Part shown: piece after piece, positions 1-64,000 of the stretch | How the letters are laid out: each line of letters begins with the position of its first letter | How positions within the stretch are numbered: the stretch's first letter is position 1 | Assembly: GCA_014360905.1 (NCBI GenBank) | Contig: JACIWW010000001.1 | Location: forward strand, 1 to 64,000 | Origin: Chloroflexota bacterium | GTDB taxonomy: Bacteria > Chloroflexota > Anaerolineae > UBA2200 | Reading direction: 5' to 3' | Length of the DNA: 64,000 nucleotides | Notes under the pieces: model-generated | Databases searched by the model: none | Seen by the model: only the letters and a program-made list of their open reading frames with translations | What the model was told of the DNA's origin: nothing | Program-made: the position numbers and the translations under genes

Positions 1-192
1 CGCCCCCACTTTGGCGTGGGCATGGAGCAAAAGCCTCCTTTGGCCGTCTTGCGCCATTTGGGGTATACTGGGGATGAGCATATCGCCTTGCTACCACCTA
101 TCCTGCTCGACCCAATTAGTACCGACCTGCTGCTCGCTTGTGACAAAGAGGCTGGTAACGATCTATTGGCCACTTACACGGGCAATAAGTGA
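1..192 (+). CDS. C-terminal end of an unrecognised protein (cut by window edge)
   Basis: An open frame enters from the left edge and ends at TGA 190-192, giving 63 residues with balanced composition, including GYTGDEHIALLPPILLDP. Its codon use is like the neighbours. It overlaps the last 19 bases of the convergent aminotransferase gene. I do not recognise the family from this fragment, and no function is claimed. It could still be a chance open frame, because it is short. Confidence 0.45.
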   Translation, partial: RPHFGVGMEQKPPLAVLRHLGYTGDEHIALLPPILLDPISTDLLLACDKEAGNDLLATYTGNK

Positions 193-1367
193 GCCAAGGC
201 AGAGACCAGTGCTTCTACGTCTGATCGCGTATTGTAGCCCTGAACGGAAATGCGCACGAACTGTCGCTCTTTCCAGGTGATGATGGGCACCTCGATAGCA
301 AACTGGTCGTATAGGCGCTGCTTCAGTTCTTGCGCCTCACAAGAAGGCAAGGGCAGCGTGACCATTTGCGCATACCACTGAGGCGAGTCAGGGTAAAGTG
401 GTACCAGCCCAGTCAATTCGCTGATGGCGTGGTAAGCCAAGGAAGCAAGTTCATGGCAGCGTTGTTGCACATAGGGCCAATTGTGCTCCGTCTGAAATTG
501 GATGGCATTGGGGACGGTGAGGTAGGCTGAGATGTCGCGGGTGCCTTGCCATTCCTGTTCGTCAACAAAGCGCGATGGCCCTGGTGTATCGCTTTGCCAG
601 CCCCAACTGACGATGAGTGGTTCCAGCAGGGGCTGAACCTCGCGGCGCGCGAAAAGGAAGGCTGAACCCTTGGGCGCACACAGCCATTTGTGGCAATTGC
701 CCGCGTAAAAGTCAGCGCCAAGGGACTGCAGGTTAAGCGGAATCTGTCCGGGGGCATGCGCACCATCAATAACGGTGAGGATGCCGGAGGCACGTGCCCG
801 CTGGATCAAGTCCGCTACGGGTAAGATGAGCGCAGTAGGCGAGGTGATGTGGCTCATGAACAGAACGCGGGTATGTTCGGTCACTCCAGACCAGATGGCT
901 TCGACAACCTGCTCGGGCGATTCCACGGGCAGAGGCAGTGGTTGATTGATGTAGCGCGCTCCAGACTTTTGGCAGACAAAACGCCAGGTACGATCCATGG
1001 CGCCATACTCGTGGTCGGTGCTCAGCACTTCATCGCCGGGGCGCAAGGGCAAAGAGCGGGCGACGATGTTTAGCCCGGTGGTAGCGTTTGTGACATAAAC
1101 CAGGTCATTGGTATCAACGCCAACAAAAGCGGCTAGTGCAGCGCGGGCTGAGTGCATCAGTTCGTTGAAACGCCGGCCGAGGAATTCCACCGGTTGGCGT
1201 TCTAGTTCCAATTGCCAGTTTTGATAGGCTTCGAAGACGGGGCGTGGACAGGCGCCAAAGGAACCGTGGTTGAGAAAGATGACATCAGGACGCAGAAGGA
1301 AGATCGAGCGTAGATTCAGAGGCTGGGTTTCCATTGGATTGTGAGGACAAGGTGACGCGTGAGGCAT
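174..1367 (-). CDS. PLP-dependent aminotransferase, class V (isopenicillin N epimerase-like)
   Basis: The protein has 397 residues and the fold-type I, class V layout. The N-terminal substrate region has FLNHGSFGACPRPV, followed by VTNATTGLNIV, the PLP-contacting Asp in VIDGAHAPGQ, and the Schiff-base lysine in GNCHKWLCAPKGSAFL. This pattern fits the isopenicillin-N epimerase / cysteine desulfurase-like branch; the substrate cannot be told. The start was placed at ATG 1367 because AGGAAA lies seven bases upstream. The open frame continues further upstream but runs through the promoter region. It is divergent from the lipoprotein gene. Confidence 0.85.
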   Translation of the reverse strand: MPHASPCPHNPMETQPLNLRSIFLLRPDVIFLNHGSFGACPRPVFEAYQNWQLELERQPVEFLGRRFNELMHSARAALAAFVGVDTNDLVYVTNATTGLNIVARSLPLRPGDEVLSTDHEYGAMDRTWRFVCQKSGARYINQPLPLPVESPEQVVEAIWSGVTEHTRVLFMSHITSPTALILPVADLIQRARASGILTVIDGAHAPGQIPLNLQSLGADFYAGNCHKWLCAPKGSAFLFARREVQPLLEPLIVSWGWQSDTPGPSRFVDEQEWQGTRDISAYLTVPNAIQFQTEHNWPYVQQRCHELASLAYHAISELTGLVPLYPDSPQWYAQMVTLPLPSCEAQELKQRLYDQFAIEVPIITWKERQFVRISVQGYNTRSDVEALVSALAHLLPV

Positions 1368-1414
1368 GGAGTGTTTCCTTTCTTTCTCATAGAATCGCAT
1401 GTGGTGCAAATGAA

Positions 1415-1443
1415 AGTATAGCCTGGGACTAGGGCAAAGTCCA
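1415..1443 (-). promoter_or_regulatory. Putative promoter of the aminotransferase gene
   Basis: On the minus strand, a -35 TGGACT (1438-1443) is separated by 17 bp from a -10 TATACT (1415-1420). It lies about 50 bases upstream of the chosen ATG, and the -35 is only a partial match. Confidence 0.45.
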
Positions 1444-1533
1444 AATGGGGTAACCAGGAGTGGTGCGCTGTGGCCTCGCAATGACAACCGGACCGACTTT
1501 GCAACAACCTGGAATGGGAAGCGCAACGAGCAG

Positions 1534-1562
1534 TTGACTAATCGCGGGGCATGGGGTAAACT
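1534..1562 (+). promoter_or_regulatory. Putative promoter of the lipoprotein/glycosyltransferase operon
   Basis: A -35 TTGACT (1534-1539) and a -10 TAAACT (1557-1562) are spaced by 17 bp. Transcription would start near 1569. That rules out the upstream ATG at 1568 and supports a start at 1604. Confidence 0.6.
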
Positions 1563-1603
1563 TGCCCATGGAATTGGCAAGCCAGTTTTGTGGAGAAGGA
1601 GGC

Positions 1604-2803
1604 ATGTTGCGCGGTCGAATCGCATTTTTGATCACGGTTGTTCTGGGTGTAGCGTTGCTGGTTCTAACGGGTTGTAGCAGCAAGCCGTTGCTCTACGATG
1701 TGCGCATTGAGCCGAGTGAGATCTCGCCAAATGCTGATGGCGTGGCCGATGTAGCACGCATTATGTACCACCTTTCGCGCTATGCCCGTGTATCCATATA
1801 TTTCCTGGACGAGCAGGGTGGGAAGCACATGTTTCGCTCAGATGTGCCGCGACCAAAGGGCTCTTACGAAGCATTGTTCAGCGGCGTTATCGAAAACCGC
1901 TTGTTACCCGATGGGCGCTATCAATGTGTGCTGGAGGCTGTGTCGGACAAGGGAGAAAATGCCACGGTGCAAGTGCCGCTGGTCATCCAGGGTGGGGAAC
2001 CCAATTACATCGAAATCCGCAATCTGAACATTTACCCTGCTGTTTTTACGCCCAATCGCGACGGTATCAGCGACCGCGTGACCATTGCCTACTACCTGAC
2101 AAAAGAAGCAACCAAAGTGCAAGTCTATTTGCTCAGCGAGAAAGGGGACAAATACCCCATCCCCGAGGACAAGATCCGTCCGGTGGGGCAAGCAGGCAAT
2201 CACGAGCACGATTACGAAGGTGGCGTGGATTTGGGCGCTACGCCACCACCAGATGGCACCTATACTGTGGTGGTGGAAGCGGAGGATGCAGTAGGCAACC
2301 GTGATGTAGCGCGCGGGCAGTTGACCATTGTCAATGGAGGAGTGCCCCAGGTCGAGATTGTAAACCGCGCAGCGCAGTGGTCATCCACCGTGGTGCCGCT
2401 GGGTGGCACGCTCACCTTTACCTGTACGGTGCGCAATATTGGGAAGGTGGGAGTGCGCACCAAAGGTCCAGAACCAGGTACGCTATACACCACGAGCGAG
2501 AATTTCAATACCAAGGAATTCTATGAGGAACCTGGCATTTTCCGCATTGGGCTGGACTATGAGGGCAATAGTTCTGGACGTACTTACCCATTCCGCTGGC
2601 AATTGGGTCGTGATGACGAGTTGACCGTGATTGATGGACAAAAATACCTCATGCCTGGGCAGACTGCTACGGTTGTGGGACATATCCAAATCATAGACAA
2701 ACCGGTGAAAGTGGCCCCCTATTATTGGCTGGGCCTGATTCACGAACAGGTGTGGATCGTCGAAGACCGCGTGGAGCCCGTGCCCATTACCATTGGATTC
2801 TGA
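1604..2803 (+). CDS. Surface lipoprotein with two FlgD-Ig-like / NxDGxxD repeats
   Basis: This 399-residue exported lipoprotein has a basic N-terminus (MLRGR), a hydrophobic stretch and the lipobox LTGC with Cys24. Two similar beta domains follow. Each opens with a calcium-loop-like motif: SPNADGVAD near residue 43 and FTPNRDGISD near residue 149, each followed by a YHLS or YYLT strand. A C-terminal beta-rich region follows. Such modules occur in cell-surface and gliding-associated proteins. GGAGG ends one base before ATG 1604, so TTG 1607 may be the real start. The stop overlaps the next ATG (TGATG), so it is translationally coupled to a glycosyltransferase. Its exact role is unknown. Confidence 0.75.
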   Translation: MLRGRIAFLITVVLGVALLVLTGCSSKPLLYDVRIEPSEISPNADGVADVARIMYHLSRYARVSIYFLDEQGGKHMFRSDVPRPKGSYEALFSGVIENRLLPDGRYQCVLEAVSDKGENATVQVPLVIQGGEPNYIEIRNLNIYPAVFTPNRDGISDRVTIAYYLTKEATKVQVYLLSEKGDKYPIPEDKIRPVGQAGNHEHDYEGGVDLGATPPPDGTYTVVVEAEDAVGNRDVARGQLTIVNGGVPQVEIVNRAAQWSSTVVPLGGTLTFTCTVRNIGKVGVRTKGPEPGTLYTTSENFNTKEFYEEPGIFRIGLDYEGNSSGRTYPFRWQLGRDDELTVIDGQKYLMPGQTATVVGHIQIIDKPVKVAPYYWLGLIHEQVWIVEDRVEPVPITIGF

Positions 2804-3741
2804 TGGACCTCTCCGTCATTATCGTTAGTTGGAACGTCAAGGGATTGCTCGCCGAGTGCCTGGCTTCGATTTATGCGGCATTGGACAAAAGCAGCCTGCA
2901 ATGCGAAGTATTGGTCGTTGACAATGCCTCTTCCGATGGTAGCCCCAAGATGGTGAATGAACGTTTTCCACAGGCGCTGCTCCTAGCCAATGCGGAAAAC
3001 AAGGGTTTTGCCGCTGCAAATAACCAGGGAATGGCTCTGGCACAAGGGCGCTTGGTGCTATTGTTGAATCCCGATACGGTTGTGCGCAACCATGCCTTGG
3101 ACACGCTGGTGCAATTCATGGATGAGACGCCATTGGCAGGCATGGCGGGTCCTTGCCTGGTCTATCCAGATGGACGTTTCCAACACGCTGCATTCCGCTT
3201 TCCCTCGCTGGCACAGGCTTTTTTCGATTTCTTCCCGCTGCATCACCGCTTGCTGGAATCCCCTTTGAATGGACGCTACTCGCGTTCCCTGTACGATGCG
3301 GGGCGTCCCTTTGTGATAGATCATCCTCTGGGAGCCTGCATGATGGTGAGGCGTCAGGCGATTGACGAAGTGGGCGGGATGGATGAAGGGTTTTTCATGT
3401 ACTGTGAAGAAGTAGACTGGGCAATGCGCATCAAACGCGCGGGATGGCAGATTTATTGTGTGCCTGCGGCAGAGATAGTGCATTATGCTGGCCAGAGCAC
3501 ACAACAATTTCGCGATGAGATGTTCGTAGCCCTGTGGCGCAGCCGCTTTCGCCTGTATGCGAAACACTATCGAACGTTTGACAACCGGGCCCTGCGTTTT
3601 ATCGTGTGCATTGGCCTGTGGAAGGAGAAGCGGAAGGCTCGACGCTTGGCTGAGGCAGGCATCATGTCCCAAGAGGAGCTGGCAGCCCGTATGGCAGCCT
3701 ATCAGCGAGTACAGGAGATGGCGCATGCTCCCATCCGATAG
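2803..3741 (+). CDS. Glycosyltransferase family 2 (rhamnosyltransferase-like)
   Basis: The 312-residue GT-A enzyme has the family 2 signature parts in order: LSVIIVSWNVKG at the N-terminus, VVDNASSDGS for nucleotide-sugar binding, NKGFAAANNQGM, and the metal-binding NPD of LLLNPDTVV. The acceptor-side motif FFMYCEEVDWAMRIKRAG comes last. These are typical of rhamnosyl- and related transferases that build surface polysaccharides. There are no membrane segments. The ATG overlaps the lipoprotein stop. The donor and acceptor cannot be read from the sequence. Confidence 0.88.
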   Translation: MDLSVIIVSWNVKGLLAECLASIYAALDKSSLQCEVLVVDNASSDGSPKMVNERFPQALLLANAENKGFAAANNQGMALAQGRLVLLLNPDTVVRNHALDTLVQFMDETPLAGMAGPCLVYPDGRFQHAAFRFPSLAQAFFDFFPLHHRLLESPLNGRYSRSLYDAGRPFVIDHPLGACMMVRRQAIDEVGGMDEGFFMYCEEVDWAMRIKRAGWQIYCVPAAEIVHYAGQSTQQFRDEMFVALWRSRFRLYAKHYRTFDNRALRFIVCIGLWKEKRKARRLAEAGIMSQEELAARMAAYQRVQEMAHAPIR

Positions 3742-4567
3742 TTCATTGCTATATGGTGCTGCGGGAGTCAGCCCAGGGGAAGGCGATGATGTCTCCGTGT
3801 CAGCATCGAGCGAACCAGAACTGGCTGTGGTGGTCTTGACAAAGAACGAAGAATCCAATATCCACGCTTGTCTGCAAAGCGTTTCGTGGGCTGACCGACT
3901 GTGTGTGCTGGATTCGCTGAGCACCGATCGCACGGTTGAACTGGCGCGCCAGGCTGGCGCGGTAGTACGGCAACGTCCCTTTGTCCACTACGCCGATCAA
4001 CGCAATGCTGCGTTGGAGATGTTTGCTGCAGAGTGGATTTTCTTCGTGGATGCCGATGAGCGTGGCACAGTGGAATTAGGTGAGGAAATACGGCGTGTCA
4101 TTCGGCAGGAGAATGCGGTTGGCTGGTGGGTGCCGCGGCAGAATTATATTTGGGGGCGTTGGATACGCCACACTGGCTGGTACCCAGATTACCAATTGCG
4201 CTTATTGAAGCGGGGCTTTGCCCAATATGACCCAACGCGTGAAGTGCACGAGATTGTCATCCTAAATGGCCCGGAGGGTTATTTACGGAATCCGCTGATT
4301 CACTACAACTATGCCACAGTGCGCCAGTTTTTGCAGAGACAGGATTTCTATGCTTCTTATGAGGCAAATGTCCTGGTGAAGCAAGGCATTCGACCGCGCC
4401 CGCACAATTTCGTCCTACAGCCATGGCGCGAGTTTGTCCGCCGTTACTGGACTCTGCAAGGTTATAAAGATGGCGGACACGGCTTGTTGCTGAGCCTGCT
4501 GATGGCGTACTACACCTTCGTCGCCTACTGGCGGGCGCGGAGAATGCTGACTAGCGCTAAGACATAA
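3725..4567 (+). CDS. Glycosyltransferase family 2 (WaaE/KdtX-like)
   Basis: This 280-residue GT-A glycosyltransferase belongs to the LPS-core WaaE/KdtX-like branch. Visible motifs are VVVLTKNEESNI, the nucleotide-binding LDSLSTDRTVELA, and the DxD-type site in FFVDADERG. A tryptophan-rich acceptor region (GRWIRHTGWYPDYQLRLL) and a basic C-terminus follow. The start is ATG 3725, with GGAG seven bases upstream, and it overlaps the end of the preceding glycosyltransferase by 17 bases. The three genes from 1604 form one surface-glycan unit. The sugar specificity is not predictable. Confidence 0.87.
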   Translation: MLPSDSSLLYGAAGVSPGEGDDVSVSASSEPELAVVVLTKNEESNIHACLQSVSWADRLCVLDSLSTDRTVELARQAGAVVRQRPFVHYADQRNAALEMFAAEWIFFVDADERGTVELGEEIRRVIRQENAVGWWVPRQNYIWGRWIRHTGWYPDYQLRLLKRGFAQYDPTREVHEIVILNGPEGYLRNPLIHYNYATVRQFLQRQDFYASYEANVLVKQGIRPRPHNFVLQPWREFVRRYWTLQGYKDGGHGLLLSLLMAYYTFVAYWRARRMLTSAKT

Positions 4568-4602
4568 GAAGCGGCAAGGTTTTGCTGGGTCTCTGTCGGC
4601 CT

Positions 4603-4773
4603 CTATTCGCGCTGTAGAGGAATGGGATCCAGTTGCTGCCGTAAAAAGTCCTGAACCCGTACATCTGGGCGTAAGGCGATGACTAGCGCATCGGGGATGC
4701 CTTTTCTCGTATTGGCATCTACGACTTGTCCCGAGATCTCGGTATCTGTATCTTCTACTCGCCGTTCAAACAA
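4603..4773 (-). pseudogene. Probable remnant of a carboxypeptidase-regulatory-like domain protein
   Basis: The minus strand of this otherwise empty interval holds a 56-codon frame. It reads ISGQVVDANTRKGIPDALV followed by a proline- and arginine-containing tail to a TAG stop. SGxVVDAxTxxGIPxA is the start of a CarboxypepD_reg-like beta domain, normally part of a much longer exported protein. The only start is TTG 4773, directly abutting AAGGAGG, and the frame closes with TGA just upstream. It is most likely the surviving 3' end of a deleted gene; a genuine small gene is less likely. Confidence 0.4.
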
Positions 4774-4873
4774 CCTCCTTTTTCATTATTAGAAGGCTTA
4801 ACACGACAATGCCTCACGGGTTTTTGCGGATGGCATGCAATGCAAATCGTAACGAACACAGTATATTCCCAAT

Positions 4874-5040
4874 ATCTAGTATTGTCTAATTAGCAGATAC
4901 AGAGGCGTTGAAAAAAACAGCCTCTGGTATCATTCCTGCACTGCGTTCAGGACGGTATCTGAGCGAAGCGAAGAATCTCTCGTTCCGTATCGCTGAGATG
5001 CTTCGGCTGCGCCTCAGCATGACAAAAGGGACTTGTTCAA
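4874..5040. repeat. Intergenic repeat-like segment with a GCTGAG/CTCAGC hairpin
   Basis: The gap from 4568 to 5107 holds only the gene remnant and this segment. GCTGAG (4992-4997) and CTCAGC (5013-5018) form a hairpin followed by ATGACA. The wording CTGAGCGAAGCGAAGAATCTC just before it resembles short dispersed repeats common in Chloroflexota genomes. No second full copy occurs in this window. Confidence 0.35.
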
Positions 5041-5077
5041 CACCCTCCGATGCAAAAGGGCAATGAACCATCTTGGC

Positions 5078-5106
5078 TTGTTCTTCCCTTGTCTATATGC
5101 TATACT
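5078..5106 (+). promoter_or_regulatory. Putative promoter of the helicase-nuclease operon
   Basis: A -35 TTGTTC (5078-5083) and a -10 TATACT (5101-5106) are spaced by 17 bp. The expected RNA start near 5113 falls after ATG 5108 and just before ATG 5117. The mRNA would therefore be almost leaderless, which fits the absence of a Shine-Dalgarno sequence. Confidence 0.55.
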
Positions 5107-5116
5107 AATGCCCGCA

Positions 5117-7270
5117 ATGTCCGAGATGGAGTTGACTCCTGAGCAGAAGAAGGTTGTTCTAGCACCGATAGGGGAGCCGCGCACGGTTTTCCTAGAAGGG
5201 CCGGCTGGCTGCGGCAAGACGACGGTGGCTGTGCAGCGTTTGCTCTACCTCCTGAATGTGGGCGTGCGTGCAGATCAGATTTTGGTGTGGGTGCCGCAAC
5301 GCTCATATGGCCGACCGTATGTGGAAGCACTGCGTCGTCCAGCGGTACCCGCAGGGGCACGGGTGGATGTGCTCAGCGTGGATGGGCTGGCCAGGCGCAT
5401 GCTGGATCTCTTCTGGCCGGTGATTGCTGAAGGCGCTGGCTTCAATCCTACCCGTGAGCCGATATTCTTGACCCTGGAAACGGCGCAATATTATCTCGAT
5501 CAGGTGCTTGAGGCATTCATCCAAGAGGGTGCCTTTGGCGACGTGACAGTGCCCCGCAACCGTTTGCTGAGCCAGATTATTGACAATCTGAACAAGGCAG
5601 CTTTGGTTGGTTTTCCCCACACTGAGATTGCAGCGCGACTAAGCGCAGCTTGGAGTGGACCCAGCAGTCGCGAGCGGGTGTACGAGGCCGTGCAGCGAGC
5701 AGCCAATGCTTTCCGCGATTATTGTCTGCAGCATAACTTGCTTGATTTTTCGTTGCAGGTGGAGGCATTCATGCGTTATGTGTGGCCCCAGCCTGAATGC
5801 CGGACTTTTCTGCTGCGGCGTTACCGCCACTTGATTGCCGATAACCTGGAGGAGGATATCCCTGTTGCGCATGACTTGCTACTCGAATGGCTTGAGCAGG
5901 CAGCCTCAGTGCTGTTGGTATACGATCAGGATGGGGGTTTCCGCACCTATCTGGGCGCTGACCCCAAAGGTGCGTTGGCACTCAAAGAGCGCTGTGCACA
6001 ATGCGTGATACTGGCCACTCCGTTTGTCTCGTCACCAGCCGTGCAGGCACTGAGCACTGCTCTGACGAGGCAGGCGCCAGTGGCTCGTGCTGCAAAGGGC
6101 GCATCTGTTCCCAACGCAGAGCAACTGGAGGAATCTTTGCGCTTTGTGGAAGGGCATTTCCATACTACGCTGCTGCGCAATGTCGTGGATGAAGTGCAGC
6201 GGCTGGTAAGGGACGAAGGAGTGCCACCTGGCGAGATTGCGGTCGTGGCACCTTTTGTGGATGATGCTTTGCGCTTTGCCTTGGTGACGGACTTGGAGCG
6301 TTGTGGCGTGCCGGTGCGGACACACCGTCCCTCGCGTGCGCTGCGCGAGGAACCTGCTGTGCGCTGTCTGCTGACTCTGGCTCAATTGGCGCATCCGCAA
6401 TGGGAGATGTGCCCACCGCGCAATGATGTGGCGCAGGCATTGGTGCAGGCTATTGCTGACCTGGATTGGGTGCGGGCTAGCTATTTAACGGACATCGTGT
6501 ACACGGTGAAGGAGCATCGTCCTCGCTTGTATCCGTTCAGACAGTTGCAGCCGGAAACGCAGGAGCGTATCACTTTTCGCTTGGGAGCGCGCTACAGCGA
6601 TTTGCTGCATTGGATAGAGGCCTATGCAGAAGGGACGCCTTTGCCGTTGGATTTGTTTTTCAGCAGGCTCTTCGACGAGTTATTGGCCAAGCCGGGCTAT
6701 GGGTTCCATAATAACTACGATGCAGCAGCAGCCGCAGCCAATCTCATCGAGTCGGTGCGCAAGTTCCGCTGGGCGCTGGATGTCGCGGACATGAACGAAC
6801 TGGGCATGCGCTATATCCGCATGGTGGAAGGAGGAGTGGTAGCGGCTCAGTACCTGCATAGCTGGCGCCCTGTGGAACAGAATGCCGTGCTTATTGCCCC
6901 TGCTTATACTTTTCTGACCGAGAACCGCCCGGTGGGTTACCAATTCTGGCTAGACGCCAATAGCCTTTCGTGGGGGCGTCGCCTGTACCAGCCACTGACC
7001 CATCCTTTCGTGCTTACCCGCCATTGGCCACGTGAACGTCGCTGGAGCGAGGAAGACGAGTTCATGGCCGGGCAGACGATGTTGTGGCGCGTGGTATTAG
7101 GGCTGCTGCGTCGGTGCCGTCAACGAGTATATTTGGGGATCAGTGAGCTGAATCCCCGTGGCCGCGAGGAACGTGGGCCGTTGCTGGAGTGGGTGCAGCG
7201 GATGTTGCGCGAGATGGCTCTCACTCCTAATCCCTCTCCAATAGGACAAGGAGAGGAAAAGCGTGTTTAG
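5117..7270 (+). CDS. Degenerate UvrD-like protein, AddB-type helicase subunit without nuclease domain
   Basis: The 717-residue protein has an intact Walker A (EGPAGCGKTT near residue 30), so it should bind ATP. Its motif II reads LIADNLEEDIP, with Asn in place of the catalytic Glu of the UvrD DExx box, and the later helicase motifs are faint. This matches the inactive-helicase half of AddB, without AddB's C-terminal nuclease. The next two genes supply a canonical helicase and that nuclease. The start is uncertain among ATG 5108, 5117 and 5126; 5117 fits the promoter. The last 18 residues come from a repeat sequence (LTPNPSPIGQGE). It is likely a repair exonuclease subunit, by inference. Confidence 0.7.
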   Translation: MSEMELTPEQKKVVLAPIGEPRTVFLEGPAGCGKTTVAVQRLLYLLNVGVRADQILVWVPQRSYGRPYVEALRRPAVPAGARVDVLSVDGLARRMLDLFWPVIAEGAGFNPTREPIFLTLETAQYYLDQVLEAFIQEGAFGDVTVPRNRLLSQIIDNLNKAALVGFPHTEIAARLSAAWSGPSSRERVYEAVQRAANAFRDYCLQHNLLDFSLQVEAFMRYVWPQPECRTFLLRRYRHLIADNLEEDIPVAHDLLLEWLEQAASVLLVYDQDGGFRTYLGADPKGALALKERCAQCVILATPFVSSPAVQALSTALTRQAPVARAAKGASVPNAEQLEESLRFVEGHFHTTLLRNVVDEVQRLVRDEGVPPGEIAVVAPFVDDALRFALVTDLERCGVPVRTHRPSRALREEPAVRCLLTLAQLAHPQWEMCPPRNDVAQALVQAIADLDWVRASYLTDIVYTVKEHRPRLYPFRQLQPETQERITFRLGARYSDLLHWIEAYAEGTPLPLDLFFSRLFDELLAKPGYGFHNNYDAAAAAANLIESVRKFRWALDVADMNELGMRYIRMVEGGVVAAQYLHSWRPVEQNAVLIAPAYTFLTENRPVGYQFWLDANSLSWGRRLYQPLTHPFVLTRHWPRERRWSEEDEFMAGQTMLWRVVLGLLRRCRQRVYLGISELNPRGREERGPLLEWVQRMLREMALTPNPSPIGQGEEKRV
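7218..7256 (+). repeat. LTPNPSP-type repeat forming the gene's 3' end and masking the next ribosome site
   Basis: The DNA word CTCACTCCTAATCCCTCTCC, followed by GGAGAGG, belongs to the common dispersed repeat translated as LTPNPSP. CCTCTCC (7233-7239) and GGAGAGG (7250-7256) form a 7-bp hairpin. GGAGAGG is also the Shine-Dalgarno sequence of the GTG at 7263, so it would be masked until ribosomes finish the upstream gene. Confidence 0.6.
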
Positions 7271-9563
7271 GCCGAGACAGGCACAGCAAGAGATACTGGC
7301 TTACCGTGGCGGTTTGATGGGCGTTGCTGCCGTACCTGGCAGTGGCAAGACGGAGGTGCTTTCTGCCCTGGCAGCAAAGCTGGTGGCTACCAGCCTGGAT
7401 GAAGGGCAGGAAGTGCTTATCGTGACCCTGGTCAACTCCGCAGTGGATAATTTCACGGCGCGCATTCGTCGTTTCCTGCGCGAGGAGTACCGGCTTTTGC
7501 CTGGGATGGGTTACCGCGTGCGTACGTTGCATGGCTTGTCGCATGACATCGTGCGTGAACGTCCCAGCCTAGTGGGATTGGCGGATGACTTTGCGATTGC
7601 TGATGACCGGGAAGCATGGGGCATCCTCGAAGATGCAGTGCAATCCTGGTTGCGTACCCATCCTGAGTTGCTGGAAATGTACCTCGATGCAGAAATTGAA
7701 GAGTGGCGCATTCGCCCCGTTGCCAAGGATTGGTGGCCTGAAGAGGCCTGTGAGATCGCCAACGCCTTTATTCGCCGTGCTAAGGACAGGCAGTGGACGC
7801 CAGAAGTGCTGCGCAGTTGGCTTTCGGCGCGGGATGAACGCTGGCCACTAGCTGAGTTCTGCATAGATGTCTACGCAGATTACCAGCGCAGTTTATCCTA
7901 CCGGGGTAAGGTGGATTTTGACGATTTGGTGGCGTATGCCATCACTGCGCTGCGTTTGGACCAGGACTATCTCGCACGCTTGCAGCATCGTTGGCCTTTC
8001 ATCCTGGAGGACGAGGCTCAGGATTCGAGCGCGCTGCAACAGGATTTATTGGCACTGTTGGCTGGCCCCAATGGACGTTGGGTACGGGTTGGTGATCCGA
8101 ACCAGGCCGTGTACTATACCTTCACTACTGCCAACCCACGTCTTTTGCGCGAGTTCTTGGCACGTCCTGAGGTCCAGACCGTGGAGATGTTGGAGTCAGG
8201 GCGCTCCGCGCGCCCTATTATCGAACTGGCCAACTACTTGTTGGATTGGACTGTGAAGGAGCATCCTCTCCAGGAAGCAAGACAAGCCTTTCGGCTGCAG
8301 TATATTCAGCCCACAGGTGAGGGTGATGCACAACCGAATCCGCCTGATGCAGAGTGCCTCATCCACTTTCACCCGCGCCGCCTAACGCCGGATGACGAAG
8401 TACGCACTGTGGTGAGTTCTCTGGTCAAATGGGTAGCGCGACATAAGGAGAAGACCGTGGCTGTGCTTGTACCAGACAACGAGCGAGGCTTTAAATTCGC
8501 TGAGGCGCTGCGCCAAAAAGGGCTTGCCTGTGTGGAATTGCTCAACAGCACTGGGCCAACGCGCGATACGGCGGGCATTTTGGAAGCCATCCTAATGCAC
8601 TTGGCAGATCCGGATAATCCCAAGCGTCTGGGGCCGGCGTTCTTAGCCTGGCACTGGCGCGAGCGGGTGGATAAGGAGCGCTATGCACATCTGACTCGCC
8701 TATCGCGGCTTCTGGGGAAATGTACCAAGGTGGAGGATTATCTGTGGCCACGTCTGGGCGTGGATTGGCTGCACGAACAGGATTTTGGTGGCGATGAGGA
8801 GGGCTTGGCACTATTGTTGGAGTTTCGCGAAAAGGCACAGCGCTGGCACAAGGCAGCAGGTTTGCCCATTGATCAGTTGTTGCTCACCTTGTCCCAAGAC
8901 TTGTTCGACGAGCCGACTGATCTGGCTCGCGCCTATCACTTTGCCGTGGTGCTGCGCGACTATAGCGAGGCCAATCCTGCTTGGCGGCTGGCAGACCTAG
9001 CCCAGGAGTTGCACGTGATCGCGCAGAATGAACGGCGCTTTGTGGGTTTGTCTGCCGAAGATACGGGCTTCGATCCGGAACGCTATAAAGGGCAGGTAGT
9101 AGTGGCCACCATGCATCGTGCTAAGGGGCTGGAGTGGGACCGCGTGCATCTCACGGCGGTGAACAACTATGATTTCCCCTCGGGGATGGAAATAGACCGC
9201 TACAAGAGCGAGCGTTGGTATGTGCGCGACGATTTGAACCTGTCGGCCGAGGCTTTGGGGCAACTGGAGGCGTTGCACCCCGGTGGGACACCCTATGTGG
9301 AAGGTGAACCCTCGCGGCAGGCACGCATGGATTACATCTGCGAGCGCTTGCGTCTGTTGTACGTGGGTATCACCCGGGCCAAGCGCGAGTTGATCGTGAC
9401 CTGGAATACGGGCAAGAGCGAAAAGGAGCCCAAAACGCCAGCCTTGCCCTTTACTATGCTGCGCACCTATTGGGAACAGACTCTCTCCCGCAGGTTGACC
9501 GCATCCAACTTGCCGGAGAGCCAGACAAACGATGTGGCGGGAGGAACAGCGCATGGTACCTGA
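7263..9563 (+). CDS. UvrD/PcrA-family ATP-dependent DNA helicase (AddA-like, no nuclease domain)
   Basis: This 766-residue superfamily 1A helicase has all key motifs: Walker A AVPGSGKTEVL near residue 23, RTLHGLS (Ib), motif II LEDEAQDSS, motif III WVRVGDPNQAVY, motif V VVVATMHRAKGLEWDRVHL and motif VI LLYVGITRAKREL. AddA proteins run to about 1200 residues because of a fused nuclease; here that part is missing and supplied by the next gene. The GTG start lies inside the end of the preceding gene, with GGAGAGG six bases upstream. It should be the translocating motor of a double-strand-break resection complex. Confidence 0.85.
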   Translation: MFRPRQAQQEILAYRGGLMGVAAVPGSGKTEVLSALAAKLVATSLDEGQEVLIVTLVNSAVDNFTARIRRFLREEYRLLPGMGYRVRTLHGLSHDIVRERPSLVGLADDFAIADDREAWGILEDAVQSWLRTHPELLEMYLDAEIEEWRIRPVAKDWWPEEACEIANAFIRRAKDRQWTPEVLRSWLSARDERWPLAEFCIDVYADYQRSLSYRGKVDFDDLVAYAITALRLDQDYLARLQHRWPFILEDEAQDSSALQQDLLALLAGPNGRWVRVGDPNQAVYYTFTTANPRLLREFLARPEVQTVEMLESGRSARPIIELANYLLDWTVKEHPLQEARQAFRLQYIQPTGEGDAQPNPPDAECLIHFHPRRLTPDDEVRTVVSSLVKWVARHKEKTVAVLVPDNERGFKFAEALRQKGLACVELLNSTGPTRDTAGILEAILMHLADPDNPKRLGPAFLAWHWRERVDKERYAHLTRLSRLLGKCTKVEDYLWPRLGVDWLHEQDFGGDEEGLALLLEFREKAQRWHKAAGLPIDQLLLTLSQDLFDEPTDLARAYHFAVVLRDYSEANPAWRLADLAQELHVIAQNERRFVGLSAEDTGFDPERYKGQVVVATMHRAKGLEWDRVHLTAVNNYDFPSGMEIDRYKSERWYVRDDLNLSAEALGQLEALHPGGTPYVEGEPSRQARMDYICERLRLLYVGITRAKRELIVTWNTGKSEKEPKTPALPFTMLRTYWEQTLSRRLTASNLPESQTNDVAGGTAHGT

Positions 9564-10428
9564 GGGGTTTGTTTTCAGTCAGAGTAGCTTGCAGGACTAT
9601 GTGGATTGCCCGCGGCGTTTTCAGTTGCGTTACGTAGAGCATTGTCTCTGGCCTGCGCCGGAGACTGCTGATGCGCTGGAGTTCGAGCAACTCTTGCAGC
9701 GTGGCCAGGCATTTCATCGGCTATTGCGTCAGTTCTACAGCGGTGTTCCCATTGAGGCGCTAGAAAAGGTTGCCTTGGCGGATCCTGACCTGGCACGCTG
9801 GTGGCAGAATTACCGCAGCACTGCGCCCCAAGATTTGCCGCATGAGGTGTGCGAGGCCGAAGCCACTTTATCTGTGGCTATTGTGCCGTCCGAGCACGTA
9901 GGAATAGGCAACACAGTGGGTATGGCATATTGCTACCGATTGGAGGCACGCTATGATCTATTGGCGGGCGAGCCAGGCAAGCGTTGGGTCATTGTGGACT
10001 GGAAGACGGGACAGCGTCGCAACAGCCGCGCCTGGCTACAGAGCCGCCTGCAGACTCGTATCTATCCTTATGTGCTGGTGCAGGCTGGAGCGTTGTTCAA
10101 TAATGGCGTGCCGATCGCTCCACAGCAGGTGGAGATGGTGTACTGGTTTGCCGAGTTCCCTGCCCAGCCCGAGCGATTTTTCTACAGTGAAGAACAATTC
10201 GCCGCCGATGCTGCTTTCCTGGCTGATTTGGTACATGAGATAGCAACGCGCACTGAGGAGGTATTTCCCAAAACAGAGCAGCGGCGCTTGTGCCACTATT
10301 GTGTTTACCGCTCCTTGTGCTGGACTGATGTAGAAGCCGGCTTGCTGGCCGAGGCTGAAGAAGTGGAAGACATTGCAGCAGCGCTGGAAGAGATAGACCT
10401 GGAGAGCATTGCTCCAATCCCATTTTAG
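9553..10428 (+). CDS. PD-(D/E)XK nuclease with Fe-S cluster (AddB C-terminal-like)
   Basis: The 291-residue protein is a stand-alone RecB/AddB-type nuclease. The core shows Asp149 and Lys151 in IVDWKTG, the upstream acid in ARYDLL, and QTRIYPYVL. Four cysteines placed as in AddB (Cys19 in YVDCPRRF, then Cys247, Cys250 and Cys256 as CxxCx5C) should hold a 4Fe-4S cluster that staples the domain. The start at ATG 9553 has GGAGG eight bases upstream and overlaps the helicase stop by 11 bases. With the two upstream helicase-like genes it makes an AddAB-like set in three pieces. Confidence 0.8.
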   Translation: MVPEGFVFSQSSLQDYVDCPRRFQLRYVEHCLWPAPETADALEFEQLLQRGQAFHRLLRQFYSGVPIEALEKVALADPDLARWWQNYRSTAPQDLPHEVCEAEATLSVAIVPSEHVGIGNTVGMAYCYRLEARYDLLAGEPGKRWVIVDWKTGQRRNSRAWLQSRLQTRIYPYVLVQAGALFNNGVPIAPQQVEMVYWFAEFPAQPERFFYSEEQFAADAAFLADLVHEIATRTEEVFPKTEQRRLCHYCVYRSLCWTDVEAGLLAEAEEVEDIAAALEEIDLESIAPIPF

Positions 10429-10478
10429 GGCGCATGAATGATGGGGTTCTGGCAGGATTTGGGGGTGGAGGTATCGGT

Positions 10479-12869
10479 ATGAAATGGGTAGAGCCGCAAC
10501 TGGTTGAGGTTCCTGCTGACCTGCAAGCTGCAGTGGGTGGCCATCCTTTGGTGGCCAAAGCGTTGGTAGAGCGGGGTTTGCTCACGCCACAGGCAGCGCT
10601 GGCGTTTCTGGATCCTGCCTGTTACCGTCCGGTTTCTCCATTTGAGTTGCCAGACATGGCAGTGGCAGTGGAGCGGCTGCAAGCAGCTATCGCCCGCGGT
10701 GAGCGTATCCTGGTGTGGGGCGATTTCGACGTGGATGGATTGACGGCCACTGCTTTGCTGGTCGAGGCGCTACGTGCTTTGGGAGCACAGGTAGATTGGT
10801 ACCTCCCCAATCGTCGCACGGAATCGCATGGCGTACATTGGCGCTCGCTGCAACCGTTCTTAGGTCGTGGTGTGCGCGTGCTGTTGACCTGTGACACGGG
10901 CATGACGGCACACGAGACAATGAGCTTAGCTCGAAACGCGGGATTGGATGTGCTGATCACGGACCACCATGCTTTGCCCTCCACACTACCCCAGGCGCAA
11001 GCGATCGTGAACCCCCGCCGTCTGCCCGAGGGGCATTTGTTGCACGATTTATCCGGCGTGGGCGTGGCCTACAAGCTGGCTGAAGCACTGGGTGTGGCTG
11101 AAAAGGGACTGGATCTGGTCGCATTGGGTTTGGTAGCCGATGTGGTACCGCTGCGTGGGGAGGTGCGTTATCTCGTACAGCGTGGGCTGCAGGCGCTGCA
11201 ACGGGTGGAGCGTGTGGGTCTGCGAGCATTGCTGGAAGTGGCTGAAATTGAGCCTGATACGCTGGACGAGGATCAGATTAGTTATGCCTTGGCTCCCCGA
11301 TTGAATACGCTGGGACGATTGGCTGATGCCTCCGTGGGGATGGAACTTTTCTTGACCCAAGACCTGGCTCGGGCCCGTGTGATTGCTGCTGAAATGGAGG
11401 CTTTGAATGTGCGCCGCCAATTCCTCAGTCAACAGGTGATGGTGGCAGCACAGGAGCAGATAGAACGGAACCGCTCGCTGCTATCCCAGCCAGTCCTAGT
11501 ACTGACTCATCCCAAGTGGCCTGCTGGTGTGCTGGGCATTGCTGCCGGACGCCTGGCCGAACGTTACAATCGGCCGGTAGTGCTTCTGTCGGCACCGCCG
11601 GGCGAAATGGCACGCGGTTCAGCGCGTTCCGTGCCTAACGTGGATATCTATGCTGTGCTGGCTGCGCATAGCCGATTGCTGACCAGTTTCGGTGGGCATC
11701 CTATGGCCGCTGGTTTTTCCATTGATGCGGATCATATCCCTGAGTTACAACGGCGATTGGTACAGGCCGTAGCGGCACAAGTGGGCGAGTTTCCACTTGA
11801 ACGCGAGTTACCCATTGCAGCCTATCTTTCCTTGCCCGAACTTACCTTGGAGTTACTGGACGAAATAACAAGGCTGGCGCCGTTTGGTCCAGGCAACCCG
11901 CCAGTTTATCTGGCGACGAGACGGCTGCGCGTGACAGGGGAGCGCACGATAGGACGCACAGGCGAGCACCGTCGTTTGGAAGTGCAGGATGAAAAGGGGC
12001 ATGCCTTGCCGGCGTTGTGGTGGCAAAGCGCGGACTTGCCCGCGCCCGAGGGGCTGTTCGACCTGGCCTATGTGCTGCGTGCGGGCTCTTTTGCCGGCGA
12101 GCGTGCACTGTACTTGGAGTGGATAGATGCACATGTCGAAGAAAAGCCGGTGGTGGAACTCGTCGTACCGGCGATAGCTGTTGCCGTGGCCGACTATCGC
12201 ACCGTCAGGGAGCCATTGCCGATCCTGCAGGCATTGAGGGAGGAGGGTACGGTGATGCTTTGGGCGGAAGCTGTGGCAGTGCCAGGCTTCCCAGGGCGTG
12301 GCAGGAGTGAATTGCAGCCCAGTCCAGCCTTGGCAGTGTGGACGCTACCTCCGGGCCCACGTGTTTGGGAGCAAGTCCTATGCCATGTGCAACCTGAGCA
12401 GGTGTACTTGTTCGGCATAGACCCAGGGTTGGATACCATAGATGCTTTCCTGCGCCGTCTGACAGGGCTAGTCAAGCATGCCCTGAGTGCTTACAACGGA
12501 CGTTTGGAGTGGGAGGTGCTAGCGACAGCGATGGCCCATTGTGTGGAAACGGTACAAGCCGGCGTGCGCTGGCTTATAGCTCATGGGTTGGTATCGCAAG
12601 TGGCACAGCAGGATTGCGCTCTTATTGTGGAAGGTGGCGGTCGTGCCGATGAAGTATCTGAACGAAAGGCGCGGCGAGAGTTGGAAGAGTTGCTGTGCGA
12701 GACAGCGGCGTACCGCGCCTATTTTCGCCAAGCGGATGCAAAAAAACTGGTGGCGGTGAAGAGTGGGGGCATGTTTTTGCATGCTCAGCACTCGGGAGGG
12801 GAAAATGACCTATCCTTATGTGGTGGGAGTGGACTTGGGTGCGACGCAGATTCGCGCTTGCTTAGCTGA
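10479..12869 (+). CDS. recJ: Single-stranded-DNA-specific exonuclease RecJ
   Basis: RecJ degrades single-stranded DNA 5' to 3' in recombination and repair. The DHH phosphoesterase motifs are present: DFDVDG at residues 82-87, LTCDTGM, the TDHH motif, SGVGVAYKLAEA, and the DHHA1 region with GGHPMAAGF. At 796 residues it is longer than the roughly 570 of Escherichia coli, with a C-terminal extension. ATG 10479 was chosen for GGAGG seven bases upstream. The reading frame runs 65 bases into the ROK kinase gene, and the last residues (GGSGLGCDADS) look like translated kinase DNA. It follows the nuclease gene closely, which is a coherent repair context. Confidence 0.92.
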   Translation: MKWVEPQLVEVPADLQAAVGGHPLVAKALVERGLLTPQAALAFLDPACYRPVSPFELPDMAVAVERLQAAIARGERILVWGDFDVDGLTATALLVEALRALGAQVDWYLPNRRTESHGVHWRSLQPFLGRGVRVLLTCDTGMTAHETMSLARNAGLDVLITDHHALPSTLPQAQAIVNPRRLPEGHLLHDLSGVGVAYKLAEALGVAEKGLDLVALGLVADVVPLRGEVRYLVQRGLQALQRVERVGLRALLEVAEIEPDTLDEDQISYALAPRLNTLGRLADASVGMELFLTQDLARARVIAAEMEALNVRRQFLSQQVMVAAQEQIERNRSLLSQPVLVLTHPKWPAGVLGIAAGRLAERYNRPVVLLSAPPGEMARGSARSVPNVDIYAVLAAHSRLLTSFGGHPMAAGFSIDADHIPELQRRLVQAVAAQVGEFPLERELPIAAYLSLPELTLELLDEITRLAPFGPGNPPVYLATRRLRVTGERTIGRTGEHRRLEVQDEKGHALPALWWQSADLPAPEGLFDLAYVLRAGSFAGERALYLEWIDAHVEEKPVVELVVPAIAVAVADYRTVREPLPILQALREEGTVMLWAEAVAVPGFPGRGRSELQPSPALAVWTLPPGPRVWEQVLCHVQPEQVYLFGIDPGLDTIDAFLRRLTGLVKHALSAYNGRLEWEVLATAMAHCVETVQAGVRWLIAHGLVSQVAQQDCALIVEGGGRADEVSERKARRELEELLCETAAYRAYFRQADAKKLVAVKSGGMFLHAQHSGGENDLSLCGGSGLGCDADSRLLS

Positions 12870-13770
12870 TACGGAGGGGAACATCATGCGCGAAGCACGG
12901 CAGCCTACGCTGGCTCAGGAGGGATTGCAGCCAGTGCTGAAGCGCCTGAAAGCGACCATTGCTCAAGTGCTGCCTGAGGCTCCAGAAGCACATGCCGTGG
13001 CCATTGGTGTTGGCTCACCTGGACCGCTCGATCCACGTACTGGCGTGGTGATCGCACCGCCTAACCTCCTAGGTTGGCACAATGTGCCGTTGCGCGATAT
13101 CCTCTCACAAGAATTTGGGTTGCCAGTTTACGTGAACAACGATGCCAACGTGGCAGCATTGGCAGAGTTGCGCTTTGGTGCTGGACGGGGTTGCTCGGAT
13201 ATGGTGTATTTAACGATTAGCACCGGTATTGGTGGCGGAATCATCTGCAACGGGCAGTTATTGCTGGGAGCCCATGGACTGGCTGGGGAACCAGGACATG
13301 CTACTGTGGAGCCGGCAGGACCGCGCTGCAACTGTGGCAATGTAGGGTGCCTTGAGGTAATGGCGGCAGGGCCGGCAATCGCTCGCCATGCGCTGGAGTT
13401 AATACGCCGAGGCTATGATTCATCGCTGTGCACAGTGGTACGAGAGGGGATGGAGCTTAGCGCAGAGATGGTGGGCAAAGCGGCGCAGGAGGGGGATAGT
13501 GTCGCGCTGCAAGCGATCCAGCGTGCAGCGCATTACCTAGGTATAAGTGTGTTAAATCTCATCCACATCTTCGATCCAGACCGCGTGATCCTAGGCGGCG
13601 GAGTGAGCAAACTGGGTTCGCTGCTCTTTGAGCCAGTACGTGCATGGGTGCGGGAGCATGCCATCACACCTGTGCAACGCGAGACACCGATTGTGCCGGC
13701 GGCATTGGGGGATCAGGTGGGGCTATTGGGAGCAGTGGTGTGGGCAGTGGACAATATTTCGCCTGCGTAG
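12805..13770 (+). CDS. ROK-family sugar kinase (glucokinase-like)
   Basis: The 321-residue cytoplasmic kinase phosphorylates a hexose with ATP. Visible elements are the phosphate loop GVDLGATQIR at the N-terminus, the catalytic region VNNDANVAALAE, and the glycine-rich ISTGIGGGI. The ROK zinc site CNCGNVGCLE and an adenosine loop GGGVSKLG follow. The start is ATG 12805 with GGAGGGG just upstream, inside the end of recJ. Regulatory ROK proteins carry an N-terminal helix-turn-helix that is absent here, so an enzyme is likely. Glucokinase is the best guess for specificity. Confidence 0.87.
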   Translation: MTYPYVVGVDLGATQIRACLADTEGNIMREARQPTLAQEGLQPVLKRLKATIAQVLPEAPEAHAVAIGVGSPGPLDPRTGVVIAPPNLLGWHNVPLRDILSQEFGLPVYVNNDANVAALAELRFGAGRGCSDMVYLTISTGIGGGIICNGQLLLGAHGLAGEPGHATVEPAGPRCNCGNVGCLEVMAAGPAIARHALELIRRGYDSSLCTVVREGMELSAEMVGKAAQEGDSVALQAIQRAAHYLGISVLNLIHIFDPDRVILGGGVSKLGSLLFEPVRAWVREHAITPVQRETPIVPAALGDQVGLLGAVVWAVDNISPA

Positions 13771-13808
13771 TATAATTTTGTTGAACATTGAGCAAACGAG
13801 GGGGGAGC

Positions 13809-14687
13809 ATGGGTCTGAATGACATCTTCAATATCGTCTGGATTCTGTTCTTGCTATCCACTTTTATACCGCTGTTGACACGGCGTGCAATAGAGGCACG
13901 ACGGCGCATGGTGATGGATGCCATTGAGCGCAAACGCGGCTCGAGATTGATCACGCTCATCCACCGTCAGGAGACGATGAGCCTTTTGGGCATTCCCATC
14001 AGTCGCTATATTGACATCGAGGACTCGGAACAGGTATTGCGTGCGATTCGACTTACCAGTGAAGATGTTCCCATTGACATCGTGTTGCATACGCCTGGTG
14101 GCCTAGTGCTGGCAGCGGAACAGATTGCATGCGCGCTCAGCCGGCACAAGGCGAAAGTAACCGTATTTGTCCCACACTATGCCATGTCTGGTGGCACATT
14201 GATCGCTCTCGCTGCGGACGAGATCGTGATGGATCCAAATGGCGTGCTTGGGCCTGTCGATCCACAGTTGCAGATGCCGCAGGGTGGTGGTTACGTGCCC
14301 GCTGTGTCCGTGTTGGCTGCTCTGCAAGTGGACAATCCCAACCGTGATGATCTGACCCTGATGATGGGTGACATGGCGCGCAAAGCCATTCAGCAGGTGC
14401 ACAATACAGTGTATACACTGTTGCGCAACAATGGCATGGAGGAAGAGAAGGCTCGTCAGATTGCGACCAAACTCAGCGAGGGCTGCTGGACCCATGATTA
14501 TCCCATTTCTGCTGACGAGGCGCGTGAGATGGGCTTGCCGATCTCCGAGGACATGCCTAAAGAAATCTATGCGCTGATGGATCTTTACCCTCAGGCTGCG
14601 CAACGGCGTCCATCGGTGGAGTTCATCCCTGCTCCATACCGTCCATCTCCACCTACTAGGCCGGGCCAGGGTGAGCCTGGTCGCTGA
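13809..14687 (+). CDS. Membrane-anchored ClpP-like serine protease (SDH_sah family)
   Basis: The 292-residue protein has one N-terminal membrane segment (about residues 7-25) and then a Clp/crotonase-fold domain of the serine dehydrogenase proteinase family. Family motifs are VLHTPGGLVLAAEQIA, the nucleophile serine in HYAMSGGTLIALAA and MDPNGVLGPVDPQL. Related proteins degrade membrane or secreted proteins. GGGGGGAG precedes ATG 13809. Its stop overlaps the next ATG (TGATG), so it is coupled to the DUF166 gene. The substrate is unknown. Confidence 0.8.
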   Translation: MGLNDIFNIVWILFLLSTFIPLLTRRAIEARRRMVMDAIERKRGSRLITLIHRQETMSLLGIPISRYIDIEDSEQVLRAIRLTSEDVPIDIVLHTPGGLVLAAEQIACALSRHKAKVTVFVPHYAMSGGTLIALAADEIVMDPNGVLGPVDPQLQMPQGGGYVPAVSVLAALQVDNPNRDDLTLMMGDMARKAIQQVHNTVYTLLRNNGMEEEKARQIATKLSEGCWTHDYPISADEAREMGLPISEDMPKEIYALMDLYPQAAQRRPSVEFIPAPYRPSPPTRPGQGEPGR

Positions 14688-15496
14688 TGCGGATTCTGGC
14701 GATTACTCAGGGCGAATACGGCAAGCGCATGGTGCAGAATCTGCGCGCCCATGCGCCACAGGGATGGGTCATAGAGGAATGGCAGGCTCCCGGGAATCTG
14801 CCCCTAGTGATGGACTATCCGGAAGAGCACATCCCGGAAGAGTTGCCCCCTGTTGATTTGATCCTCTCTCTTGGCGAGAATCCTGGAGTGGCCGAACTTA
14901 TCCCTGAGATTGCGCAACGAACAGGTGCGCATGCAGTCATTGTACCCATTGACCACACCGAGTGGATGCCGAAAGGACTGGCACGCCAGTTAAAGCAGTG
15001 GCTAGAGAATATTGGTGTTGCGGCTGTTTTCCCCAAGCCGCTCTGTTCGCTGACTGAAACGCATTACAATGCAGGTCGGCATCGTGTGGAGTACCATAAC
15101 GAATGGATTGCAGAGTTCGCCCGTTTCTTTGGGCGTCCTCGTTTCATCCTCACAGTTGATCCAGCGAGCAAGACCATTATCGAGGCCCATGTAGAGCGGG
15201 ATGCTGTGTGCGGATGTGCGCGCCATGTTGCCGAAGGATTGATTGGAGTCCATGTGGATGAGGCTGAATTCCAGGCAGGTATGCTCCATCACCACTATCC
15301 GTGCTTGGCTGCGATGGGCATAGACAATGACTTTGGCGATACGTTGATGCACGTGTCTGGCCATATCACGAAAGAGGAGGTCAAAGCCCAGATCAAGCCA
15401 TACCTTACGATCCAGTATTTCGAGCCTCATGGGCGCGTGGAAGAGGCGAGCGACAGCAAACCTTTGGACAAATCCGAAGCTAATGATCTCCCGTGA
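14687..15496 (+). CDS. DUF166-family protein
   Basis: The 269-residue soluble protein resembles the DUF166 family, which I recall mainly from archaea and anaerobes and which is sometimes listed as thymidylate-synthase-like. It has the N-terminal ILAITQGEYGKR, a central IVPIDHTEW, a cysteine-bearing PKPLCSL, the paired cysteines of CGCARHVAEGL and the conserved HHHYPCLA. Three cysteine sites and histidines suggest metal or cofactor binding. It is translationally coupled to the ClpP-like protease. No reaction is established, and the family assignment is from memory. Confidence 0.6.
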   Translation: MRILAITQGEYGKRMVQNLRAHAPQGWVIEEWQAPGNLPLVMDYPEEHIPEELPPVDLILSLGENPGVAELIPEIAQRTGAHAVIVPIDHTEWMPKGLARQLKQWLENIGVAAVFPKPLCSLTETHYNAGRHRVEYHNEWIAEFARFFGRPRFILTVDPASKTIIEAHVERDAVCGCARHVAEGLIGVHVDEAEFQAGMLHHHYPCLAAMGIDNDFGDTLMHVSGHITKEEVKAQIKPYLTIQYFEPHGRVEEASDSKPLDKSEANDLP

Positions 15497-16160
15497 TCTT
15501 CCAAGCCCATTCCTGGAGTTGGTTGCCATAGCGCAGAAGTAGTGCTGCCAATAACGCTGATGCGGCAATGAGCATGAGCCATTGTGTAGTACTGAAGCGA
15601 ACTGCGTTCGCTCCCAGCCAGCAAGACGTCAGAACGCCAGGCAGGCGTCCAACCAAGGCTACCAGAGCTAGGGCTGGAATAGGGATGGAAGATAGTCCTG
15701 CTACGAAGCAAGCAAGGTCATCAGGCAAGAAGGGCACGAAGAAGACCAGCAGAAAAAAGAAAAGGCCATGCCGTCGCGCACCATCATCCAAGCGTTTCAA
15801 GGTATGTGCAGGCATCAGACGTTCCACTAGTGGACGGCCGCCAAAGCGTGCCAGGGTAAAAGCAGTGATTGAGCCCAGCATAATGCCGATCATGCTGTAC
15901 ACAGTTCCCCAGAAGATGCCAAAGAAATAGCCGCTGACCAGACCCACTATCTGGCCTGGTATAGGTGCCAGTAGGACCTGAGCAGCCTGCAAAATCACGA
16001 TTGCTAGCGGTTTCCATGTTCCCCATTGATTCACCCAAGCGCTCAGACGCACCTGGTCTTGGAACAATATCCAATAGTCCAGCTGGCGCATGACCAGGAA
16101 AACTGCTGCCAATAGGGCGAGCACCACAAGCGCAAGGAGAGCGGATACGCGGACTTTCAT
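15480..16160 (-). CDS. TVP38/TMEM64 (SNARE-associated/DedA-like) membrane protein
   Basis: The 226-residue polytopic membrane protein has about six hydrophobic segments. The family core includes APIPGQIVGLVSGYFFG, SMIGIMLGSITAFTLARFGG and the re-entrant FFVPFLPDDLACFVAG. Members of this superfamily handle membrane lipids or ions; the exact cargo here is unknown. It converges on the DUF166 gene with a 17-base overlap. The frame opens seven codons upstream at ATG 16181; 16160 was preferred for the GAGTG before it. Confidence 0.8.
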   Translation of the reverse strand: MKVRVSALLALVVLALLAAVFLVMRQLDYWILFQDQVRLSAWVNQWGTWKPLAIVILQAAQVLLAPIPGQIVGLVSGYFFGIFWGTVYSMIGIMLGSITAFTLARFGGRPLVERLMPAHTLKRLDDGARRHGLFFFLLVFFVPFLPDDLACFVAGLSSIPIPALALVALVGRLPGVLTSCWLGANAVRFSTTQWLMLIAASALLAALLLRYGNQLQEWAWKITGDH

Positions 16161-16200
16161 ATTCACTCTATGCGATGCCATCGTTGGGAGAGCGATTGGT

Positions 16201-16229
16201 GGGAATAAAAGAAAACCGGCACATGCCGG
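16201..16229 (-). terminator. Probable infA terminator
   Basis: Read on the minus strand, CCGGCA/TGCCGG (16216-16229) forms a short GC hairpin followed by TTTTCTTTT. It lies about 65 bases beyond the infA stop. Confidence 0.6.
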
Positions 16230-16292
16230 CTCCTGCGATAAGATCAGATGATTCCTTTAGATATATCCATCTATCTGCCATCAAGCGGCTGG

Positions 16293-16544
16293 CTACTCCG
16301 AAGGTATCTTGTAACGGTACACGATGCGGCCTTTTTCCAGATCATAGGGGGATAATTCCACTCTGACCCTGTCACCCAACAGCACTTTGATGTAGTAACG
16401 GCGCATTCGGCCCGAAAGATAGGCTAAAACTTGTTGCCCCGTGTCCAAATTCACACGGAACATGGCATTGGGCAAAGCTTCGACTACAGTGCCAGTTACC
16501 TCCAAACGTTGTCTTTTTTCTCCTTCGGTCAATGGGTCACTCAC
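16293..16544 (-). CDS. infA: Translation initiation factor IF-1
   Basis: IF-1 is a small OB-fold protein that binds the ribosomal A site during initiation. The match [25 protein letters not shown]... covers residues 22-43, and the [23 protein letters not shown] region follows. It has 83 residues against the usual 72, because of the N-terminus. GTG 16544 directly abuts AAGGAG, which is too close; TTG 16532, eleven bases beyond AGGAGG, may be used and gives 79 residues. It stands alone, away from a ribosomal protein operon, with its own promoter and terminator. Confidence 0.93.
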
Positions 16545-16578
16545 CTCCTTGTGTGTAGATAAACATATTTCTGTTGAG

Positions 16579-16607
16579 ATTATAATCTGGTCTTATGGTG
16601 ATGTCAA
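16579..16607 (-). promoter_or_regulatory. Consensus promoter of infA
   Basis: On the minus strand, TTGACA (16602-16607) and TATAAT (16579-16584) are separated by 17 bp, a perfect sigma-70 consensus. This fits a highly expressed translation factor. Confidence 0.8.
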
Positions 16608-16691
16608 ATCACCGTGAATGGAGCAGGTGACAACAGATGCAATACCTGCACTGGTACTGGTGCCGCTGAACAGTTGCATGGAGCGCTGATT

Positions 16692-16729
16692 TTGACAAAA
16701 TTCGAAATGGAAATATAATGAATTCGAAA
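16692..16729 (+). promoter_or_regulatory. Promoter and repeated operator upstream of the DeoR gene
   Basis: TTGACA (16692-16697) and TATAAT (16714-16719) are spaced by 16 bp. AATTCGAAA occurs twice, at 16699-16707 in the spacer and at 16721-16729 just after the -10. The copies are 22 bp apart, or two helical turns, and each contains the palindrome TTCGAA. Operators with TTTCG/CGAAA half sites are usual for DeoR-family repressors, so the regulator probably binds here. Confidence 0.65.
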
Positions 16730-16786
16730 GTAATACGAACATAGACTGGTTGATCTATGCAGAGCGTTGATGGTTAAGGAGAGCTG

Positions 16787-17569
16787 TTGGTGTTAGAGGC
16801 AAATGAAAGGCGAAAACTGGCTATTCTGGAAGAACTGGCCAATGCGCGTCGAGTATTGGTATCAGATCTCAGTCAGAAGTTTGGCGTGTCCGAGGTTTCG
16901 ATACGCCGCGATTTAGAAGAGCTAGAGGCACGCGGCTTGTTGCGCCGCGTGTGGGGTGGAGCGGTCAGCGTGCCACAGACCATTCTGGAGTGGTCATTCA
17001 ACGAGAAGATGATGATGCACAAAGAGCAGAAAGAGCGCATTGGACGTGCTGCTGCGGCACTGATCAAAGATGGCGATGTGATCATCATGGACTCGGGAAC
17101 AACCGTAGTGCATGTAGCTCGATACATCTCGCGGGATATCTTAACTTCTGGGCATCTGACGGTCATCACCAGTTCGCTGCCCATTGTGCGTGAGTTGGGC
17201 TGCTGGAAAGGCGTGCATTTGATCCTGTTAGGCGGCATCTATTTGCCGCAGCAGGAAGTTGTGGTGGGACCTCAATCCATTGCCAGTCTGTCAGGCTTGC
17301 ATGCGGATAAGATGTTTCTGGGCGCGGGCGGTTTGAGCCTAGAAGTTGGTGCCACCACTGCTACGGTGCTCGATGCCGAAGTGGATAGAGCCTGTGTGAA
17401 AGCCTCTGAGCAGGTCATTGCTGTGATTGACTCCAGCAAGATCGGCCGCAAGGGGCTGGCTACCGTGGTTCCTCTGACCGAAATTGACATCCTCATCACG
17501 GACGATGGTGCCCCACCGGATTTTGTCGCACAGGCCATTGCACTGGGGGTTGAAGTGCGAATTGTCTGA
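16787..17569 (+). CDS. DeoR-family transcriptional regulator
   Basis: The 260-residue repressor has an N-terminal winged helix-turn-helix (VLVSDLSQKFGVSEVSIRRD and the LRRVWGG wing). The C-terminal sugar-phosphate-sensing DeoRC domain shows GDVIIMDSGTTVVHVA and FLGAGGLSLE. The start is TTG 16787 or GTG 16790, behind AAGGAG. Its promoter carries two AATTCGAAA repeats, so autoregulation is likely. It sits 80 bases upstream of the 2-oxoacid dehydrogenase operon in the same direction and probably controls it in response to a phosphorylated sugar; that link is inferred. Confidence 0.87.
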   Translation: MVLEANERRKLAILEELANARRVLVSDLSQKFGVSEVSIRRDLEELEARGLLRRVWGGAVSVPQTILEWSFNEKMMMHKEQKERIGRAAAALIKDGDVIIMDSGTTVVHVARYISRDILTSGHLTVITSSLPIVRELGCWKGVHLILLGGIYLPQQEVVVGPQSIASLSGLHADKMFLGAGGLSLEVGATTATVLDAEVDRACVKASEQVIAVIDSSKIGRKGLATVVPLTEIDILITDDGAPPDFVAQAIALGVEVRIV

Positions 17570-17649
17570 AAGAAAAGGCGCTCGGACCAATTTTTGCGAG
17601 TGAGTTTCCTATCGACATAACATATTGTGCTTCGGGAGGACAAACAAGC

Positions 17650-19731
17650 ATGGTTAAGAAGACACTGAAGAAAAACTTGAAAGCGCTCATGAAGGAAGAA
17701 GGGCTGAGCAAGGCAGATTTGCTCAACTACTTGCGACAGATGCTGGAGATTCGCCATTTTGAGGAAACTGTGTACGACCTACTGGGGAAGAACCTCATCA
17801 AAGGCGCTTCCCATCTTTACGCTGGCGAGGAAGCCGTCGCTGTTGGTGCGATTTCGACATTGCGCGATGACGATTTGATCACCAGCACGCATCGGGGCCA
17901 TGGGCATTGCCATGCACGTGGGGATAGCCTAGCCAAAACACCGCAGGAGAAACAAGAGCACCTGAATAAGATGATGGCCGAATTGTGTGGACGCGCCACG
18001 GGGTATTGCAAAGGGCGAGGCGGCTCGATGCACATTGCGGATGTCGAGCGAGGGAATCTCGGGGCTACCGGCATTGTCGGTGGGAACATTCCGGTGGCTA
18101 CAGGAGCTGCTCTTGCCGTGAAAATGCAAGGTCAGGACAGGGTAGTGCTTTGTTTCTTTGGCGACGGCGCAGCGAACACGGGCAATTTTCATGAATCGCT
18201 GAACCTGGCTTCTGTCTGGAACTTGCCCGTGGTGTACATTGTGGAGAACAACCAGTATGGCATGTCCGTTCCCTTTACCAAAGCGTCCAAACTCCCCGAT
18301 GTGGCGGCACGGGCATGTGCTTATGGCATACCGGGTGAGGTAGTGGACGGGATGGATGTGCTGGCGGTTCGTGCTGCAGTCAGAAAAGCGGTGGAACGTG
18401 CTCGTCGAGGCGAAGGGCCATCCTTGATCGAGTGTAAGACCTATCGTTGGTTTGGTCATTCGCGTTCCGATCCATGCGTTTACCGCACTCGTGAAGAGGA
18501 AGAGCAATGGAAAAAGTGCGATCCTATCGTACAGCTCAAGAAGCGGATGAAAGCAGAGGGCATTGCCACGGAGCAGGAAATAGCGGAAGTGGAGGAACGG
18601 GCTGCAGCGGCGATCAAGACTGCTACGGACTTTGCTTTCGCCTCACCATTACCGCATCCTTCTGAGTTATACCATGACGTTTATGCGCCTAGCAAGACGA
18701 CAGCGGCAGATGTAGAGGCGGAGCGTCAATTGCGCCAGAGAGTGCGCAGCAATCCAACTATGCGCCAGATCCCATATTGGCAGGCTATTAACGAGGCTTT
18801 GCGTGAGGAGATGGATCGTGACCCGCGCGTTTTTGTCATGGGCGAAGATGTTGGTGTTTATGGTGGAGCCTATGGAGTAACACGGGGTCTTATTGAAAAG
18901 TATGGTCCGGAACGGATAAGGGATACGCCTATTTCGGAAGCAATCATTGGAGGGGCAGCAGTTGGTGCAGCTATGGCTGGCATGCGCCCAGTGGCCGAGA
19001 TCATGTATGTGGATTTCACGCCTTTGGCTATGGACCAAATTGCCAATCAGGGAGCTAAGAACCGGTATATGTTCGGGGGGAAGACGATTGTGCCGATGGT
19101 CATACGGACAGAAGGTGGGACAGGACGATCTATCGCAGCCCACCACTCGCAGAGCCTGGAAGCTCTATGGGTTCACTTCCCAGGGATTTATGTGGTGATG
19201 CCAGCAACGCCCTATGATGCCAAAGGCTTGCTCAAGACGGCGATCCGCGATGACAACCCTATCATGTTTATTGAGCACAAGATGCTGTACAAGGAGCAGG
19301 GGCCCGTGCCTGAGGGTGAATACCTGATTCCATTGGGTGTTGCTGATGTGGTGCGTGAAGGAAAAGATGTCACGGTCGTTGCCTATTCGCGTATGCGCTA
19401 TCGCGCTTTGGAGGCGGCTGAGATCCTTGCAGCAGAAGGCATCAGCGTTGAAGTGATTGATCCGCGTACGCTGAAGCCGCTGGATTTGGAGACAATTGTC
19501 AACTCGGTGAAGAAAACAGGCCGGCTAGTTGGAGTAACAGAGGCGTACAAGACAGGCAGTTTCATCAGCGAGCTGTTTGCTCTGGTGAATGAGGCTGCTT
19601 TTGATTACCTAGATGCGCCTATGGTGCGTGTGGCAGGAGCAGACGTGCCCATTCCGATGAGTGAGCCATTGGAAGCGGCTGCCATACCTAGCACAGAGCA
19701 GATCGTTGCTGCTATCCGTAGCATACTCTGA
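17650..19731 (+). CDS. 2-oxoacid (pyruvate-type) dehydrogenase E1, alpha-beta fusion
   Basis: This thiamine-diphosphate enzyme decarboxylates a 2-oxoacid and passes the acyl group to E2 lipoyl. Residues 1 to about 345 are the alpha part, with STHRGHGHCHARG and the TPP motif GDGAANTGNF to IVENNQYG. From about residue 370 the beta part follows, with RVFVMGEDVGVYGGAYGVT, ISEAIIGGAAVGAAMAGMRP and the C-terminal transketolase-like domain. The halves are normally separate genes; here a 693-residue fusion joins them without a stop. GGGAGG lies ten bases before ATG 17650. E2 and E3 follow. Pyruvate or acetoin are possible substrates; pyruvate is favoured. Confidence 0.88.
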   Translation: MVKKTLKKNLKALMKEEGLSKADLLNYLRQMLEIRHFEETVYDLLGKNLIKGASHLYAGEEAVAVGAISTLRDDDLITSTHRGHGHCHARGDSLAKTPQEKQEHLNKMMAELCGRATGYCKGRGGSMHIADVERGNLGATGIVGGNIPVATGAALAVKMQGQDRVVLCFFGDGAANTGNFHESLNLASVWNLPVVYIVENNQYGMSVPFTKASKLPDVAARACAYGIPGEVVDGMDVLAVRAAVRKAVERARRGEGPSLIECKTYRWFGHSRSDPCVYRTREEEEQWKKCDPIVQLKKRMKAEGIATEQEIAEVEERAAAAIKTATDFAFASPLPHPSELYHDVYAPSKTTAADVEAERQLRQRVRSNPTMRQIPYWQAINEALREEMDRDPRVFVMGEDVGVYGGAYGVTRGLIEKYGPERIRDTPISEAIIGGAAVGAAMAGMRPVAEIMYVDFTPLAMDQIANQGAKNRYMFGGKTIVPMVIRTEGGTGRSIAAHHSQSLEALWVHFPGIYVVMPATPYDAKGLLKTAIRDDNPIMFIEHKMLYKEQGPVPEGEYLIPLGVADVVREGKDVTVVAYSRMRYRALEAAEILAAEGISVEVIDPRTLKPLDLETIVNSVKKTGRLVGVTEAYKTGSFISELFALVNEAAFDYLDAPMVRVAGADVPIPMSEPLEAAAIPSTEQIVAAIRSIL

Positions 19732-19742
19732 AAGGAGAGAAC

Positions 19743-20939
19743 ATGGCTGTCGAGGTCATCTTGCCTGTTTTGGGAGAAACGATGGATGAGGGTACAATTG
19801 TAAAATGGTTCGTAGATGTTGGTCAGACGGTTCAAAAAGGAGAGCCACTGTATCAGCTTGAGACCGATAAGGCTGTGTTGGAGGTGGAAGCGCCGGCAAG
19901 TGGCGTATTGCGCGAGATCTTTTATCAGGCAGGGAGCAAAGTGCCAGTGCTGACGGTAGTGGGGCTGATCGCCGCTCCGGATGAAGATATTAGTGCCTAT
20001 AAGCCAAGCCAGGTTGAACAGAAGATGCCTGCCGCACCTGTCGCTGAACTGAAGAGGGCAGTGGAACAGCCGCGCGAAGAGCAGGTTCCCCCGCGTATTT
20101 TTGTTTCTCCGCGGGCGCGGAAAATGGCGGAAGAGCATGGGGTTGACCTTGCACGCATCAAGGGCACGGGGCCTGGCGGGCGTATTGTGGAAAGAGATGT
20201 GCGTGCCGCATTGATGGTAGAGACGAAGGAAGTTCCCGTTATGCCAGCGGCAGTTGAAAGCGTGCCACTCGCTGGGGTACGGCGCATTATTGCCGAGCGC
20301 ATGAGTGCCAGCACCCACACGACAGCAGCGGTTACCTTGACCACAGAGGCGGACGCGACTAATCTGGTACAATTGCGCACGCTACTGAAAGAACAACTCG
20401 AGTCCACTTTGGGCTTTGCCATCTCGTATACGGACATTCTGGTAGCCGTGGTTGCACGTGCTTTGCGTGAATACCCCTATATGAATGTGCGCTTAGTTGG
20501 TGATGAAATCCAGACCATAGCGCAAATTCATATTGGAGTGGCTGTGGATACGGAGCGGGGTTTGGTAGTGCCAGTGATTCGCCATGCAGATCAGAAGGGG
20601 ATTGTGGAGATTGCCCGTACCCTGCGAGATCTAGTGGGGCGTGCGCGTGCTGGGAAGAGCATGCCGGATGATTTGAGCGGGGGCACGTTCACTATTACCA
20701 ATCTCGGGATGTATGACATTGATGCCTTCACGCCAATCATCAACTTGCCCGAGTGTGCCATTTTGGGAGTAGGACGTCTGCGTCAGATGCCCGTGGTTCA
20801 CGAGGGGCAAGTCTGTGTGCGCCAGATGATGGTGCTTAGCTTGACTTTTGATCATCGCCTGGTGGATGGAGCACCTGCAGCACGTTTTCTGCAGCGGATA
20901 AAGCAACTTGTGGAACAGCCATACTTGTTGTTAGGCTAG
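19743..20939 (+). CDS. Dihydrolipoamide acyltransferase (E2)
   Basis: This 398-residue core of the dehydrogenase complex moves the acyl group from lipoyl-lysine to CoA. It has one lipoyl domain (residues 1-80, modified lysine in ETDKAVLEVEAP) and an E1/E3-binding domain (about 118-155, SPRARKMAEEHGVDLARIKG). The catalytic domain ends with the active-site FDHRLVDGAPAA. Proline- and alanine-rich linkers separate them. AAAGGAGAG precedes the ATG, 11 bases after the E1 stop. Confidence 0.9.
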   Translation: MAVEVILPVLGETMDEGTIVKWFVDVGQTVQKGEPLYQLETDKAVLEVEAPASGVLREIFYQAGSKVPVLTVVGLIAAPDEDISAYKPSQVEQKMPAAPVAELKRAVEQPREEQVPPRIFVSPRARKMAEEHGVDLARIKGTGPGGRIVERDVRAALMVETKEVPVMPAAVESVPLAGVRRIIAERMSASTHTTAAVTLTTEADATNLVQLRTLLKEQLESTLGFAISYTDILVAVVARALREYPYMNVRLVGDEIQTIAQIHIGVAVDTERGLVVPVIRHADQKGIVEIARTLRDLVGRARAGKSMPDDLSGGTFTITNLGMYDIDAFTPIINLPECAILGVGRLRQMPVVHEGQVCVRQMMVLSLTFDHRLVDGAPAARFLQRIKQLVEQPYLLLG

Positions 20940-20968
20940 GGGAAATAGTGAGAGAGGAGATGAGGGAT

Positions 20969-22357
20969 ATGACGATTCGTTCTGATATCGCTATTATTGG
21001 TGCTGGCCCAGGTGGTTATGTGGCTGCCTTGCGCGCTGCCCAATTGGGGGCAAAAGTGGTTCTTGTGGAAAAAGGGAAACTAGGTGGAGTCTGTTTGAAC
21101 TGGGGCTGTATTCCCACCAAAACTTTGCTGCGGACAGCTGAGTTGCTCAATCTAGCACGAGAAGCAGCGGACTATGGAGTGATTGTGAGCGAAGTCAAAC
21201 TGGATTGGTCAGCCGCGCAAAAGAGGAAAGAGGCAGTAGTGCGTCGCCTGACAGGTGGCGTCAAATTTCTCTTGGAGAAGGCTGGAGTGCAATTGCTGCC
21301 TGGAATAGCGCGTTTCGTTTCCCCGTCTGCGTTGGAAGTAGTGGGAGAGGGTGGACAGGAGCGTGTGGAGGCAAAGGACTATGTCATTGCCACAGGCTCG
21401 CGCCCTGCATCTCTGCCCATTCCAGGGCTGGAAGGGTCTGGTGTGTTGACCAGCGATGACGCGTTGAGCATGGACGCACTTCCGGGCAGTCTGTTGATTA
21501 TCGGGGCGGGACCGATTGGCGTCGAGTTTGCAACGCTATTCCGCGCTTGCGGAGTGCAGGTAACCTTGGTTGAGTTGTTGCCACGAGTGCTGCCAACGTT
21601 GGATGCCGACCTTGGCGCGGAGGTAGAGCGCGCCCTGAAAAAGGCAAAGGTGGCGGTTTATACCGCAAGCCAGGTTTCCAAGGTAGCATCGAACAATGGG
21701 AAGTACGCAGTTACGATTCAGGGTGCGGCCCAGGCTACTACGGTGGAAGTAGATAAAATCCTCGTTGCGGTAGGTCGGCGACCCAATGTAGAGGAGTTAA
21801 GGCTGGATTCTGTGGGGGTGCAAGTGGAGAAAGCCGGGATTAAAGTAGACGAATTCATGCGCACCAATTTGCCCCATGTATATGCGGTCGGCGATGTGAC
21901 AGGTGGCATCCTGTTGGCACATGTTGCCATGCACGAAGGAGTTGTGGCAGTGGAGAATGCTATAGGGTTGCAGCGTGCTATGAATTATGCTGCTGTGCCC
22001 AGTTGTGTGTTCACCTGGCCTGAAGTGGCTAGCGTGGGGTTGAGCGAGGAACAGGCACGGCAACAGGGTTATGACCTCAAGGTGGGCAAATTTCCCTTCC
22101 GTGCCAATGGCAAAGCCTTGGCGCAAGGTGAACAGGAAGGTTTAGTCAAGATCGTGGCTGAAAGCAAGTACGGGCAGATTCTCGGGGTGCATATCGTTGG
22201 TCCACATGCGAGTGATCTGATTCAGGAAGGTACTCTGGCGCTAACGCTAGAGGCTACTTTGGACGAATTAGAGGTTGCGATCCATCCTCATCCTACATTG
22301 AGCGAAGCAGTAGCTGAGGCGGCTTTAGCGGCTAAGGGTCGTGCCTTGCATAGCTAG
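20969..22357 (+). CDS. lpdA: Dihydrolipoyl dehydrogenase (E3)
   Basis: The 462-residue flavoprotein reoxidises dihydrolipoamide with NAD. FAD binding shows as [20 protein letters not shown]. The redox disulfide is in [15 protein letters not shown], the NAD site is [15 protein letters not shown], and the C-terminal catalytic His-Glu pair lies in [14 protein letters not shown] 20969 was chosen because GAGGAG is nine bases upstream; GTG 20948 and ATG 20960 are also in frame. It completes the E1-E2-E3 operon. Confidence 0.92.
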
Positions 22358-22373
22358 AGGGACAGGTTCATCT

Positions 22374-23699
22374 ATGGTCGAGATCGTGGTGATCGGCGGA
22401 GGGTTGGCTGGTAGCGAAGCTGCTTGGCAAGCAGCGCAACGTGGTGTGCGAGTGATCCTCTACGAGATGCGACCCGCCGTGATGACGCCGGCACATCGCA
22501 CTGCCTATCTGGCCGAATTGGTTTGCAGCAACTCTCTCGGTTCAAATTTGCCAGATCGGGCACCGGGTCTGCTGAAGGCAGAGCTGCGCTACCTCAGGTC
22601 GCTGATTCTGGCCTGTGCGGATGAGAATGCTGTGCCCGCCGGAGGAGCTTTGGCTGTGGATCGGGAGGGCTTTGCTCAGGCAATCACGGCTCAGATTGAA
22701 ATGCATCCCCTTATCTCCATACGGCGCACTGAAGTGCAGGAGATCCCGAAAGAAGGCATTGTGGTTATTGCAACTGGGCCACTCACTTCGCAATTGCTAG
22801 CCGAGGACATTGCCCGCCTGACTGGTCAGGAGCATCTGTACTTCTACGATGCCATGGCTCCTATTGTCACGCTGGAGTCCATCGACATGAGCCGTGCTTT
22901 CCGTGCTTCCCGTTATGGACGAGGCCAGGATGACTATATCAATTGTCCGATGACTCGGGAAGAGTACGAGCACTTTGTGGATGAGCTATTGAAAGCTGAA
23001 ACAATACCCCTGCGTGAGTTTGAGCGGGAGGATCAGCATTTCTTTGAGGCCTGTCTGCCTGTGGAGGTGATTGCACGGCGTGGGCGGAATGCGCTGGCTT
23101 TTGGCCCTCTGAAGCCGGTGGGTTTGATCGATCCGCGTACGGGGCGGCAGCCGTACGCTGTAGTGCAACTGCGCCAGGACAATTTGGCAGGCACATTGTA
23201 TAACTTGGTCGGCTTTCAGACGAATTTGAAGTGGAGCGAACAGAAGCGCGTTTTCTCGCTTATCCCTGGTCTGGAGCACGCTGAATTTGTGCGCTATGGG
23301 CAGATGCACCGCAATACCTTCATTAATTCGCCTGCATTGTTGGATGCAACAATGGAATGCCGACAGCGGAGGGGGCTGTTCTTTGCTGGGCAAATCACCG
23401 GGACCGAAGGGTACATTGCGTCCACGGGCAGCGGCTATGTGGCCGGACTCAACGCTGCCCGTCTGGCCATGGGCATGCACTTGGTGGAATTCCCGCGTAC
23501 CACCATGCTTGGTGCTCTTTGTCACTATGTGGCATCAGCGGAAGCGACAGGTTTTCAACCGATGAAGCCCAATTTTGGTCTGATGCCACCACTTGAAGGC
23601 AGGCAGCGAGGGAAGAGACAACGCTATCGGGCGTATGCGGAGAGAGCGATGACTGCTCTGCAAGAATTTGTGGCTATGCACGATGTTTTGCCTTTATAA
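22374..23699 (+). CDS. trmFO: tRNA (uracil-54-C5)-methyltransferase, folate/FAD-dependent, TrmFO
   Basis: TrmFO makes ribothymidine at position 54 of tRNA using methylenetetrahydrofolate and FADH2. The 441 residues match the family: the FAD loop [31 protein letters not shown], the catalytic-region [17 protein letters not shown], and the C-terminal [20 protein letters not shown]. The ATG lies 16 bases after the lpdA stop, so it may share that transcript. No TrmA is needed alongside. Confidence 0.94.
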
Positions 23700-23738
23700 A
23701 TGATGACCGATTTGCAGCAGGCTGCTTTCATTCCTGTT

Positions 23739-23766
23739 TTGACAATCCTTGTTCTTTTGTTATATT
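23739..23766 (+). promoter_or_regulatory. Putative promoter upstream of the M28 peptidase gene
   Basis: TTGACA (23739-23744) and TATATT (23761-23766) are spaced by 16 bp. The predicted 5' leader of nearly 190 bases before ATG 23961 contains no clear reading frame or recognised riboswitch. Confidence 0.6.
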
Positions 23767-23960
23767 ACAGTGCAAAATAAGTGAAATTTGCAGAGCACAG
23801 ATGCTGGGGTGTGGGAGGGTGGAGAAGAAGTTGAGTGAAAGCGGAGGCACAGGCAGTTAATGAAGGGATATCGAGGCAACTCGAGCACAAATTTCGTGTA
23901 GTCAATGAGCTACAAACATGCTGTTTAGCATTTAGTTTTCTCTGAAGGAAGGTTTAGGCT

Positions 23961-24842
23961 ATGCGAAGCCATGACAGTGGTTTTAGACAGGTAGCACTTG
24001 CTGCTTTTGCGCTTGCCCTTTTGTTGGTAGCCTGCGCGCACAAAAGCAACAAGACAGAGCAATTTGACGGACAGAAAGCTTATCTCCATGTGCTCAAACA
24101 GTGCGATTTTGGCCCTCGCCCCACTGGCTCAGAAGAAAATCAGCAGACAGCAGAATACATTATTTCAGAGCTACACAAATCAGGGTGGGTGACTGATGTA
24201 CAAGGCTTTACCTATCGTGGTATTAATGCACGCAATATCATCGGTGCACAGGGTAGTGGTCCACTGATCATCCTAGGCGTGCACTATGACACGCGTCCCA
24301 TCGCCGACCGTGATCCAATTGATCGCAACCGCCCAGTTCCCGGCGCCAACGACGGAGCTAGTGGTGTCGCAGTATTGCTGGAACTGGCACGTGTTTTGGA
24401 TCTCAGCAAAGCAGGCATCCAAGTCTGGCTCGTCTTTTTCGACGCCGAGGATCGCGGTAACATCAATGGATGGCCCTTTTCGGTAGGCGCCTCTTACATG
24501 GCACAGCGTCTTTCTGTAAGACCAGAGGCAGTCGTTGTAGTGGATATGGTTGGTGATAGCGAACAGCAGCTCTTCTGGGAACAAAATTCCGATGAGCAGT
24601 TGCTGAGAACCTTATGGGCCATTGCGGCTGACCTGGGATACGAGAAGTATTTCATTCCACAGTACCGCTACGCCATTATAGACGACCACCTACCATTTCG
24701 CCAACTAGGGCTTGCAGCAGTGGACATTATTGACTTTGACTATCCCTACTGGCATACTACAGAAGACACTCTGGACAAGGTAAGCCCAGAGAGTTTGCAG
24801 CGAGTAGGACGTGTGCTGGAAACATGGCTTGAGAATTATTAA
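23961..24842 (+). CDS. M28-family lipoprotein metallopeptidase (glutaminyl cyclase-like)
   Basis: The 293-residue exported lipoprotein has a lipobox LVAC near residue 25. Its M28 zinc domain shows the metal ligands in order: His-Asp of GVHYDTRP, GANDGASGVAVLLELA, the Glu pair in FFDAEDRG, DMVGD, and a final His in YWHTTEDTLD. The DAEDRG and W-rich loop pattern is closer to glutaminyl-peptide cyclotransferases than to aminopeptidases, so either N-terminal cyclisation or aminopeptidase activity is possible. GAAGGAAGG lies upstream of the ATG. Confidence 0.82.
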   Translation: MRSHDSGFRQVALAAFALALLLVACAHKSNKTEQFDGQKAYLHVLKQCDFGPRPTGSEENQQTAEYIISELHKSGWVTDVQGFTYRGINARNIIGAQGSGPLIILGVHYDTRPIADRDPIDRNRPVPGANDGASGVAVLLELARVLDLSKAGIQVWLVFFDAEDRGNINGWPFSVGASYMAQRLSVRPEAVVVVDMVGDSEQQLFWEQNSDEQLLRTLWAIAADLGYEKYFIPQYRYAIIDDHLPFRQLGLAAVDIIDFDYPYWHTTEDTLDKVSPESLQRVGRVLETWLENY

Positions 24843-24882
24843 CACCAATTAAGAACAGACTCAACGATGAAGGAGAAAGGTT

Positions 24883-26049
24883 ATGAATCTGGCCAAACGC
24901 ATTGCTGACCTTCCACCTTATGTCTTCGCAGAAGCAGGCCAAAGGCTAGAACAAATGAAAGCAGAAGGCGTTGATGTCATCAACTTGGGCATTGGTAGTC
25001 CGGATCTTCCACCACCACGCCCAATCATTGACGCTCTCTTCGCATCAGCCATGAAGCCGGACAATCATGGCTACGCGGGTTATTACGGGCTGCCCGCGCT
25101 GCGACAGGCCATAGCCGACTATTATGCGCGCCGTTTCGGAGTGGAACTGGATCCAAACCAAGAGGTGGCTGTGCTCATCGGGTCAAAGGAGGGCATTTTC
25201 AACACCTCTCTGGCCTTCTTGGACTCAGGCGATGTAGCCTTGGTTCCGGATCCTGGCTATCCCACTTACAGCATAGGAACACACATGGCGGGGGGAGTAC
25301 GCTACCCTTTGCCTCTTTTCGAAGAGCATGGATTCTTGCCACAACTGGAATCTATTCCTGCCGACATTGCCCATGCAGCCAAAATTCTTTGGCTGAATTA
25401 TCCCAATAACCCTACTGGGGCTGTAGCCGACCTCGAATTCCTATCGCGAGCAGTGCACTTTGCCCAGTGCCACGACCTTTTGCTGTGCTACGACAATCCC
25501 TACTGCGATTTAACCTTCGATGGTTATCAAGCACCCAGTATCCTGCAAGTGCCAGGGGCTAAGGACGTCACATTGGAGTTCAACTCCCTATCCAAGACCT
25601 ACAACATGGCTGGCTGGCGAGTAGGTATGGCGGTAGGTAACCGCCAGGCTATAGAAGCTCTACACCGCGTCAAGACCCATGTTGACTCGGGCATTTTCAA
25701 GCCCATTCAAGAAGCCGCTATAGCTGCTTTGACTGGCGATCAGAGTTGGCTTGTACAGCGCAATACTATCTACCAGCAGCGCAGGGACGCAGTAATGGCA
25801 TTTCTGCCGTTGATTGGAATGAGAGCATCGTTACCTAAAGCAGGCTTGTATGTCTGGGCACGAACTCCCGAAGGCTGGACATCGCAACAGTTCTGCCTAC
25901 ACGTTCTGGAAAAGACAGGGGTCTGGCTGACTCCTGGCACTGCCTTTGGTGAACATGGTGAGGGATATGCACGCATAGCACTGACAGTGCCAGAAGAGAG
26001 GCTACGCACCGTTGCTGAGAGGCTACGCCGCGTAAACAAGCTCACCTAG
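24883..26049 (+). CDS. Aminotransferase class I/II (LL-diaminopimelate aminotransferase-like)
   Basis: The 388-residue fold-type I aminotransferase has INLGIGSPDLPPP at the N-terminus, NHGYAGYYGLPALRQAIADYY, LNYPNNPTGAV, and the PLP-lysine loop NSLSKTYNMAGWRVG. The LSKTYNMAGWR wording is that of the DapL/DAP-aminotransferase and related alanine-transaminase group. GAAGGAG lies ten bases upstream of the ATG. If it is DapL, it makes LL-diaminopimelate for lysine and cell wall in one step; other 2-oxoacid transaminases remain possible. Confidence 0.8.
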   Translation: MNLAKRIADLPPYVFAEAGQRLEQMKAEGVDVINLGIGSPDLPPPRPIIDALFASAMKPDNHGYAGYYGLPALRQAIADYYARRFGVELDPNQEVAVLIGSKEGIFNTSLAFLDSGDVALVPDPGYPTYSIGTHMAGGVRYPLPLFEEHGFLPQLESIPADIAHAAKILWLNYPNNPTGAVADLEFLSRAVHFAQCHDLLLCYDNPYCDLTFDGYQAPSILQVPGAKDVTLEFNSLSKTYNMAGWRVGMAVGNRQAIEALHRVKTHVDSGIFKPIQEAAIAALTGDQSWLVQRNTIYQQRRDAVMAFLPLIGMRASLPKAGLYVWARTPEGWTSQQFCLHVLEKTGVWLTPGTAFGEHGEGYARIALTVPEERLRTVAERLRRVNKLT

Positions 26050-26073
26050 CTTTCAGGAAGCAGGAGGAAAAGC

Positions 26074-27384
26074 ATTACGAGAAACAGAAATACGCATCCC
26101 ATCCTTGCTGAGCCAGAAAGGGCTTATTTGGTTGGGGCAGAAGTAAAAGGCGAGGTTTACCCTTGGCGCCTTGAAGATTCCCTAGCAGAGTTGGCTGAGC
26201 TTGCACGCACAGCCGGCGTAGAGGTAGTGGGACAGACTGAACAACGCTTGGAGACAATCAATCCAGGCACCTATATAGGCAAGGGGAAAGTAGAAGAGTT
26301 AAAGGTTCTGGCTCGAGAGCTGGACATAGATACTTTCATCTTCGATGACGAACTCTCGCCAGCACAGCAACGCAATCTCGAAGAAGAACTGGGCACTAAG
26401 GTAGTGGATCGCACGGCCCTCATCCTTGACATCTTTGCCAAACACGCCCATACGCGTGAGGGGGCGCTGCAGGTGGAGCTAGCGCAATACATTTACCGTT
26501 TGCCGCGCCTGACCCGTGCCTGGACTCACCTAGCGCGCCAAGCAGGTGGGGCAGCGGCTCGTGGTGGGCCAGGGGGTGTGGGACTACGTGGACCAGGCGA
26601 AACGCAACTGGAAACCGACCGCCGCCTCATTCGTCAGCGCATCACTCAGCTCAAGAAAGAGCTGGAGCACGTGCGCAACCACCGCAAGCAATACCGCAAG
26701 CACCGCAAAGAGCAGGGCATGCCTGTTATCTCGCTGGTAGGCTACACCAACGCTGGCAAATCCACCTTGCTCAACACACTGACCCATGCTGGCGTACTGG
26801 CCACGGACATGCTTTTTGCGACATTGGATCCGGTTACGCGGCGTCTCATCCTCCCGGGTGGCAAGGAGGCGTTGCTGACCGATACAGTGGGCTTTATCCA
26901 GAAGCTACCCACGCAACTCGTAGCTGCCTTTCGTGCCACTTTGGAAGAGATCAGCGAAGCTGACCTAATCCTGCATATTGTTGACATAACGCACCCTAAT
27001 GTACGAGAACAGGTGCGCACAGTAGAGCAGGTATTGAAGGAGATAGGAGCAGCTCATAAGCCAATGTTGGTCGCCTTAAACAAGATTGACTTGCTCAAGG
27101 ACCCAGACAGCGCGCAAGTAGCAACCGCACAATTCCCAAATGCTGTTGCCATCTCCGCGCTGCACGGACAGGGCTTGGATAATCTCCTTCTCCAGATCGA
27201 ACGCATGTTGACCCAACAAATGGTGCTAGTGCGGGCTCGCGTGCCCTATGCCGCAAGCGAGCTGGTAGCACTATTCCACAGGCACGGCATTGTTATGCAG
27301 GAACGTCATGGCCAGAGCGGCATTGTGATCGAAGGAAAGCTACCACCGGGCCTGATGGCCCGCTTCGAACCTTATCTCGAATGA
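26074..27384 (+). CDS. hflX: Ribosome-associated GTPase HflX, apparently with an AUU start
   Basis: HflX is a GTPase that splits stalled ribosomes. The N-terminal domain has GKGKVEELK and [12 protein letters not shown]. The linker has [15 protein letters not shown], and the G domain has [15 protein letters not shown] and ALNKIDLL. The first ordinary start in frame is TTG 26128, but that would cut off a well-formed ERAYLVG N-terminus. Upstream, AGGAGG (26062-26067) is six bases before ATT at 26074, in frame and without stops. AUU is therefore the best start (436 residues), unless a G was misread as T. Confidence 0.85.
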
Positions 27385-27418
27385 GGTATCTGCTGAGGGT
27401 ATGGTTTAGCGCTTGTGA

Positions 27419-28684
27419 CTAGACCCCCCTCATTGAGGCTTGGTAGCGCTGTGCGGCACGCCGCAGAACCTCCACCACGGGTAGTTCTTGCCCTGACAGG
27501 AAGCGCACCATGCCGCCACCCGAAGTACACACGTATCCCATACGTTCCAGTACACCAAACTTGGCACCAGCAGCGACGCTATCACCACCACCAATCACCG
27601 AGTATCCGGGTGCATCTGCGATTGCTTTCCATAATCGCTCAGTTCCCAATGCACTCGTGCGATTCTCGTAGATGCCGGCCGGTCCGTTCACGAAGATAGT
27701 CGCCGCCTTCTGTATGAGCGAGATATAGCGAGCAATGGTTTGCTGTCCTATGTCTACGATGAGATGATCTGAAGGCAAATCCTCTACAGCAATTTCTCTC
27801 CGACCTCGGTCATCTACAGCCACATCTACGGGGTAGAGGATCTTATCTCCATAACGTTGGAGCAATTGACGTGCTTTTTCAATATAGGGAGTCAAGCCTT
27901 TCTCGTGGATAAAGCGCTCGGTTGGCTCTCCAAGCACGTATCCCTTGGCTAAGAGCATTACCTCACCATTCAGTCCAGAAGTCAAGACATAATCTGCAGC
28001 ACCCTCACCTAAGACTTGCTCCATCATGCTAAAAGCATCAGCTATGCGTGCTCCACCCAAGACATAAACGCTAGGATGTTTGGGATTCTCTTTCACACGT
28101 ACAAGGGCGCTGAACTCTTCAATAAACAGCCGTCCGCCTGCAGAAGGCAGAACCTCTGCAAAACCGATCAGCGACGGAGTGTAGCGATGGGCTGCAGCAA
28201 ACGCTTCGCAGACATAGCAGTCTGCAAGCGGTGCTAAGTTGCGTACCAGCCATGTTTTGGCTAACTGCGCAGGAGTCAACTTTACAAATTGAACGAAAGT
28301 GGAAACTTCCTCAGTCAGATAGCGCACATTATTCAAAAGCAGCACATCCCCAGGCTGCAGCTCCCTGACTCGTTGCAAAGCAGCAGGGCCGACAATATCG
28401 TCCATGAATGCTACTTCCCGTCCGAGCAATTCGGAAAGGCACTCAGCATGTATGTCCAAAGGGACGAGGTTGTGGTAATCCTCAATATCCCCTTGATGCG
28501 CTAGCATCACCACACGAGCACCGACTTCTGACAGTTCTTTGATCGTGGGCAGACTTTTGCGGATGCGGTTGTCGTTGGCTAGGCGCCCTGTTTTGTGGTC
28601 AATAGGAGAATTGATATCCACACGCAGGATAACGGTCTTGTTACGAAAATCAAAGTCGTCTAAGGTGAGAATTCCAGCTTCCAC
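27419..28684 (-). CDS. pgk: Phosphoglycerate kinase, archaeal type
   Basis: The enzyme interconverts 1,3-bisphosphoglycerate and 3-phosphoglycerate with ATP. The 421 residues follow the archaeal form: LTLDDFDF, VILRVDINSPIDHKTG, MLAHQGD, LLLNNVRYLTEE, EAFAAAHRYTPSLIGFAEVLP and VIGGGDSVAA. Bacterial PGK instead reads like DFNVPL and RTRPGG-type motifs, which are absent. It is the last gene of the 12.6-kb GntR-controlled operon, 21 bases behind an archaeal-type GAPDH. The pair was probably acquired by transfer from an archaeon. It may be additional to a household PGK elsewhere. Confidence 0.92.
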   Translation of the reverse strand: MEAGILTLDDFDFRNKTVILRVDINSPIDHKTGRLANDNRIRKSLPTIKELSEVGARVVMLAHQGDIEDYHNLVPLDIHAECLSELLGREVAFMDDIVGPAALQRVRELQPGDVLLLNNVRYLTEEVSTFVQFVKLTPAQLAKTWLVRNLAPLADCYVCEAFAAAHRYTPSLIGFAEVLPSAGGRLFIEEFSALVRVKENPKHPSVYVLGGARIADAFSMMEQVLGEGAADYVLTSGLNGEVMLLAKGYVLGEPTERFIHEKGLTPYIEKARQLLQRYGDKILYPVDVAVDDRGRREIAVEDLPSDHLIVDIGQQTIARYISLIQKAATIFVNGPAGIYENRTSALGTERLWKAIADAPGYSVIGGGDSVAAGAKFGVLERMGYVCTSGGGMVRFLSGQELPVVEVLRRAAQRYQASMRGV

Positions 28685-28705
28685 AGCACCCCTCCCATGA
28701 CATAG

Positions 28706-29734
28706 TTAGCGGCCTGGCTTCAATCCCAAATACTTGTTCGTCAATCCAACAGCTTCCAACCGGTTCGTCTGCATCATCATGCATGCTCGCACGCCATCAA
28801 TGGTCTCGGGAATGGTTACGGCCTCTTGTGGGATGTTGATGGCAAACATCACATCCTGACCGGAAAAACCAATGCACTCTTCCCAAATTGCGATTTCATA
28901 CATATCACTCCGCTTGTTCCCCAGGTGGCGCGCATATTGGAAAAGCGCTGTATTCGAATTGAAACCATCCGCAAGCCGGACGACGCGGATGCGCGGATGC
29001 TCACGGAAGGTTTCGAGCAATGCCTCCCTGCTCACTGATCTTTTGGGCGTGGCCACGATATTAATGATATGGCCATGGGTAACGGGAGTATGGACCAAAA
29101 GACCGGTAGCCTGCACATGAGGCATGATATGCATCAGGTCAACTGCCTGGTGGCTTGGTACTGGATCGGGTCTGAGCAAATCCACATAGCCTCGATGAGT
29201 ATCTCCCGGATCGGCTACCCGACGGATAATCGTAATAGCGATCTTTTCTACACCCACCATGCGATCCACAGCATCCACTGCACGAATCAAACCGGTGGTA
29301 TTACATGAGGTGAGCTTTAAAAATCTCTGTCCAATTCCTTTCTCATAATTCGCGTATCCATGGAAGAAAACATCAGCTATCTCATCCTTCTCTCCGCCCT
29401 GAAAAATAGCCTTCACCCCATGCTTTAGGTAAAGTTCTTTGTTTTTTGCTCCTATTCCGCCTGGGGCAGCATCCAAAACCACATCTACCTGATCCAGCAA
29501 TTCCTCGAACGTGCCAGAAACGGGTATCCCTAGGGCATCAAATTCCGATTTGCGCGCAGGATCTACTATGAAAAGCCGGTATGGCATGCCGCTTTCATGA
29601 AGAGCACGAATGGGCAGTGTCGGCGTCACATCCGCGACTCCCACTAACTCCATATCTTCCTGCCTTGCCACACCATCTGCCAAACGCGTACCAATAGTAC
29701 CATAACCAGCAACTGCAACTCTTACCTTGCTCAT
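28706..29734 (-). CDS. gap: Glyceraldehyde-3-phosphate dehydrogenase, archaeal type II
   Basis: This phosphorylating GAPDH oxidises glyceraldehyde 3-phosphate to 1,3-bisphosphoglycerate with NAD(P). The 342 residues follow the archaeal class: VAVAGYGTIGTRLADGV for nucleotide binding, GGIGAKNKELY, IFQGGEKDEIADVFF, the catalytic cysteine in LTSCNTTGLIRAVD, and RRVADPGDTHRG. Bacterial GapA would have the SCTTN motif instead. Coupled with archaeal PGK, it forms an ATP-yielding lower glycolytic step inside a sugar operon. Confidence 0.92.
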   Translation of the reverse strand: MSKVRVAVAGYGTIGTRLADGVARQEDMELVGVADVTPTLPIRALHESGMPYRLFIVDPARKSEFDALGIPVSGTFEELLDQVDVVLDAAPGGIGAKNKELYLKHGVKAIFQGGEKDEIADVFFHGYANYEKGIGQRFLKLTSCNTTGLIRAVDAVDRMVGVEKIAITIIRRVADPGDTHRGYVDLLRPDPVPSHQAVDLMHIMPHVQATGLLVHTPVTHGHIINIVATPKRSVSREALLETFREHPRIRVVRLADGFNSNTALFQYARHLGNKRSDMYEIAIWEECIGFSGQDVMFAINIPQEAVTIPETIDGVRACMMMQTNRLEAVGLTNKYLGLKPGR

Positions 29735-29789
29735 TTCATCGCCTCCTCTAAATTCATCAAGAATTCACAGTAATTTGCTGAAAGCAACA

Positions 29790-30599
29790 TCACAGCGAGT
29801 GAAAGTAGTCAATAGCCAGTTTTGCTGCCGTCTCGCTATCAGGCCAGGGCAAAATTTCTGCGTTGATGTAACCCTTGAAACCTATCTTGCGGAGAACTGA
29901 CACGACCTCCGCAAAACAAAGATGCCCTTGGCCAGGAGCACGGCGATTGCTATCCACTAGATGCACATAGCCAAGCCTCTCTCCCGCAAGCTCCAGAGAT
30001 TGGGCTAGGGATACTTCTTCGATATTCATGTGGAATGTATCGGCAAGAATCACGACATTGTCCAGACCAACTTCATCTGCGAATGACAATGCTTCTGCAA
30101 TCGTGTTCAGAAAATTGGTTTCATAGCGGTTAATGGGTTCGATAGCCACACAGACCCCAGTAGAACGAGCATATTCAGCATAGCTTCGGACCACTGCCAA
30201 GGCTTGCTGGCGTTGCTCGTCCTGCTCAGCGGGGCCTGCGCTGAGCTTGCCTCGAACCCCGCCTATGATCAGGCAACCCTGCCAAGGCGCAAGGAAATCT
30301 ATGAATCGCTTCATCCTATCAAGCAATTTTGCTTGCACAGCAGGATCTGAGTTCGTTAAACTCAAACCATCCGTGTAATAAGACTGCCCTGTGGCAACAG
30401 CGGCCACCGACAAGCCTTTTTGGCGCACCATATCTGCGATACGCATCAAGAGTTCCGGAGATGGATCTAATAAACTTAACTCCACTGCGTCATACCCCAA
30501 CTCTGCTGCTTTCTCGATGCCCAGTTCCCAATAGCCAGCGAACAGCAAGGGCGCAAAATTGGCAGGTTGGGGGGAAATAGACATGCTAGTTTTGAACAT
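29790..30599 (-). CDS. Sugar epimerase/isomerase, xylose-isomerase-like TIM barrel (IolO-like)
   Basis: The 269-residue AP-endonuclease-2-like TIM barrel has the metal ligands of the group: Glu in IEPINRYETNFLNT, Asp-x-x-His in ILADTFHMNIEEV, the His of GYVHLVDSNRRAPGQGH, and a final Glu in INAEILPW. TGQSYYTDGLSLT and these stretches closely recall Thermotoga IolO, which turns 5-keto-L-gluconate into D-tagaturonate. That recollection is unaligned. The start at ATG 30599 has AAGGAG upstream, 10 bases after the transketolase C-half stop. An L-ribulose or tagatose 3-epimerase-type activity is the alternative. Confidence 0.82.
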   Translation of the reverse strand: MFKTSMSISPQPANFAPLLFAGYWELGIEKAAELGYDAVELSLLDPSPELLMRIADMVRQKGLSVAAVATGQSYYTDGLSLTNSDPAVQAKLLDRMKRFIDFLAPWQGCLIIGGVRGKLSAGPAEQDEQRQQALAVVRSYAEYARSTGVCVAIEPINRYETNFLNTIAEALSFADEVGLDNVVILADTFHMNIEEVSLAQSLELAGERLGYVHLVDSNRRAPGQGHLCFAEVVSVLRKIGFKGYINAEILPWPDSETAAKLAIDYFHSL

Positions 30600-30609
30600 G
30601 CGTATCTCC

Positions 30610-31551
30610 TTAGCGAGACCTCGATTTCTGCAGGACAGCATGTGCAGCATCAGCTATATGCCGCGGCGACATGGAATACTTCTGCAATAACTCGGCGTTC
30701 GTGCCACACTCGCCATAGCAATCGCACAGCCCAATTCTCACCATAGGCGCAGGAGCATGTTCAGCAAGGACCTCAGCTACCGCGCTCCCCAGCCCACCAT
30801 AGATATTATGGTTTTCGGCAGTAACAATTCCTTTGGTCTCTCGTGCAGCTTGAACTATTGCTTCCACATCAATGGGCTTTATTGTCGCGATGTGGAGAAC
30901 ACGCGCCTGTATTCCTTCCCCATGGAGAAGATGGGCTGCCTCAACACATTGCGACGTCATCATACCGCTCCCAATGAGCGTCACATCCGCTCCCGCCTTT
31001 ACCTGCAGTGCTTTTCCTAAGACAAACTGGTAGCCTTCTGGTGAGATACGAGGCCAAGGATCCCGCGTGACGCGCAGATATACTGGTCCCCTGTACTCCA
31101 CAATGGCTCGCATTGCCTGCTCCATCTCTTGGTCATCCGCAGGATCTACTACGACCATCCCAGGGATACCGCGCATAATTGCTACATCTTCGACTGCCTG
31201 GTGTGTGGCGCCGTTATTCCCGCTGACAATCCCACTGTAAGCACCGACAATTTTTACATTCGAACGACAATGGGCAATAGAGATAGCAACCTGATCGCAG
31301 GCACGACGTGAGGCAAAAACGCCGAAGGTACTGACAAATGGGATCTTCCCCATTAACGCCATGCCTGCCGCTACTCCCATCATGTTTTGCTCCGCGACTC
31401 CCATTTGAAAGAAACGCTCTGGGAATTCCTGAGCAAAGTAGACAACGCGAGTAGAACTGGCCAGATCAGCATCTAACACCACAATATCGCGGTTTTGTCG
31501 TGCTAATTCCACCAAAGTGCGTCCAAAAGCTTCCCGGGCTGATTCTACCAT
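30610..31551 (-). CDS. Transketolase, C-terminal subunit
   Basis: This 313-residue second half of a split transketolase carries the pyrimidine-binding domain and the C-terminal domain. Visible are VVLDADLASSTRV, the thiamine-activating Glu in MGVAEQNMMGVAAG, FVSTFGVFASRRACDQV, and the C-terminal TIKPIDVEAI. ATG 31551 was preferred because GGGAG is six bases upstream; the frame is open further upstream through the partner gene. The gap to the N-terminal subunit is 10 bases. Split transketolases are common in Chloroflexota and archaea, and in the sulfo-transketolase pathway. Confidence 0.9.
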   Translation of the reverse strand: MVESAREAFGRTLVELARQNRDIVVLDADLASSTRVVYFAQEFPERFFQMGVAEQNMMGVAAGMALMGKIPFVSTFGVFASRRACDQVAISIAHCRSNVKIVGAYSGIVSGNNGATHQAVEDVAIMRGIPGMVVVDPADDQEMEQAMRAIVEYRGPVYLRVTRDPWPRISPEGYQFVLGKALQVKAGADVTLIGSGMMTSQCVEAAHLLHGEGIQARVLHIATIKPIDVEAIVQAARETKGIVTAENHNIYGGLGSAVAEVLAEHAPAPMVRIGLCDCYGECGTNAELLQKYSMSPRHIADAAHAVLQKSRSR

Positions 31552-31561
31552 GGTCATCTCC

Positions 31562-32398
31562 CTATTGCTTACATCCGAGCTCAGCCAGCGCCTGAGCCAG
31601 TTGCTCCTGGTTGGGAGCCTTTCCGTGCCACGCTGATTGTCCTTCCATATACGAGACTCCCTTGCCTTTGATAGTATGTGCAATCACAATATGAGGCTGT
31701 CCTTTGCTCTGCTTCGCCGCCTCCACTGCTGTGATAATCTGCTGCATATCATGCCCATCGATCTCGGTCACTGCCCAGTTGAAACTACGCCACTTGTCTG
31801 CAACAGGAGCTATTTCCATCACTTCCTTTAAAGGGCCCATCAACTGTACCCTGTTGTAATCTAGAATCACCGTGAGATTATCCACTTTGTAATGCGCAGC
31901 CGACTCAGCCGCTTCCCAAACTTGCCCCTCTTGGCTCTCGCCATCGCCAATGAGACAATAGACATGGATTCCTTTTCCATCCATTCGTGCAGCCAGAGCC
32001 ATGCCAAGAGCTACCGACAACCCTTGCCCCAGCGCACCAGTAGAGACCTCTATACCTGGAACCAGGTGCATATCCGGATGCACTTGCAAAGGGCTATCTA
32101 TCCGCCCAAATGTCTTGAGCCATTCGACGGGGAAGAAACCCCGTTCAGCCAGCGTGGCGTAGAGACCAGCTGCACCGTGCCCTTTTGACAACACAAAACG
32201 GTCGCGCTCCTCCCAATCTGGGCGTTTGGGGTCTATCTTCATGATGTGGAAATATAAGGCAGTCAGAATATCTACCTCGGATAGCGATCCGCCTGGGTGA
32301 CCCACTCCTGCTTCAGAGATAGTTCGTACAACGTGACAGCGGATCCTGCGCGCAGTTTCTTCCAGATATTGGATTTGTTGCTTGGAGAGCAATGTCAT
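31562..32398 (-). CDS. Transketolase, N-terminal subunit
   Basis: This 278-residue first half of transketolase binds the diphosphate of thiamine. Motifs are RTISEAGVGHPGGSLSEVDI, RDRFVLSKGHGAAGLYATL, STGALGQGLSVALGMAL, and the metal-binding GDGESQEGQVWEAA. With the following gene it transfers C2 units between a ketose donor and an aldose acceptor. Its place in a transporter/dehydrogenase/epimerase operon suggests a dedicated catabolic role rather than general pentose phosphate metabolism. Confidence 0.92.
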   Translation of the reverse strand: MTLLSKQQIQYLEETARRIRCHVVRTISEAGVGHPGGSLSEVDILTALYFHIMKIDPKRPDWEERDRFVLSKGHGAAGLYATLAERGFFPVEWLKTFGRIDSPLQVHPDMHLVPGIEVSTGALGQGLSVALGMALAARMDGKGIHVYCLIGDGESQEGQVWEAAESAAHYKVDNLTVILDYNRVQLMGPLKEVMEIAPVADKWRSFNWAVTEIDGHDMQQIITAVEAAKQSKGQPHIVIAHTIKGKGVSYMEGQSAWHGKAPNQEQLAQALAELGCKQ

Positions 32399-32423
32399 CT
32401 TGGCACTTTCCTATTCTAAAATC

Positions 32424-32459
32424 GAGGGCATTAGGGGAAGAATTTCCCCCAATGCCCTC
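32424..32459 (-). terminator. Hairpin between the binding-protein and transketolase genes
   Basis: Arms 32424-32439 and 32444-32459 pair over 16 positions with one A-C mismatch (GAGGGCATT and GGGGAA blocks). The hairpin starts 30 bases past the binding-protein stop. Only a weak T run follows (GATTTT), so it is probably a partial terminator or 3' stabiliser that leaves more binding-protein mRNA than downstream mRNA. Confidence 0.6.
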
Positions 32460-32488
32460 TTTATGCAGTTGAATGTCACAAAATGGGG

Positions 32489-33520
32489 CTAGAGTCCGAT
32501 ACGGCTGGCGTAGTCCATGATGTTGCTCTTGTCCACAACAGTCGCCTTGGTCACGATCCGCTCCTGCACCGGCTTCCCATTCAGATAGTCAACCAATGCG
32601 CGAATCGCATCCCCAGCCTGCTGCCCTGGCCGCTGATCGCACGACACCACCATCCGCCCCTCGTAAATCGCCTTCAGGGCATCATTGTTCGCATCAAACC
32701 CGCTCACTAGGGTATTCTTCAGCCGACCAGCCGCTTCCAACGCCTCTATCGCTCCCAAGGCCATCTCATCGTTGCACGCGAGCACCGCATCTATCTCCGG
32801 ATACGTCTGCAGCAGGTTCTCCATCACCTGCATGCCCTTCGCTCGCTGAAAGTCAGCCGTCTGCGAAGCCAATACCTGTATCCCTGAGTACTTCGCCAAG
32901 ACATCGTCAATCGCCTTCTTGCGGTCAATCGCAGTCTGCGAACCAGTGGCTCCCTCCAGAATGATCACCTTCCCCTTCCCACCAAGCTTCTGCACCATGT
33001 ACTCAGCTACCAACGTCATCGCTTCATAGTTCTCGATGGCTGAGAAGGTTATCACCTTGCCTCCAAAAGCCCTCGTGTTCGCCGTGGCTACGGGAATCCC
33101 CGCCTGATTCGCACGCTCTATCACCGGCACAATGCCCGCTGAATCCACAGGCACCAGCACGATGCCATCCACCTTCTTGGCAATCAGATCATCCACCAAA
33201 CGCGTCTGCTCTTCCAAGTTGTTCGGCTTGGTCGGAGCCAGGTAAATTAGCTCGATGCCTAGCTCATCGCAAACCTGCTTGGCTCCTGCATGCATCATGT
33301 CCCAGAAGGGATTGTTCAACGCCTTGGTGACCAAGGCAAAGGTCAACTTCTTCGGCGCTGCCGTAGGCACAGGCGGCGTAGTTGGCTCAGCTGCTTCCGT
33401 CGGCTTAGGCGTGGGTGTAGGCATAGGTGTGGGTGTGGCTGCTGGCCGGCAGGCTGAAAGCACGATGCTTGCAGCCAACAGCATTGCAATCAGCAAGTAA
33501 CCTCGTTTATTTTTGTACAT
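32489..33520 (-). CDS. CUT2-family sugar ABC transporter substrate-binding lipoprotein (RbsB-like)
   Basis: The 343-residue extracytoplasmic binding protein captures the sugar for the permeases. It has a basic start (MYKNKRG), a hydrophobic segment and lipobox LSAC (Cys24). A TP-rich linker to about residue 55 follows, then a periplasmic-binding-protein type I fold (FALVTKALNNPFWDMMHAGA, DGIVLVPVDSAGI, ACNDEMALGAIEAL). This is the ribose/galactose/inositol class. GAGGAAAAGAGG precedes the ATG. The ligand is not readable from the sequence; cyclitol or pentose are candidates from context. Confidence 0.92.
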   Translation of the reverse strand: MYKNKRGYLLIAMLLAASIVLSACRPAATPTPMPTPTPKPTEAAEPTTPPVPTAAPKKLTFALVTKALNNPFWDMMHAGAKQVCDELGIELIYLAPTKPNNLEEQTRLVDDLIAKKVDGIVLVPVDSAGIVPVIERANQAGIPVATANTRAFGGKVITFSAIENYEAMTLVAEYMVQKLGGKGKVIILEGATGSQTAIDRKKAIDDVLAKYSGIQVLASQTADFQRAKGMQVMENLLQTYPEIDAVLACNDEMALGAIEALEAAGRLKNTLVSGFDANNDALKAIYEGRMVVSCDQRPGQQAGDAIRALVDYLNGKPVQERIVTKATVVDKSNIMDYASRIGL

Positions 33521-33637
33521 GTCCTCTTTTCCTCCTCTCGCTTAGATTCTCAGAATTTATCTCAGAAACTAGCAAAATAAAACCCCTTTCGTGAATTCTC
33601 ACCCCCTTTCGCAGGAATTTGGTAGCTAAGCGGCATT

Positions 33638-34576
33638 TCATGCTATCTTTTTCTTGATCCACATATCAAACCAGACTGCGAGCACTACTACTAGGCCAAT
33701 CGCGAATTGTTGCCAAAGCGATGAGATCCTCAAAAGATTCATGGCATTGACCAGAACGGTCATGATCAGCGTGCCGATAATCGTACCGCCTATTCCGCCG
33801 CGCCCACCAGTCATGCTCGTGCCACCCATCACCGGGCTAGCGATGGCGGGAAGCAAGAAAGGAGACCCAATGTCTTGATCTACGGCATTGAGTCGAGCGG
33901 TCAGAATAATCCCACCCATGGCTGCCAAAAGACCGCTGAGCATATAGGTATAAATTAGGATGCGATCTACCCTCAACCCCGACGCTTTGGCTGCATAAGG
34001 ATTCGCCCCTACGGCATAAATGCTTCTGCCCAGCGTGGTGTATTTCAAGAATAGATAGATGACTAGGGCTATGGCAGCCATAATCCATATTGGTACAGGA
34101 ATACCTAAGAGGATTCCGCGCCCGATATAACGAAACTCGTTGCAGAAGCCAAAATAGGGAAAAGCGCCCATGATGGCAAAAGCAAGCCCCCTACCCACCC
34201 AGAGCATACCATACGTAGCAATGGCGGAGGGCAATTTGACTTTGGCTACTAGCATGCCGCTGACTAAGCCACATAATAAGCCTGAACCTAGCGCAGAAAT
34301 AATCGCCAAGGTCCAATGCAATTTCGTCTGGGTGAGCACATAACCAGCAATGATGCTGGCCAAGGTCACCACTGAACCCATCGAAAGGTCTATACCGCCT
34401 GTTAGCAGCACAATCGTCATGCCTGCTGAAATGATGATTTGAGGCGAAGCCTGGCGCAGGATATTGATGAGGTTGCTAATCTTCAAGAAGTTAGGGTTAA
34501 GCACAGCGACAACCGTGCTCAAAAACACCAGCGCTAGCACTCGTGAGAACCTAAGCAAAAAGGATCTTGACGACAT
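33638..34576 (-). CDS. CUT2 sugar ABC transporter permease (RbsC-like), copy 1
   Basis: The 312-residue inner-membrane permease has about eight to ten hydrophobic segments and the BPD_transp_2 signature. Visible are NLINILRQASPQIIISAGMT, LLTGGIDLSMGSV, YAVGANPYAAKASGLRV, which contacts the ATPase, and MGGTSMTGGRGGIGGT. GGAGGAG lies upstream. It is 28 bases downstream of the other permease, so the channel is probably a heterodimer rather than the usual RbsC homodimer. Confidence 0.9.
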   Translation of the reverse strand: MSSRSFLLRFSRVLALVFLSTVVAVLNPNFLKISNLINILRQASPQIIISAGMTIVLLTGGIDLSMGSVVTLASIIAGYVLTQTKLHWTLAIISALGSGLLCGLVSGMLVAKVKLPSAIATYGMLWVGRGLAFAIMGAFPYFGFCNEFRYIGRGILLGIPVPIWIMAAIALVIYLFLKYTTLGRSIYAVGANPYAAKASGLRVDRILIYTYMLSGLLAAMGGIILTARLNAVDQDIGSPFLLPAIASPVMGGTSMTGGRGGIGGTIIGTLIMTVLVNAMNLLRISSLWQQFAIGLVVVLAVWFDMWIKKKIA

Positions 34577-34604
34577 TCTATAAATCTCCTCCGTGGACTA
34601 GACG

Positions 34605-35561
34605 CTATTTTTGTGCTCCACTTTCGACTAAGACAGACAAGACGATGGCGCCAATCAGCACAGGGCCAATAATGGCCAATTGTATGTATGTCGGTATACC
34701 CATTACATTCAGCCCATTTCTCAGGATCAGGATAAATAACACACCAATGACCGCTCCAATGGCAGAGCCACGCCCTGCCGCAAAACTTCCACCCAGAACC
34801 ACGGCGGAAAAGGCTTCAAACTCCATGCCCAAGCCAACTGTTGGCTGAGCGCACATATTTCGTGAGGTGGTCACGATGGCTGCCATACCTGCCATAAGGC
34901 CCGCATAGATGTATACCAGTACCTTATACCACCAGGCAGGCTTGCCGGTAAGCACGAGAGCCTGTTCGTTGCCACCCAAGGCATAGACATATACGCCGAA
35001 TGGTGTAAAATTCAGCAAGGTGAACGAGCATAGAAAAGCCAGTAAAGAGAACCACATGGGGACAGGCAAGTTTAGAAATTTGCCGTTGCCCAGTTGGCCC
35101 ACTGATGCAGGCAGACCCCAAATTACATTCCCGTTGTTCATGCCCAAGGAAATCCCAGCAGCAATCCCTTGAGTACCCAAAGTGGCGATGAAAGAGGGGA
35201 TGTCCATCTTGGAAACAAAGATGCCATTCAACAGACCACACAAGCCCCCTGTAATGAGGCTGAGCAGCAACGCCACCGGGATAGGTAGTTTGGCATAGGC
35301 CAAGGCCCAAGCCATTACCATACCAGCCAAAGTCATAACAGCTCCCACTGAAAGCTCAATACCACCGGTAATCTTGACTACGATGACGCCCATGCATAGG
35401 ATCATCAAAATAGCGCCCTGGCTCAAAAGATTGACTGCGTTGTCAACGGTAAAGAAAGCCGGGGTAGCGCGTGCAAAGAACACGACCAAGCCCAACAACA
35501 CCCACGCTACAGTAGGAACTTTACTAAGGAATATTTTCAGTGAATCCAGGTTTACTCGCAT
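34605..35561 (-). CDS. CUT2 sugar ABC transporter permease (RbsC-like), copy 2
   Basis: The 318-residue polytopic permease is related to the adjacent one but clearly diverged. It has NAVNLLSQGAILMILCMGVI, KITGGIELSVGAVMTLAGMV, YALGGNEQALVLTGKPAWW at the ATPase-contact loop, and LGGSFAAGRGSAIGAV. The ATG overlaps the ATPase gene end by ten bases, so the two are translationally coupled. With the partner permease, the tandem ATPase and the binding protein it makes a complete importer. Confidence 0.9.
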   Translation of the reverse strand: MRVNLDSLKIFLSKVPTVAWVLLGLVVFFARATPAFFTVDNAVNLLSQGAILMILCMGVIVVKITGGIELSVGAVMTLAGMVMAWALAYAKLPIPVALLLSLITGGLCGLLNGIFVSKMDIPSFIATLGTQGIAAGISLGMNNGNVIWGLPASVGQLGNGKFLNLPVPMWFSLLAFLCSFTLLNFTPFGVYVYALGGNEQALVLTGKPAWWYKVLVYIYAGLMAGMAAIVTTSRNMCAQPTVGLGMEFEAFSAVVLGGSFAAGRGSAIGAVIGVLFILILRNGLNVMGIPTYIQLAIIGPVLIGAIVLSVLVESGAQK

Positions 35562-37057
35562 GCTTTGGCTCCCATAGCACAGCGGATAATCTCTTCAGCC
35601 TTTGCACCGCGCGAAAATTCACCGGCGATGCTGCCCTCATGCATGACATAGATCCGGTCGCTCATTCCCAATATCTCTGGCAACTCCGATGAAATCATCA
35701 GGATCGCATTCCCCTCATTGGCCAGTTGATCCATGAAAGCATGGATCTCTGCTTTGGATCCGACATCAATGCCACGAGTTGGCTCGTCGAAGATAAAGAT
35801 CCTTGGGCCTTTGCACAACCACTTGGCAACCACTACTTTTTGCTGGTTTCCTCCACTGAGATACTGCACCTCCCGATCCAAATCAGGCGGAGAGACGCGC
35901 AGCATTCGCACGTATTTTCCGGCTTCTAACTGCTCCTTCCGTGGGTGCAAAATACCCTGAGGGAACAAGTGCCTCAAACTTGCCATCACAACATTAGTTT
36001 GCAGCGGGAGAATGGGGAAAATACCATCGCGCTTTCGATCCTCGGGCAGCAGCCCGATGCCCATATCTACTGCTCGGGGGGGATCAATGTGGTCTACTTT
36101 CTTTCCCATGATTTCAATTGTGCCAGCAGAGTAAGGATCCAGGCCAAAAATGGCACGCGCCGTCTCTGTCCGTCCAGAACCGACCAAGCCTGCTAAGCCG
36201 ACAATTTCCCCAAAACGTACCTCGAAAGAAACATGGCGCAATTTGTCGTGCGTGCAAAGGTCTTGTACGCGAAGGGCTACCTCCCCTGGCTGGCAATAAT
36301 GGCGTGGGAACAAGTCTTTAATCTCTCGGCCAACCATCATTTTGATGATCTCATTCGCATTTGTGTCCGAAACCTTGCGCGTACCGATGCGCTGGCCATC
36401 GCGCAAAACTGTCACCCGGTCTCCTATAATGAATAACTCTTCTAGGCGGTGGGAAATATAAACAATGCCCACGCCATGCTCTTTTAGCCTGCGGATGGCA
36501 TCGAAAAGCTGCTCAATTTCCCGAACCGTTAAAGCGGAGGTAGGCTCATCTAGCACGAGAATGCGTGCTTCCTGAGAAAGGGCTTTGGCTATTTCCACCA
36601 TCTGCTGCTGCGCCACGCCCAAGGTCATTACAGGCGAACGCGTATCTATAGGTACGCCCATAGAGTCCATTAGGTTATAAGCTTCTCGATGCATGGTTCG
36701 TTTGTCCAGGAAAAACCCGGCTCGTATTTTCTCACGCCCAAGGAAGATGTTCTCTGCGACATCGCGGTAAGGCACTAATGTAAACTCCTGATAGACCATG
36801 GCGATGCCACATGCCTTAGCCATAGCTGGATCCCAGTTTGTCTGCGATACGCCATTTATCACGATCTCCCCGCCGTCCCGAGCGTAAGCACCGGCTAGGA
36901 TCTTCATCAAAGTGGATTTCCCAGCGCCGTTTTCGCCCACCAGCACGTGGACTTCGCCTGGATATAAATCAAAATCCACATTGTCCAAGGCTTGCACACC
37001 TGGGAACGATTTACTGATACCTCGCATCTCTAGTATGGGTCTGTCCTTTGCCTGCAC
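35552..37057 (-). CDS. CUT2 sugar ABC transporter ATPase, tandem domains (RbsA-like)
   Basis: The 501-residue protein has two ABC domains. The first has Walker A GENGAGKST, signature LGVAQQQMVEIAKAL and Walker B ILVLDEPTSAL. The second has the degenerate Walker A GLVGSGRTETARAIFG, signature LSGGNQQKVVVAKWL and FIFDEPTRGID, as usual for RbsA. The start was set at GTG 37057 because GGGAGGGA lies just upstream; GTG 37069 has no ribosome site. It energises import by the two downstream permeases. Confidence 0.92.
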   Translation of the reverse strand: MQAKDRPILEMRGISKSFPGVQALDNVDFDLYPGEVHVLVGENGAGKSTLMKILAGAYARDGGEIVINGVSQTNWDPAMAKACGIAMVYQEFTLVPYRDVAENIFLGREKIRAGFFLDKRTMHREAYNLMDSMGVPIDTRSPVMTLGVAQQQMVEIAKALSQEARILVLDEPTSALTVREIEQLFDAIRRLKEHGVGIVYISHRLEELFIIGDRVTVLRDGQRIGTRKVSDTNANEIIKMMVGREIKDLFPRHYCQPGEVALRVQDLCTHDKLRHVSFEVRFGEIVGLAGLVGSGRTETARAIFGLDPYSAGTIEIMGKKVDHIDPPRAVDMGIGLLPEDRKRDGIFPILPLQTNVVMASLRHLFPQGILHPRKEQLEAGKYVRMLRVSPPDLDREVQYLSGGNQQKVVVAKWLCKGPRIFIFDEPTRGIDVGSKAEIHAFMDQLANEGNAILMISSELPEILGMSDRIYVMHEGSIAGEFSRGAKAEEIIRCAMGAKACE

Positions 37058-37100
37058 GCTCCCTCCCACATTTCACATAACTTTATGCGTCGAAGCCGCT

Positions 37101-38258
37101 TTACATCTGGAAGACTACTTTGAGTGCATTCTCTTCAAACGACTTGGTTATCGCTTCTTGTGCCTGATCCAATGGATAACGATGCGTGATCAGTTTTTCG
37201 AAGGGGAACTCGTTGCGGTGTCGGTGCATCATCTCCATAGCAACATAGTAACCATCGTGTGGGTGGTTCGTATTGCCAAAGAGCAGAACATTCTTGGCAG
37301 CGATATGGCGGTGCACGTTCAGCGTTACTGTGCTATTCGTATCTACAAAGTTTCCAGTCTCCAGATACGTACCACCACGGCGCAACATCTCTAAGCCAAC
37401 CTTGAGCACTTCGGGGCGACCTACGTTCTCCACGACTACATCAGCGCCACGTCCTTCTGTTTCGTCGCGGATCATCTGAACCAACTCTTGATCAGAAAGC
37501 TCCTTGACGTTGATGCCCATGTCCGCTCCGAACTGCTTGGCCATTTCCAATTTCATCTCGCTTTCATCAAGGGCAATGATCTTACCTGCTCCGAGCATAC
37601 GCGCCTTTGCCACCATCATCATGCCCACTGCACCGACGCCCTGAACTACCACCGTATCACCAAAGTGGAAGCCCTTGCCCGCATAAGCAGCATACTCTTT
37701 CGCACGATCTAGCAGAGCCGTCACGACAAAAAGCTCAGTCAGACAAGCATGTTCCACGGATAGGTACTCAGGCACTTTGTACACCCAGGACTTGGGCGGC
37801 AAGTACATGTACTCGGCCCAACCACCGACGATATAGGGGAATTGATCAGAACGATAGGTCATGCCAATGCCCTGGTGCTTCGCACAGTACGGGTAGCCAT
37901 GAACGTGCCGACAATACCAGCATTCCCCACAGATCACGTTGGGGCAATTCGTTACCCGATCGCCAATTTTTAGGTCCTTGCCACTGTATTCTATCTCCGA
38001 GCCTTTGCCATTCATCTCCACCACGATGCCGGCATTTTCGTGGCCATGCACGCAAGGGAAAACCATGTCCTGTTCCGCTTCCGTGCCACCATACAAGGTC
38101 AACTCACCCTTGTAAGCGTGTTTATCTGTACCACAGATGCCAGACATCTCCATTTTCACTATGACGGCACCCGGCTCTAGATGATCCGGATACGGCAGTT
38201 CCTGCACTTCTATTTTTCCTGGAGCCACCATCACTGCTGCTTTTACTTTCTCTGGCAT
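37101..38258 (-). CDS. Zinc-dependent medium-chain dehydrogenase (IolM-like)
   Basis: The 385-residue NAD(P)-dependent alcohol/polyol dehydrogenase binds its catalytic zinc through Cys in MSGICGTDKHAY and His in CVHGHENAG. Four structural-zinc cysteines lie in CPNVICGECWYC with YPYCAKH. The nucleotide loop is VVQGVGAVGMMMVAKARMLG. In the Thermotoga inositol cluster a similar protein, IolM, oxidises scyllo-inosose and neighbours an IolN hydrolase, as here. The substrate is therefore proposed to be a cyclitol or polyol. AGGAGA precedes ATG 38258. Confidence 0.85.
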   Translation of the reverse strand: MPEKVKAAVMVAPGKIEVQELPYPDHLEPGAVIVKMEMSGICGTDKHAYKGELTLYGGTEAEQDMVFPCVHGHENAGIVVEMNGKGSEIEYSGKDLKIGDRVTNCPNVICGECWYCRHVHGYPYCAKHQGIGMTYRSDQFPYIVGGWAEYMYLPPKSWVYKVPEYLSVEHACLTELFVVTALLDRAKEYAAYAGKGFHFGDTVVVQGVGAVGMMMVAKARMLGAGKIIALDESEMKLEMAKQFGADMGINVKELSDQELVQMIRDETEGRGADVVVENVGRPEVLKVGLEMLRRGGTYLETGNFVDTNSTVTLNVHRHIAAKNVLLFGNTNHPHDGYYVAMEMMHRHRNEFPFEKLITHRYPLDQAQEAITKSFEENALKVVFQM

Positions 38259-38317
38259 ATTCTTCTCCTGCACGCAAGTATTTGTGCTTTGTGCTTAGCC
38301 AATTAGAGAAGCGCCTA

Positions 38318-39283
38318 TCATGGCGGATAGGCTATCGTGTATAGGTGCTTACCACCCTTGGTAGGTCCTTTCAGCAATGCTTCGATCTCCTCCGGAGAAC
38401 GCTGGGTCAGTTTTTCTGTGGGTGGTAACACTCCTGCTGGATAGCGTTCCATGATATCATTCACTAATTTCTCCAGGTAATCCAGAATAGCATAAAGCCC
38501 TGGTTTTGCTTTATCCATTTCGGCTAGGGTTGCACAGCCTACGACACCTTCTGGCGTAGCAATAACTTCAATCGTGGAAGCGCCGACATGCTGCCAGAAG
38601 GGAATGGGGAGATTATAAGCGGAACCTGACATATCAACGTGCCCAGGAGGCATCAGGCTCTCACCTTTGGTATCCACCGCATCTTCCATCTTGATCATCT
38701 CTGGGAACAAAGCCAGGGAATACGAAGTCTCGCATTCATCAGCATGGACAAAAGGCGTCTCAAAAGGACCACCATGCTTCTTATCTCGGATATGCTCTTT
38801 GATAATGAACCACCAGTTCACATTGATCAGCAATGCCGGCACCTGATACTTCTTTGCCCATTGGTGCATTGCCACAGGAATGGCATAATCCTGTCCATGC
38901 CCATTCAGCAGAATCTGCTTGCGGAAGCCGCTATTCCAAAGCCCTGCAATGACTGCACGCAAGTAAGCGATAAAGGTTTCCTCGGGAATCACAATAGTGC
39001 CAGGCATCCCCAGATGATGGAAAGGATGCGAACCGTACCAGACGGGCTGGGCAACGGTGCAGCCCGTCTTTTGCGCCACGAGCTCCGCCATACGGGTGAC
39101 CAGAAACGTGTCTTCGCCGGAACAGGCATGAGGGCCATGGTTTTCCGTGCTGCCAATGGGCACAATAATCAAATCGTTCTTCTTAAGCCGCTCCTCGATC
39201 TCCTTGCCGGTCATATTTTGCAAGTAAATGCCGGTTGCTCGATCCATGTGTCCGCCTTCGGGCGGGAGTTTCCATTTGTTCAT
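38318..39283 (-). CDS. Creatininase-family metal hydrolase (IolN-like)
   Basis: The 321-residue amidohydrolase-like enzyme of the creatininase fold has the metal ligands in IVPIGSTENHGPHACSGED (Glu, His, Asp), then LLNGHGQDYAIP and the Glu of FVHADECETSYSLAL. In Thermotoga, the family member IolN opens the ring of 3-dehydro-scyllo-inosose. The neighbour here resembles IolM and an epimerase resembles IolO, so ring opening of a cyclic diketone or a lactone is the likely role. ATG 39283 has AAGGAG twelve bases upstream; ATG 39247 is an alternative. Confidence 0.8.
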   Translation of the reverse strand: MNKWKLPPEGGHMDRATGIYLQNMTGKEIEERLKKNDLIIVPIGSTENHGPHACSGEDTFLVTRMAELVAQKTGCTVAQPVWYGSHPFHHLGMPGTIVIPEETFIAYLRAVIAGLWNSGFRKQILLNGHGQDYAIPVAMHQWAKKYQVPALLINVNWWFIIKEHIRDKKHGGPFETPFVHADECETSYSLALFPEMIKMEDAVDTKGESLMPPGHVDMSGSAYNLPIPFWQHVGASTIEVIATPEGVVGCATLAEMDKAKPGLYAILDYLEKLVNDIMERYPAGVLPPTEKLTQRSPEEIEALLKGPTKGGKHLYTIAYPP

Positions 39284-39322
39284 CGTATCGCGTGACTCCT
39301 TTCTGCTTGTGGTAATGTAAGA

Positions 39323-39997
39323 TTATTCCTCAGGTAAATCGAGGAATTGCGACAATCTCTCTTTTACTGCACGGATATGCTCTCCCATCCGCCTACCTGC
39401 TAGTTCTGCATCACGCTGTAACAGGGCTTCCAATATTCTTTGGTGCTCCTCTACCGAAATCCGCACATTCTCCATGGAACGTAAGGAAAGCACGCGCTCG
39501 CGATGGATGAGATCCTGAACACTATCCATCATTGTGATTAGCCAATGATTCTGGGCATGGTTGATGAGGAATGAATGAAATTCGATCTCGGTTTGCAGGA
39601 ACTGGGCGAGATCTTCTCGCTCCATAGCGGCAGCATTTTCTTGATAGAGTTTTTTCAAGTAGGCGATATCACTCTCCGTAAGAGCCGAGGTAGCTTTTTT
39701 CACGGCGTGGCTTTCCAGAAGTTCGCGCAGTTCAAAAAGTTCTTCTAGATCACGCTTAGTAATCCCCGTTACAAAAAAACCAACGCGAGGCACAATCCGC
39801 ACTAGACCATCTTGTTCCAGTCTGAGCAATGCCTCGCGTACGGGAGTTCGGCTGATGTTTAACTGTTCCGCCAGTTCATCGATGTGTAATTGGGCGCCGG
39901 GATTTATCTTCAGAGTAAGGATAGCCTCTTTGATAACGCCATATGCCCAATCCGTCAATGCTGTTGGCTTACTTCTTCGAACAGGAAGCTCAACCAT
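39323..39997 (-). CDS. GntR-family regulator, FCD domain; likely repressor of the operon
   Basis: The 224-residue regulator has an N-terminal GntR winged helix-turn-helix (LHIDELAEQLNISRTPVREA and LVRIVPRVGFFV). Its FCD ligand domain has metal-type residues in the EIEFHSFLINHAQNH and EEHQRILEALLQRD helices. FCD proteins sense small organic acids or sugar acids. The start is ATG 39997 with AGGA eight bases upstream. It is the first gene of the operon, and its own promoter carries a palindrome, which implies autorepression. Confidence 0.9.
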   Translation of the reverse strand: MVELPVRRSKPTALTDWAYGVIKEAILTLKINPGAQLHIDELAEQLNISRTPVREALLRLEQDGLVRIVPRVGFFVTGITKRDLEELFELRELLESHAVKKATSALTESDIAYLKKLYQENAAAMEREDLAQFLQTEIEFHSFLINHAQNHWLITMMDSVQDLIHRERVLSLRSMENVRISVEEHQRILEALLQRDAELAGRRMGEHIRAVKERLSQFLDLPEE

Positions 39998-40011
39998 TGA
40001 ACTTTTCCTAC

Positions 40012-40061
40012 AATATGTGGTATACAATGTATAGTATATCACATATTCTCAAATTTGTCAA
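40012..40061 (-). promoter_or_regulatory. Operon promoter with overlapping GntR-type operator
   Basis: On the minus strand, TTGACA (40056-40061) and TATACT (40033-40038) are spaced by 17 bp. A nested dyad overlaps the -10: AATATGTG (40012-40019) pairs with CACATATT (40040-40047), with TATAC (40021-40025) and GTATA (40029-40033) inside. GTATAC-type half sites are usual for FCD GntR proteins. This is the only strong promoter I find for the next 12.6 kb. Confidence 0.75.
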
Positions 40062-40199
40062 GCGCAGTTTTCACTGATCCTTGCCAGGAGTGCTACAATT
40101 CGGGCGTCGCAGCAAGCGCAGACACAAGCGCAATTTGTCATCAAGGGAAACTTTGGTCATAATACCTGCAAATCTGATCTTCTCATCGGAGTGAAGCAA

Positions 40200-41927
40200 A
40201 TGAAAACCTATCGGGGACTTGCAGCTTCTGCTGGGATTGCTATCGGGCCGGCTTTGATCTACTTGCCAGAAGAGAAATCGTTACAAACATCCCTAGGGTC
40301 TGTTGACCCGGCGAGCGAACTTGTTCGTCTCGACCAGGCAATCGCAGAAGCACAAAAGCAACTGGCCGCGATTTATGAGAAATCCGTAGCTGAGGTAGGG
40401 GAGGAGGCGGCGGCAATTTTTCTGGCACATCAGGAATTTCTTTCTGACCCAGAATTGCTTGATGCAGTCAAAAGGCAGATTCAAGAGCAGCGTTTGCCAG
40501 TGGAGACAGCGGTGGAAACCGCTTTCGAGATGTATGCTCAGCAACTGGAAGCTTTGGAAGATCCTTACTATCAGGAGCGAGCCCTGGACCTGCGCGATGT
40601 AAGCCGCAGGCTGCGCCGCATCCTCGCTGGTGTGCAGGATCAGGAAATGCTCACCAATTTGACTTCTCCGGTCATCGTTATCGCACGCGACCTGACTCCA
40701 TCGGACACCGCCCAGATGAACAAGCGCATGGTCCTGGGGTTCTGCACTGCCACAGGTGGGTTGACCTCGCACACGGCGATTATCGCGCGCATCTTAGGGA
40801 TTCCGGCCGTTGTAGGCATTGGTGAAGCCATCCTGACAGTGCAGGCAGGAGCGCCATTGATCGTAGATGGACATGCTGGGGTCGTGATCGAAAACGCAGA
40901 CAAAGACACCATAGCCAAGTATGCCCAGCAGCGGGATGTGGAAATCGCGAAGCGGGAAAAGGAAAAGGCTGCTGCGCATAGGCCAGCAGCCACGTCCGAT
41001 GGACATCGTGTGGAAGTCGTAGCCAACATTGCGGATGCAGCATCCGCTCAAATTGCGTTGGACTTTGGCGCAGAAGGGGTAGGACTGTTCCGCACCGAAT
41101 ACCTCTTCCTGAATCGCCAGAGCGTCCCCACGGAAGAAGAACAATATCGAGATTACCGCGCCGTAGCAGATGTGCTCGGTGATCGCCCCCTGATCATCCG
41201 CACCCTTGATATCGGGGGCGATAAACAGCTCCCTTACCTGAACATAGGGCAGGAAGCCAATCCCTTCCTTGGCTGGCGTGCCATCCGCCTTTGCCTAGAT
41301 AACCCGCATATCTTCGAGCCACAGCTCCGCGCCATCCTCCGCGCCAGCGTAGGGCGCAATGTCCAGATCATGTTTCCCATGATCGCAACCTTGGAGGAGG
41401 TGCGGCGTGCCAAAGAGATCCTCGCTCGCGTTCAAAGGCAACTGGCCCAGGAAGGCATCCCCTTTGATCCCAAGACACAAGTCGGGATTATGGTGGAAGT
41501 GCCTTCGGCGGCAGTGATCGCTGATGTATTGGCACCCGAAGTGGACTTTTTCAGTATCGGCACCAATGACCTGATCCAATACACGATGGCTTGCGACCGA
41601 GTTAACGAGAAAGTGGCCTACTTGTACGATCCGTTGCACCCAGCAGTATTGCGGCTGATTCAGAATGTGATCCAGGCTGCCCATCGTGCCGGAAAGTGGG
41701 TTGGCATGTGTGGCGAGATGGCGGGTGACCTTGAAGCCATTCCCGTGCTCTTAGGCTTGGGGCTTGACGAGTTCAGCATGAACGCGCCCACCATTCCTGC
41801 TGCGAAGGCTTTGATTTCCTCACTGACTCTGTCGCAGGCACAGGAGATTGCCCGAACTGCGCTATCCAAGAGCAGTGCAGAAGGAGTGCGTGCATACTTG
41901 CACAGTCTAGGCTTCGCGTCGCAGTAG
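40200..41927 (+). CDS. ptsI: PTS enzyme I (phosphoenolpyruvate-protein phosphotransferase)
   Basis: Enzyme I takes phosphate from PEP and hands it to HPr. The 575 residues are the normal length. The N-terminal HPr-binding helices come first, then the phospho-histidine loop GGLTSHTAIIAR and the PEP-binding barrel with FRTEYLFLNR and IMVEVPSA. The catalytic Cys is in WVGMCGEMAGD. ATG 40200 was chosen because GGAG is eight bases upstream. No HPr or enzyme II gene is in the window, so the partner may be elsewhere or the system may be regulatory. It is divergent from the GntR operon. Confidence 0.93.
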   Translation: MKTYRGLAASAGIAIGPALIYLPEEKSLQTSLGSVDPASELVRLDQAIAEAQKQLAAIYEKSVAEVGEEAAAIFLAHQEFLSDPELLDAVKRQIQEQRLPVETAVETAFEMYAQQLEALEDPYYQERALDLRDVSRRLRRILAGVQDQEMLTNLTSPVIVIARDLTPSDTAQMNKRMVLGFCTATGGLTSHTAIIARILGIPAVVGIGEAILTVQAGAPLIVDGHAGVVIENADKDTIAKYAQQRDVEIAKREKEKAAAHRPAATSDGHRVEVVANIADAASAQIALDFGAEGVGLFRTEYLFLNRQSVPTEEEQYRDYRAVADVLGDRPLIIRTLDIGGDKQLPYLNIGQEANPFLGWRAIRLCLDNPHIFEPQLRAILRASVGRNVQIMFPMIATLEEVRRAKEILARVQRQLAQEGIPFDPKTQVGIMVEVPSAAVIADVLAPEVDFFSIGTNDLIQYTMACDRVNEKVAYLYDPLHPAVLRLIQNVIQAAHRAGKWVGMCGEMAGDLEAIPVLLGLGLDEFSMNAPTIPAAKALISSLTLSQAQEIARTALSKSSAEGVRAYLHSLGFASQ

Positions 41928-41973
41928 GGGATTGGGGTAATATACATTACATAACATATGTTTCTATATACGC

Positions 41974-42020
41974 AGGACGCACCCTGTGCTTGCGCCATTG
42001 GCTGGCCCTTGGTGCGTCCT
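41974..42020 (+). terminator. Possible ptsI terminator hairpin
   Basis: AGGACGCACC (41974-41983) and GGTGCGTCCT (42011-42020) are a perfect 10-bp inverted repeat with a 27-base loop. It starts 47 bases after the ptsI stop. The T run after it is poor (CCTTTC). Confidence 0.45.
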
Positions 42021-42688
42021 TTCAGTGCTCCAGCATCAACCTCGAGGTCTTACATAATACAGCCTTAATATCCGATCTTCAGTATACCAATATGACATAA
42101 TAAAGACACCATTTCCCTCCTGATTGCATCCTGTTTTCTGGCTCTTTCTATCTTACAACTAACCCTCACATATCATACATACCATTAGCGGTTCACGTGT
42201 AGGTAGCGCGTCTATTCCTGGCGCATATCGAATCCTGGTGCTTGCGCACTGGCTTGTACAGAAACCAGTTTGTCTGATCCAACATCGCTGTAAATTAAAA
42301 TGTACAGACGAGAGCTTTCTGGTCGGCTTTTCCTCAGTCTGCAGTCCATCGGGCATGCAAGATAAAGATAGGCGCATCCACGCACATCGCATGGTAAAGA
42401 GCGGGTTTGAACTTCGCACTATAAATCTTATGTATACAAAAGGGCTTTTTATAGACATAACATAGCAAGGCTGCGCCAGGTTTTGGCACCACCTGGCTGC
42501 CCAGGCTTAAACTCTGAAAGTCCAATACGCAAAGATCTCGTGACTTGGTCTTTGGCGAAGCTCTGCCTTCTCGTCTAACTGCCCCGGAGGGACTAGTGCC
42601 CAGCGCATGAGAGCCGTTCCTGGTGCTTTTGTCCAAGCGATGAAGAGCTCTTTCATGCGCACAGCGGTTCTCTGAACAATCAACAAGT
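42021..42688. other. Long gap with no supported gene
   Basis: Open frames on both strands here are cysteine-rich and lack family features, ribosome sites or consistent codon use, so none is annotated. One hairpin, GCCAGGT/ACCTGGC, lies near 42474-42496. I searched by eye for RNase P, SRP RNA, 6S and common riboswitch cores and found none. Confidence 0.4.
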
Positions 42689-42716
42689 TTGCAGATGCGC
42701 TATTTTGTGATAAAAT
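42689..42716 (+). promoter_or_regulatory. Putative promoter of ctpA-smpB
   Basis: TTGCAG (42689-42694) and TAAAAT (42711-42716) are spaced by 16 bp. The predicted leader of about 260 bases before ATG 42985 is open in the ctpA frame but does not look coding. Confidence 0.5.
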
Positions 42717-42984
42717 TTTTACAGTTAATCGCTGATAAATTGCTTTGCATTTTGGGTTATGTCAACAAAAGCAACGACCCTATCTCTTGAGAAAGCGTCT
42801 TCATCCCCCTACCCCACTTGGCCGTCAGGCGATAACCTATGGCACGAGCGGTGATCTGTTAGCATCCGTGGAGAGCACAAAAGGATGCACTGGTAGAAAA
42901 AGGTCGGGTTGCTGCTTCAACAGTCCTTGTCGCAGGCAAAGCTTTTGGTTTCATGGTTATGTCAATACTGGAAAGAAGGAGCCT

Positions 42985-44187
42985 ATGGATAAATGGCAAA
43001 AATGGGCAGTTGCTGCCCTGCTCATTACCCTTTTGGTCACAACGGCATTTGCCGCTGGTTTCGGCGTAGGACGCTATGTCGTGCCGCCCTACCAGCACCC
43101 CGGGGAAGGGGGCGCTGAGAAGCAGCAAGAGCAATTCCGCATTTTCTGGGAAGCATGGCGGATTATCGAGGACAAGTTCTACTCCGAACAGCCACTCAAT
43201 TACAAATCCATGATCTATGGTGCTGTGCGAGGCATGGTCGCTTCCTTGGGAGATCGCCATACGGCGTTCCTCACTCCAGAACAGGCTAACGTATTCAACC
43301 AAGACCTCGAAGGAGAGTTTGGCGGCATTGGCGTGACGGTCAACATGACGGAAGATGGCTATCTGCAGGTGGTCAGGCTCATACCTGGTGCGCCCGCTGA
43401 AAAAACAAGCCTCAAAGCCGGCGATCTCATTCTGGAAGTGGATGGCAAATCAATCCAAGGACTGGACCTGGCTCAGGCAATCAGCCTGATCCGTGGGCCG
43501 AAGGGCACGACCGTGCGGCTGCTGGTCAAGCATTTCGAAGGTGATACAGAGGAAATCACCGTCACACGTGCCCTAATCGAAATCCCTACCGTAGAGAGCC
43601 GTGTGCTAGACCATGACATTGCCTACCTCCGTCTGTGGGAGTTCAATGCGCGGGCTACTGCTCTTGTGCATGAAAGCCTGAAACAACTGCTAGAAAAGAA
43701 CCCACCTGGGCTTATCTTGGATCTACGCGGCAACCCAGGAGGATACTTGCACATTGTTGTACAAATCGCTAGCGAGTTCATCCCCGAAGGAGTGGTTGTC
43801 ATCGAGCGCAGCAGCGATGGCCAAGAGACTAGACATACTGTCTCTGGCTTAGGCATTGCCACTAAGATACCTCTGGTTGTGCTCGTGGATGGTAGCAGTG
43901 CTAGTGCCGCAGAGATCCTTGCTGGTGCCATTCAGGATCACAAGCGCGGCGTGTTGATCGGGGAGCAGACTTTTGGCAAAGGCTCGGTGCAGATCACCGA
44001 ACGCTTGAGCGACAACTCGGCTCTGCAGGTGACTATCCGTCGTTGGTACACGCCCGCGAACCGCGCTATAGAAGGACAAGGCTTAACCCCAGATATCGAA
44101 GTAGAAATAACTTCTGACGATTGGCAGGCATTGCGTGACCCGCAACTGGAGCGGGCAATTTCCTACTTGCTTTCCCAAGTGCAATGA
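42985..44187 (+). CDS. S41-family C-terminal processing peptidase (CtpA-like)
   Basis: The 400-residue membrane-anchored serine protease faces outside the cytoplasm. An N-terminal membrane segment (about residues 9-29) is followed by a helical part, a PDZ domain (GGIGVTVNMTEDGYLQVV to IQGLDLAQAISLIRG) and the catalytic core. The Ser is in DGSSASAAEILAG and the general-base Lys in FGKGSVQITE. The start at ATG 42985 has AAGGAG upstream. The last bases overlap smpB (ATGA), so protein quality control and trans-translation genes are coupled. Confidence 0.9.
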   Translation: MDKWQKWAVAALLITLLVTTAFAAGFGVGRYVVPPYQHPGEGGAEKQQEQFRIFWEAWRIIEDKFYSEQPLNYKSMIYGAVRGMVASLGDRHTAFLTPEQANVFNQDLEGEFGGIGVTVNMTEDGYLQVVRLIPGAPAEKTSLKAGDLILEVDGKSIQGLDLAQAISLIRGPKGTTVRLLVKHFEGDTEEITVTRALIEIPTVESRVLDHDIAYLRLWEFNARATALVHESLKQLLEKNPPGLILDLRGNPGGYLHIVVQIASEFIPEGVVVIERSSDGQETRHTVSGLGIATKIPLVVLVDGSSASAAEILAGAIQDHKRGVLIGEQTFGKGSVQITERLSDNSALQVTIRRWYTPANRAIEGQGLTPDIEVEITSDDWQALRDPQLERAISYLLSQVQ

Positions 44188-44639
44188 GCGAAATCAAAGT
44201 TATTGCCACCAACCGCAAAGCCTATCATGACTATTTCCTCCAGGATACTCAGGAGGCAGGCATTGCCCTGACTGGCACAGAGATCAAATCGGTGCGTGCT
44301 GGTCGGGTCAACTTGCGCGATAGCTACGTGCAGATTAGAAACGGCGAGGCTTGGCTTATAAACGTCCATATTGCCCCGTACGCCGCGGGGAGCAGGGAAA
44401 ACCCCGACCCGCGCCGAGATCGCAAGCTACTGCTGCACAGCCGTGAGATCGCCCGCCTACAGAGCGCAGTCCAGGAAAAGGGCTTGACTATTGTGCCGCT
44501 GAGGCTGTATCTGAAGAACAATCGGGCGAAGGTAGAAATTGCCCTGGCACGAGGTAAGAAGCTTTACGACAAGAGAGAAGCAATTGCCAAGCGAGAAACG
44601 CAGCGCCTCATGGAACAGGAGCTGAAACGACGTCGCTAG
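44184..44639 (+). CDS. smpB: SsrA-binding protein SmpB
   Basis: SmpB binds tmRNA and brings it to stalled ribosomes. The 151-residue OB-fold protein has the family pattern NRKAYHDYFLQDTQEAGIAL, TGTEIKSVRAGRVNLRDSYV, LINVHIAPY, then VPLRLYLKNNRAKVEIALA. The basic C-terminal tail (KLYDKREAIAKRETQR) mimics the missing codon-anticodon helix. The ATG overlaps the ctpA stop, and tmRNA itself begins 56 bases downstream. Confidence 0.96.
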   Translation: MSEIKVIATNRKAYHDYFLQDTQEAGIALTGTEIKSVRAGRVNLRDSYVQIRNGEAWLINVHIAPYAAGSRENPDPRRDRKLLLHSREIARLQSAVQEKGLTIVPLRLYLKNNRAKVEIALARGKKLYDKREAIAKRETQRLMEQELKRRR

Positions 44640-44658
44640 TGATTGTATCTTTGCTTAT

Positions 44659-44687
44659 TTGCTCTTTTTGCAAATTCAGTATATAAT
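44659..44687 (+). promoter_or_regulatory. Promoter of tmRNA
   Basis: TTGCTC (44659-44664) and TATAAT (44682-44687) are spaced by 17 bp. The mature 5' G at 44696 lies nine bases past the -10, so the primary transcript needs little or no 5' trimming. Confidence 0.7.
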
Positions 44688-44695
44688 AATGCTAT

Positions 44696-45104
44696 GGGGA
44701 TGACAGGTCTCGACGGGGAGGGCTGGCTCGAGACTGCAAGCAGAGGTGCCTCCACCTCGTAAAACAGGGGCAAACAATAAGTGCCAATACAGCACGAACA
44801 CCGGCGTATGCTTACGCCATGGCTGCGTAAAGCAATCTAGCGTAAGCGCACGCTTTGGCCACTAAGAATGGCCACGTCCATCCCCCTCTCGCTGCCGGTG
44901 GAGTGGGATTGGGCGTCATAGGAACCGGAGTGCAGCTGCCTCCATGCTGATAAAGGCAGCCTAAGACCCTCCAACGAGGGATCAGCTGGCTCCAGAGCAA
45001 CTCTGTCGGTTGAGGTGCATGGAGCGAGAGCAAAAAACCGACTAAGCTTGTAGGATGTCTCCAGCCGAACTCTTCGGACGCGGGTTCGATTCCCGCCATC
45101 TCCA
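44696..45104 (+). ncRNA. ssrA: Transfer-messenger RNA (tmRNA)
   Basis: This RNA rescues stalled ribosomes with SmpB. The 5' GGGGATG pairs with the 3' CATCTCC to form the acceptor stem, and a T-arm (GGGTTCGATTCCC) precedes it. The tag frame runs from GCC 44783 to TAA 44828-44830 and encodes ANTARTPAYAYAMAA, ending in the AA signal for proteases. CCA is not encoded (CTG follows the discriminator A), so it must be added by enzyme. The 409-base length is ordinary for a one-piece tmRNA. Confidence 0.96.
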
Positions 45105-45108
45105 CTGT

Positions 45109-45136
45109 TTGGTTAGTAGTATCGCCGCATTATAAC
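45109..45136 (+). promoter_or_regulatory. Putative promoter for the decarboxylase gene
   Basis: TTGGTT (45109-45114) and TATAAC (45131-45136) are spaced by 16 bp, between the tmRNA and GTG 45163. Confidence 0.4.
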
Positions 45137-45162
45137 AGGCTATCTAGCGGAGATGTCCCGCT

Positions 45163-46620
45163 GTGGATGAAACCCACATTCGCCTCCCACCCAAGGGCAA
45201 GAGCAAGGAAGAAATCCTGGCAATGATGAAAGCCCTCCGCCAGGAGGATGTCCAATGGCAGCAGGGTCGTATCTTCAGCCTGGTGTACTATGCCAACGAT
45301 GAAATAACGGAACTACTGAAAGAAGCCTACTCCCTGTTCTTCTCCGAGAACGCGCTCAACCCCACTGTTTTTCCCAGCCTGCGCCGACTGGAGACAGAAG
45401 TCGTAGCCATGGTTGCCGCTTTACTGGGTGGTGATGACAACGTCGTGGGCAACATGACTTCGGGAGGCACAGAGAGCCTCCTGATGGCAGTGAAGGCAGC
45501 CAGGGATTGGGCGCGTGCTCACAAACCTGATATTCAATGCCCAGAGATGGTTTTGCCCATCACGGCTCACCCCGCTCTGGAGAAAGCAGCACACTATTTT
45601 GGAGTAAAGCCAGTCCATTTCCCCGTAGGCAATGATTTCCGTGCCGATATAGCGGCTGCACGCAGAGCCATTACTCCGCGTACCATCCTCCTGGTCGGCT
45701 CTGCCCCCTCCTACCCCCATGGAGTAATGGACCCTATATCCGAGCTGGCTCAACTCGCTCAGGAACGCGGCCTCTGGTTTCACGTAGACTCCTGTGTGGG
45801 CGGGATGATGCTGCCATTCGTCCGTCGCCTGGGCTACCCGGTACCAGAATTTGATTTCCAGGTGCCTGGCGTAACCTCCATCTCAGCGGACCTGCACAAG
45901 TACGGCTACACCGCCAAGGGCGCATCGGTTATCCTCTACCGTAATAGAGATTTTCGTCGCTATCAATTCTTCGTTCATACGGATTGGCCAGGCGGCATCT
46001 ACATCTCACCTACCATGGCCGGCACCCGGCCCGCCGGGCCTATCGCCGCTGCCTGGGCCTTGATGCACTTCCTGGGCGAAGAAGGATACCTGGCCTTGGC
46101 AGATACAGTGATGAAGACCGCCTTAAAGCTCCGTCAAGGCATTGCAGATATCCCTGGCATCCACATCCTGGGCGAACCAGAGATGAGCATCATGGCCATT
46201 GCATCCAATAAGCTGAATATCTATGAGATTGGCGATGAAATGGCCTTGCGCGGTTGGCACCTCGATCGGCAACAGTTTCCCCCCAGCCTGCACCTGACGG
46301 TTACACCTGCTCATGCTGCTGTGGCCGATCTCTTCTTGCAAGACCTGGCGGATGCAGTGAAACTAGCCAAAAAGCCCAGCCTACAGAAAATCGGGAGCAG
46401 CGTGATGCTCACTTTAGCCAATGTTGCTGCCAGGTTGTTGCCGGAGAAACTAGTCAGTTGGCTGACCTCTCGTGCTTCGGCATTGCTGGGAGGAAAAGGT
46501 ACAGGGCTACCACAGCGCTCAGCTGCAATATATGGTATGATGGGTTCACTGCCGAACCGTGGCGATTTGCGCGAATTAGTTCTCGATTTGCTGGATCGCC
46601 TGACAAGCCCAGAGAGATAA
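45163..46620 (+). CDS. PLP-dependent group II decarboxylase family (sphingosine-1-phosphate lyase-like)
   Basis: The 485-residue PLP enzyme has NMTSGGTESLLMAVKAARDWA near residue 100, HPALEKAAHYFG, and HVDSCVGGMMLPFVRRLGY. The PLP lysine is in SISADLHKYGYTAKGASV. This order and the ADxHKYGYTxKG wording fit S1P-lyase-like proteins rather than glutamate decarboxylase. S1P lyase splits phosphorylated long-chain bases into an aldehyde and phosphoethanolamine; whether this bacterium has such lipids is unknown. The GTG start has GGAG about ten bases upstream. Confidence 0.82.
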   Translation: MDETHIRLPPKGKSKEEILAMMKALRQEDVQWQQGRIFSLVYYANDEITELLKEAYSLFFSENALNPTVFPSLRRLETEVVAMVAALLGGDDNVVGNMTSGGTESLLMAVKAARDWARAHKPDIQCPEMVLPITAHPALEKAAHYFGVKPVHFPVGNDFRADIAAARRAITPRTILLVGSAPSYPHGVMDPISELAQLAQERGLWFHVDSCVGGMMLPFVRRLGYPVPEFDFQVPGVTSISADLHKYGYTAKGASVILYRNRDFRRYQFFVHTDWPGGIYISPTMAGTRPAGPIAAAWALMHFLGEEGYLALADTVMKTALKLRQGIADIPGIHILGEPEMSIMAIASNKLNIYEIGDEMALRGWHLDRQQFPPSLHLTVTPAHAAVADLFLQDLADAVKLAKKPSLQKIGSSVMLTLANVAARLLPEKLVSWLTSRASALLGGKGTGLPQRSAAIYGMMGSLPNRGDLRELVLDLLDRLTSPER

Positions 46621-46668
46621 GTTCCACCTCAAAACCATACCCTGCCCAACAGAAAGGAGGGAATATAG

Positions 46669-48138
46669 GTGAGCACACAATCGAGCCACGAAACAATGCC
46701 CCATTCTGTGGAGCTAGAGAAGCCACACCGCCTTGCCTTGTGGATCAAGCTTATCTATGGCTCAGGTGAATGGAGCTATGCCAGCTATGGCACTTTGCGC
46801 CAGATTTTCTATGCGATATTCCTCACCGATGTAGTTGGACTAGAGGCGCGCCTGGCTTCCATTGCCGCTCTGTTGGGCACTATCTGGGATGCCATCAACG
46901 ACCCCTTGGTCGGGGCAATCAGCGATAACCTGAAAACCCGCTGGGGACGTCGCCGGCCATTTTTGCTCTTTTTCTCCATTCCCTTTGGCTTGAGTTTTTT
47001 GCTCCTCTGGTGGGCACCCCCGTGGTCAAGTCAGATTGCCCTGATGATCACGGTAATGCTCGCTTTTATGATTAGCGATACAATGCAAACCCTGGTATCT
47101 GTTCCGTATGTCAGCCTCACTCCCGAGATCACCCCTGATTACGATGAGCGCACCTCCTTAGCCAGCTATCGCATGTTCTTCAACTTGCTGGCTTCGTTGA
47201 TCACAGCCATATCTGCACCCATGATTGTGAAAGCAGTGCTCAGAGCAGGATTGTCCCAACAGCAAGGGTATCTGACGGTCGCAGCTCTATTTGGCGGACT
47301 GGCCACTTTGCCTTTTCTGCTGATTTTCTTTGTCATACGAGAGCGTTTTGCTCAGCGCATCCAAGCCATAGAGCCCGTTTCCATCCGCAGTCTCGTGCAG
47401 ACACTTTGGAGCAATATCCCCTTCCGTTTCGCCGTTGCGATCTATATGCTGAATTGGATCATTTTCGACCTGGTAGCGATGGTGTTGCCCTTTTTCCTGC
47501 TGTATTGGGTCGCTCAAGGTAATTTGCTCGCCTCAATTAACCTTTTTGGTGGAGAAATCGCTCTGGAATCGGTAGTCTTGGGATTGCTATTGATCACTGC
47601 CGTGGTAGCCTTGCCTTTGTGGACCTGGTTATCCCATCGTTTCAGCAAACGTACCGCTTATTTCCTCGCAATGAGCGCCTGGGCAGTAGTGCAAGCTTTT
47701 GTTCTCATGGTGCAACCTGGGCAAATGAACTTGATCATCGCGCTGGCACTGTTGTCTGGATTGTGTGTTTCTGCGGCCCATGCCCTCCCTGATGCTATTT
47801 TCCCCGATGTGATCGAATGGGATGAACTGCGCACGCGCCGTCGTCGCGAGGGAATCTACTACGGCATCAAAAACTTTGTGCGCAAGTTGGCTGGAGCATT
47901 AGCCATCTTCTTCGCACTGCAAGTGCTGGGGTGGTTTGGCTACCAATCACCGCCCAAGGGTGCGATCCAGTTCCAGCAAGCACCAATCACTTTGACCGCA
48001 ATCCGCATGTTGATTGGGCCTATTGGGACCTTCTTGCTGGCCATGGTTGCTGTGGTAACCTGGTTTTATCCCCTGACCCGTGAACGTCATGCCCGCGTGC
48101 TACGCCTGCTTGCTCGCCGTCGGCAACGTCAGGTCTGA
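46669..48138 (+). CDS. MFS transporter, glycoside-pentoside-hexuronide (GPH/MelB-like) family
   Basis: The 489-residue protein has about twelve membrane segments. The GPH family marks are DAINDPLVGAISDNLKTRWGRRRPFLLF after helix 2, with the conserved cation-site Asp residues, and DELRTRRRREGIYYGIKNFVRKL in the second half. Such carriers move sugars or other small solutes with Na+ or H+. A GTG start follows AAAGGAGG by eight bases. It is 48 bases after the S1P-lyase-like gene, so the pair may share a substrate pathway; that is an inference. Confidence 0.85.
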   Translation: MSTQSSHETMPHSVELEKPHRLALWIKLIYGSGEWSYASYGTLRQIFYAIFLTDVVGLEARLASIAALLGTIWDAINDPLVGAISDNLKTRWGRRRPFLLFFSIPFGLSFLLLWWAPPWSSQIALMITVMLAFMISDTMQTLVSVPYVSLTPEITPDYDERTSLASYRMFFNLLASLITAISAPMIVKAVLRAGLSQQQGYLTVAALFGGLATLPFLLIFFVIRERFAQRIQAIEPVSIRSLVQTLWSNIPFRFAVAIYMLNWIIFDLVAMVLPFFLLYWVAQGNLLASINLFGGEIALESVVLGLLLITAVVALPLWTWLSHRFSKRTAYFLAMSAWAVVQAFVLMVQPGQMNLIIALALLSGLCVSAAHALPDAIFPDVIEWDELRTRRRREGIYYGIKNFVRKLAGALAIFFALQVLGWFGYQSPPKGAIQFQQAPITLTAIRMLIGPIGTFLLAMVAVVTWFYPLTRERHARVLRLLARRRQRQV

Positions 48139-48157
48139 AACCCTCCTTGTGTTGTGT

Positions 48158-48185
48158 TTGACATCTAGACCTTATCGCTTATAAT
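48158..48185 (+). promoter_or_regulatory. Promoter of mtnP
   Basis: TTGACA (48158-48163) and TATAAT (48180-48185) are spaced by 16 bp. The roughly 75-base leader can fold CCCGC/GCGGG and TTGAT/ATCAA hairpins, the second ending just before the ribosome site. Confidence 0.7.
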
Positions 48186-48268
48186 ACCTTCGCTCTTGTA
48201 TGTTAGAAGTTTTGTCCCGCTGCCATGCGGGGTAATTGATGTTTCGAAATCAACGCAGGAGGACAGGA

Positions 48269-49138
48269 ATGGAACAAGCAATCTTGGGTGTGATTGGAGG
48301 CAGCGGTGTCTATGACATCGAAGCGCTGCAAGATGTCAAAGAAGTGCAGATCAAAACGCCATTTGGCGATCCGAGCGATGCGATTGTGCTGGGCACATTA
48401 GCCGGCGTACGCGTGGCTTTCTTGCCTCGTCATGGGCGTGGTCACCGCATCATGCCCAGCGAAGTGAATGCTCGGGCTAACATCTACGCCCTCAAGTCCC
48501 TGGGCGTGCAGTACATTGTTTCCATCAGTGCATGCGGTAGCATGCGGGAGGAACTTGCTCCGCGGCACATTGTCATCCCCGACCAGATCTTCGATCGTAC
48601 CAAGGGCAGACCTAGCACCTTTTTTGGCAATGGATTGGTAGTGCATATCAGTTTCGATGAGCCGTATTGCCCTATCCTGAGCGAACTGGTGTATCAGGCA
48701 GTGCAAAAGACCGGCGCAACGGTGCACAAAGGAGGGACATTCCTGGTCATCGAGGGACCTCAGTTCTCGACCAAAGCCGAATCGCGCATTTACCGGCAAT
48801 GGGGTGTGGATATCATTGGCATGACGGCTCTTCCGGAAGCAAAACTGGCTCGCGAGGCAGAAATTTGCTACGCTGCTATGGCCCACGTAACAGACTATGA
48901 CGTCTGGCACGAAACCGAGGAGCCTGTGACCGTAGCCATGTTAATTGAGAACCTGATGGCCAATGCTGCAACGACAAAGAAGGCACTCACCTACTTGGCG
49001 CCGATGGTTGCGGCGCAGAAAGAACGCACCTGCAAATGCGCGACGGCTTTGTCCGCAGCGATCATTACCCAGCGCGATGTCATTCCTGATACAACCAGAA
49101 CACAACTGAGGCTACTGCTCGACAAGTACCTCAAATAG
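48269..49138 (+). CDS. mtnP: S-methyl-5'-thioadenosine phosphorylase
   Basis: The enzyme phosphorolyses methylthioadenosine, the by-product of polyamine synthesis, to adenine and methylthioribose 1-phosphate. The 289-residue protein has GVIGGSGVYDIEAL, the phosphate-binding LPRHGRGHRIMPSEVN, SACGSMREELAPRHIVIPDQ, FLVIEGPQFSTKAESRIYR and the purine-site AHVTDYDVWH. These are MTAP rather than general PNP features. GGAGG lies six bases before ATG 48269. Confidence 0.9.
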   Translation: MEQAILGVIGGSGVYDIEALQDVKEVQIKTPFGDPSDAIVLGTLAGVRVAFLPRHGRGHRIMPSEVNARANIYALKSLGVQYIVSISACGSMREELAPRHIVIPDQIFDRTKGRPSTFFGNGLVVHISFDEPYCPILSELVYQAVQKTGATVHKGGTFLVIEGPQFSTKAESRIYRQWGVDIIGMTALPEAKLAREAEICYAAMAHVTDYDVWHETEEPVTVAMLIENLMANAATTKKALTYLAPMVAAQKERTCKCATALSAAIITQRDVIPDTTRTQLRLLLDKYLK

Positions 49139-49151
49139 TTTCGCATAGCAT

Positions 49152-49169
49152 AATCCGCGTTTCCGGATT
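49152..49169. terminator. Weak hairpin between convergent mtnP and uvrA
   Basis: AATCCG (49152-49157) and CGGATT (49164-49169) pair with a six-base loop, just past the mtnP stop. There is no strong T run. Confidence 0.3.
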
Positions 49170-49220
49170 GGTCTTATTCCTAGTTCATTGGGGCAACTGC
49201 GTGTAATGACTACACGAAGG

Positions 49221-52094
49221 TCAACCTGCCCTCCTCAACACCTTCTTGAGAAATTGCCCCGTGTACGAATGACCCATCTCTGCCACTTCCTCGGGCGTCC
49301 CCTCGGCAATCACCCAACCGCCAGCATCCCCTCCCTCTGGCCCTAGGTCAATGATCCAATCCGCCGTCTTGATGACGTCCATGTTATGCTCGATGATGAC
49401 CACTGTGTTGCCCGCGTCAACCAAACGATTTAACACTTGCAGCAAACGAGCAATGTCCGCAAAATGCAACCCCGTCGTTGGTTCATCCAAGATGTACAGC
49501 GTGCGACCGGTGGCCTTACGCGATAGCTCCCGGGACAACTTGATGCGCTGCGCCTCGCCCCCAGACAAGGTTGTGGCAGGTTGTCCAAGACGAATGTATC
49601 CCAAACCCACATCGTACAGCGTCTGCAACTTGCGCCGAATAGCTGGTATGTTCTCGAAAAAGCGCAAAGCCTCATCCACACTCATATCTAACACATCGGC
49701 AATGCTCTTCCCTTTAAACTTGATTTCCAATGCCTCGCGGTTGTAGCGACGTCCATGACAAACCTCGCAGGGGACATAGACATCGGGCAGGAACTGCATC
49801 TCGATGCGAATGATGCCATTGCCCTGACATGCCTCGCAGCGGCCTCCCTTCAAATTGAACGAGAAACGCCCTGGACGATAGCCACGCATCTTGGCCTCAG
49901 GCAAGGACGCGAACAACTCGCGGATGGGTGTAAACACGTTGGTGTAGGTAGCAGGGTTGGAACGCGGTGTGCGCCCAATAGGCGATTGGTCAATGTCAAC
50001 CACCTTATCCAGATATTGGATGCCACGAATGCCCTGATGTGCTCCTGGCCGCTCTTTACTATGATAGAAATATTGCGCCAGCGCTTTGTACAGAACCTCG
50101 ATGATCAAGCTCGACTTGCCCGAACCAGATACTCCTGTTACGCACACGAATTTGCCTAGCGGAATACGGACGTCAATGTTCTTCAGGTTGTTCTCTGCTG
50201 CGCCCAAAATCTCCAGCACCTTCTCATTCCCTGGTCGGCGTCGTTTCGGCACGGGCACGGTTTTATCGCCGCGCAAGTATTGCCCCGTGATAGAGTGCGG
50301 ACAGGCCATGACATCCGCCAACGAACCAGCTACTACAACCTGCCCCCCCATCTCACCTGCCCCAGGCCCCAGGTCAACGATATAATCTGCTGAGCGGATG
50401 GTTTCCTCGTCATGCTCCACTATGATAAGCGTATTGCCCAGGTCACGCATACCCATCAGAGTATCAATCAAGCGGCGGTTGTCGCGTTGATGGAGACCAA
50501 CGCTAGGCTCATCCAAAATATAGAGCACACCCATCAACTGCGAGCCGATCTGCGTCGCCAGGCGGATGCGTTGTGCTTCTCCCCCCGACAACGTGGCTGC
50601 GGTACGATCCAGGGTCAAATAGTCCAGCCCCACATCCACCATGAATTTGAGCCGGGACTTTAATTCCTTCAATACCTGGTGAGCAATGGTTTTCTCCCGT
50701 GGCGTGAGCACTTCTGAAAGGCTATCCACCCACTTCATCGCTTCTACCACGGAAAGGGCAGTTACTTCCACAATGGACTTGCCGGCTACAGTCACGGCAA
50801 GGCTCTCCGGCTTCAGACGTTTGCCCTGACATACGGGGCATGGACGTGTGGACATGTAGGATTCGATCAGGGCACGGCTGTAATCCGAGGTTGTCTCCTG
50901 GTAACGACGCTTCAGGTTGGGAATGACACCTTCAAAGGTCGTCTCATACTCACGCAGATAGCCATAGCGGTTACGATAACGCAATGTAATCACTTCATCC
51001 CCAGAGCCATAGAGCAACGCTTGCAATTGCTTGGAATTCAGATCCTGTATGGGCGTCTCCATGCTAAAGCCATAGTGCTCGGCCACCGCTTCCAGCAATT
51101 GCGCAATATAGCTATCCTCATCTGCATTGCGTGCCAGGTTCCAAGGACTCGGATCCAGCGCACCTTCGCTGAGGGAGAGGCTTTTATCCGGAATGACCAA
51201 GTCTGGGTCAAGTTCGAGCAAGGTGCCAAGCCCCGTACAGGCAGGGCAGGCTCCGTGCGGACTGTTGAAGGAAAAGGTCCGTGGCTCGATCTCGGGCAGG
51301 CTGATACCACAGTAGCCACAGGCCAAATGCTCCGAATAGAGGTATTCAGTGCCATCCTCCAGCACCACCTTGGCCATGCCCCCGCCCAATTTCAGCGCCG
51401 TCTCTACTGAATCAGCAAGCCGCAGTCGATCTGTACCTGTCTCTTGATCCTCCGGGTTCTGTATCACTAGCCGATCCACGACTGCTTCAATAGTGTGCAT
51501 CTTGTAACGGTCTAGCGCGATCTCCTCGTTCACATCGCGTATCTCGCCGTTGACCCGGACACGGACCAGCCCAGAACGCCGTATATCCTCAAAGATGCGC
51601 CTATGCTCACCCTTGCGGTCTTTGATCAGCGGCGCCAGGATCATGATACGGCTGCCTTGGGGCAAAGCCAGTACCGCATCCACGATCTGGGGAACACTCT
51701 GACGAGCTACCACTCGACCGCATTGTGGACAATGGGGTATACCCACGCGCGCATACAGCAAGCGCAAGTAATCGTAAACCTCGGTAATCGTGCCCACCGT
51801 GGAGCGTGGGTTATGCCCTGCCCCGCGCTGGTCAATGCTGATAGCCGGCGACAAGCCCTCGATCGAGTCCACATCTGGCTTCTCCATCTGGCCAAGGAAT
51901 TGGCGTGCATAAGCCGAAAGCGATTCCACGTAGCGGCGTTGACCCTCGGCATAGAGCGTGTCAAAAGCCAACGAAGACTTGCCAGAGCCAGAAATGCCCG
52001 TAATGACAACAAACTTGTCTCGCGGGATCTCTACATCGATATTTTTGAGATTATGCTCGCGCGCACCGCGCACGATAATCTTATTCTGAGGCAT
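49221..52094 (-). CDS. uvrA: Excinuclease ABC subunit UvrA
   Basis: UvrA recognises DNA damage and loads UvrB. The 957 residues are full length. The first ABC domain has Walker [21 protein letters not shown] and [18 protein letters not shown] zinc module comes from CGYCG and CPAC. The second domain has [13 protein letters not shown] and [16 protein letters not shown], with a zinc finger CEAC to CEVCHG. GGAG precedes the ATG. The promoter contains a palindrome, which suggests damage-inducible control. Confidence 0.97.
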
Positions 52095-52157
52095 TACAGT
52101 CTCCTGCCATTCTGCACGTGCCCAAACGATGCAAAAACTAACTTACCGTTAACACGA

Positions 52158-52186
52158 AGTATAGCACAAATGTGCTATTCCGTCAA
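52158..52186 (-). promoter_or_regulatory. uvrA promoter with an 18-bp palindrome in its spacer (candidate SOS operator)
   Basis: On the minus strand, TTGACG (52181-52186) and TATACT (52158-52163) are spaced by 17 bp. The perfect palindrome ATAGCACAAATGTGCTAT (52161-52178) fills the spacer and part of the -10. A repressor bound there would block RNA polymerase, as LexA does. Confidence 0.6.
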
Positions 52187-52273
52187 TACAATCTTAGGCA
52201 AATATTTATTATAATAGGATAGCGATTTACGAGCAACTGCAGTATGCGCTTGCGCCAAGCATAGAACACCTAT

Positions 52274-52426
52274 AAGGCGGCTTTTCTAGCCGCCTTCTCT
52301 TGAGAGAAACCAGGTTTCTCCCAGAAACCTGGTTTCTTGATTGATGACAGCGGACTGGGGTCCGCTTGGAGCGTGGCCTCACCCTCGGCCCCTCTCCGCA
52401 GTTGCGGAGAGGGGCCGAGGGTGAGG
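52274..52426. repeat. Three stacked inverted repeats between uvrA and the nitroreductase gene
   Basis: Three hairpins follow each other. AAGGCGGC/GCCGCCTT is at 52274-52296. AGAAACCAGGTTTCT with a second AGAAACCTGGTTTCT copy is at 52304-52337. A perfect 24-bp inverted repeat with a 2-base loop (52377-52400 and 52403-52426) is built on CCTCACCCTCGG. The last is the LTPNPSP-type dispersed repeat also seen near 7218. They may end the nitroreductase transcript, but they look like mobile repeat units. Confidence 0.65.
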
Positions 52427-52480
52427 GTTTTTATTCGCTGCCTGCGGCGGCTCGCAATGGCGTTGCTCGCTGTTCTTGGT

Positions 52481-53140
52481 TTAGCCTTTGTCATCGGGAC
52501 GAATACCGTGTTTGATCGCTCCCAAGCCCAGGAAATCGCCAATGCGACGCCATAACGAAAGCACGCCGCTTTGACCCAGGCGAGCAGCGCGACGTCCCCA
52601 TGATCCTGGAGGCCCAAATCCTTCCCAATGGACTATCTGCTGCAGAGGCAAGCGTGGAGTGGGCTTTTGCTCAGCATGTACTGGGTAGCCCAGCGTGATC
52701 AGGCCAACAACCCGTACGCCCTCGGGCAGAGCAAGCACTTCTGCAACCCGCTCCTCATCAAAGGCGCCAATCCAGCATGTCCCCAGTCCCAAGGCTTTGG
52801 CTACCAGCATGAGATTCTGGCTAGCCAGGCAACAATCATGGACATACCAGCTACTGCGCCGTTCATCACCGCATAGCGCAATAAGCACCGGTGCCCGTGC
52901 GACATGACGAGGCACGATGCCCGCGATCCGCGCGCTTTCAGCCAATGCAGAGCGGCGTTCCGGCTGTGTAACGACGACAAAATGCCACGGTTGGCGATTC
53001 ACGGCACTAGGCGCCCAGCGCGCCGAATCCAGCACGCGCAGGATCAAGTCCCGTGGCACCGCATCCGACCGGTATTGTCGCACAGAGCGCCGCTCGCGGA
53101 TTGTTCTCTCCACTGGCGTAAGATTTTCCTCATCGGACAT
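52481..53140 (-). CDS. Nitroreductase-family FMN oxidoreductase
   Basis: The 219-residue flavoprotein has the nitroreductase core: RRSVRQYRSDAVP, which binds the FMN phosphate, ARWAPSAVNRQPWHFVVV, and LASQNLMLVAKALGLGTCWIG with a C-terminal GLITLGYP. The tail beyond about residue 165 is longer than usual. It reduces nitro compounds, quinones or a related substrate with NAD(P)H; the physiological substrate is unknown. AGGAGG is six bases before the ATG. It is divergent from the Cys/Met PLP enzyme. Confidence 0.87.
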   Translation of the reverse strand: MSDEENLTPVERTIRERRSVRQYRSDAVPRDLILRVLDSARWAPSAVNRQPWHFVVVTQPERRSALAESARIAGIVPRHVARAPVLIALCGDERRSSWYVHDCCLASQNLMLVAKALGLGTCWIGAFDEERVAEVLALPEGVRVVGLITLGYPVHAEQKPTPRLPLQQIVHWEGFGPPGSWGRRAARLGQSGVLSLWRRIGDFLGLGAIKHGIRPDDKG

Positions 53141-53198
53141 GTGATTCCTCCTGAATGTGATCCTACCTCGTATTACGTGTTGTGTGTTGTCATTATTC

Positions 53199-53216
53199 TA
53201 CCAAAAGATTTTGGTA
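53199..53216. promoter_or_regulatory. Perfect palindrome between divergent genes
   Basis: TACCAAAAGATTTTGGTA is an exact 18-bp dyad with no spacer beyond the central GA/TC. It lies 59 bases from the nitroreductase start and just upstream of the promoter for the PLP enzyme, so it could serve as a shared operator. Confidence 0.4.
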
Positions 53217-53226
53217 CCGAGAATCT

Positions 53227-53255
53227 TTGCCTTTCTGCCAGTCCTGCGCTATACT
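53227..53255 (+). promoter_or_regulatory. Promoter of the Cys/Met PLP enzyme gene
   Basis: TTGCCT (53227-53232) and TATACT (53250-53255) are spaced by 17 bp, about 40 bases upstream of ATG 53295. Confidence 0.55.
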
Positions 53256-53294
53256 GGGAACTAGCTAAGCAACCCACTTGCCAGGAGGTAAAAG

Positions 53295-54497
53295 ATGATG
53301 AAAGAACTCAGCATGGCGACGCTGGCCGTGCACGCTGGCGAGCGGGCCAGTGTCCCCGATTATACGCCCATAACCACACCGATACACCATGCAGTCACCT
53401 ATCTCTACGAAGACATGCACACACTCGACGCTGTCTTTGCAGGTCAACGCTCAGGTTACGTCTATAGCCGCTTCGCCAACCCCACCGTAACCGCTTTAGA
53501 GGAAGCCATCGCCCGGTTGGAAGGCACAGAATCTGCCGTAGCTTGCGCCTCGGGCATGGCGGCAGTTCATTTGGCATTGCTGGCCTCAGGCGCTACTGCT
53601 GGCAAAACTGTGCTCATGGCTCAGGACCTCTACGGTGGGACGCATTCCCTGCTGACGCAGATATTCCCGGCACAGGGAGTGCATGTTCACACAGTGGACA
53701 TGACTGACCTGAGCGCTGTATCCAAGGCCATTGCCGAAACAAAACCAGCCGTCCTTTTCGTAGAGACCATCTCCAATCCCTTGCTCCGAGTTGCTGACAT
53801 CCCCACCCTGGCTAAGCTGGCCCATGAGGGCGGGGCTCGGCTCATTGTGGACAATACTTTTGCCACGCCATGCCTATATCGGCCAGCCTTACATGGTGCG
53901 GATTATGTCGTGTATAGCGCGACGAAATACCTCAGCGGCCATGGGGATGCAATGGGCGGACTTGTTGCCGCTTCCGCCGAGCAGAGCCGAGCGATGCGCG
54001 AGATACGAAAACTGCTGGGCAACGTATTGGGGCCAAATGAGGCCTGGCTTATCCTGCGCGGCTTGAAAACTCTCGTCCTGCGCATGCGCCAACACAGCCA
54101 GAATGCCAACCTCGTGGCTCATTTCCTGCAGTCCCACCCACGGGTCAGTCAAGTGTTCTATCCCAGCCTCCCAACCCACCCGCAGTTCACCCTTAGCCGG
54201 CGCTTGTTTCCCTGCAATCTATTCGGTGGCATGGTCTCCTTCAAGATCAAAGGGGCAGATCAGGAAAAAGTATTCCGCTTTATGAACGCTCTGCGCGTCA
54301 TCGTGCCTGCTACTAGCCTGGGGGACGTCTACAGCCTGATCCTCTATCCAGCCCATTCTTCACACCGCTGGCTGAGCGACGAGGAGAAACAACGCCAAGG
54401 CATCGCGCCGGATCTCGTGCGCTTATCCGTAGGCATCGAGGAGCCCGCGGATATCATCGCTGACCTAACCCAAGCACTGGATGCTCTGGGTGAATAG
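53295..54497 (+). CDS. Cys/Met-metabolism PLP enzyme (methionine gamma-lyase / cystathionine gamma-lyase-like)
   Basis: The 400-residue enzyme has YSRFANPTVTALEEAIARLEG, the PLP-stacking ASGMAAVHLALLA, VFVETISNPLLRVADI, and the Schiff-base lysine loop VYSATKYLSGHGDAMGG. The C-terminal RLSVGIEEPADIIADL is the family signature. This family covers cystathionine synthase and lyases and methionine gamma-lyase; lyase-type activity is favoured by the GHGDAMGG loop but is not certain. AGGAGG precedes ATG 53295. It is followed nine bases later by the molybdenum-hydroxylase accessory gene. Confidence 0.87.
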   Translation: MMKELSMATLAVHAGERASVPDYTPITTPIHHAVTYLYEDMHTLDAVFAGQRSGYVYSRFANPTVTALEEAIARLEGTESAVACASGMAAVHLALLASGATAGKTVLMAQDLYGGTHSLLTQIFPAQGVHVHTVDMTDLSAVSKAIAETKPAVLFVETISNPLLRVADIPTLAKLAHEGGARLIVDNTFATPCLYRPALHGADYVVYSATKYLSGHGDAMGGLVAASAEQSRAMREIRKLLGNVLGPNEAWLILRGLKTLVLRMRQHSQNANLVAHFLQSHPRVSQVFYPSLPTHPQFTLSRRLFPCNLFGGMVSFKIKGADQEKVFRFMNALRVIVPATSLGDVYSLILYPAHSSHRWLSDEEKQRQGIAPDLVRLSVGIEEPADIIADLTQALDALGE

Positions 54498-54505
54498 GTC
54501 TGCAA

Positions 54506-55351
54506 ATGATTGGTGGTAAGGGAGTGGTAGCCAGCAAAGGTGCCATGAAAACGCTCGAGGAGATGGTCGTCCTAATCAGAGGGGGCGGTGACCTGGGCAC
54601 GGGAGTGGCCTATCGTCTGCACCGCGCGGGGTTCAAGGTGATCATTGCGGAACTAGCCCAGCCGCTGGTCATTCGACGCACTGTTGCCTTCGCTTCAGCA
54701 GTGTACGAAGGTCGCATGGCAGTGGAAGGCGTAGAAGCAAGGCTGACTCATGACCTAGCAGAGATCGAGGAGTTTCTAGCACAAGGAATTGTACCAGTCA
54801 TCGTGGACCCGGAGGGCGAACTCATCTCTACTCTCCAGCCCGATGTCATCGTGGATGCACGCATGGCCAAACGCAACTTGGGCACAACCATTACGCAAGC
54901 GCCCATCGTCATTGGCTTGGGGCCGGGCTTTATTGCTGGACAGGATGTACATGCCGTTATCGAGACCGCGCGCGGACATAACCTAGGTCGTGTGATCTTG
55001 CAAGGCAGCGCCGAGCCGGATACGCATATACCCGGCCTAGTGCAAGGCTACGGTCGCGAGCGGGTGCTGTGGGCACCTTGCGCTGGCACCTTCCACGGTC
55101 TCTTACGCATCGGTGACCAAGTGGAAGCCGGGCAGACTGTGGCCTATGTCGCAGAGCAACCCGTCTTAGCCAGTATCTCCGGTGTCCTGCGAGGGCTTTT
55201 GCATAACGGGCTATCTGTCCACGAGGGACAAAAGGTTGGAGATATCGATCCGCGCGGCACTGTGGAGCACTGCTTTACCATCTCTGATAAGGCTCTGGCC
55301 ATCAGTGGAGGGGTTCTGGAAGCAATCCTGTACCTGCGTCGGAAGAAATAA
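54506..55351 (+). CDS. yqeB: Selenium-dependent molybdenum hydroxylase system protein (YqeB / EF2563 family)
   Basis: The 281-residue protein has an N-terminal Rossmann stretch VLIRGGGDLGTGVAYRLHRAG, VIVDPEGELISTLQPDVIVD, GLGPGFIAGQDVHAVIETAR, and a C-terminal biotinyl/lipoyl-like barrel (APCAGTFHGLLRIGDQVEAG). The family accompanies selenium-dependent molybdenum hydroxylases such as xanthine dehydrogenase and purine hydroxylase. The start is unsure: ATG 54506 and ATG 54545 are both possible. The next two genes are hydroxylase subunits, which supports the assignment. Confidence 0.75.
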   Translation: MIGGKGVVASKGAMKTLEEMVVLIRGGGDLGTGVAYRLHRAGFKVIIAELAQPLVIRRTVAFASAVYEGRMAVEGVEARLTHDLAEIEEFLAQGIVPVIVDPEGELISTLQPDVIVDARMAKRNLGTTITQAPIVIGLGPGFIAGQDVHAVIETARGHNLGRVILQGSAEPDTHIPGLVQGYGRERVLWAPCAGTFHGLLRIGDQVEAGQTVAYVAEQPVLASISGVLRGLLHNGLSVHEGQKVGDIDPRGTVEHCFTISDKALAISGGVLEAILYLRRKK

Positions 55352-55407
55352 GCACTATTTGACAACGAAACACACTTCGGTTAAGCTTTGCACGAAAGGA
55401 GACAGAG

Positions 55408-56283
55408 ATGAGCTGTGAGGAGTACATTCTGGCGTCTACCGTGGAGGAGGCGCTCGCGGCTTTGGCCTCCCTGCGTGGAGAGGGACGGCTTATCGCTGGT
55501 GGCACTGACCTTGTCCTCCAACTGCAGCATGGTGAGCGAAAAGCCCGCTGCCTGGTAGATATCACACGCATACCTGGCTTGAATGAAATTCGCTGGCAAG
55601 ATTCGTACATCGTCATCGGTGCAGCCGTTACCTTTGCCCAAATCGAGCGCTCCGCCTTGATCCGTCAGCGCGCTACGGTCCTGGCTGAAGCTGCGTCCTG
55701 GGTAGGCTCCCCCCAGATTCGCAATGTTGGCACATTGGCAGGCAATATCGTCAATGCCCAACCGGCAGCCGATGGTGCCATTGCCCTGCTGGCACTGGAT
55801 GCAGAAGCAGAGATCGCCAACCTGACTGGTCGCCAATGGGTAGCATTAGCAAACCTGTTCGTCAGCCCCGGTGTCTCACGTGTAGATGCCAGTTCAGAGA
55901 TGATCACCGCCTTTCGTTTTCGTGCCCATGGGCCGCGGGAAGCCTCGGCTTTCGAGAGACTGGCGCGTCGTAAGGCGCTGGCTTTGCCGCTGATCAATGT
56001 CGGCGTGCGCGTCATGCTGGATGCTGAGGGGGTGCGCATGCGGGATGTACGCATCAGCATTGGACCGGTCGCACCCATGCCATTCCGGGCACAGCAAGCA
56101 GAAGCAGTGCTCAAGAACCGCGTTATCGACCAGGATACGCTGACGGAGGCAGTTGAAGCCGCAGTGCTGGAGAGCAAACCACGCTCTAGCCTGCTCCGCG
56201 CCGGCAAGGAATATCGCCGAGAGCTTATCCGTGTGTTGACCAGACGCGCCCTGCTCAGGGCCATAGAAGCAGCAAGGGGGTAG
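55408..56283 (+). CDS. Molybdenum hydroxylase FAD-binding (medium) subunit
   Basis: The 291-residue flavoprotein subunit of the xanthine dehydrogenase / CO dehydrogenase family passes electrons from the 2Fe-2S subunit to NAD or another acceptor. The FAD motifs are LIAGGTDLVLQLQHG near residue 29 and GTLAGNIVNAQPAADG near residue 109. The C-terminal CO_deh_flav_C domain follows. AAGGAG is six bases before the ATG. Its stop is five bases from the Fe-S subunit. Confidence 0.9.
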   Translation: MSCEEYILASTVEEALAALASLRGEGRLIAGGTDLVLQLQHGERKARCLVDITRIPGLNEIRWQDSYIVIGAAVTFAQIERSALIRQRATVLAEAASWVGSPQIRNVGTLAGNIVNAQPAADGAIALLALDAEAEIANLTGRQWVALANLFVSPGVSRVDASSEMITAFRFRAHGPREASAFERLARRKALALPLINVGVRVMLDAEGVRMRDVRISIGPVAPMPFRAQQAEAVLKNRVIDQDTLTEAVEAAVLESKPRSSLLRAGKEYRRELIRVLTRRALLRAIEAARG

Positions 56284-56288
56284 AAACC

Positions 56289-56759
56289 ATGGCCAAGACG
56301 TACCAACTTAAAATGAACCTGAACGGCCAAGATGTGCAAGTTGAGGTGCAACCCTTTGCAACACTGGCACATGTGCTGCGCGAGCAGTTAGGTCTAACCG
56401 GCACCAAGATTGGCTGTGAGGAAGGAGAATGTGGCGCTTGCACGGTCCTGATAGATGGGCAGGCAGTGAATTCTTGTATTTATCCTGCGCTGAAAGCAGC
56501 AGGACGCCGTGTGCTCACGATCGAAGGACTGGCAAAGAACGGTGAACTGCACCCGGTGCAGCGCGCCTTCCTCGAACACGGGGCAGTGCAGTGTGGCTAT
56601 TGCACACCAGGTATGGTGCTCGCCGCCGTAGCCCTGCTTGGGCAGAATCCCCACCCTACCGAGGAGGAAATTCGCCGCGCCATTTCCGGCAATCTCTGTC
56701 GTTGTACTGGCTACATCCAGATCATCGAAGCCATCAAAGACGTTGCCAGCCGTGCATAG
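56289..56759 (+). CDS. Molybdenum hydroxylase 2Fe-2S (small) subunit
   Basis: The 156-residue ferredoxin-type subunit has two 2Fe-2S clusters. The N-terminal plant-type site is CEEGECGACTVLIDG and a later Cys in NSCIYP. The C-terminal helical site is CGYCTPGM with CRCTGYIQII. It takes electrons from the molybdopterin subunit and passes them to the FAD subunit. The large molybdopterin subunit gene, normally adjacent, is not here: the next gene, on the opposite strand, is a nucleoside phosphorylase. Confidence 0.93.
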   Translation: MAKTYQLKMNLNGQDVQVEVQPFATLAHVLREQLGLTGTKIGCEEGECGACTVLIDGQAVNSCIYPALKAAGRRVLTIEGLAKNGELHPVQRAFLEHGAVQCGYCTPGMVLAAVALLGQNPHPTEEEIRRAISGNLCRCTGYIQIIEAIKDVASRA

Positions 56760-56790
56760 GTGTCTATCTGAGGCCTGACAATGGGCCTAT

Positions 56791-58095
56791 CTACCGGATA
56801 ATCCGTCGGATCAGCGGCGCGGGCTGAACGGGTGCATCGCTCCAGGCATAGGCAGCCAGCAATTGTTCCCTTGCTTCAGCGAGTTTGCCCTCATCGTTGG
56901 CATGGATGACCAGCAGCGGTTCGTCCTTGTCCACGCGGTCGCCTACCTTCTTCTTGAGCACCACCCCAACCGCATGGTCAATCGCTTCGCCTTTCTTCTG
57001 CCGCCCTGCGCCAAGAGCAACGGTAGCCAGACCAATCCCCATGGCATCTACCTTAGCCACATAGCCGCTCTGAGGTGAAGGCAGGACTTGGATGAGGCGC
57101 GCCTGAGGCATGATCGTGGTATCCTCTACGACTCGCTCGTTGCCGCCTTGCGCACGTACCCACTCCCGAAACTTGGCAACGGCCCGCCCAGATGCGATGG
57201 ACTCCTGCAATTGCGCTTTGCCTGTCTCCGCATCAGGGCACTTTTCAGCCAAGAGGAGCATCTCTGCTGCGATCACCAAGCAATGCTCGGTGAAATCGGC
57301 AGGGCCGCGCCCCTGTAAAGTGGCAATAGCCTCAGCAACTTCCAGCGCATTCCCCACGGCATAGCCCAAAGGCTGCTCCATGTCCGAAATGACGGCGGCC
57401 ATACGTCGTCCTGCGCCGCGCCCTATCTTGACCATCGTTTCGGCTAAGGCAATGGCTTCCTGTTCCGTCTTCATAAATGCTCCTCGCCCTGTCTTGACAT
57501 CCAGCACAATGGCAGTGGCGCCCGCCGCGATCTTCTTGCTCATTACCGAACTGGCAATCAGCGGCAGGCTTTCCACCGTGGCGGTAACATCGCGCAAGGC
57601 GTACATCTTGCCATCGGCCGGAGCCAGATCCGCCGATTGTCCCGCCACAACAATGCCGTGAGTTTTCAACAAAGCCTTAAATTGCTCGCGGGTCCAATTC
57701 ACATTGAAACCCGGAATGGATTCCAATTTATCCAAAGTGCCACCGGAAAAACCAAGCCCGCGTCCGGACATCTTGCCCACCGGTAAGCCCAGGCCAGCCA
57801 CCAGGGGAGCTACCACCAGCGTGGTCTTGTCCCCTACCCCGCCCGTAGAGTGCTTATCCAGGACCAGCGGAGCGACATCTGACAAATCCAGTATCTCTCC
57901 AGAGCGAGCCATAGCCAGAGTTAGATCCACGGTCTCCCGCTCGGTCATGCCCCGCCACACGATGGCCATCATCCAGGCTGACATTTGATAATCGGGTATG
58001 TCACCGCGCGTGAACCCCAAGACCATGAACTCGATTTCTTCCCTAGACAGCTCTCCGCCATCGCGTTTTTTGTTTATTATGTCAATAACTCGCAT
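56791..58095 (-). CDS. pdp: Pyrimidine-nucleoside / thymidine phosphorylase
   Basis: The enzyme splits thymidine or uridine with phosphate to base and (deoxy)ribose 1-phosphate. The 434-residue protein has the family signature SGRGLGFSGGTLDKLESIPG, the phosphate site DKHSTGGVGDK, KKIAAGATAIVLDVKTGRGAFM, and a C-terminal PYNP domain. Dual-specific PdP and thymidine-specific DeoA are not separable by eye. AAGGAG is about ten bases before the ATG. It converges on the 2Fe-2S subunit gene. Confidence 0.93.
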   Translation of the reverse strand: MRVIDIINKKRDGGELSREEIEFMVLGFTRGDIPDYQMSAWMMAIVWRGMTERETVDLTLAMARSGEILDLSDVAPLVLDKHSTGGVGDKTTLVVAPLVAGLGLPVGKMSGRGLGFSGGTLDKLESIPGFNVNWTREQFKALLKTHGIVVAGQSADLAPADGKMYALRDVTATVESLPLIASSVMSKKIAAGATAIVLDVKTGRGAFMKTEQEAIALAETMVKIGRGAGRRMAAVISDMEQPLGYAVGNALEVAEAIATLQGRGPADFTEHCLVIAAEMLLLAEKCPDAETGKAQLQESIASGRAVAKFREWVRAQGGNERVVEDTTIMPQARLIQVLPSPQSGYVAKVDAMGIGLATVALGAGRQKKGEAIDHAVGVVLKKKVGDRVDKDEPLLVIHANDEGKLAEAREQLLAAYAWSDAPVQPAPLIRRIIR

Positions 58096-58234
58096 GATCA
58101 GGTTTGCTCCTTTCGTCCGACATGATCACAGACGCCCCAAAATGATAACATAACTGGTTAAAAAAGCAAACCCTGCTGTCGCCGCTGGATTCTCAAGTCT
58201 AGGCAGAATACACTCCTCTACTACAACGCAGGAG

Positions 58235-58402
58235 AGAGCCTGCCCTGAGCGCAGCAAAGGGTTTTGGGGGTGAGGCAGGCTACTTTTACCGCGGAGCACG
58301 CCGAGAGCGCAGAGGCTTTTCCTTTTTGCTCCGCGCACAAGCGCTCATCTTCTGACGCATTGTTTCACATTGGGATAGAGCCTGCCCCGAGCGCAACAAA
58401 GG
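58235..58402. repeat. Two direct copies of a 26-bp dispersed repeat
   Basis: The 323-base gap between pdp and argH holds no gene. AGAGCCTGCCCTGAGCGCAG and its continuation (58235-58260) recur at 58377-58402 with two mismatches. Between them is a second repeat-like word, ACCGCGGAGCACGCCGAGAG. Similar words are common in Chloroflexota intergenic DNA, as I recall. Confidence 0.6.
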
Positions 58403-58418
58403 AGCCATAGGTGAGCTC

Positions 58419-59798
58419 TTACTCCCCACCCTCCTTCACCAACTCCCGCGCCCTTTTTATCTGCGCACGAACTGCAGTTGGTGCTGTGCCTCCCTGTACA
58501 TCGCGGCGCTCCACCGACTGGCGGTAATCAAAGACGGCGTAGAGGTCCTCTGCAAATGCCGCGTGGATGGCTTGGTACTCGGCTAAATCCAGTTCGCGCA
58601 GGGTTACGCCCAGTGCTTCTGCTCTTTTCACCGCTCGCCCTACCAGGTAATGGCTCTGGCGAAAGGGCACGCCTTTGCGCACCAGGTAATCGGCCAGGTC
58701 AGTGGCCAGCATCGCCTCGTCCAACGCCGCGGACATGCGCGCCGCGTTCACTCGCAGCGTCGAGATAACCCCGGCAGCGATAGGTAGTTCCAAGGACAAC
58801 GTGTCTATTGTGTCGAAAATGGCTTCCTTATCTTCCTGTAAATCCTTGTTGTAGCCGGATGGAAGTCCTTTAAGCATCATCAACGCGCCCATCAAATGCC
58901 CTGTCACTCTCCCGCTCTTGCCGCGCATCAACTCCAGCGTGTCCGGATTTTTCTTCTGCGGCATCAGGCTGGAGCCGGTGCAATAGGCATCGTCCAACTG
59001 CACAAAGCCAAACTCGTGGCTGCTCCACAGAATGAGGTCTTCCGCCAGATTGCTGAGATGAACTTGCAGCAAAGCCGCCCAAGCCAAGAATTCCACCACA
59101 TAATCGCGGTCACTGACGGCATCCATGCTGTTCTCCGCAATAGCGGCAAAGCCCAATTCGGCCGCGAGGGCCTGGCGGTCAATGCCGAATGGATTTCCGG
59201 CCAGCGCCCCTGCGCCCAAGGGCAATATGGCTGTGTGCTGCTGCACGTCGCTCAGCCGTTCGCGGTCGCGCTGAAACTTCCAAAAGAAAGACATCAGCCA
59301 ATGGCTGAAAAGCACTGGCTGCGCCGGCTGCAAGTGCGTGTAACCGGGCATGATGATGTCCAGACAGGACTCGGCTTTATCTAGGATAGCTCCCTGTAAT
59401 TCAGCTAGATATTGGCGCAAGCGAGCCATCTCTTCCATCAGGTAGAGACGCAGGTCGGTGCTCACTTGATCGTTGCGCGATCGCCCGGTATGCAATTTAC
59501 CCGCCACAGGACCCAACAACTCCGTAAGCCGCCGCTCGACAGCAGTGTGGATGTCTTCGTCATCAGGATGAAACTGAAATGATTCCCTCTCGAATTCACG
59601 CCGTATCTGTTCCAGGCCAGCGATGAGCTGGCTACACTCTTCAGCGGTGAGCCATCCTGCCCGCATCAAAGCGCTAGCGTAGGCTATGCTTCCCTTGATG
59701 TCAGCAGCATACAGCCGTCGGTCAAAGGCAATGGAGTCATTGAAGCATCTCGTCTTCTCATCCATCGCTTTAGCAAATCGTGCTCCCCACAGCATCAT
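58419..59798 (-). CDS. argH: Argininosuccinate lyase
   Basis: This last enzyme of arginine synthesis splits argininosuccinate to arginine and fumarate. The 459-residue protein of the fumarase/aspartase superfamily has the signature GSSLMPQKKNPDTLELMRGK, the substrate-site KLHTGRSRNDQVSTDLRLYL, and PGYTHLQPAQP with its catalytic His. ATG 59798 was chosen because AAAGGAGG is seven bases upstream. It lies 79 bases behind argG on the same strand, so argGH is one operon controlled by the leader described below. Confidence 0.96.
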   Translation of the reverse strand: MMLWGARFAKAMDEKTRCFNDSIAFDRRLYAADIKGSIAYASALMRAGWLTAEECSQLIAGLEQIRREFERESFQFHPDDEDIHTAVERRLTELLGPVAGKLHTGRSRNDQVSTDLRLYLMEEMARLRQYLAELQGAILDKAESCLDIIMPGYTHLQPAQPVLFSHWLMSFFWKFQRDRERLSDVQQHTAILPLGAGALAGNPFGIDRQALAAELGFAAIAENSMDAVSDRDYVVEFLAWAALLQVHLSNLAEDLILWSSHEFGFVQLDDAYCTGSSLMPQKKNPDTLELMRGKSGRVTGHLMGALMMLKGLPSGYNKDLQEDKEAIFDTIDTLSLELPIAAGVISTLRVNAARMSAALDEAMLATDLADYLVRKGVPFRQSHYLVGRAVKRAEALGVTLRELDLAEYQAIHAAFAEDLYAVFDYRQSVERRDVQGGTAPTAVRAQIKRARELVKEGGE

Positions 59799-59876
59799 TG
59801 CCTTTCCTCCTTTCCCAGTCACGCCTCATGAGCAACGAGTGACCCCCTTGTCACTCTCACTGCTTGTTTTATCCCC

Positions 59877-61130
59877 CTAATCGCGCTGGATCTCCAACTG
59901 GGCTGGCCACGGCGCCTGTCCATTCTGGCGATCAACCAATGCCTTGACCTTCAGCGGCAGACCGAACAGATTGATAAACCCGGCGGCATCGTTTTGGTTA
60001 TAGACGACATCCCGGCCAAAGGTGGCAAAGTCCTCACGATAGAGGCTGAATGGCGACTTGCGCCCTACCACGACACAGCTCCCCTTGTAGAGCTTGACGC
60101 GCACAGTACCAGTGACCCGCTCCTGGGTTTTGGCCACGAAAGCATCCAGCGCCTCACGCAAGGGAGTGAACCACAGCCCATAGTATACCAGCTCAGCATA
60201 GCGGTGCCCAACCAACTCCTTGTAGTGCAGCGTCTCCCGATCCAGGCAGATGCTTTCGAGCCCCTGATGGGCAGTATACAGGATTGTGCCACCTGGGGTT
60301 TCGTACACCCCGCGTGATTTCATGCCTACCAGACGGTTCTCCACCATGTCCACGCGTCCTACGCCGTGAGCACCGCCTAGTTCATTGAGCTGCGTGAGAA
60401 GCTGCACCGGTCCCATCGCCACGCCATCAATAGCCACCGGAACGCCCTGCTCAAAATCAATGGTCAAATAATGCGGTTTGTCCGGTGCTTTTTCAGGGGC
60501 GACAGTGATGCAAAAGAGGTCCTCTTCTGGCTCAACCCAGGGATCCTCCAGCATGCCTCCCTCATGGCTCAGGTGCCAGAGATTGCGATCGCGGCTGTAG
60601 ATGGACTTTTCCGTAGCAGACACGGGGATATTGTGCGCACGCGCATAAGCCAGTTCGTCTTCACGGGAGCGCAACTCCCACTCGCGCCATGGCGCTATGG
60701 TATGGAGGTAAGGGTTGAGCGCCTTGACACTCAGTTCAAAGCGCACCTGGTCATTGCCTTTGCCCGTGCAACCATGGGCAACGGCATCGGCTGCTTCTTG
60801 CTCTGCCACTTTCACCAGGTACTTGACAATGATGGGACGTGCGAATGAAGTACCCAACAGATATTGGCGCTCGTAGATGGCTCCTGCCTGCATGGTGGGG
60901 AAGGCATATTCTCTCAGGAACTCTTCGCGCAGGTCTTGGATGTACGCCTTGCTAGCACCAGTAGCGAGGGCTTTTTCCTCCAACCCAACCAGTTCCTCTG
61001 CGCCCTGCCCCACATCGGCCGTAAACGTGATCACTTCGCAGCCATAATTCTCCTTCAGCCATGGCACAATCACCGATGTATCCAGTCCGCCAGAGTACGC
61101 TAACACCACTTTTTTGAATTTGCCTTTCAT
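59877..61130 (-). CDS. argG: Argininosuccinate synthase
   Basis: The enzyme joins citrulline and aspartate using ATP. The 417-residue protein has the PP-loop [17 protein letters not shown] at the N-terminus, [11 protein letters not shown], the citrulline/aspartate site [14 protein letters not shown], and [17 protein letters not shown] with [15 protein letters not shown] precedes ATG 61130. The 5' leader (about 61131-61398) contains an arginine-rich leader peptide, a large hairpin and an intrinsic terminator, which points to attenuation by arginine supply. Confidence 0.97.
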
Positions 61131-61213
61131 TTTTCTCCTCCTTTTTAGATTTTGGGCTTTTCCAACACTCTGAGGAAAAACGAAACGCGATGGAAAAGCC
61201 ACCCATCGCGTAT

Positions 61214-61245
61214 AAAAAGAGCCAGCTTCCGTCTGGAAGCTGGCT
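61214..61245 (-). terminator. Intrinsic terminator in the argG leader (attenuator)
   Basis: On the minus strand, AGCCAGCTTCC and GGAAGCTGGCT form a perfect 11-bp stem with an AGAC loop (61220-61245), followed by CTTTTT. It lies between the promoter and argG, 84 bases before the gene start, so it must be bypassed for expression. Bases 61229-61236 (CCAGACGG) can instead pair with 61292-61299. Confidence 0.88.
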
Positions 61246-61275
61246 GTCTATCGTCCTATGATTGTGAAAGATGCA

Positions 61276-61320
61276 GCCCGAACGAAGCTACCCAGACGGG
61301 TGGTCTGGCTCTTCGCGGGC
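61276..61320 (-). promoter_or_regulatory. Leader hairpin of the argG attenuator
   Basis: On the minus strand, GCCCGCGAAG pairs with CTTCG and CGGGC, and CCAGAC pairs with GTCTGG around a CACCC loop, giving about 16 base pairs. CCGTCTGG (61292-61299) in its 3' side is complementary to CCAGACGG in the terminator. The two structures therefore exclude each other. Confidence 0.75.
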
Positions 61321-61365
61321 TCGTCGGATATCCACTACATCCACTGTTAACCAGCAACTACTCAT
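61288..61365 (-). CDS. Putative arginine leader peptide of argGH
   Basis: This 25-codon frame runs from ATG 61365 to TAG 61288-61290 within the argG leader RNA. It contains IRRAR, three arginines in four codons (CGA CGA GCC CGC, 61315-61326), at the foot of the leader hairpin. The stop lies in the hairpin's 3' side, as in classic leader peptides of amino-acid operons. The ribosome site (GGGTTGAG) is weak. A ribosome stalled at the Arg codons would open the hairpin; the peptide itself probably has no function. Confidence 0.65.
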   Translation of the reverse strand: MSSCWLTVDVVDIRRAREEPDHPSG

Positions 61366-61403
61366 AAAGCTCAACCCATTCAGTCCATTTATTTCGCTAA
61401 TCT

Positions 61404-61432
61404 AGTTTACTACAAGAGGAAATTTTTGTCAA
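61404..61432 (-). promoter_or_regulatory. Promoter of argGH
   Basis: On the minus strand, TTGACA (61427-61432) and TAAACT (61404-61409) are spaced by 17 bp. The transcript would begin about 30 bases before the leader-peptide ATG. Confidence 0.75.
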
Positions 61433-61461
61433 ACGCAAAAGGAGAGCCTACTTTCTATCCA

Positions 61462-61698
61462 CTACTTCTTGCACCCTGCACACGAAGTGGCGGCACAGGC
61501 AGCGCACGAACCACCTCCAGCCACGCTGGTGGTTGTTCCGTCACTGCCTTTGCTCAGCGCGGCAAAAATAGATAGCAGACGGCGTGCACCCGGAGACTCA
61601 CAATTCGGGCACACTGCCGGCTCATCTGCTTTGCTAAAACTGCGCAACAACTCAAACTTGCACTGACATCGGTCGCAAATATATTCATAAAGAGGCAT
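61462..61698 (-). CDS. FmdB-family zinc-ribbon protein
   Basis: The 78-residue protein starts MPLYEYICDRCQCKFELLRS and has the zinc ribbon CxxC (CDRC) paired with CPNC near residue 31, the FmdB/CxxC regulatory family. The C-terminal tail is low in complexity and cysteine rich (SCAACAATSCAGCKK). The founding member was linked to formamidase control, but the general role is unknown. GGAGAG is upstream of the ATG. It lies upstream of the argG promoter and faces the same way. Confidence 0.85.
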   Translation of the reverse strand: MPLYEYICDRCQCKFELLRSFSKADEPAVCPNCESPGARRLLSIFAALSKGSDGTTTSVAGGGSCAACAATSCAGCKK

Positions 61699-61896
61699 GT
61701 AACTCTCTCCACAAATGCTTCATCACCCAAAATTAGATGCGAGACCAGCGATCTGCTTGCTGCTGGTTAACACCCGCATTATAATTGTACTCAACAATTT
61801 GCTTGCGAGCAAATTGTACCACGCATAAAAAGTCACGAATCTACCTGCTTCAGGCTTGATTCGTGCTATCGCTGCACCAAACAAAGGAGGGTAACT

Positions 61897-63336
61897 GTGA
61901 AAGAAATCGCTGAGCGAGCGCTCAACGCGGCGCAATTACAGGGAGCAACTTATGCGGACATACGCATTGTCCACCAACAGACACAATCCATCCTGGTCAA
62001 AAATGGACACGTGGAAGGGCTTTCCCATGACGAGAACCAGGGGTTTGGCGTACGTGTAATTGTAAACGGCGCCTGGGGCTTTGCCAGCAGTTCGCTCCTC
62101 AGCCTGGATGAAGCAGCGCGCGTGGCAGCTCAAGCGGCACAAATCGCACGCGCCAGCAGCCTCGCCAAAGCCCGCGATGTCTATCTCGGTCCATCAGAAG
62201 TACACGTGGCTCGCTATGAGACTCCGGTGCAGGTGGATCCTTTCTCCATTCCGCTAGAGGAGAAGATTGCACTATTGCTAGCTGCCGATGAAGAGATGCG
62301 CCGCGCCAAAGGCATCGCAGTAACGGAGAGCAACATGGCCTTTCTCCGCGAGAACAAGGTTTTTGCCAGTTCCGAGGGCAGTTACATCGAACAGATCCTT
62401 ATCGAAAGCGGAGCAGGGATAGAAGCCACCGCTGTTGGCGCAAACGAAATGCAGACGCGCTCTTTTCCAAACAGCTTCGGGAGACAACAGAAAAAAGCAG
62501 GGTACGAATTCATCCGTGAGCTCAACCTGGTGGAGAACGGTCAGCGCATCGCGGAAGAAGCAGTAGCCCTTCTGAGTGCTCCCCAATGTCCGAGTGGTAT
62601 CACCACCGTGATCCTCGACTCCACCCAATTAGCCCTGCAAATACACGAATCCTGTGGCCATCCTTCTGAACTAGACCGGGTATTTGGCGAGGAAGCGAGT
62701 TACGCCGGCACCAGTTTTTTGACCCTGGATAAACTCGGCTCTTTCCGATATGGTTCACCCATTGTCAATATTTATGCCGATGCCACTATTCCCAGCGCCC
62801 TAGGCACCTTCGGCTATGATGATGAAGGTGTACCTGCGCAACGCAGCCCCATTGTCAAGGAAGGCATTTTCGTCGGGTATCTCACCTCCCGTGAGACTGC
62901 TGCCATGCTGGGGCAACGCAGCAATGGCACAATGCGCGCTGACGGCTGGAACCGCATTCCTCTTATCCGCATGACCAACATCAACCTGGAACCAGGAACT
63001 TGGGAACTTGAGGATCTTCTCGCCGACACCGAAGATGGCATTTACATGGCGGTGAACAAAAGCTGGAGCATAGATGACAAGCGACTGAATTTCCAGTTTG
63101 GCACGCAACTTGCCTATGAAATTAAGAAGGGCAAACTGGGACAGATGCTGAAAAACGCCACATACACGGGCATCACACCCGAGTTTTGGCGCTCGTGTGA
63201 CGCCATATGCAACGAGAAATACTGGCAAATCTGGGGGCTGCCCAACTGTGGAAAAGGGGAACCAGCTCAGGTTGCTCATGTTGCACATGGAGCTGCACCA
63301 GCGCGCTTTCGCCATGTGCGCGTAGGCATTGTGTGA
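61897..63336 (+). CDS. tldD: TldD metalloprotease subunit
   Basis: TldD and TldE (PmbA) form a zinc protease that cleaves unfolded peptides and matures some modified peptides. The 479-residue protein has the zinc motif HExxxH as HESCGH (QIHESCGHPSELDRV), the N-terminal strand-rich domain and the C-terminal GGYMA-like region. GTG 61897 has AAGGAGGG five bases upstream. The partner gene follows 64 bases later. No RiPP precursor was recognised nearby. Confidence 0.93.
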   Translation: MKEIAERALNAAQLQGATYADIRIVHQQTQSILVKNGHVEGLSHDENQGFGVRVIVNGAWGFASSSLLSLDEAARVAAQAAQIARASSLAKARDVYLGPSEVHVARYETPVQVDPFSIPLEEKIALLLAADEEMRRAKGIAVTESNMAFLRENKVFASSEGSYIEQILIESGAGIEATAVGANEMQTRSFPNSFGRQQKKAGYEFIRELNLVENGQRIAEEAVALLSAPQCPSGITTVILDSTQLALQIHESCGHPSELDRVFGEEASYAGTSFLTLDKLGSFRYGSPIVNIYADATIPSALGTFGYDDEGVPAQRSPIVKEGIFVGYLTSRETAAMLGQRSNGTMRADGWNRIPLIRMTNINLEPGTWELEDLLADTEDGIYMAVNKSWSIDDKRLNFQFGTQLAYEIKKGKLGQMLKNATYTGITPEFWRSCDAICNEKYWQIWGLPNCGKGEPAQVAHVAHGAAPARFRHVRVGIV

Positions 63337-63400
63337 AAGACTTCGGATTTGTAGCCTGCAGAAAAGTAACGAAAGCCAATACCAAAGGAGAGATACCACG

Positions 63401-64000
63401 ATGCTAGGTCCAGAAAGAATGAAACGGATTGCACAGCGTGTGCTTGCCTATTCCATTGCCGAGCAAACCGAAGTACTATTGTTCAGCGAAGAAACCTATC
63501 TAACGCGCTTCGCTAATTCCCATATCCACCAAAACGTTGCCGAACGCAATGTGCGCGTCCACGTCCGGGCGGTCTTGGGCAAAAAGGTCGGGGTCGCTTC
63601 GGGCAACGATTTCAGCGAGTTTGCCTTGGACCGCGTTACGGAAAAGGCGGTGGAGATTGCCCTCCTACAGCCAGAGAACCCTGATTTCCACTCCCTGCCT
63701 TCGCCTAAACCCATCCCTGCGGTGAACGCATTCGTCCAAGCCACAGCGGAGTTTACTCCAGAACAACGTGCCAAAGCAGTAGCGGCGATCTGTCAACTAT
63801 CCAAAGAAAATGGGCTAGTTGCCTCCGGGGCGTTCACCACGGCCAGTTCGGAAATCGCCGTCAGCAACTCGCTGGGCGTGTTTGCCTACGCGCCAAGCAC
63901 CGTCGCTGATCTCACCACTGTCATTATGTCCGATGATAGTTCGGGCTATGCCGGCGCAACGTCTCTCGACGTGCGCGAAATCAATGCGGAGCAGATTGGA
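63401..64000 (+). CDS. pmbA: TldE/PmbA protease subunit (cut by window end)
   Basis: The first 200 residues read open to the last base. ATG 63401 has AAAGGAG upstream. The sequence shows the PmbA/TldD N-terminal domain (RVHVRAVLGKKVGVASGNDF, FALDRVTEKAVEIALLQPEN), parallel to TldD's NEGFGVRVIVNG region. TldE lacks the zinc motif and acts as a partner for TldD. The C-terminal half is outside the window. Confidence 0.88.
   Translation, partial: MLGPERMKRIAQRVLAYSIAEQTEVLLFSEETYLTRFANSHIHQNVAERNVRVHVRAVLGKKVGVASGNDFSEFALDRVTEKAVEIALLQPENPDFHSLPSPKPIPAVNAFVQATAEFTPEQRAKAVAAICQLSKENGLVASGAFTTASSEIAVSNSLGVFAYAPSTVADLTTVIMSDDSSGYAGATSLDVREINAEQIG

Follow-up and report, generated by a model that had tools for sequence, protein, structure and literature searches.

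A predicted arginine-codon attenuator upstream of argGH and its family of leader RNAs in Chloroflexota

Introduction

How could an arginine operon be tuned to the supply of its amino acid in a bacterium that encodes no ArgR? The question is raised by argGH in a 64,000-nucleotide stretch of DNA (the window) from G000, a genome of the Anaerolineae (Chloroflexota) that comprises 2.83 Mb in 49 contigs, is 96% complete and has Chloroflexi MAG-37 as its nearest named relative, with an argG that is 94% identical. The ArgR domain (PF01316) was found neither in this genome nor in any of 60 relatives, compared with 9 of 14 control genomes. A search with TIGR01850, a model that matches 14 of 14 control genomes, found no argC in the window's own genome, so argGH may be making arginine from citrulline that is obtained elsewhere.

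A preliminary description of the locus had proposed ribosome-mediated arginine attenuation of the trp/his type and had remarked that arginine genes are more often controlled by ArgR, a fair remark for a genome in which ArgR is not even encoded. Comparative evidence strongly supports the proposal, and we consider it very probable, judging from the sequences, that argGH is under a ribosome-mediated transcription attenuator that senses charged Arg-tRNA. We describe here the anatomy of this attenuator, its conservation and covariation among relatives, and the match between its codons and the downstream gene, as well as a wider picture that the preliminary description missed: the argGH attenuator belongs to a family of Chloroflexota leaders that place Arg, Lys or Pro codons on a shared RNA scaffold, the latter two at lysine- and proline-related genes.

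Architecture of the argGH leader

The features of the locus are collected in Table 1. Both argG and argH score far above the cut-offs of their NCBIfam models, and the promoter, the 25-codon leader with three Arg codons in four, the perfect 11-bp terminator with its T run and the complementarity between hairpin and terminator (segments 2 and 3) are all found as the preliminary description had them. It had also placed a hairpin correctly at the Arg codons but gave it 16 bp, where we count 17; this hairpin begins directly 3' of both CGA codons. The promoter alone is weak evidence: a scan of 700 bases found 1 promoter-like site, where chance would give 0.6. As a whole, the leader fold is 3.7 s.d. 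more stable than those of its dinucleotide shuffles, 0 of 200 being equally good.

Table 1. Coordinates of the argGH leader, its genes and neighboring features in the window.
Feature	Position	Strand	Support or remark
argG, argininosuccinate synthase, predicted regulated gene	59877..61130	-	NCBIfam TIGR00032, 518 bits, cut-off 268
argH, argininosuccinate lyase, second operon gene	58419..59822	-	NCBIfam TIGR00838, 618 bits, cut-off 280
Predicted sigma-70 type promoter, TTGACA-17-TAAACT	61404..61432	-	10 of 12 consensus matches
Leader peptide ORF, MSSCWLTVDVVDIRRAREEPDHPSG + TAG, 25 codons	61288..61365 (ATG 61365, TAG 61288)	-	At least 15 relatives have an Arg-rich ORF at this place
Putative regulatory codons CGA CGA GCC CGC (Arg Arg Ala Arg; IRRAR)	61315..61326	-	Arg kept, with synonymous variation
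Predicted anti-antiterminator hairpin (segments 1:2), core GCCAGAC-n5-GTCTGGGTAG	about 61275..61321	-	17 pairs
Segment 2, CCGTCTGG	61292..61299	-	Pairs with segment 3 in the predicted antiterminator
Segment 3, CCAGACGG	61229..61236	-	Terminator 5' arm, loop and first 3'-arm bases
Predicted intrinsic terminator (segments 3:4), 11 perfect pairs 61245-61220, then CTTTTT	61214..61245	-	Covaries in relatives
Second terminator-like hairpin, CGCGATGG...CCATCGCG + TTTCGTTTTT (T-rich tail)	61185..61211	-	Conserved among argG relatives
Small zinc-ribbon (PF09723) protein gene	61462..61698	-	Adjoins the argG promoter upstream
tmRNA gene	44696..45107		Rfam RF00023

From this arrangement we infer a cycle of leader translation, stalling, termination and read-through. 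A ribosome would trail the polymerase through the 25-codon leader and, if charged Arg-tRNA were scarce, would stall at CGA CGA GCC CGC and mask the first hairpin on its 5' side. The hairpin's 3' side (CCGTCTGGGTAGCT), now unpaired, could then bind the terminator's 5' part (AGCTTCCAGACGG), allowing read-through into argG. If charged Arg-tRNA were plentiful, the ribosome would move on to the stop codon, inside the 3' side of the hairpin, and mask that side so that the terminator forms; after the ribosome departs, the first hairpin would also sequester its own 3' side. When ribosome masking was modeled on the leader RNA of the window, the antiterminator was the best fold whichever of the three Arg codons the ribosome was stalled at, with −29.8 kcal/mol as computed before the terminator 3' arm is made; a ribosome placed on the stop codon made the antiterminator impossible, and only the terminator formed.

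Conservation of the leader before argG

Homologs of argG were chosen regardless of their upstream DNA, and in at least 15 genomes (argG approximately 75–94% identical) the gene is preceded by 2–4 clustered Arg codons, a hairpin and a terminator. The clusters take many forms, KRRPEE, SRRAR, VRRAR, KRRAC, SRRSR and SRRRN as well as CRRPG, IRRRT, IRRRA, NRRRP, IRRRL and IRARR, and the N-terminal parts of the leaders vary freely. Across the argG and argC leaders Arg is encoded by AGG, CGA, CGT, CGC and CGG, and it is thus the amino acid, not the base sequence, that is conserved. Retention of the Arg codons together with the structure, as well as compensatory changes in both stems, had been named in the preliminary description as what to look for in related argG leaders. 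The codons are kept along with the structure in varying synonymous forms, and both stems are altered on both sides: an alignment of 15 argG leaders contains 14 pairs with changes on both sides, a number equaled by 0 of 500 shuffles, and 83% of its cells are paired, compared with 30–54% in slid versions.

Such a leader is missing directly before argG in about a third or more of the argG-bearing relatives. The more distant argG genes of the class are often without it, and some genomes carry the leader before argC. A separate observation concerns three loci of Bipolaricaulota/Acetothermia (L007, L011 and L012), whose argG is approximately 80% identical to that of the window and is preceded by Arg-rich short ORFs that are laid out differently, for example MKWYKRRCFSCLRRRTVG, with the stop in a terminator loop. 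These ORFs were perhaps carried over along with argG.

One scaffold before arginine, lysine and proline-related genes

The argG leaders served to build a covariance model, which was run over 396 Anaerolineae genomes. In addition to argG leaders, it found matches upstream of argC and proS as well as of homocitrate synthase, lysW and lysX-type ligases, and for each of these gene classes the leader codons fit the downstream gene. To avoid circularity, we used a codon-blind search with the hairpin pattern GCCRGACnnnnnGTCTGGnTAG, which says nothing about the codons that precede it. This pattern occurs at 61 sites in 52 of the 396 Anaerolineae genomes, compared with 4 sites for the reversed control, and at 9 more sites elsewhere in the phylum. 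Downstream genes were assigned by tblastn with reference proteins verified against NCBIfam and Pfam. Two sites with the exact scaffold (L174 and L193) have neither this type of leader nor any of the reference genes downstream, and matches to model R1 below about 30–40 bits, which include ordinary terminators and coding sequence, were set aside (L144, L156, L157, L224, L225 and L241).

The codons track the gene. In the last 12 codons before the hairpin, Arg codons average 3.0 and Lys codons 0.27 at arginine genes (argG and argC; n = 22), and at lysine genes (lysW, lysX, homocitrate synthase and homoaconitase; n = 38) the averages are 0.92 for Arg and 3.47 for Lys. Over the 68 scaffold sites with enough downstream sequence, the match of Arg or Lys codons to the gene was reached in 0 of 20,000 label permutations (Fisher 6e-14), although the sites come from related genomes and the permutation and shuffle figures given here therefore overstate independence. 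The pattern spans several families and classes. Pro runs are present at 3 of 3 scaffold sites before phosphoesterase and MazG-like genes, and the proS leaders recovered by the covariance model are Pro-rich as well (L075, L131, L146 and L226). Pro-rich scaffold leaders before a calcineurin-like phosphoesterase or MazG-like gene were noted at L123, L138, L179, L208, L236 and L180.

The few departures from this pattern are informative in their own way. In two argC leaders, L083 and L164, the Arg codons lie in a different frame, MIAPVQCLRRTRGGRRRT and MFELLFVSRSPRM, and the leader ends within the stem or immediately ahead of it. Several argC leaders have a shifted frame or stop but retain both Arg codons and RNA stem. 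LysX-type ligases are preceded by Arg, not Lys, codons at L159 (lysW-lysX), L063 and L072, and at L072 an argC-like gene follows lysX, which suggests LysW-dependent arginine synthesis in these genomes. The Shine-Dalgarno sequence is weak at the leader start in the window, and AAGAGG or AAGGAG is present in several relatives; synonymous codon variation and the shifted-frame leaders suggest that the leader may be translated.

Two further kinds of leader were seen beside these. One scaffold, with the leader MMMTPHTRTSQQRGQQQPDRRSG, precedes a LysE-type exporter (L221). In the Anaerolineae family f50, leaders with Gln runs (MMIHTTVQQQQQQCHPGGVG, ...DQQQQQQQQQPIPPPGSV; the L231 leader is an example) and a terminator precede glutamine synthetase at 11 of 18 loci, the glnA loci concerned being L244-L251 and L255-L257. 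These f50 leaders are apparently a glutamine-codon attenuator with a stem sequence different from the scaffold, a hint that the use of attenuation in the phylum goes further still.

Does the ribosome read codons, or is something else sensed?

A short Arg-rich leader could also act through its peptide, with the nascent chain in the exit tunnel sensing arginine or a related metabolite and arresting the ribosome, as with the fungal arginine attenuator peptide and the bacterial SpeF leader. The leaders are indeed short, and the C-terminal residues PD..SG recur among them; in the SpeF case, orf34 with its two Arg codons controls the gene downstream (PMC6386406). However, no conserved peptide lies upstream of the predicted stall site, the N-terminal parts being unconserved, and PD..SG is encoded by the RNA stem, which stayed in place in several argC leaders whose frame or stop had shifted. 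Arg is moreover replaced by Lys or Pro according to the gene. Peptide arrest is, in our judgment, very unlikely.

The same two observations, a stem kept despite frame shifts and codons swapped according to the gene, argue against a ligand-binding riboswitch or T-box in which the leader ORF would be incidental. A strong, conserved RNA structure that ends in a terminator is what such an element would look like, and the preliminary description had named a match to a known riboswitch family as grounds against its own reading. No Rfam match to a riboswitch or T-box was found in the window or at 12 family loci, at gathering or relaxed thresholds, and arginine, lysine and proline genes share a scaffold in which the codons alone are changed, unlike a fixed aptamer, so that we give this explanation almost no weight.

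Antiterminator and terminator across the family

Taken by themselves, the antiterminator pairs show no excess over shuffles among the 15 aligned argG leaders, because the GTCTGG / CCAGAC core is nearly invariant, as it is across the family. The test was for this reason taken to the wider family and to the extension of the core, in which the five variable bases that precede GTCTGG would be expected to pair with those that follow CCAGAC. Among 66 members there are 99 contiguous extra pairs, compared with 41 ± 7 when the partners are shuffled (0 of 5,000), and so the antiterminator extension covaries along with both stems. At L168, L142 and L205 the antiterminator complementarity is perfect over 11 bases.

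Of the 66 family members, 63 have a strong terminator with a T tract, which lies a median distance of 66 nt beyond the scaffold. This, together with the terminator's 5' side being the partner of the antiterminator, makes it barely credible that the intrinsic terminator plays the lesser part and that the leader acts chiefly by way of Rho, or of translation and RNA stability, even though Salmonella SpeF uses its Arg codons in that manner (PMC6386406) and the long gap to argG contains a second conserved hairpin. Most of the closest argG leaders have that hairpin, with a stem that is near-constant and a loop that varies, and the window's genome has only one further copy elsewhere; it is not explained by the attenuator model.

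A possible phylum-level cassette

A broader reading of these data is that the scaffold is a phylum-level cassette, spread among arginine, lysine (LysW) and proline-related operons by exchange of the codon run alone and replacing ArgR or riboswitch control, with the Gln-run leaders controlling glutamine synthetase on a related plan. We lean toward this reading, with appreciable reservation. If it is correct, then the codon run would report the product of an ambiguous operon, for example a LysW/LysX cluster with Arg codons. Since the codons name the amino acid that is sensed, the family could be used for pathway assignment, both in LysW-type clusters, which may make lysine or arginine, and for the phosphoesterase that apparently answers to proline. 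For a bacterial class without ArgR, the argGH leader offers a specific and testable form of arginine control, and the family would bring Arg, Lys, Pro and probably Gln within the range of ribosome-mediated attenuation in Chloroflexota.

Comparison with known systems

Ribosome-mediated attenuators are known for the trp, his, leu, thr, phe and ilv operons of Enterobacteria and Actinobacteria. The argGH leader shares with them a short ORF with clustered cognate codons and, as predicted, the 1:2, 2:3 and 3:4 pairings, and in the classical attenuators the sequence motifs of the segments are likewise conserved over long distances (PMC1262725). The same survey of Actinobacteria found no arginine or lysine RNA element, and it refers to T-boxes (arginine) and riboswitches (lysine) elsewhere (PMC1262725). 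The open literature that we searched gave no description of an attenuator for arginine or lysine in Chloroflexota; an earlier mention is possible, for instance in the wide survey of Lopatovskaya et al. 2010 (cited in PMC4833913).

Other systems resemble the argGH leader in what they sense or in the genes that they serve. In Salmonella and E. coli, two consecutive Arg codons in orf34/SpeFL, the leader ORF of speF, sense arginine and alter the RNA structure (PMC6386406), but speF control reaches ornithine decarboxylase via Rho, masking of the ribosome binding site and RNase G, whereas an intrinsic terminator is predicted for the argG leader. The arginine T-box riboswitches of Firmicutes similarly respond to the charging of tRNA-Arg before arginine genes, but they bind the tRNA directly without a leader peptide, and the argG leader has no T-box match. 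The ArgR repressor shares with the leader the feedback control of arginine biosynthesis and differs from it in being a protein that acts with a DNA operator.

The trp/his-type mechanism itself is thus the known part. What appears to be new is the control of argG by Arg codons and a phylum-level scaffold with interchangeable codons: unlike the classical attenuators, the Chloroflexota leaders would read Arg, Lys, Pro and perhaps Gln, and within this one phylum a single sequence scaffold serves several amino acids.
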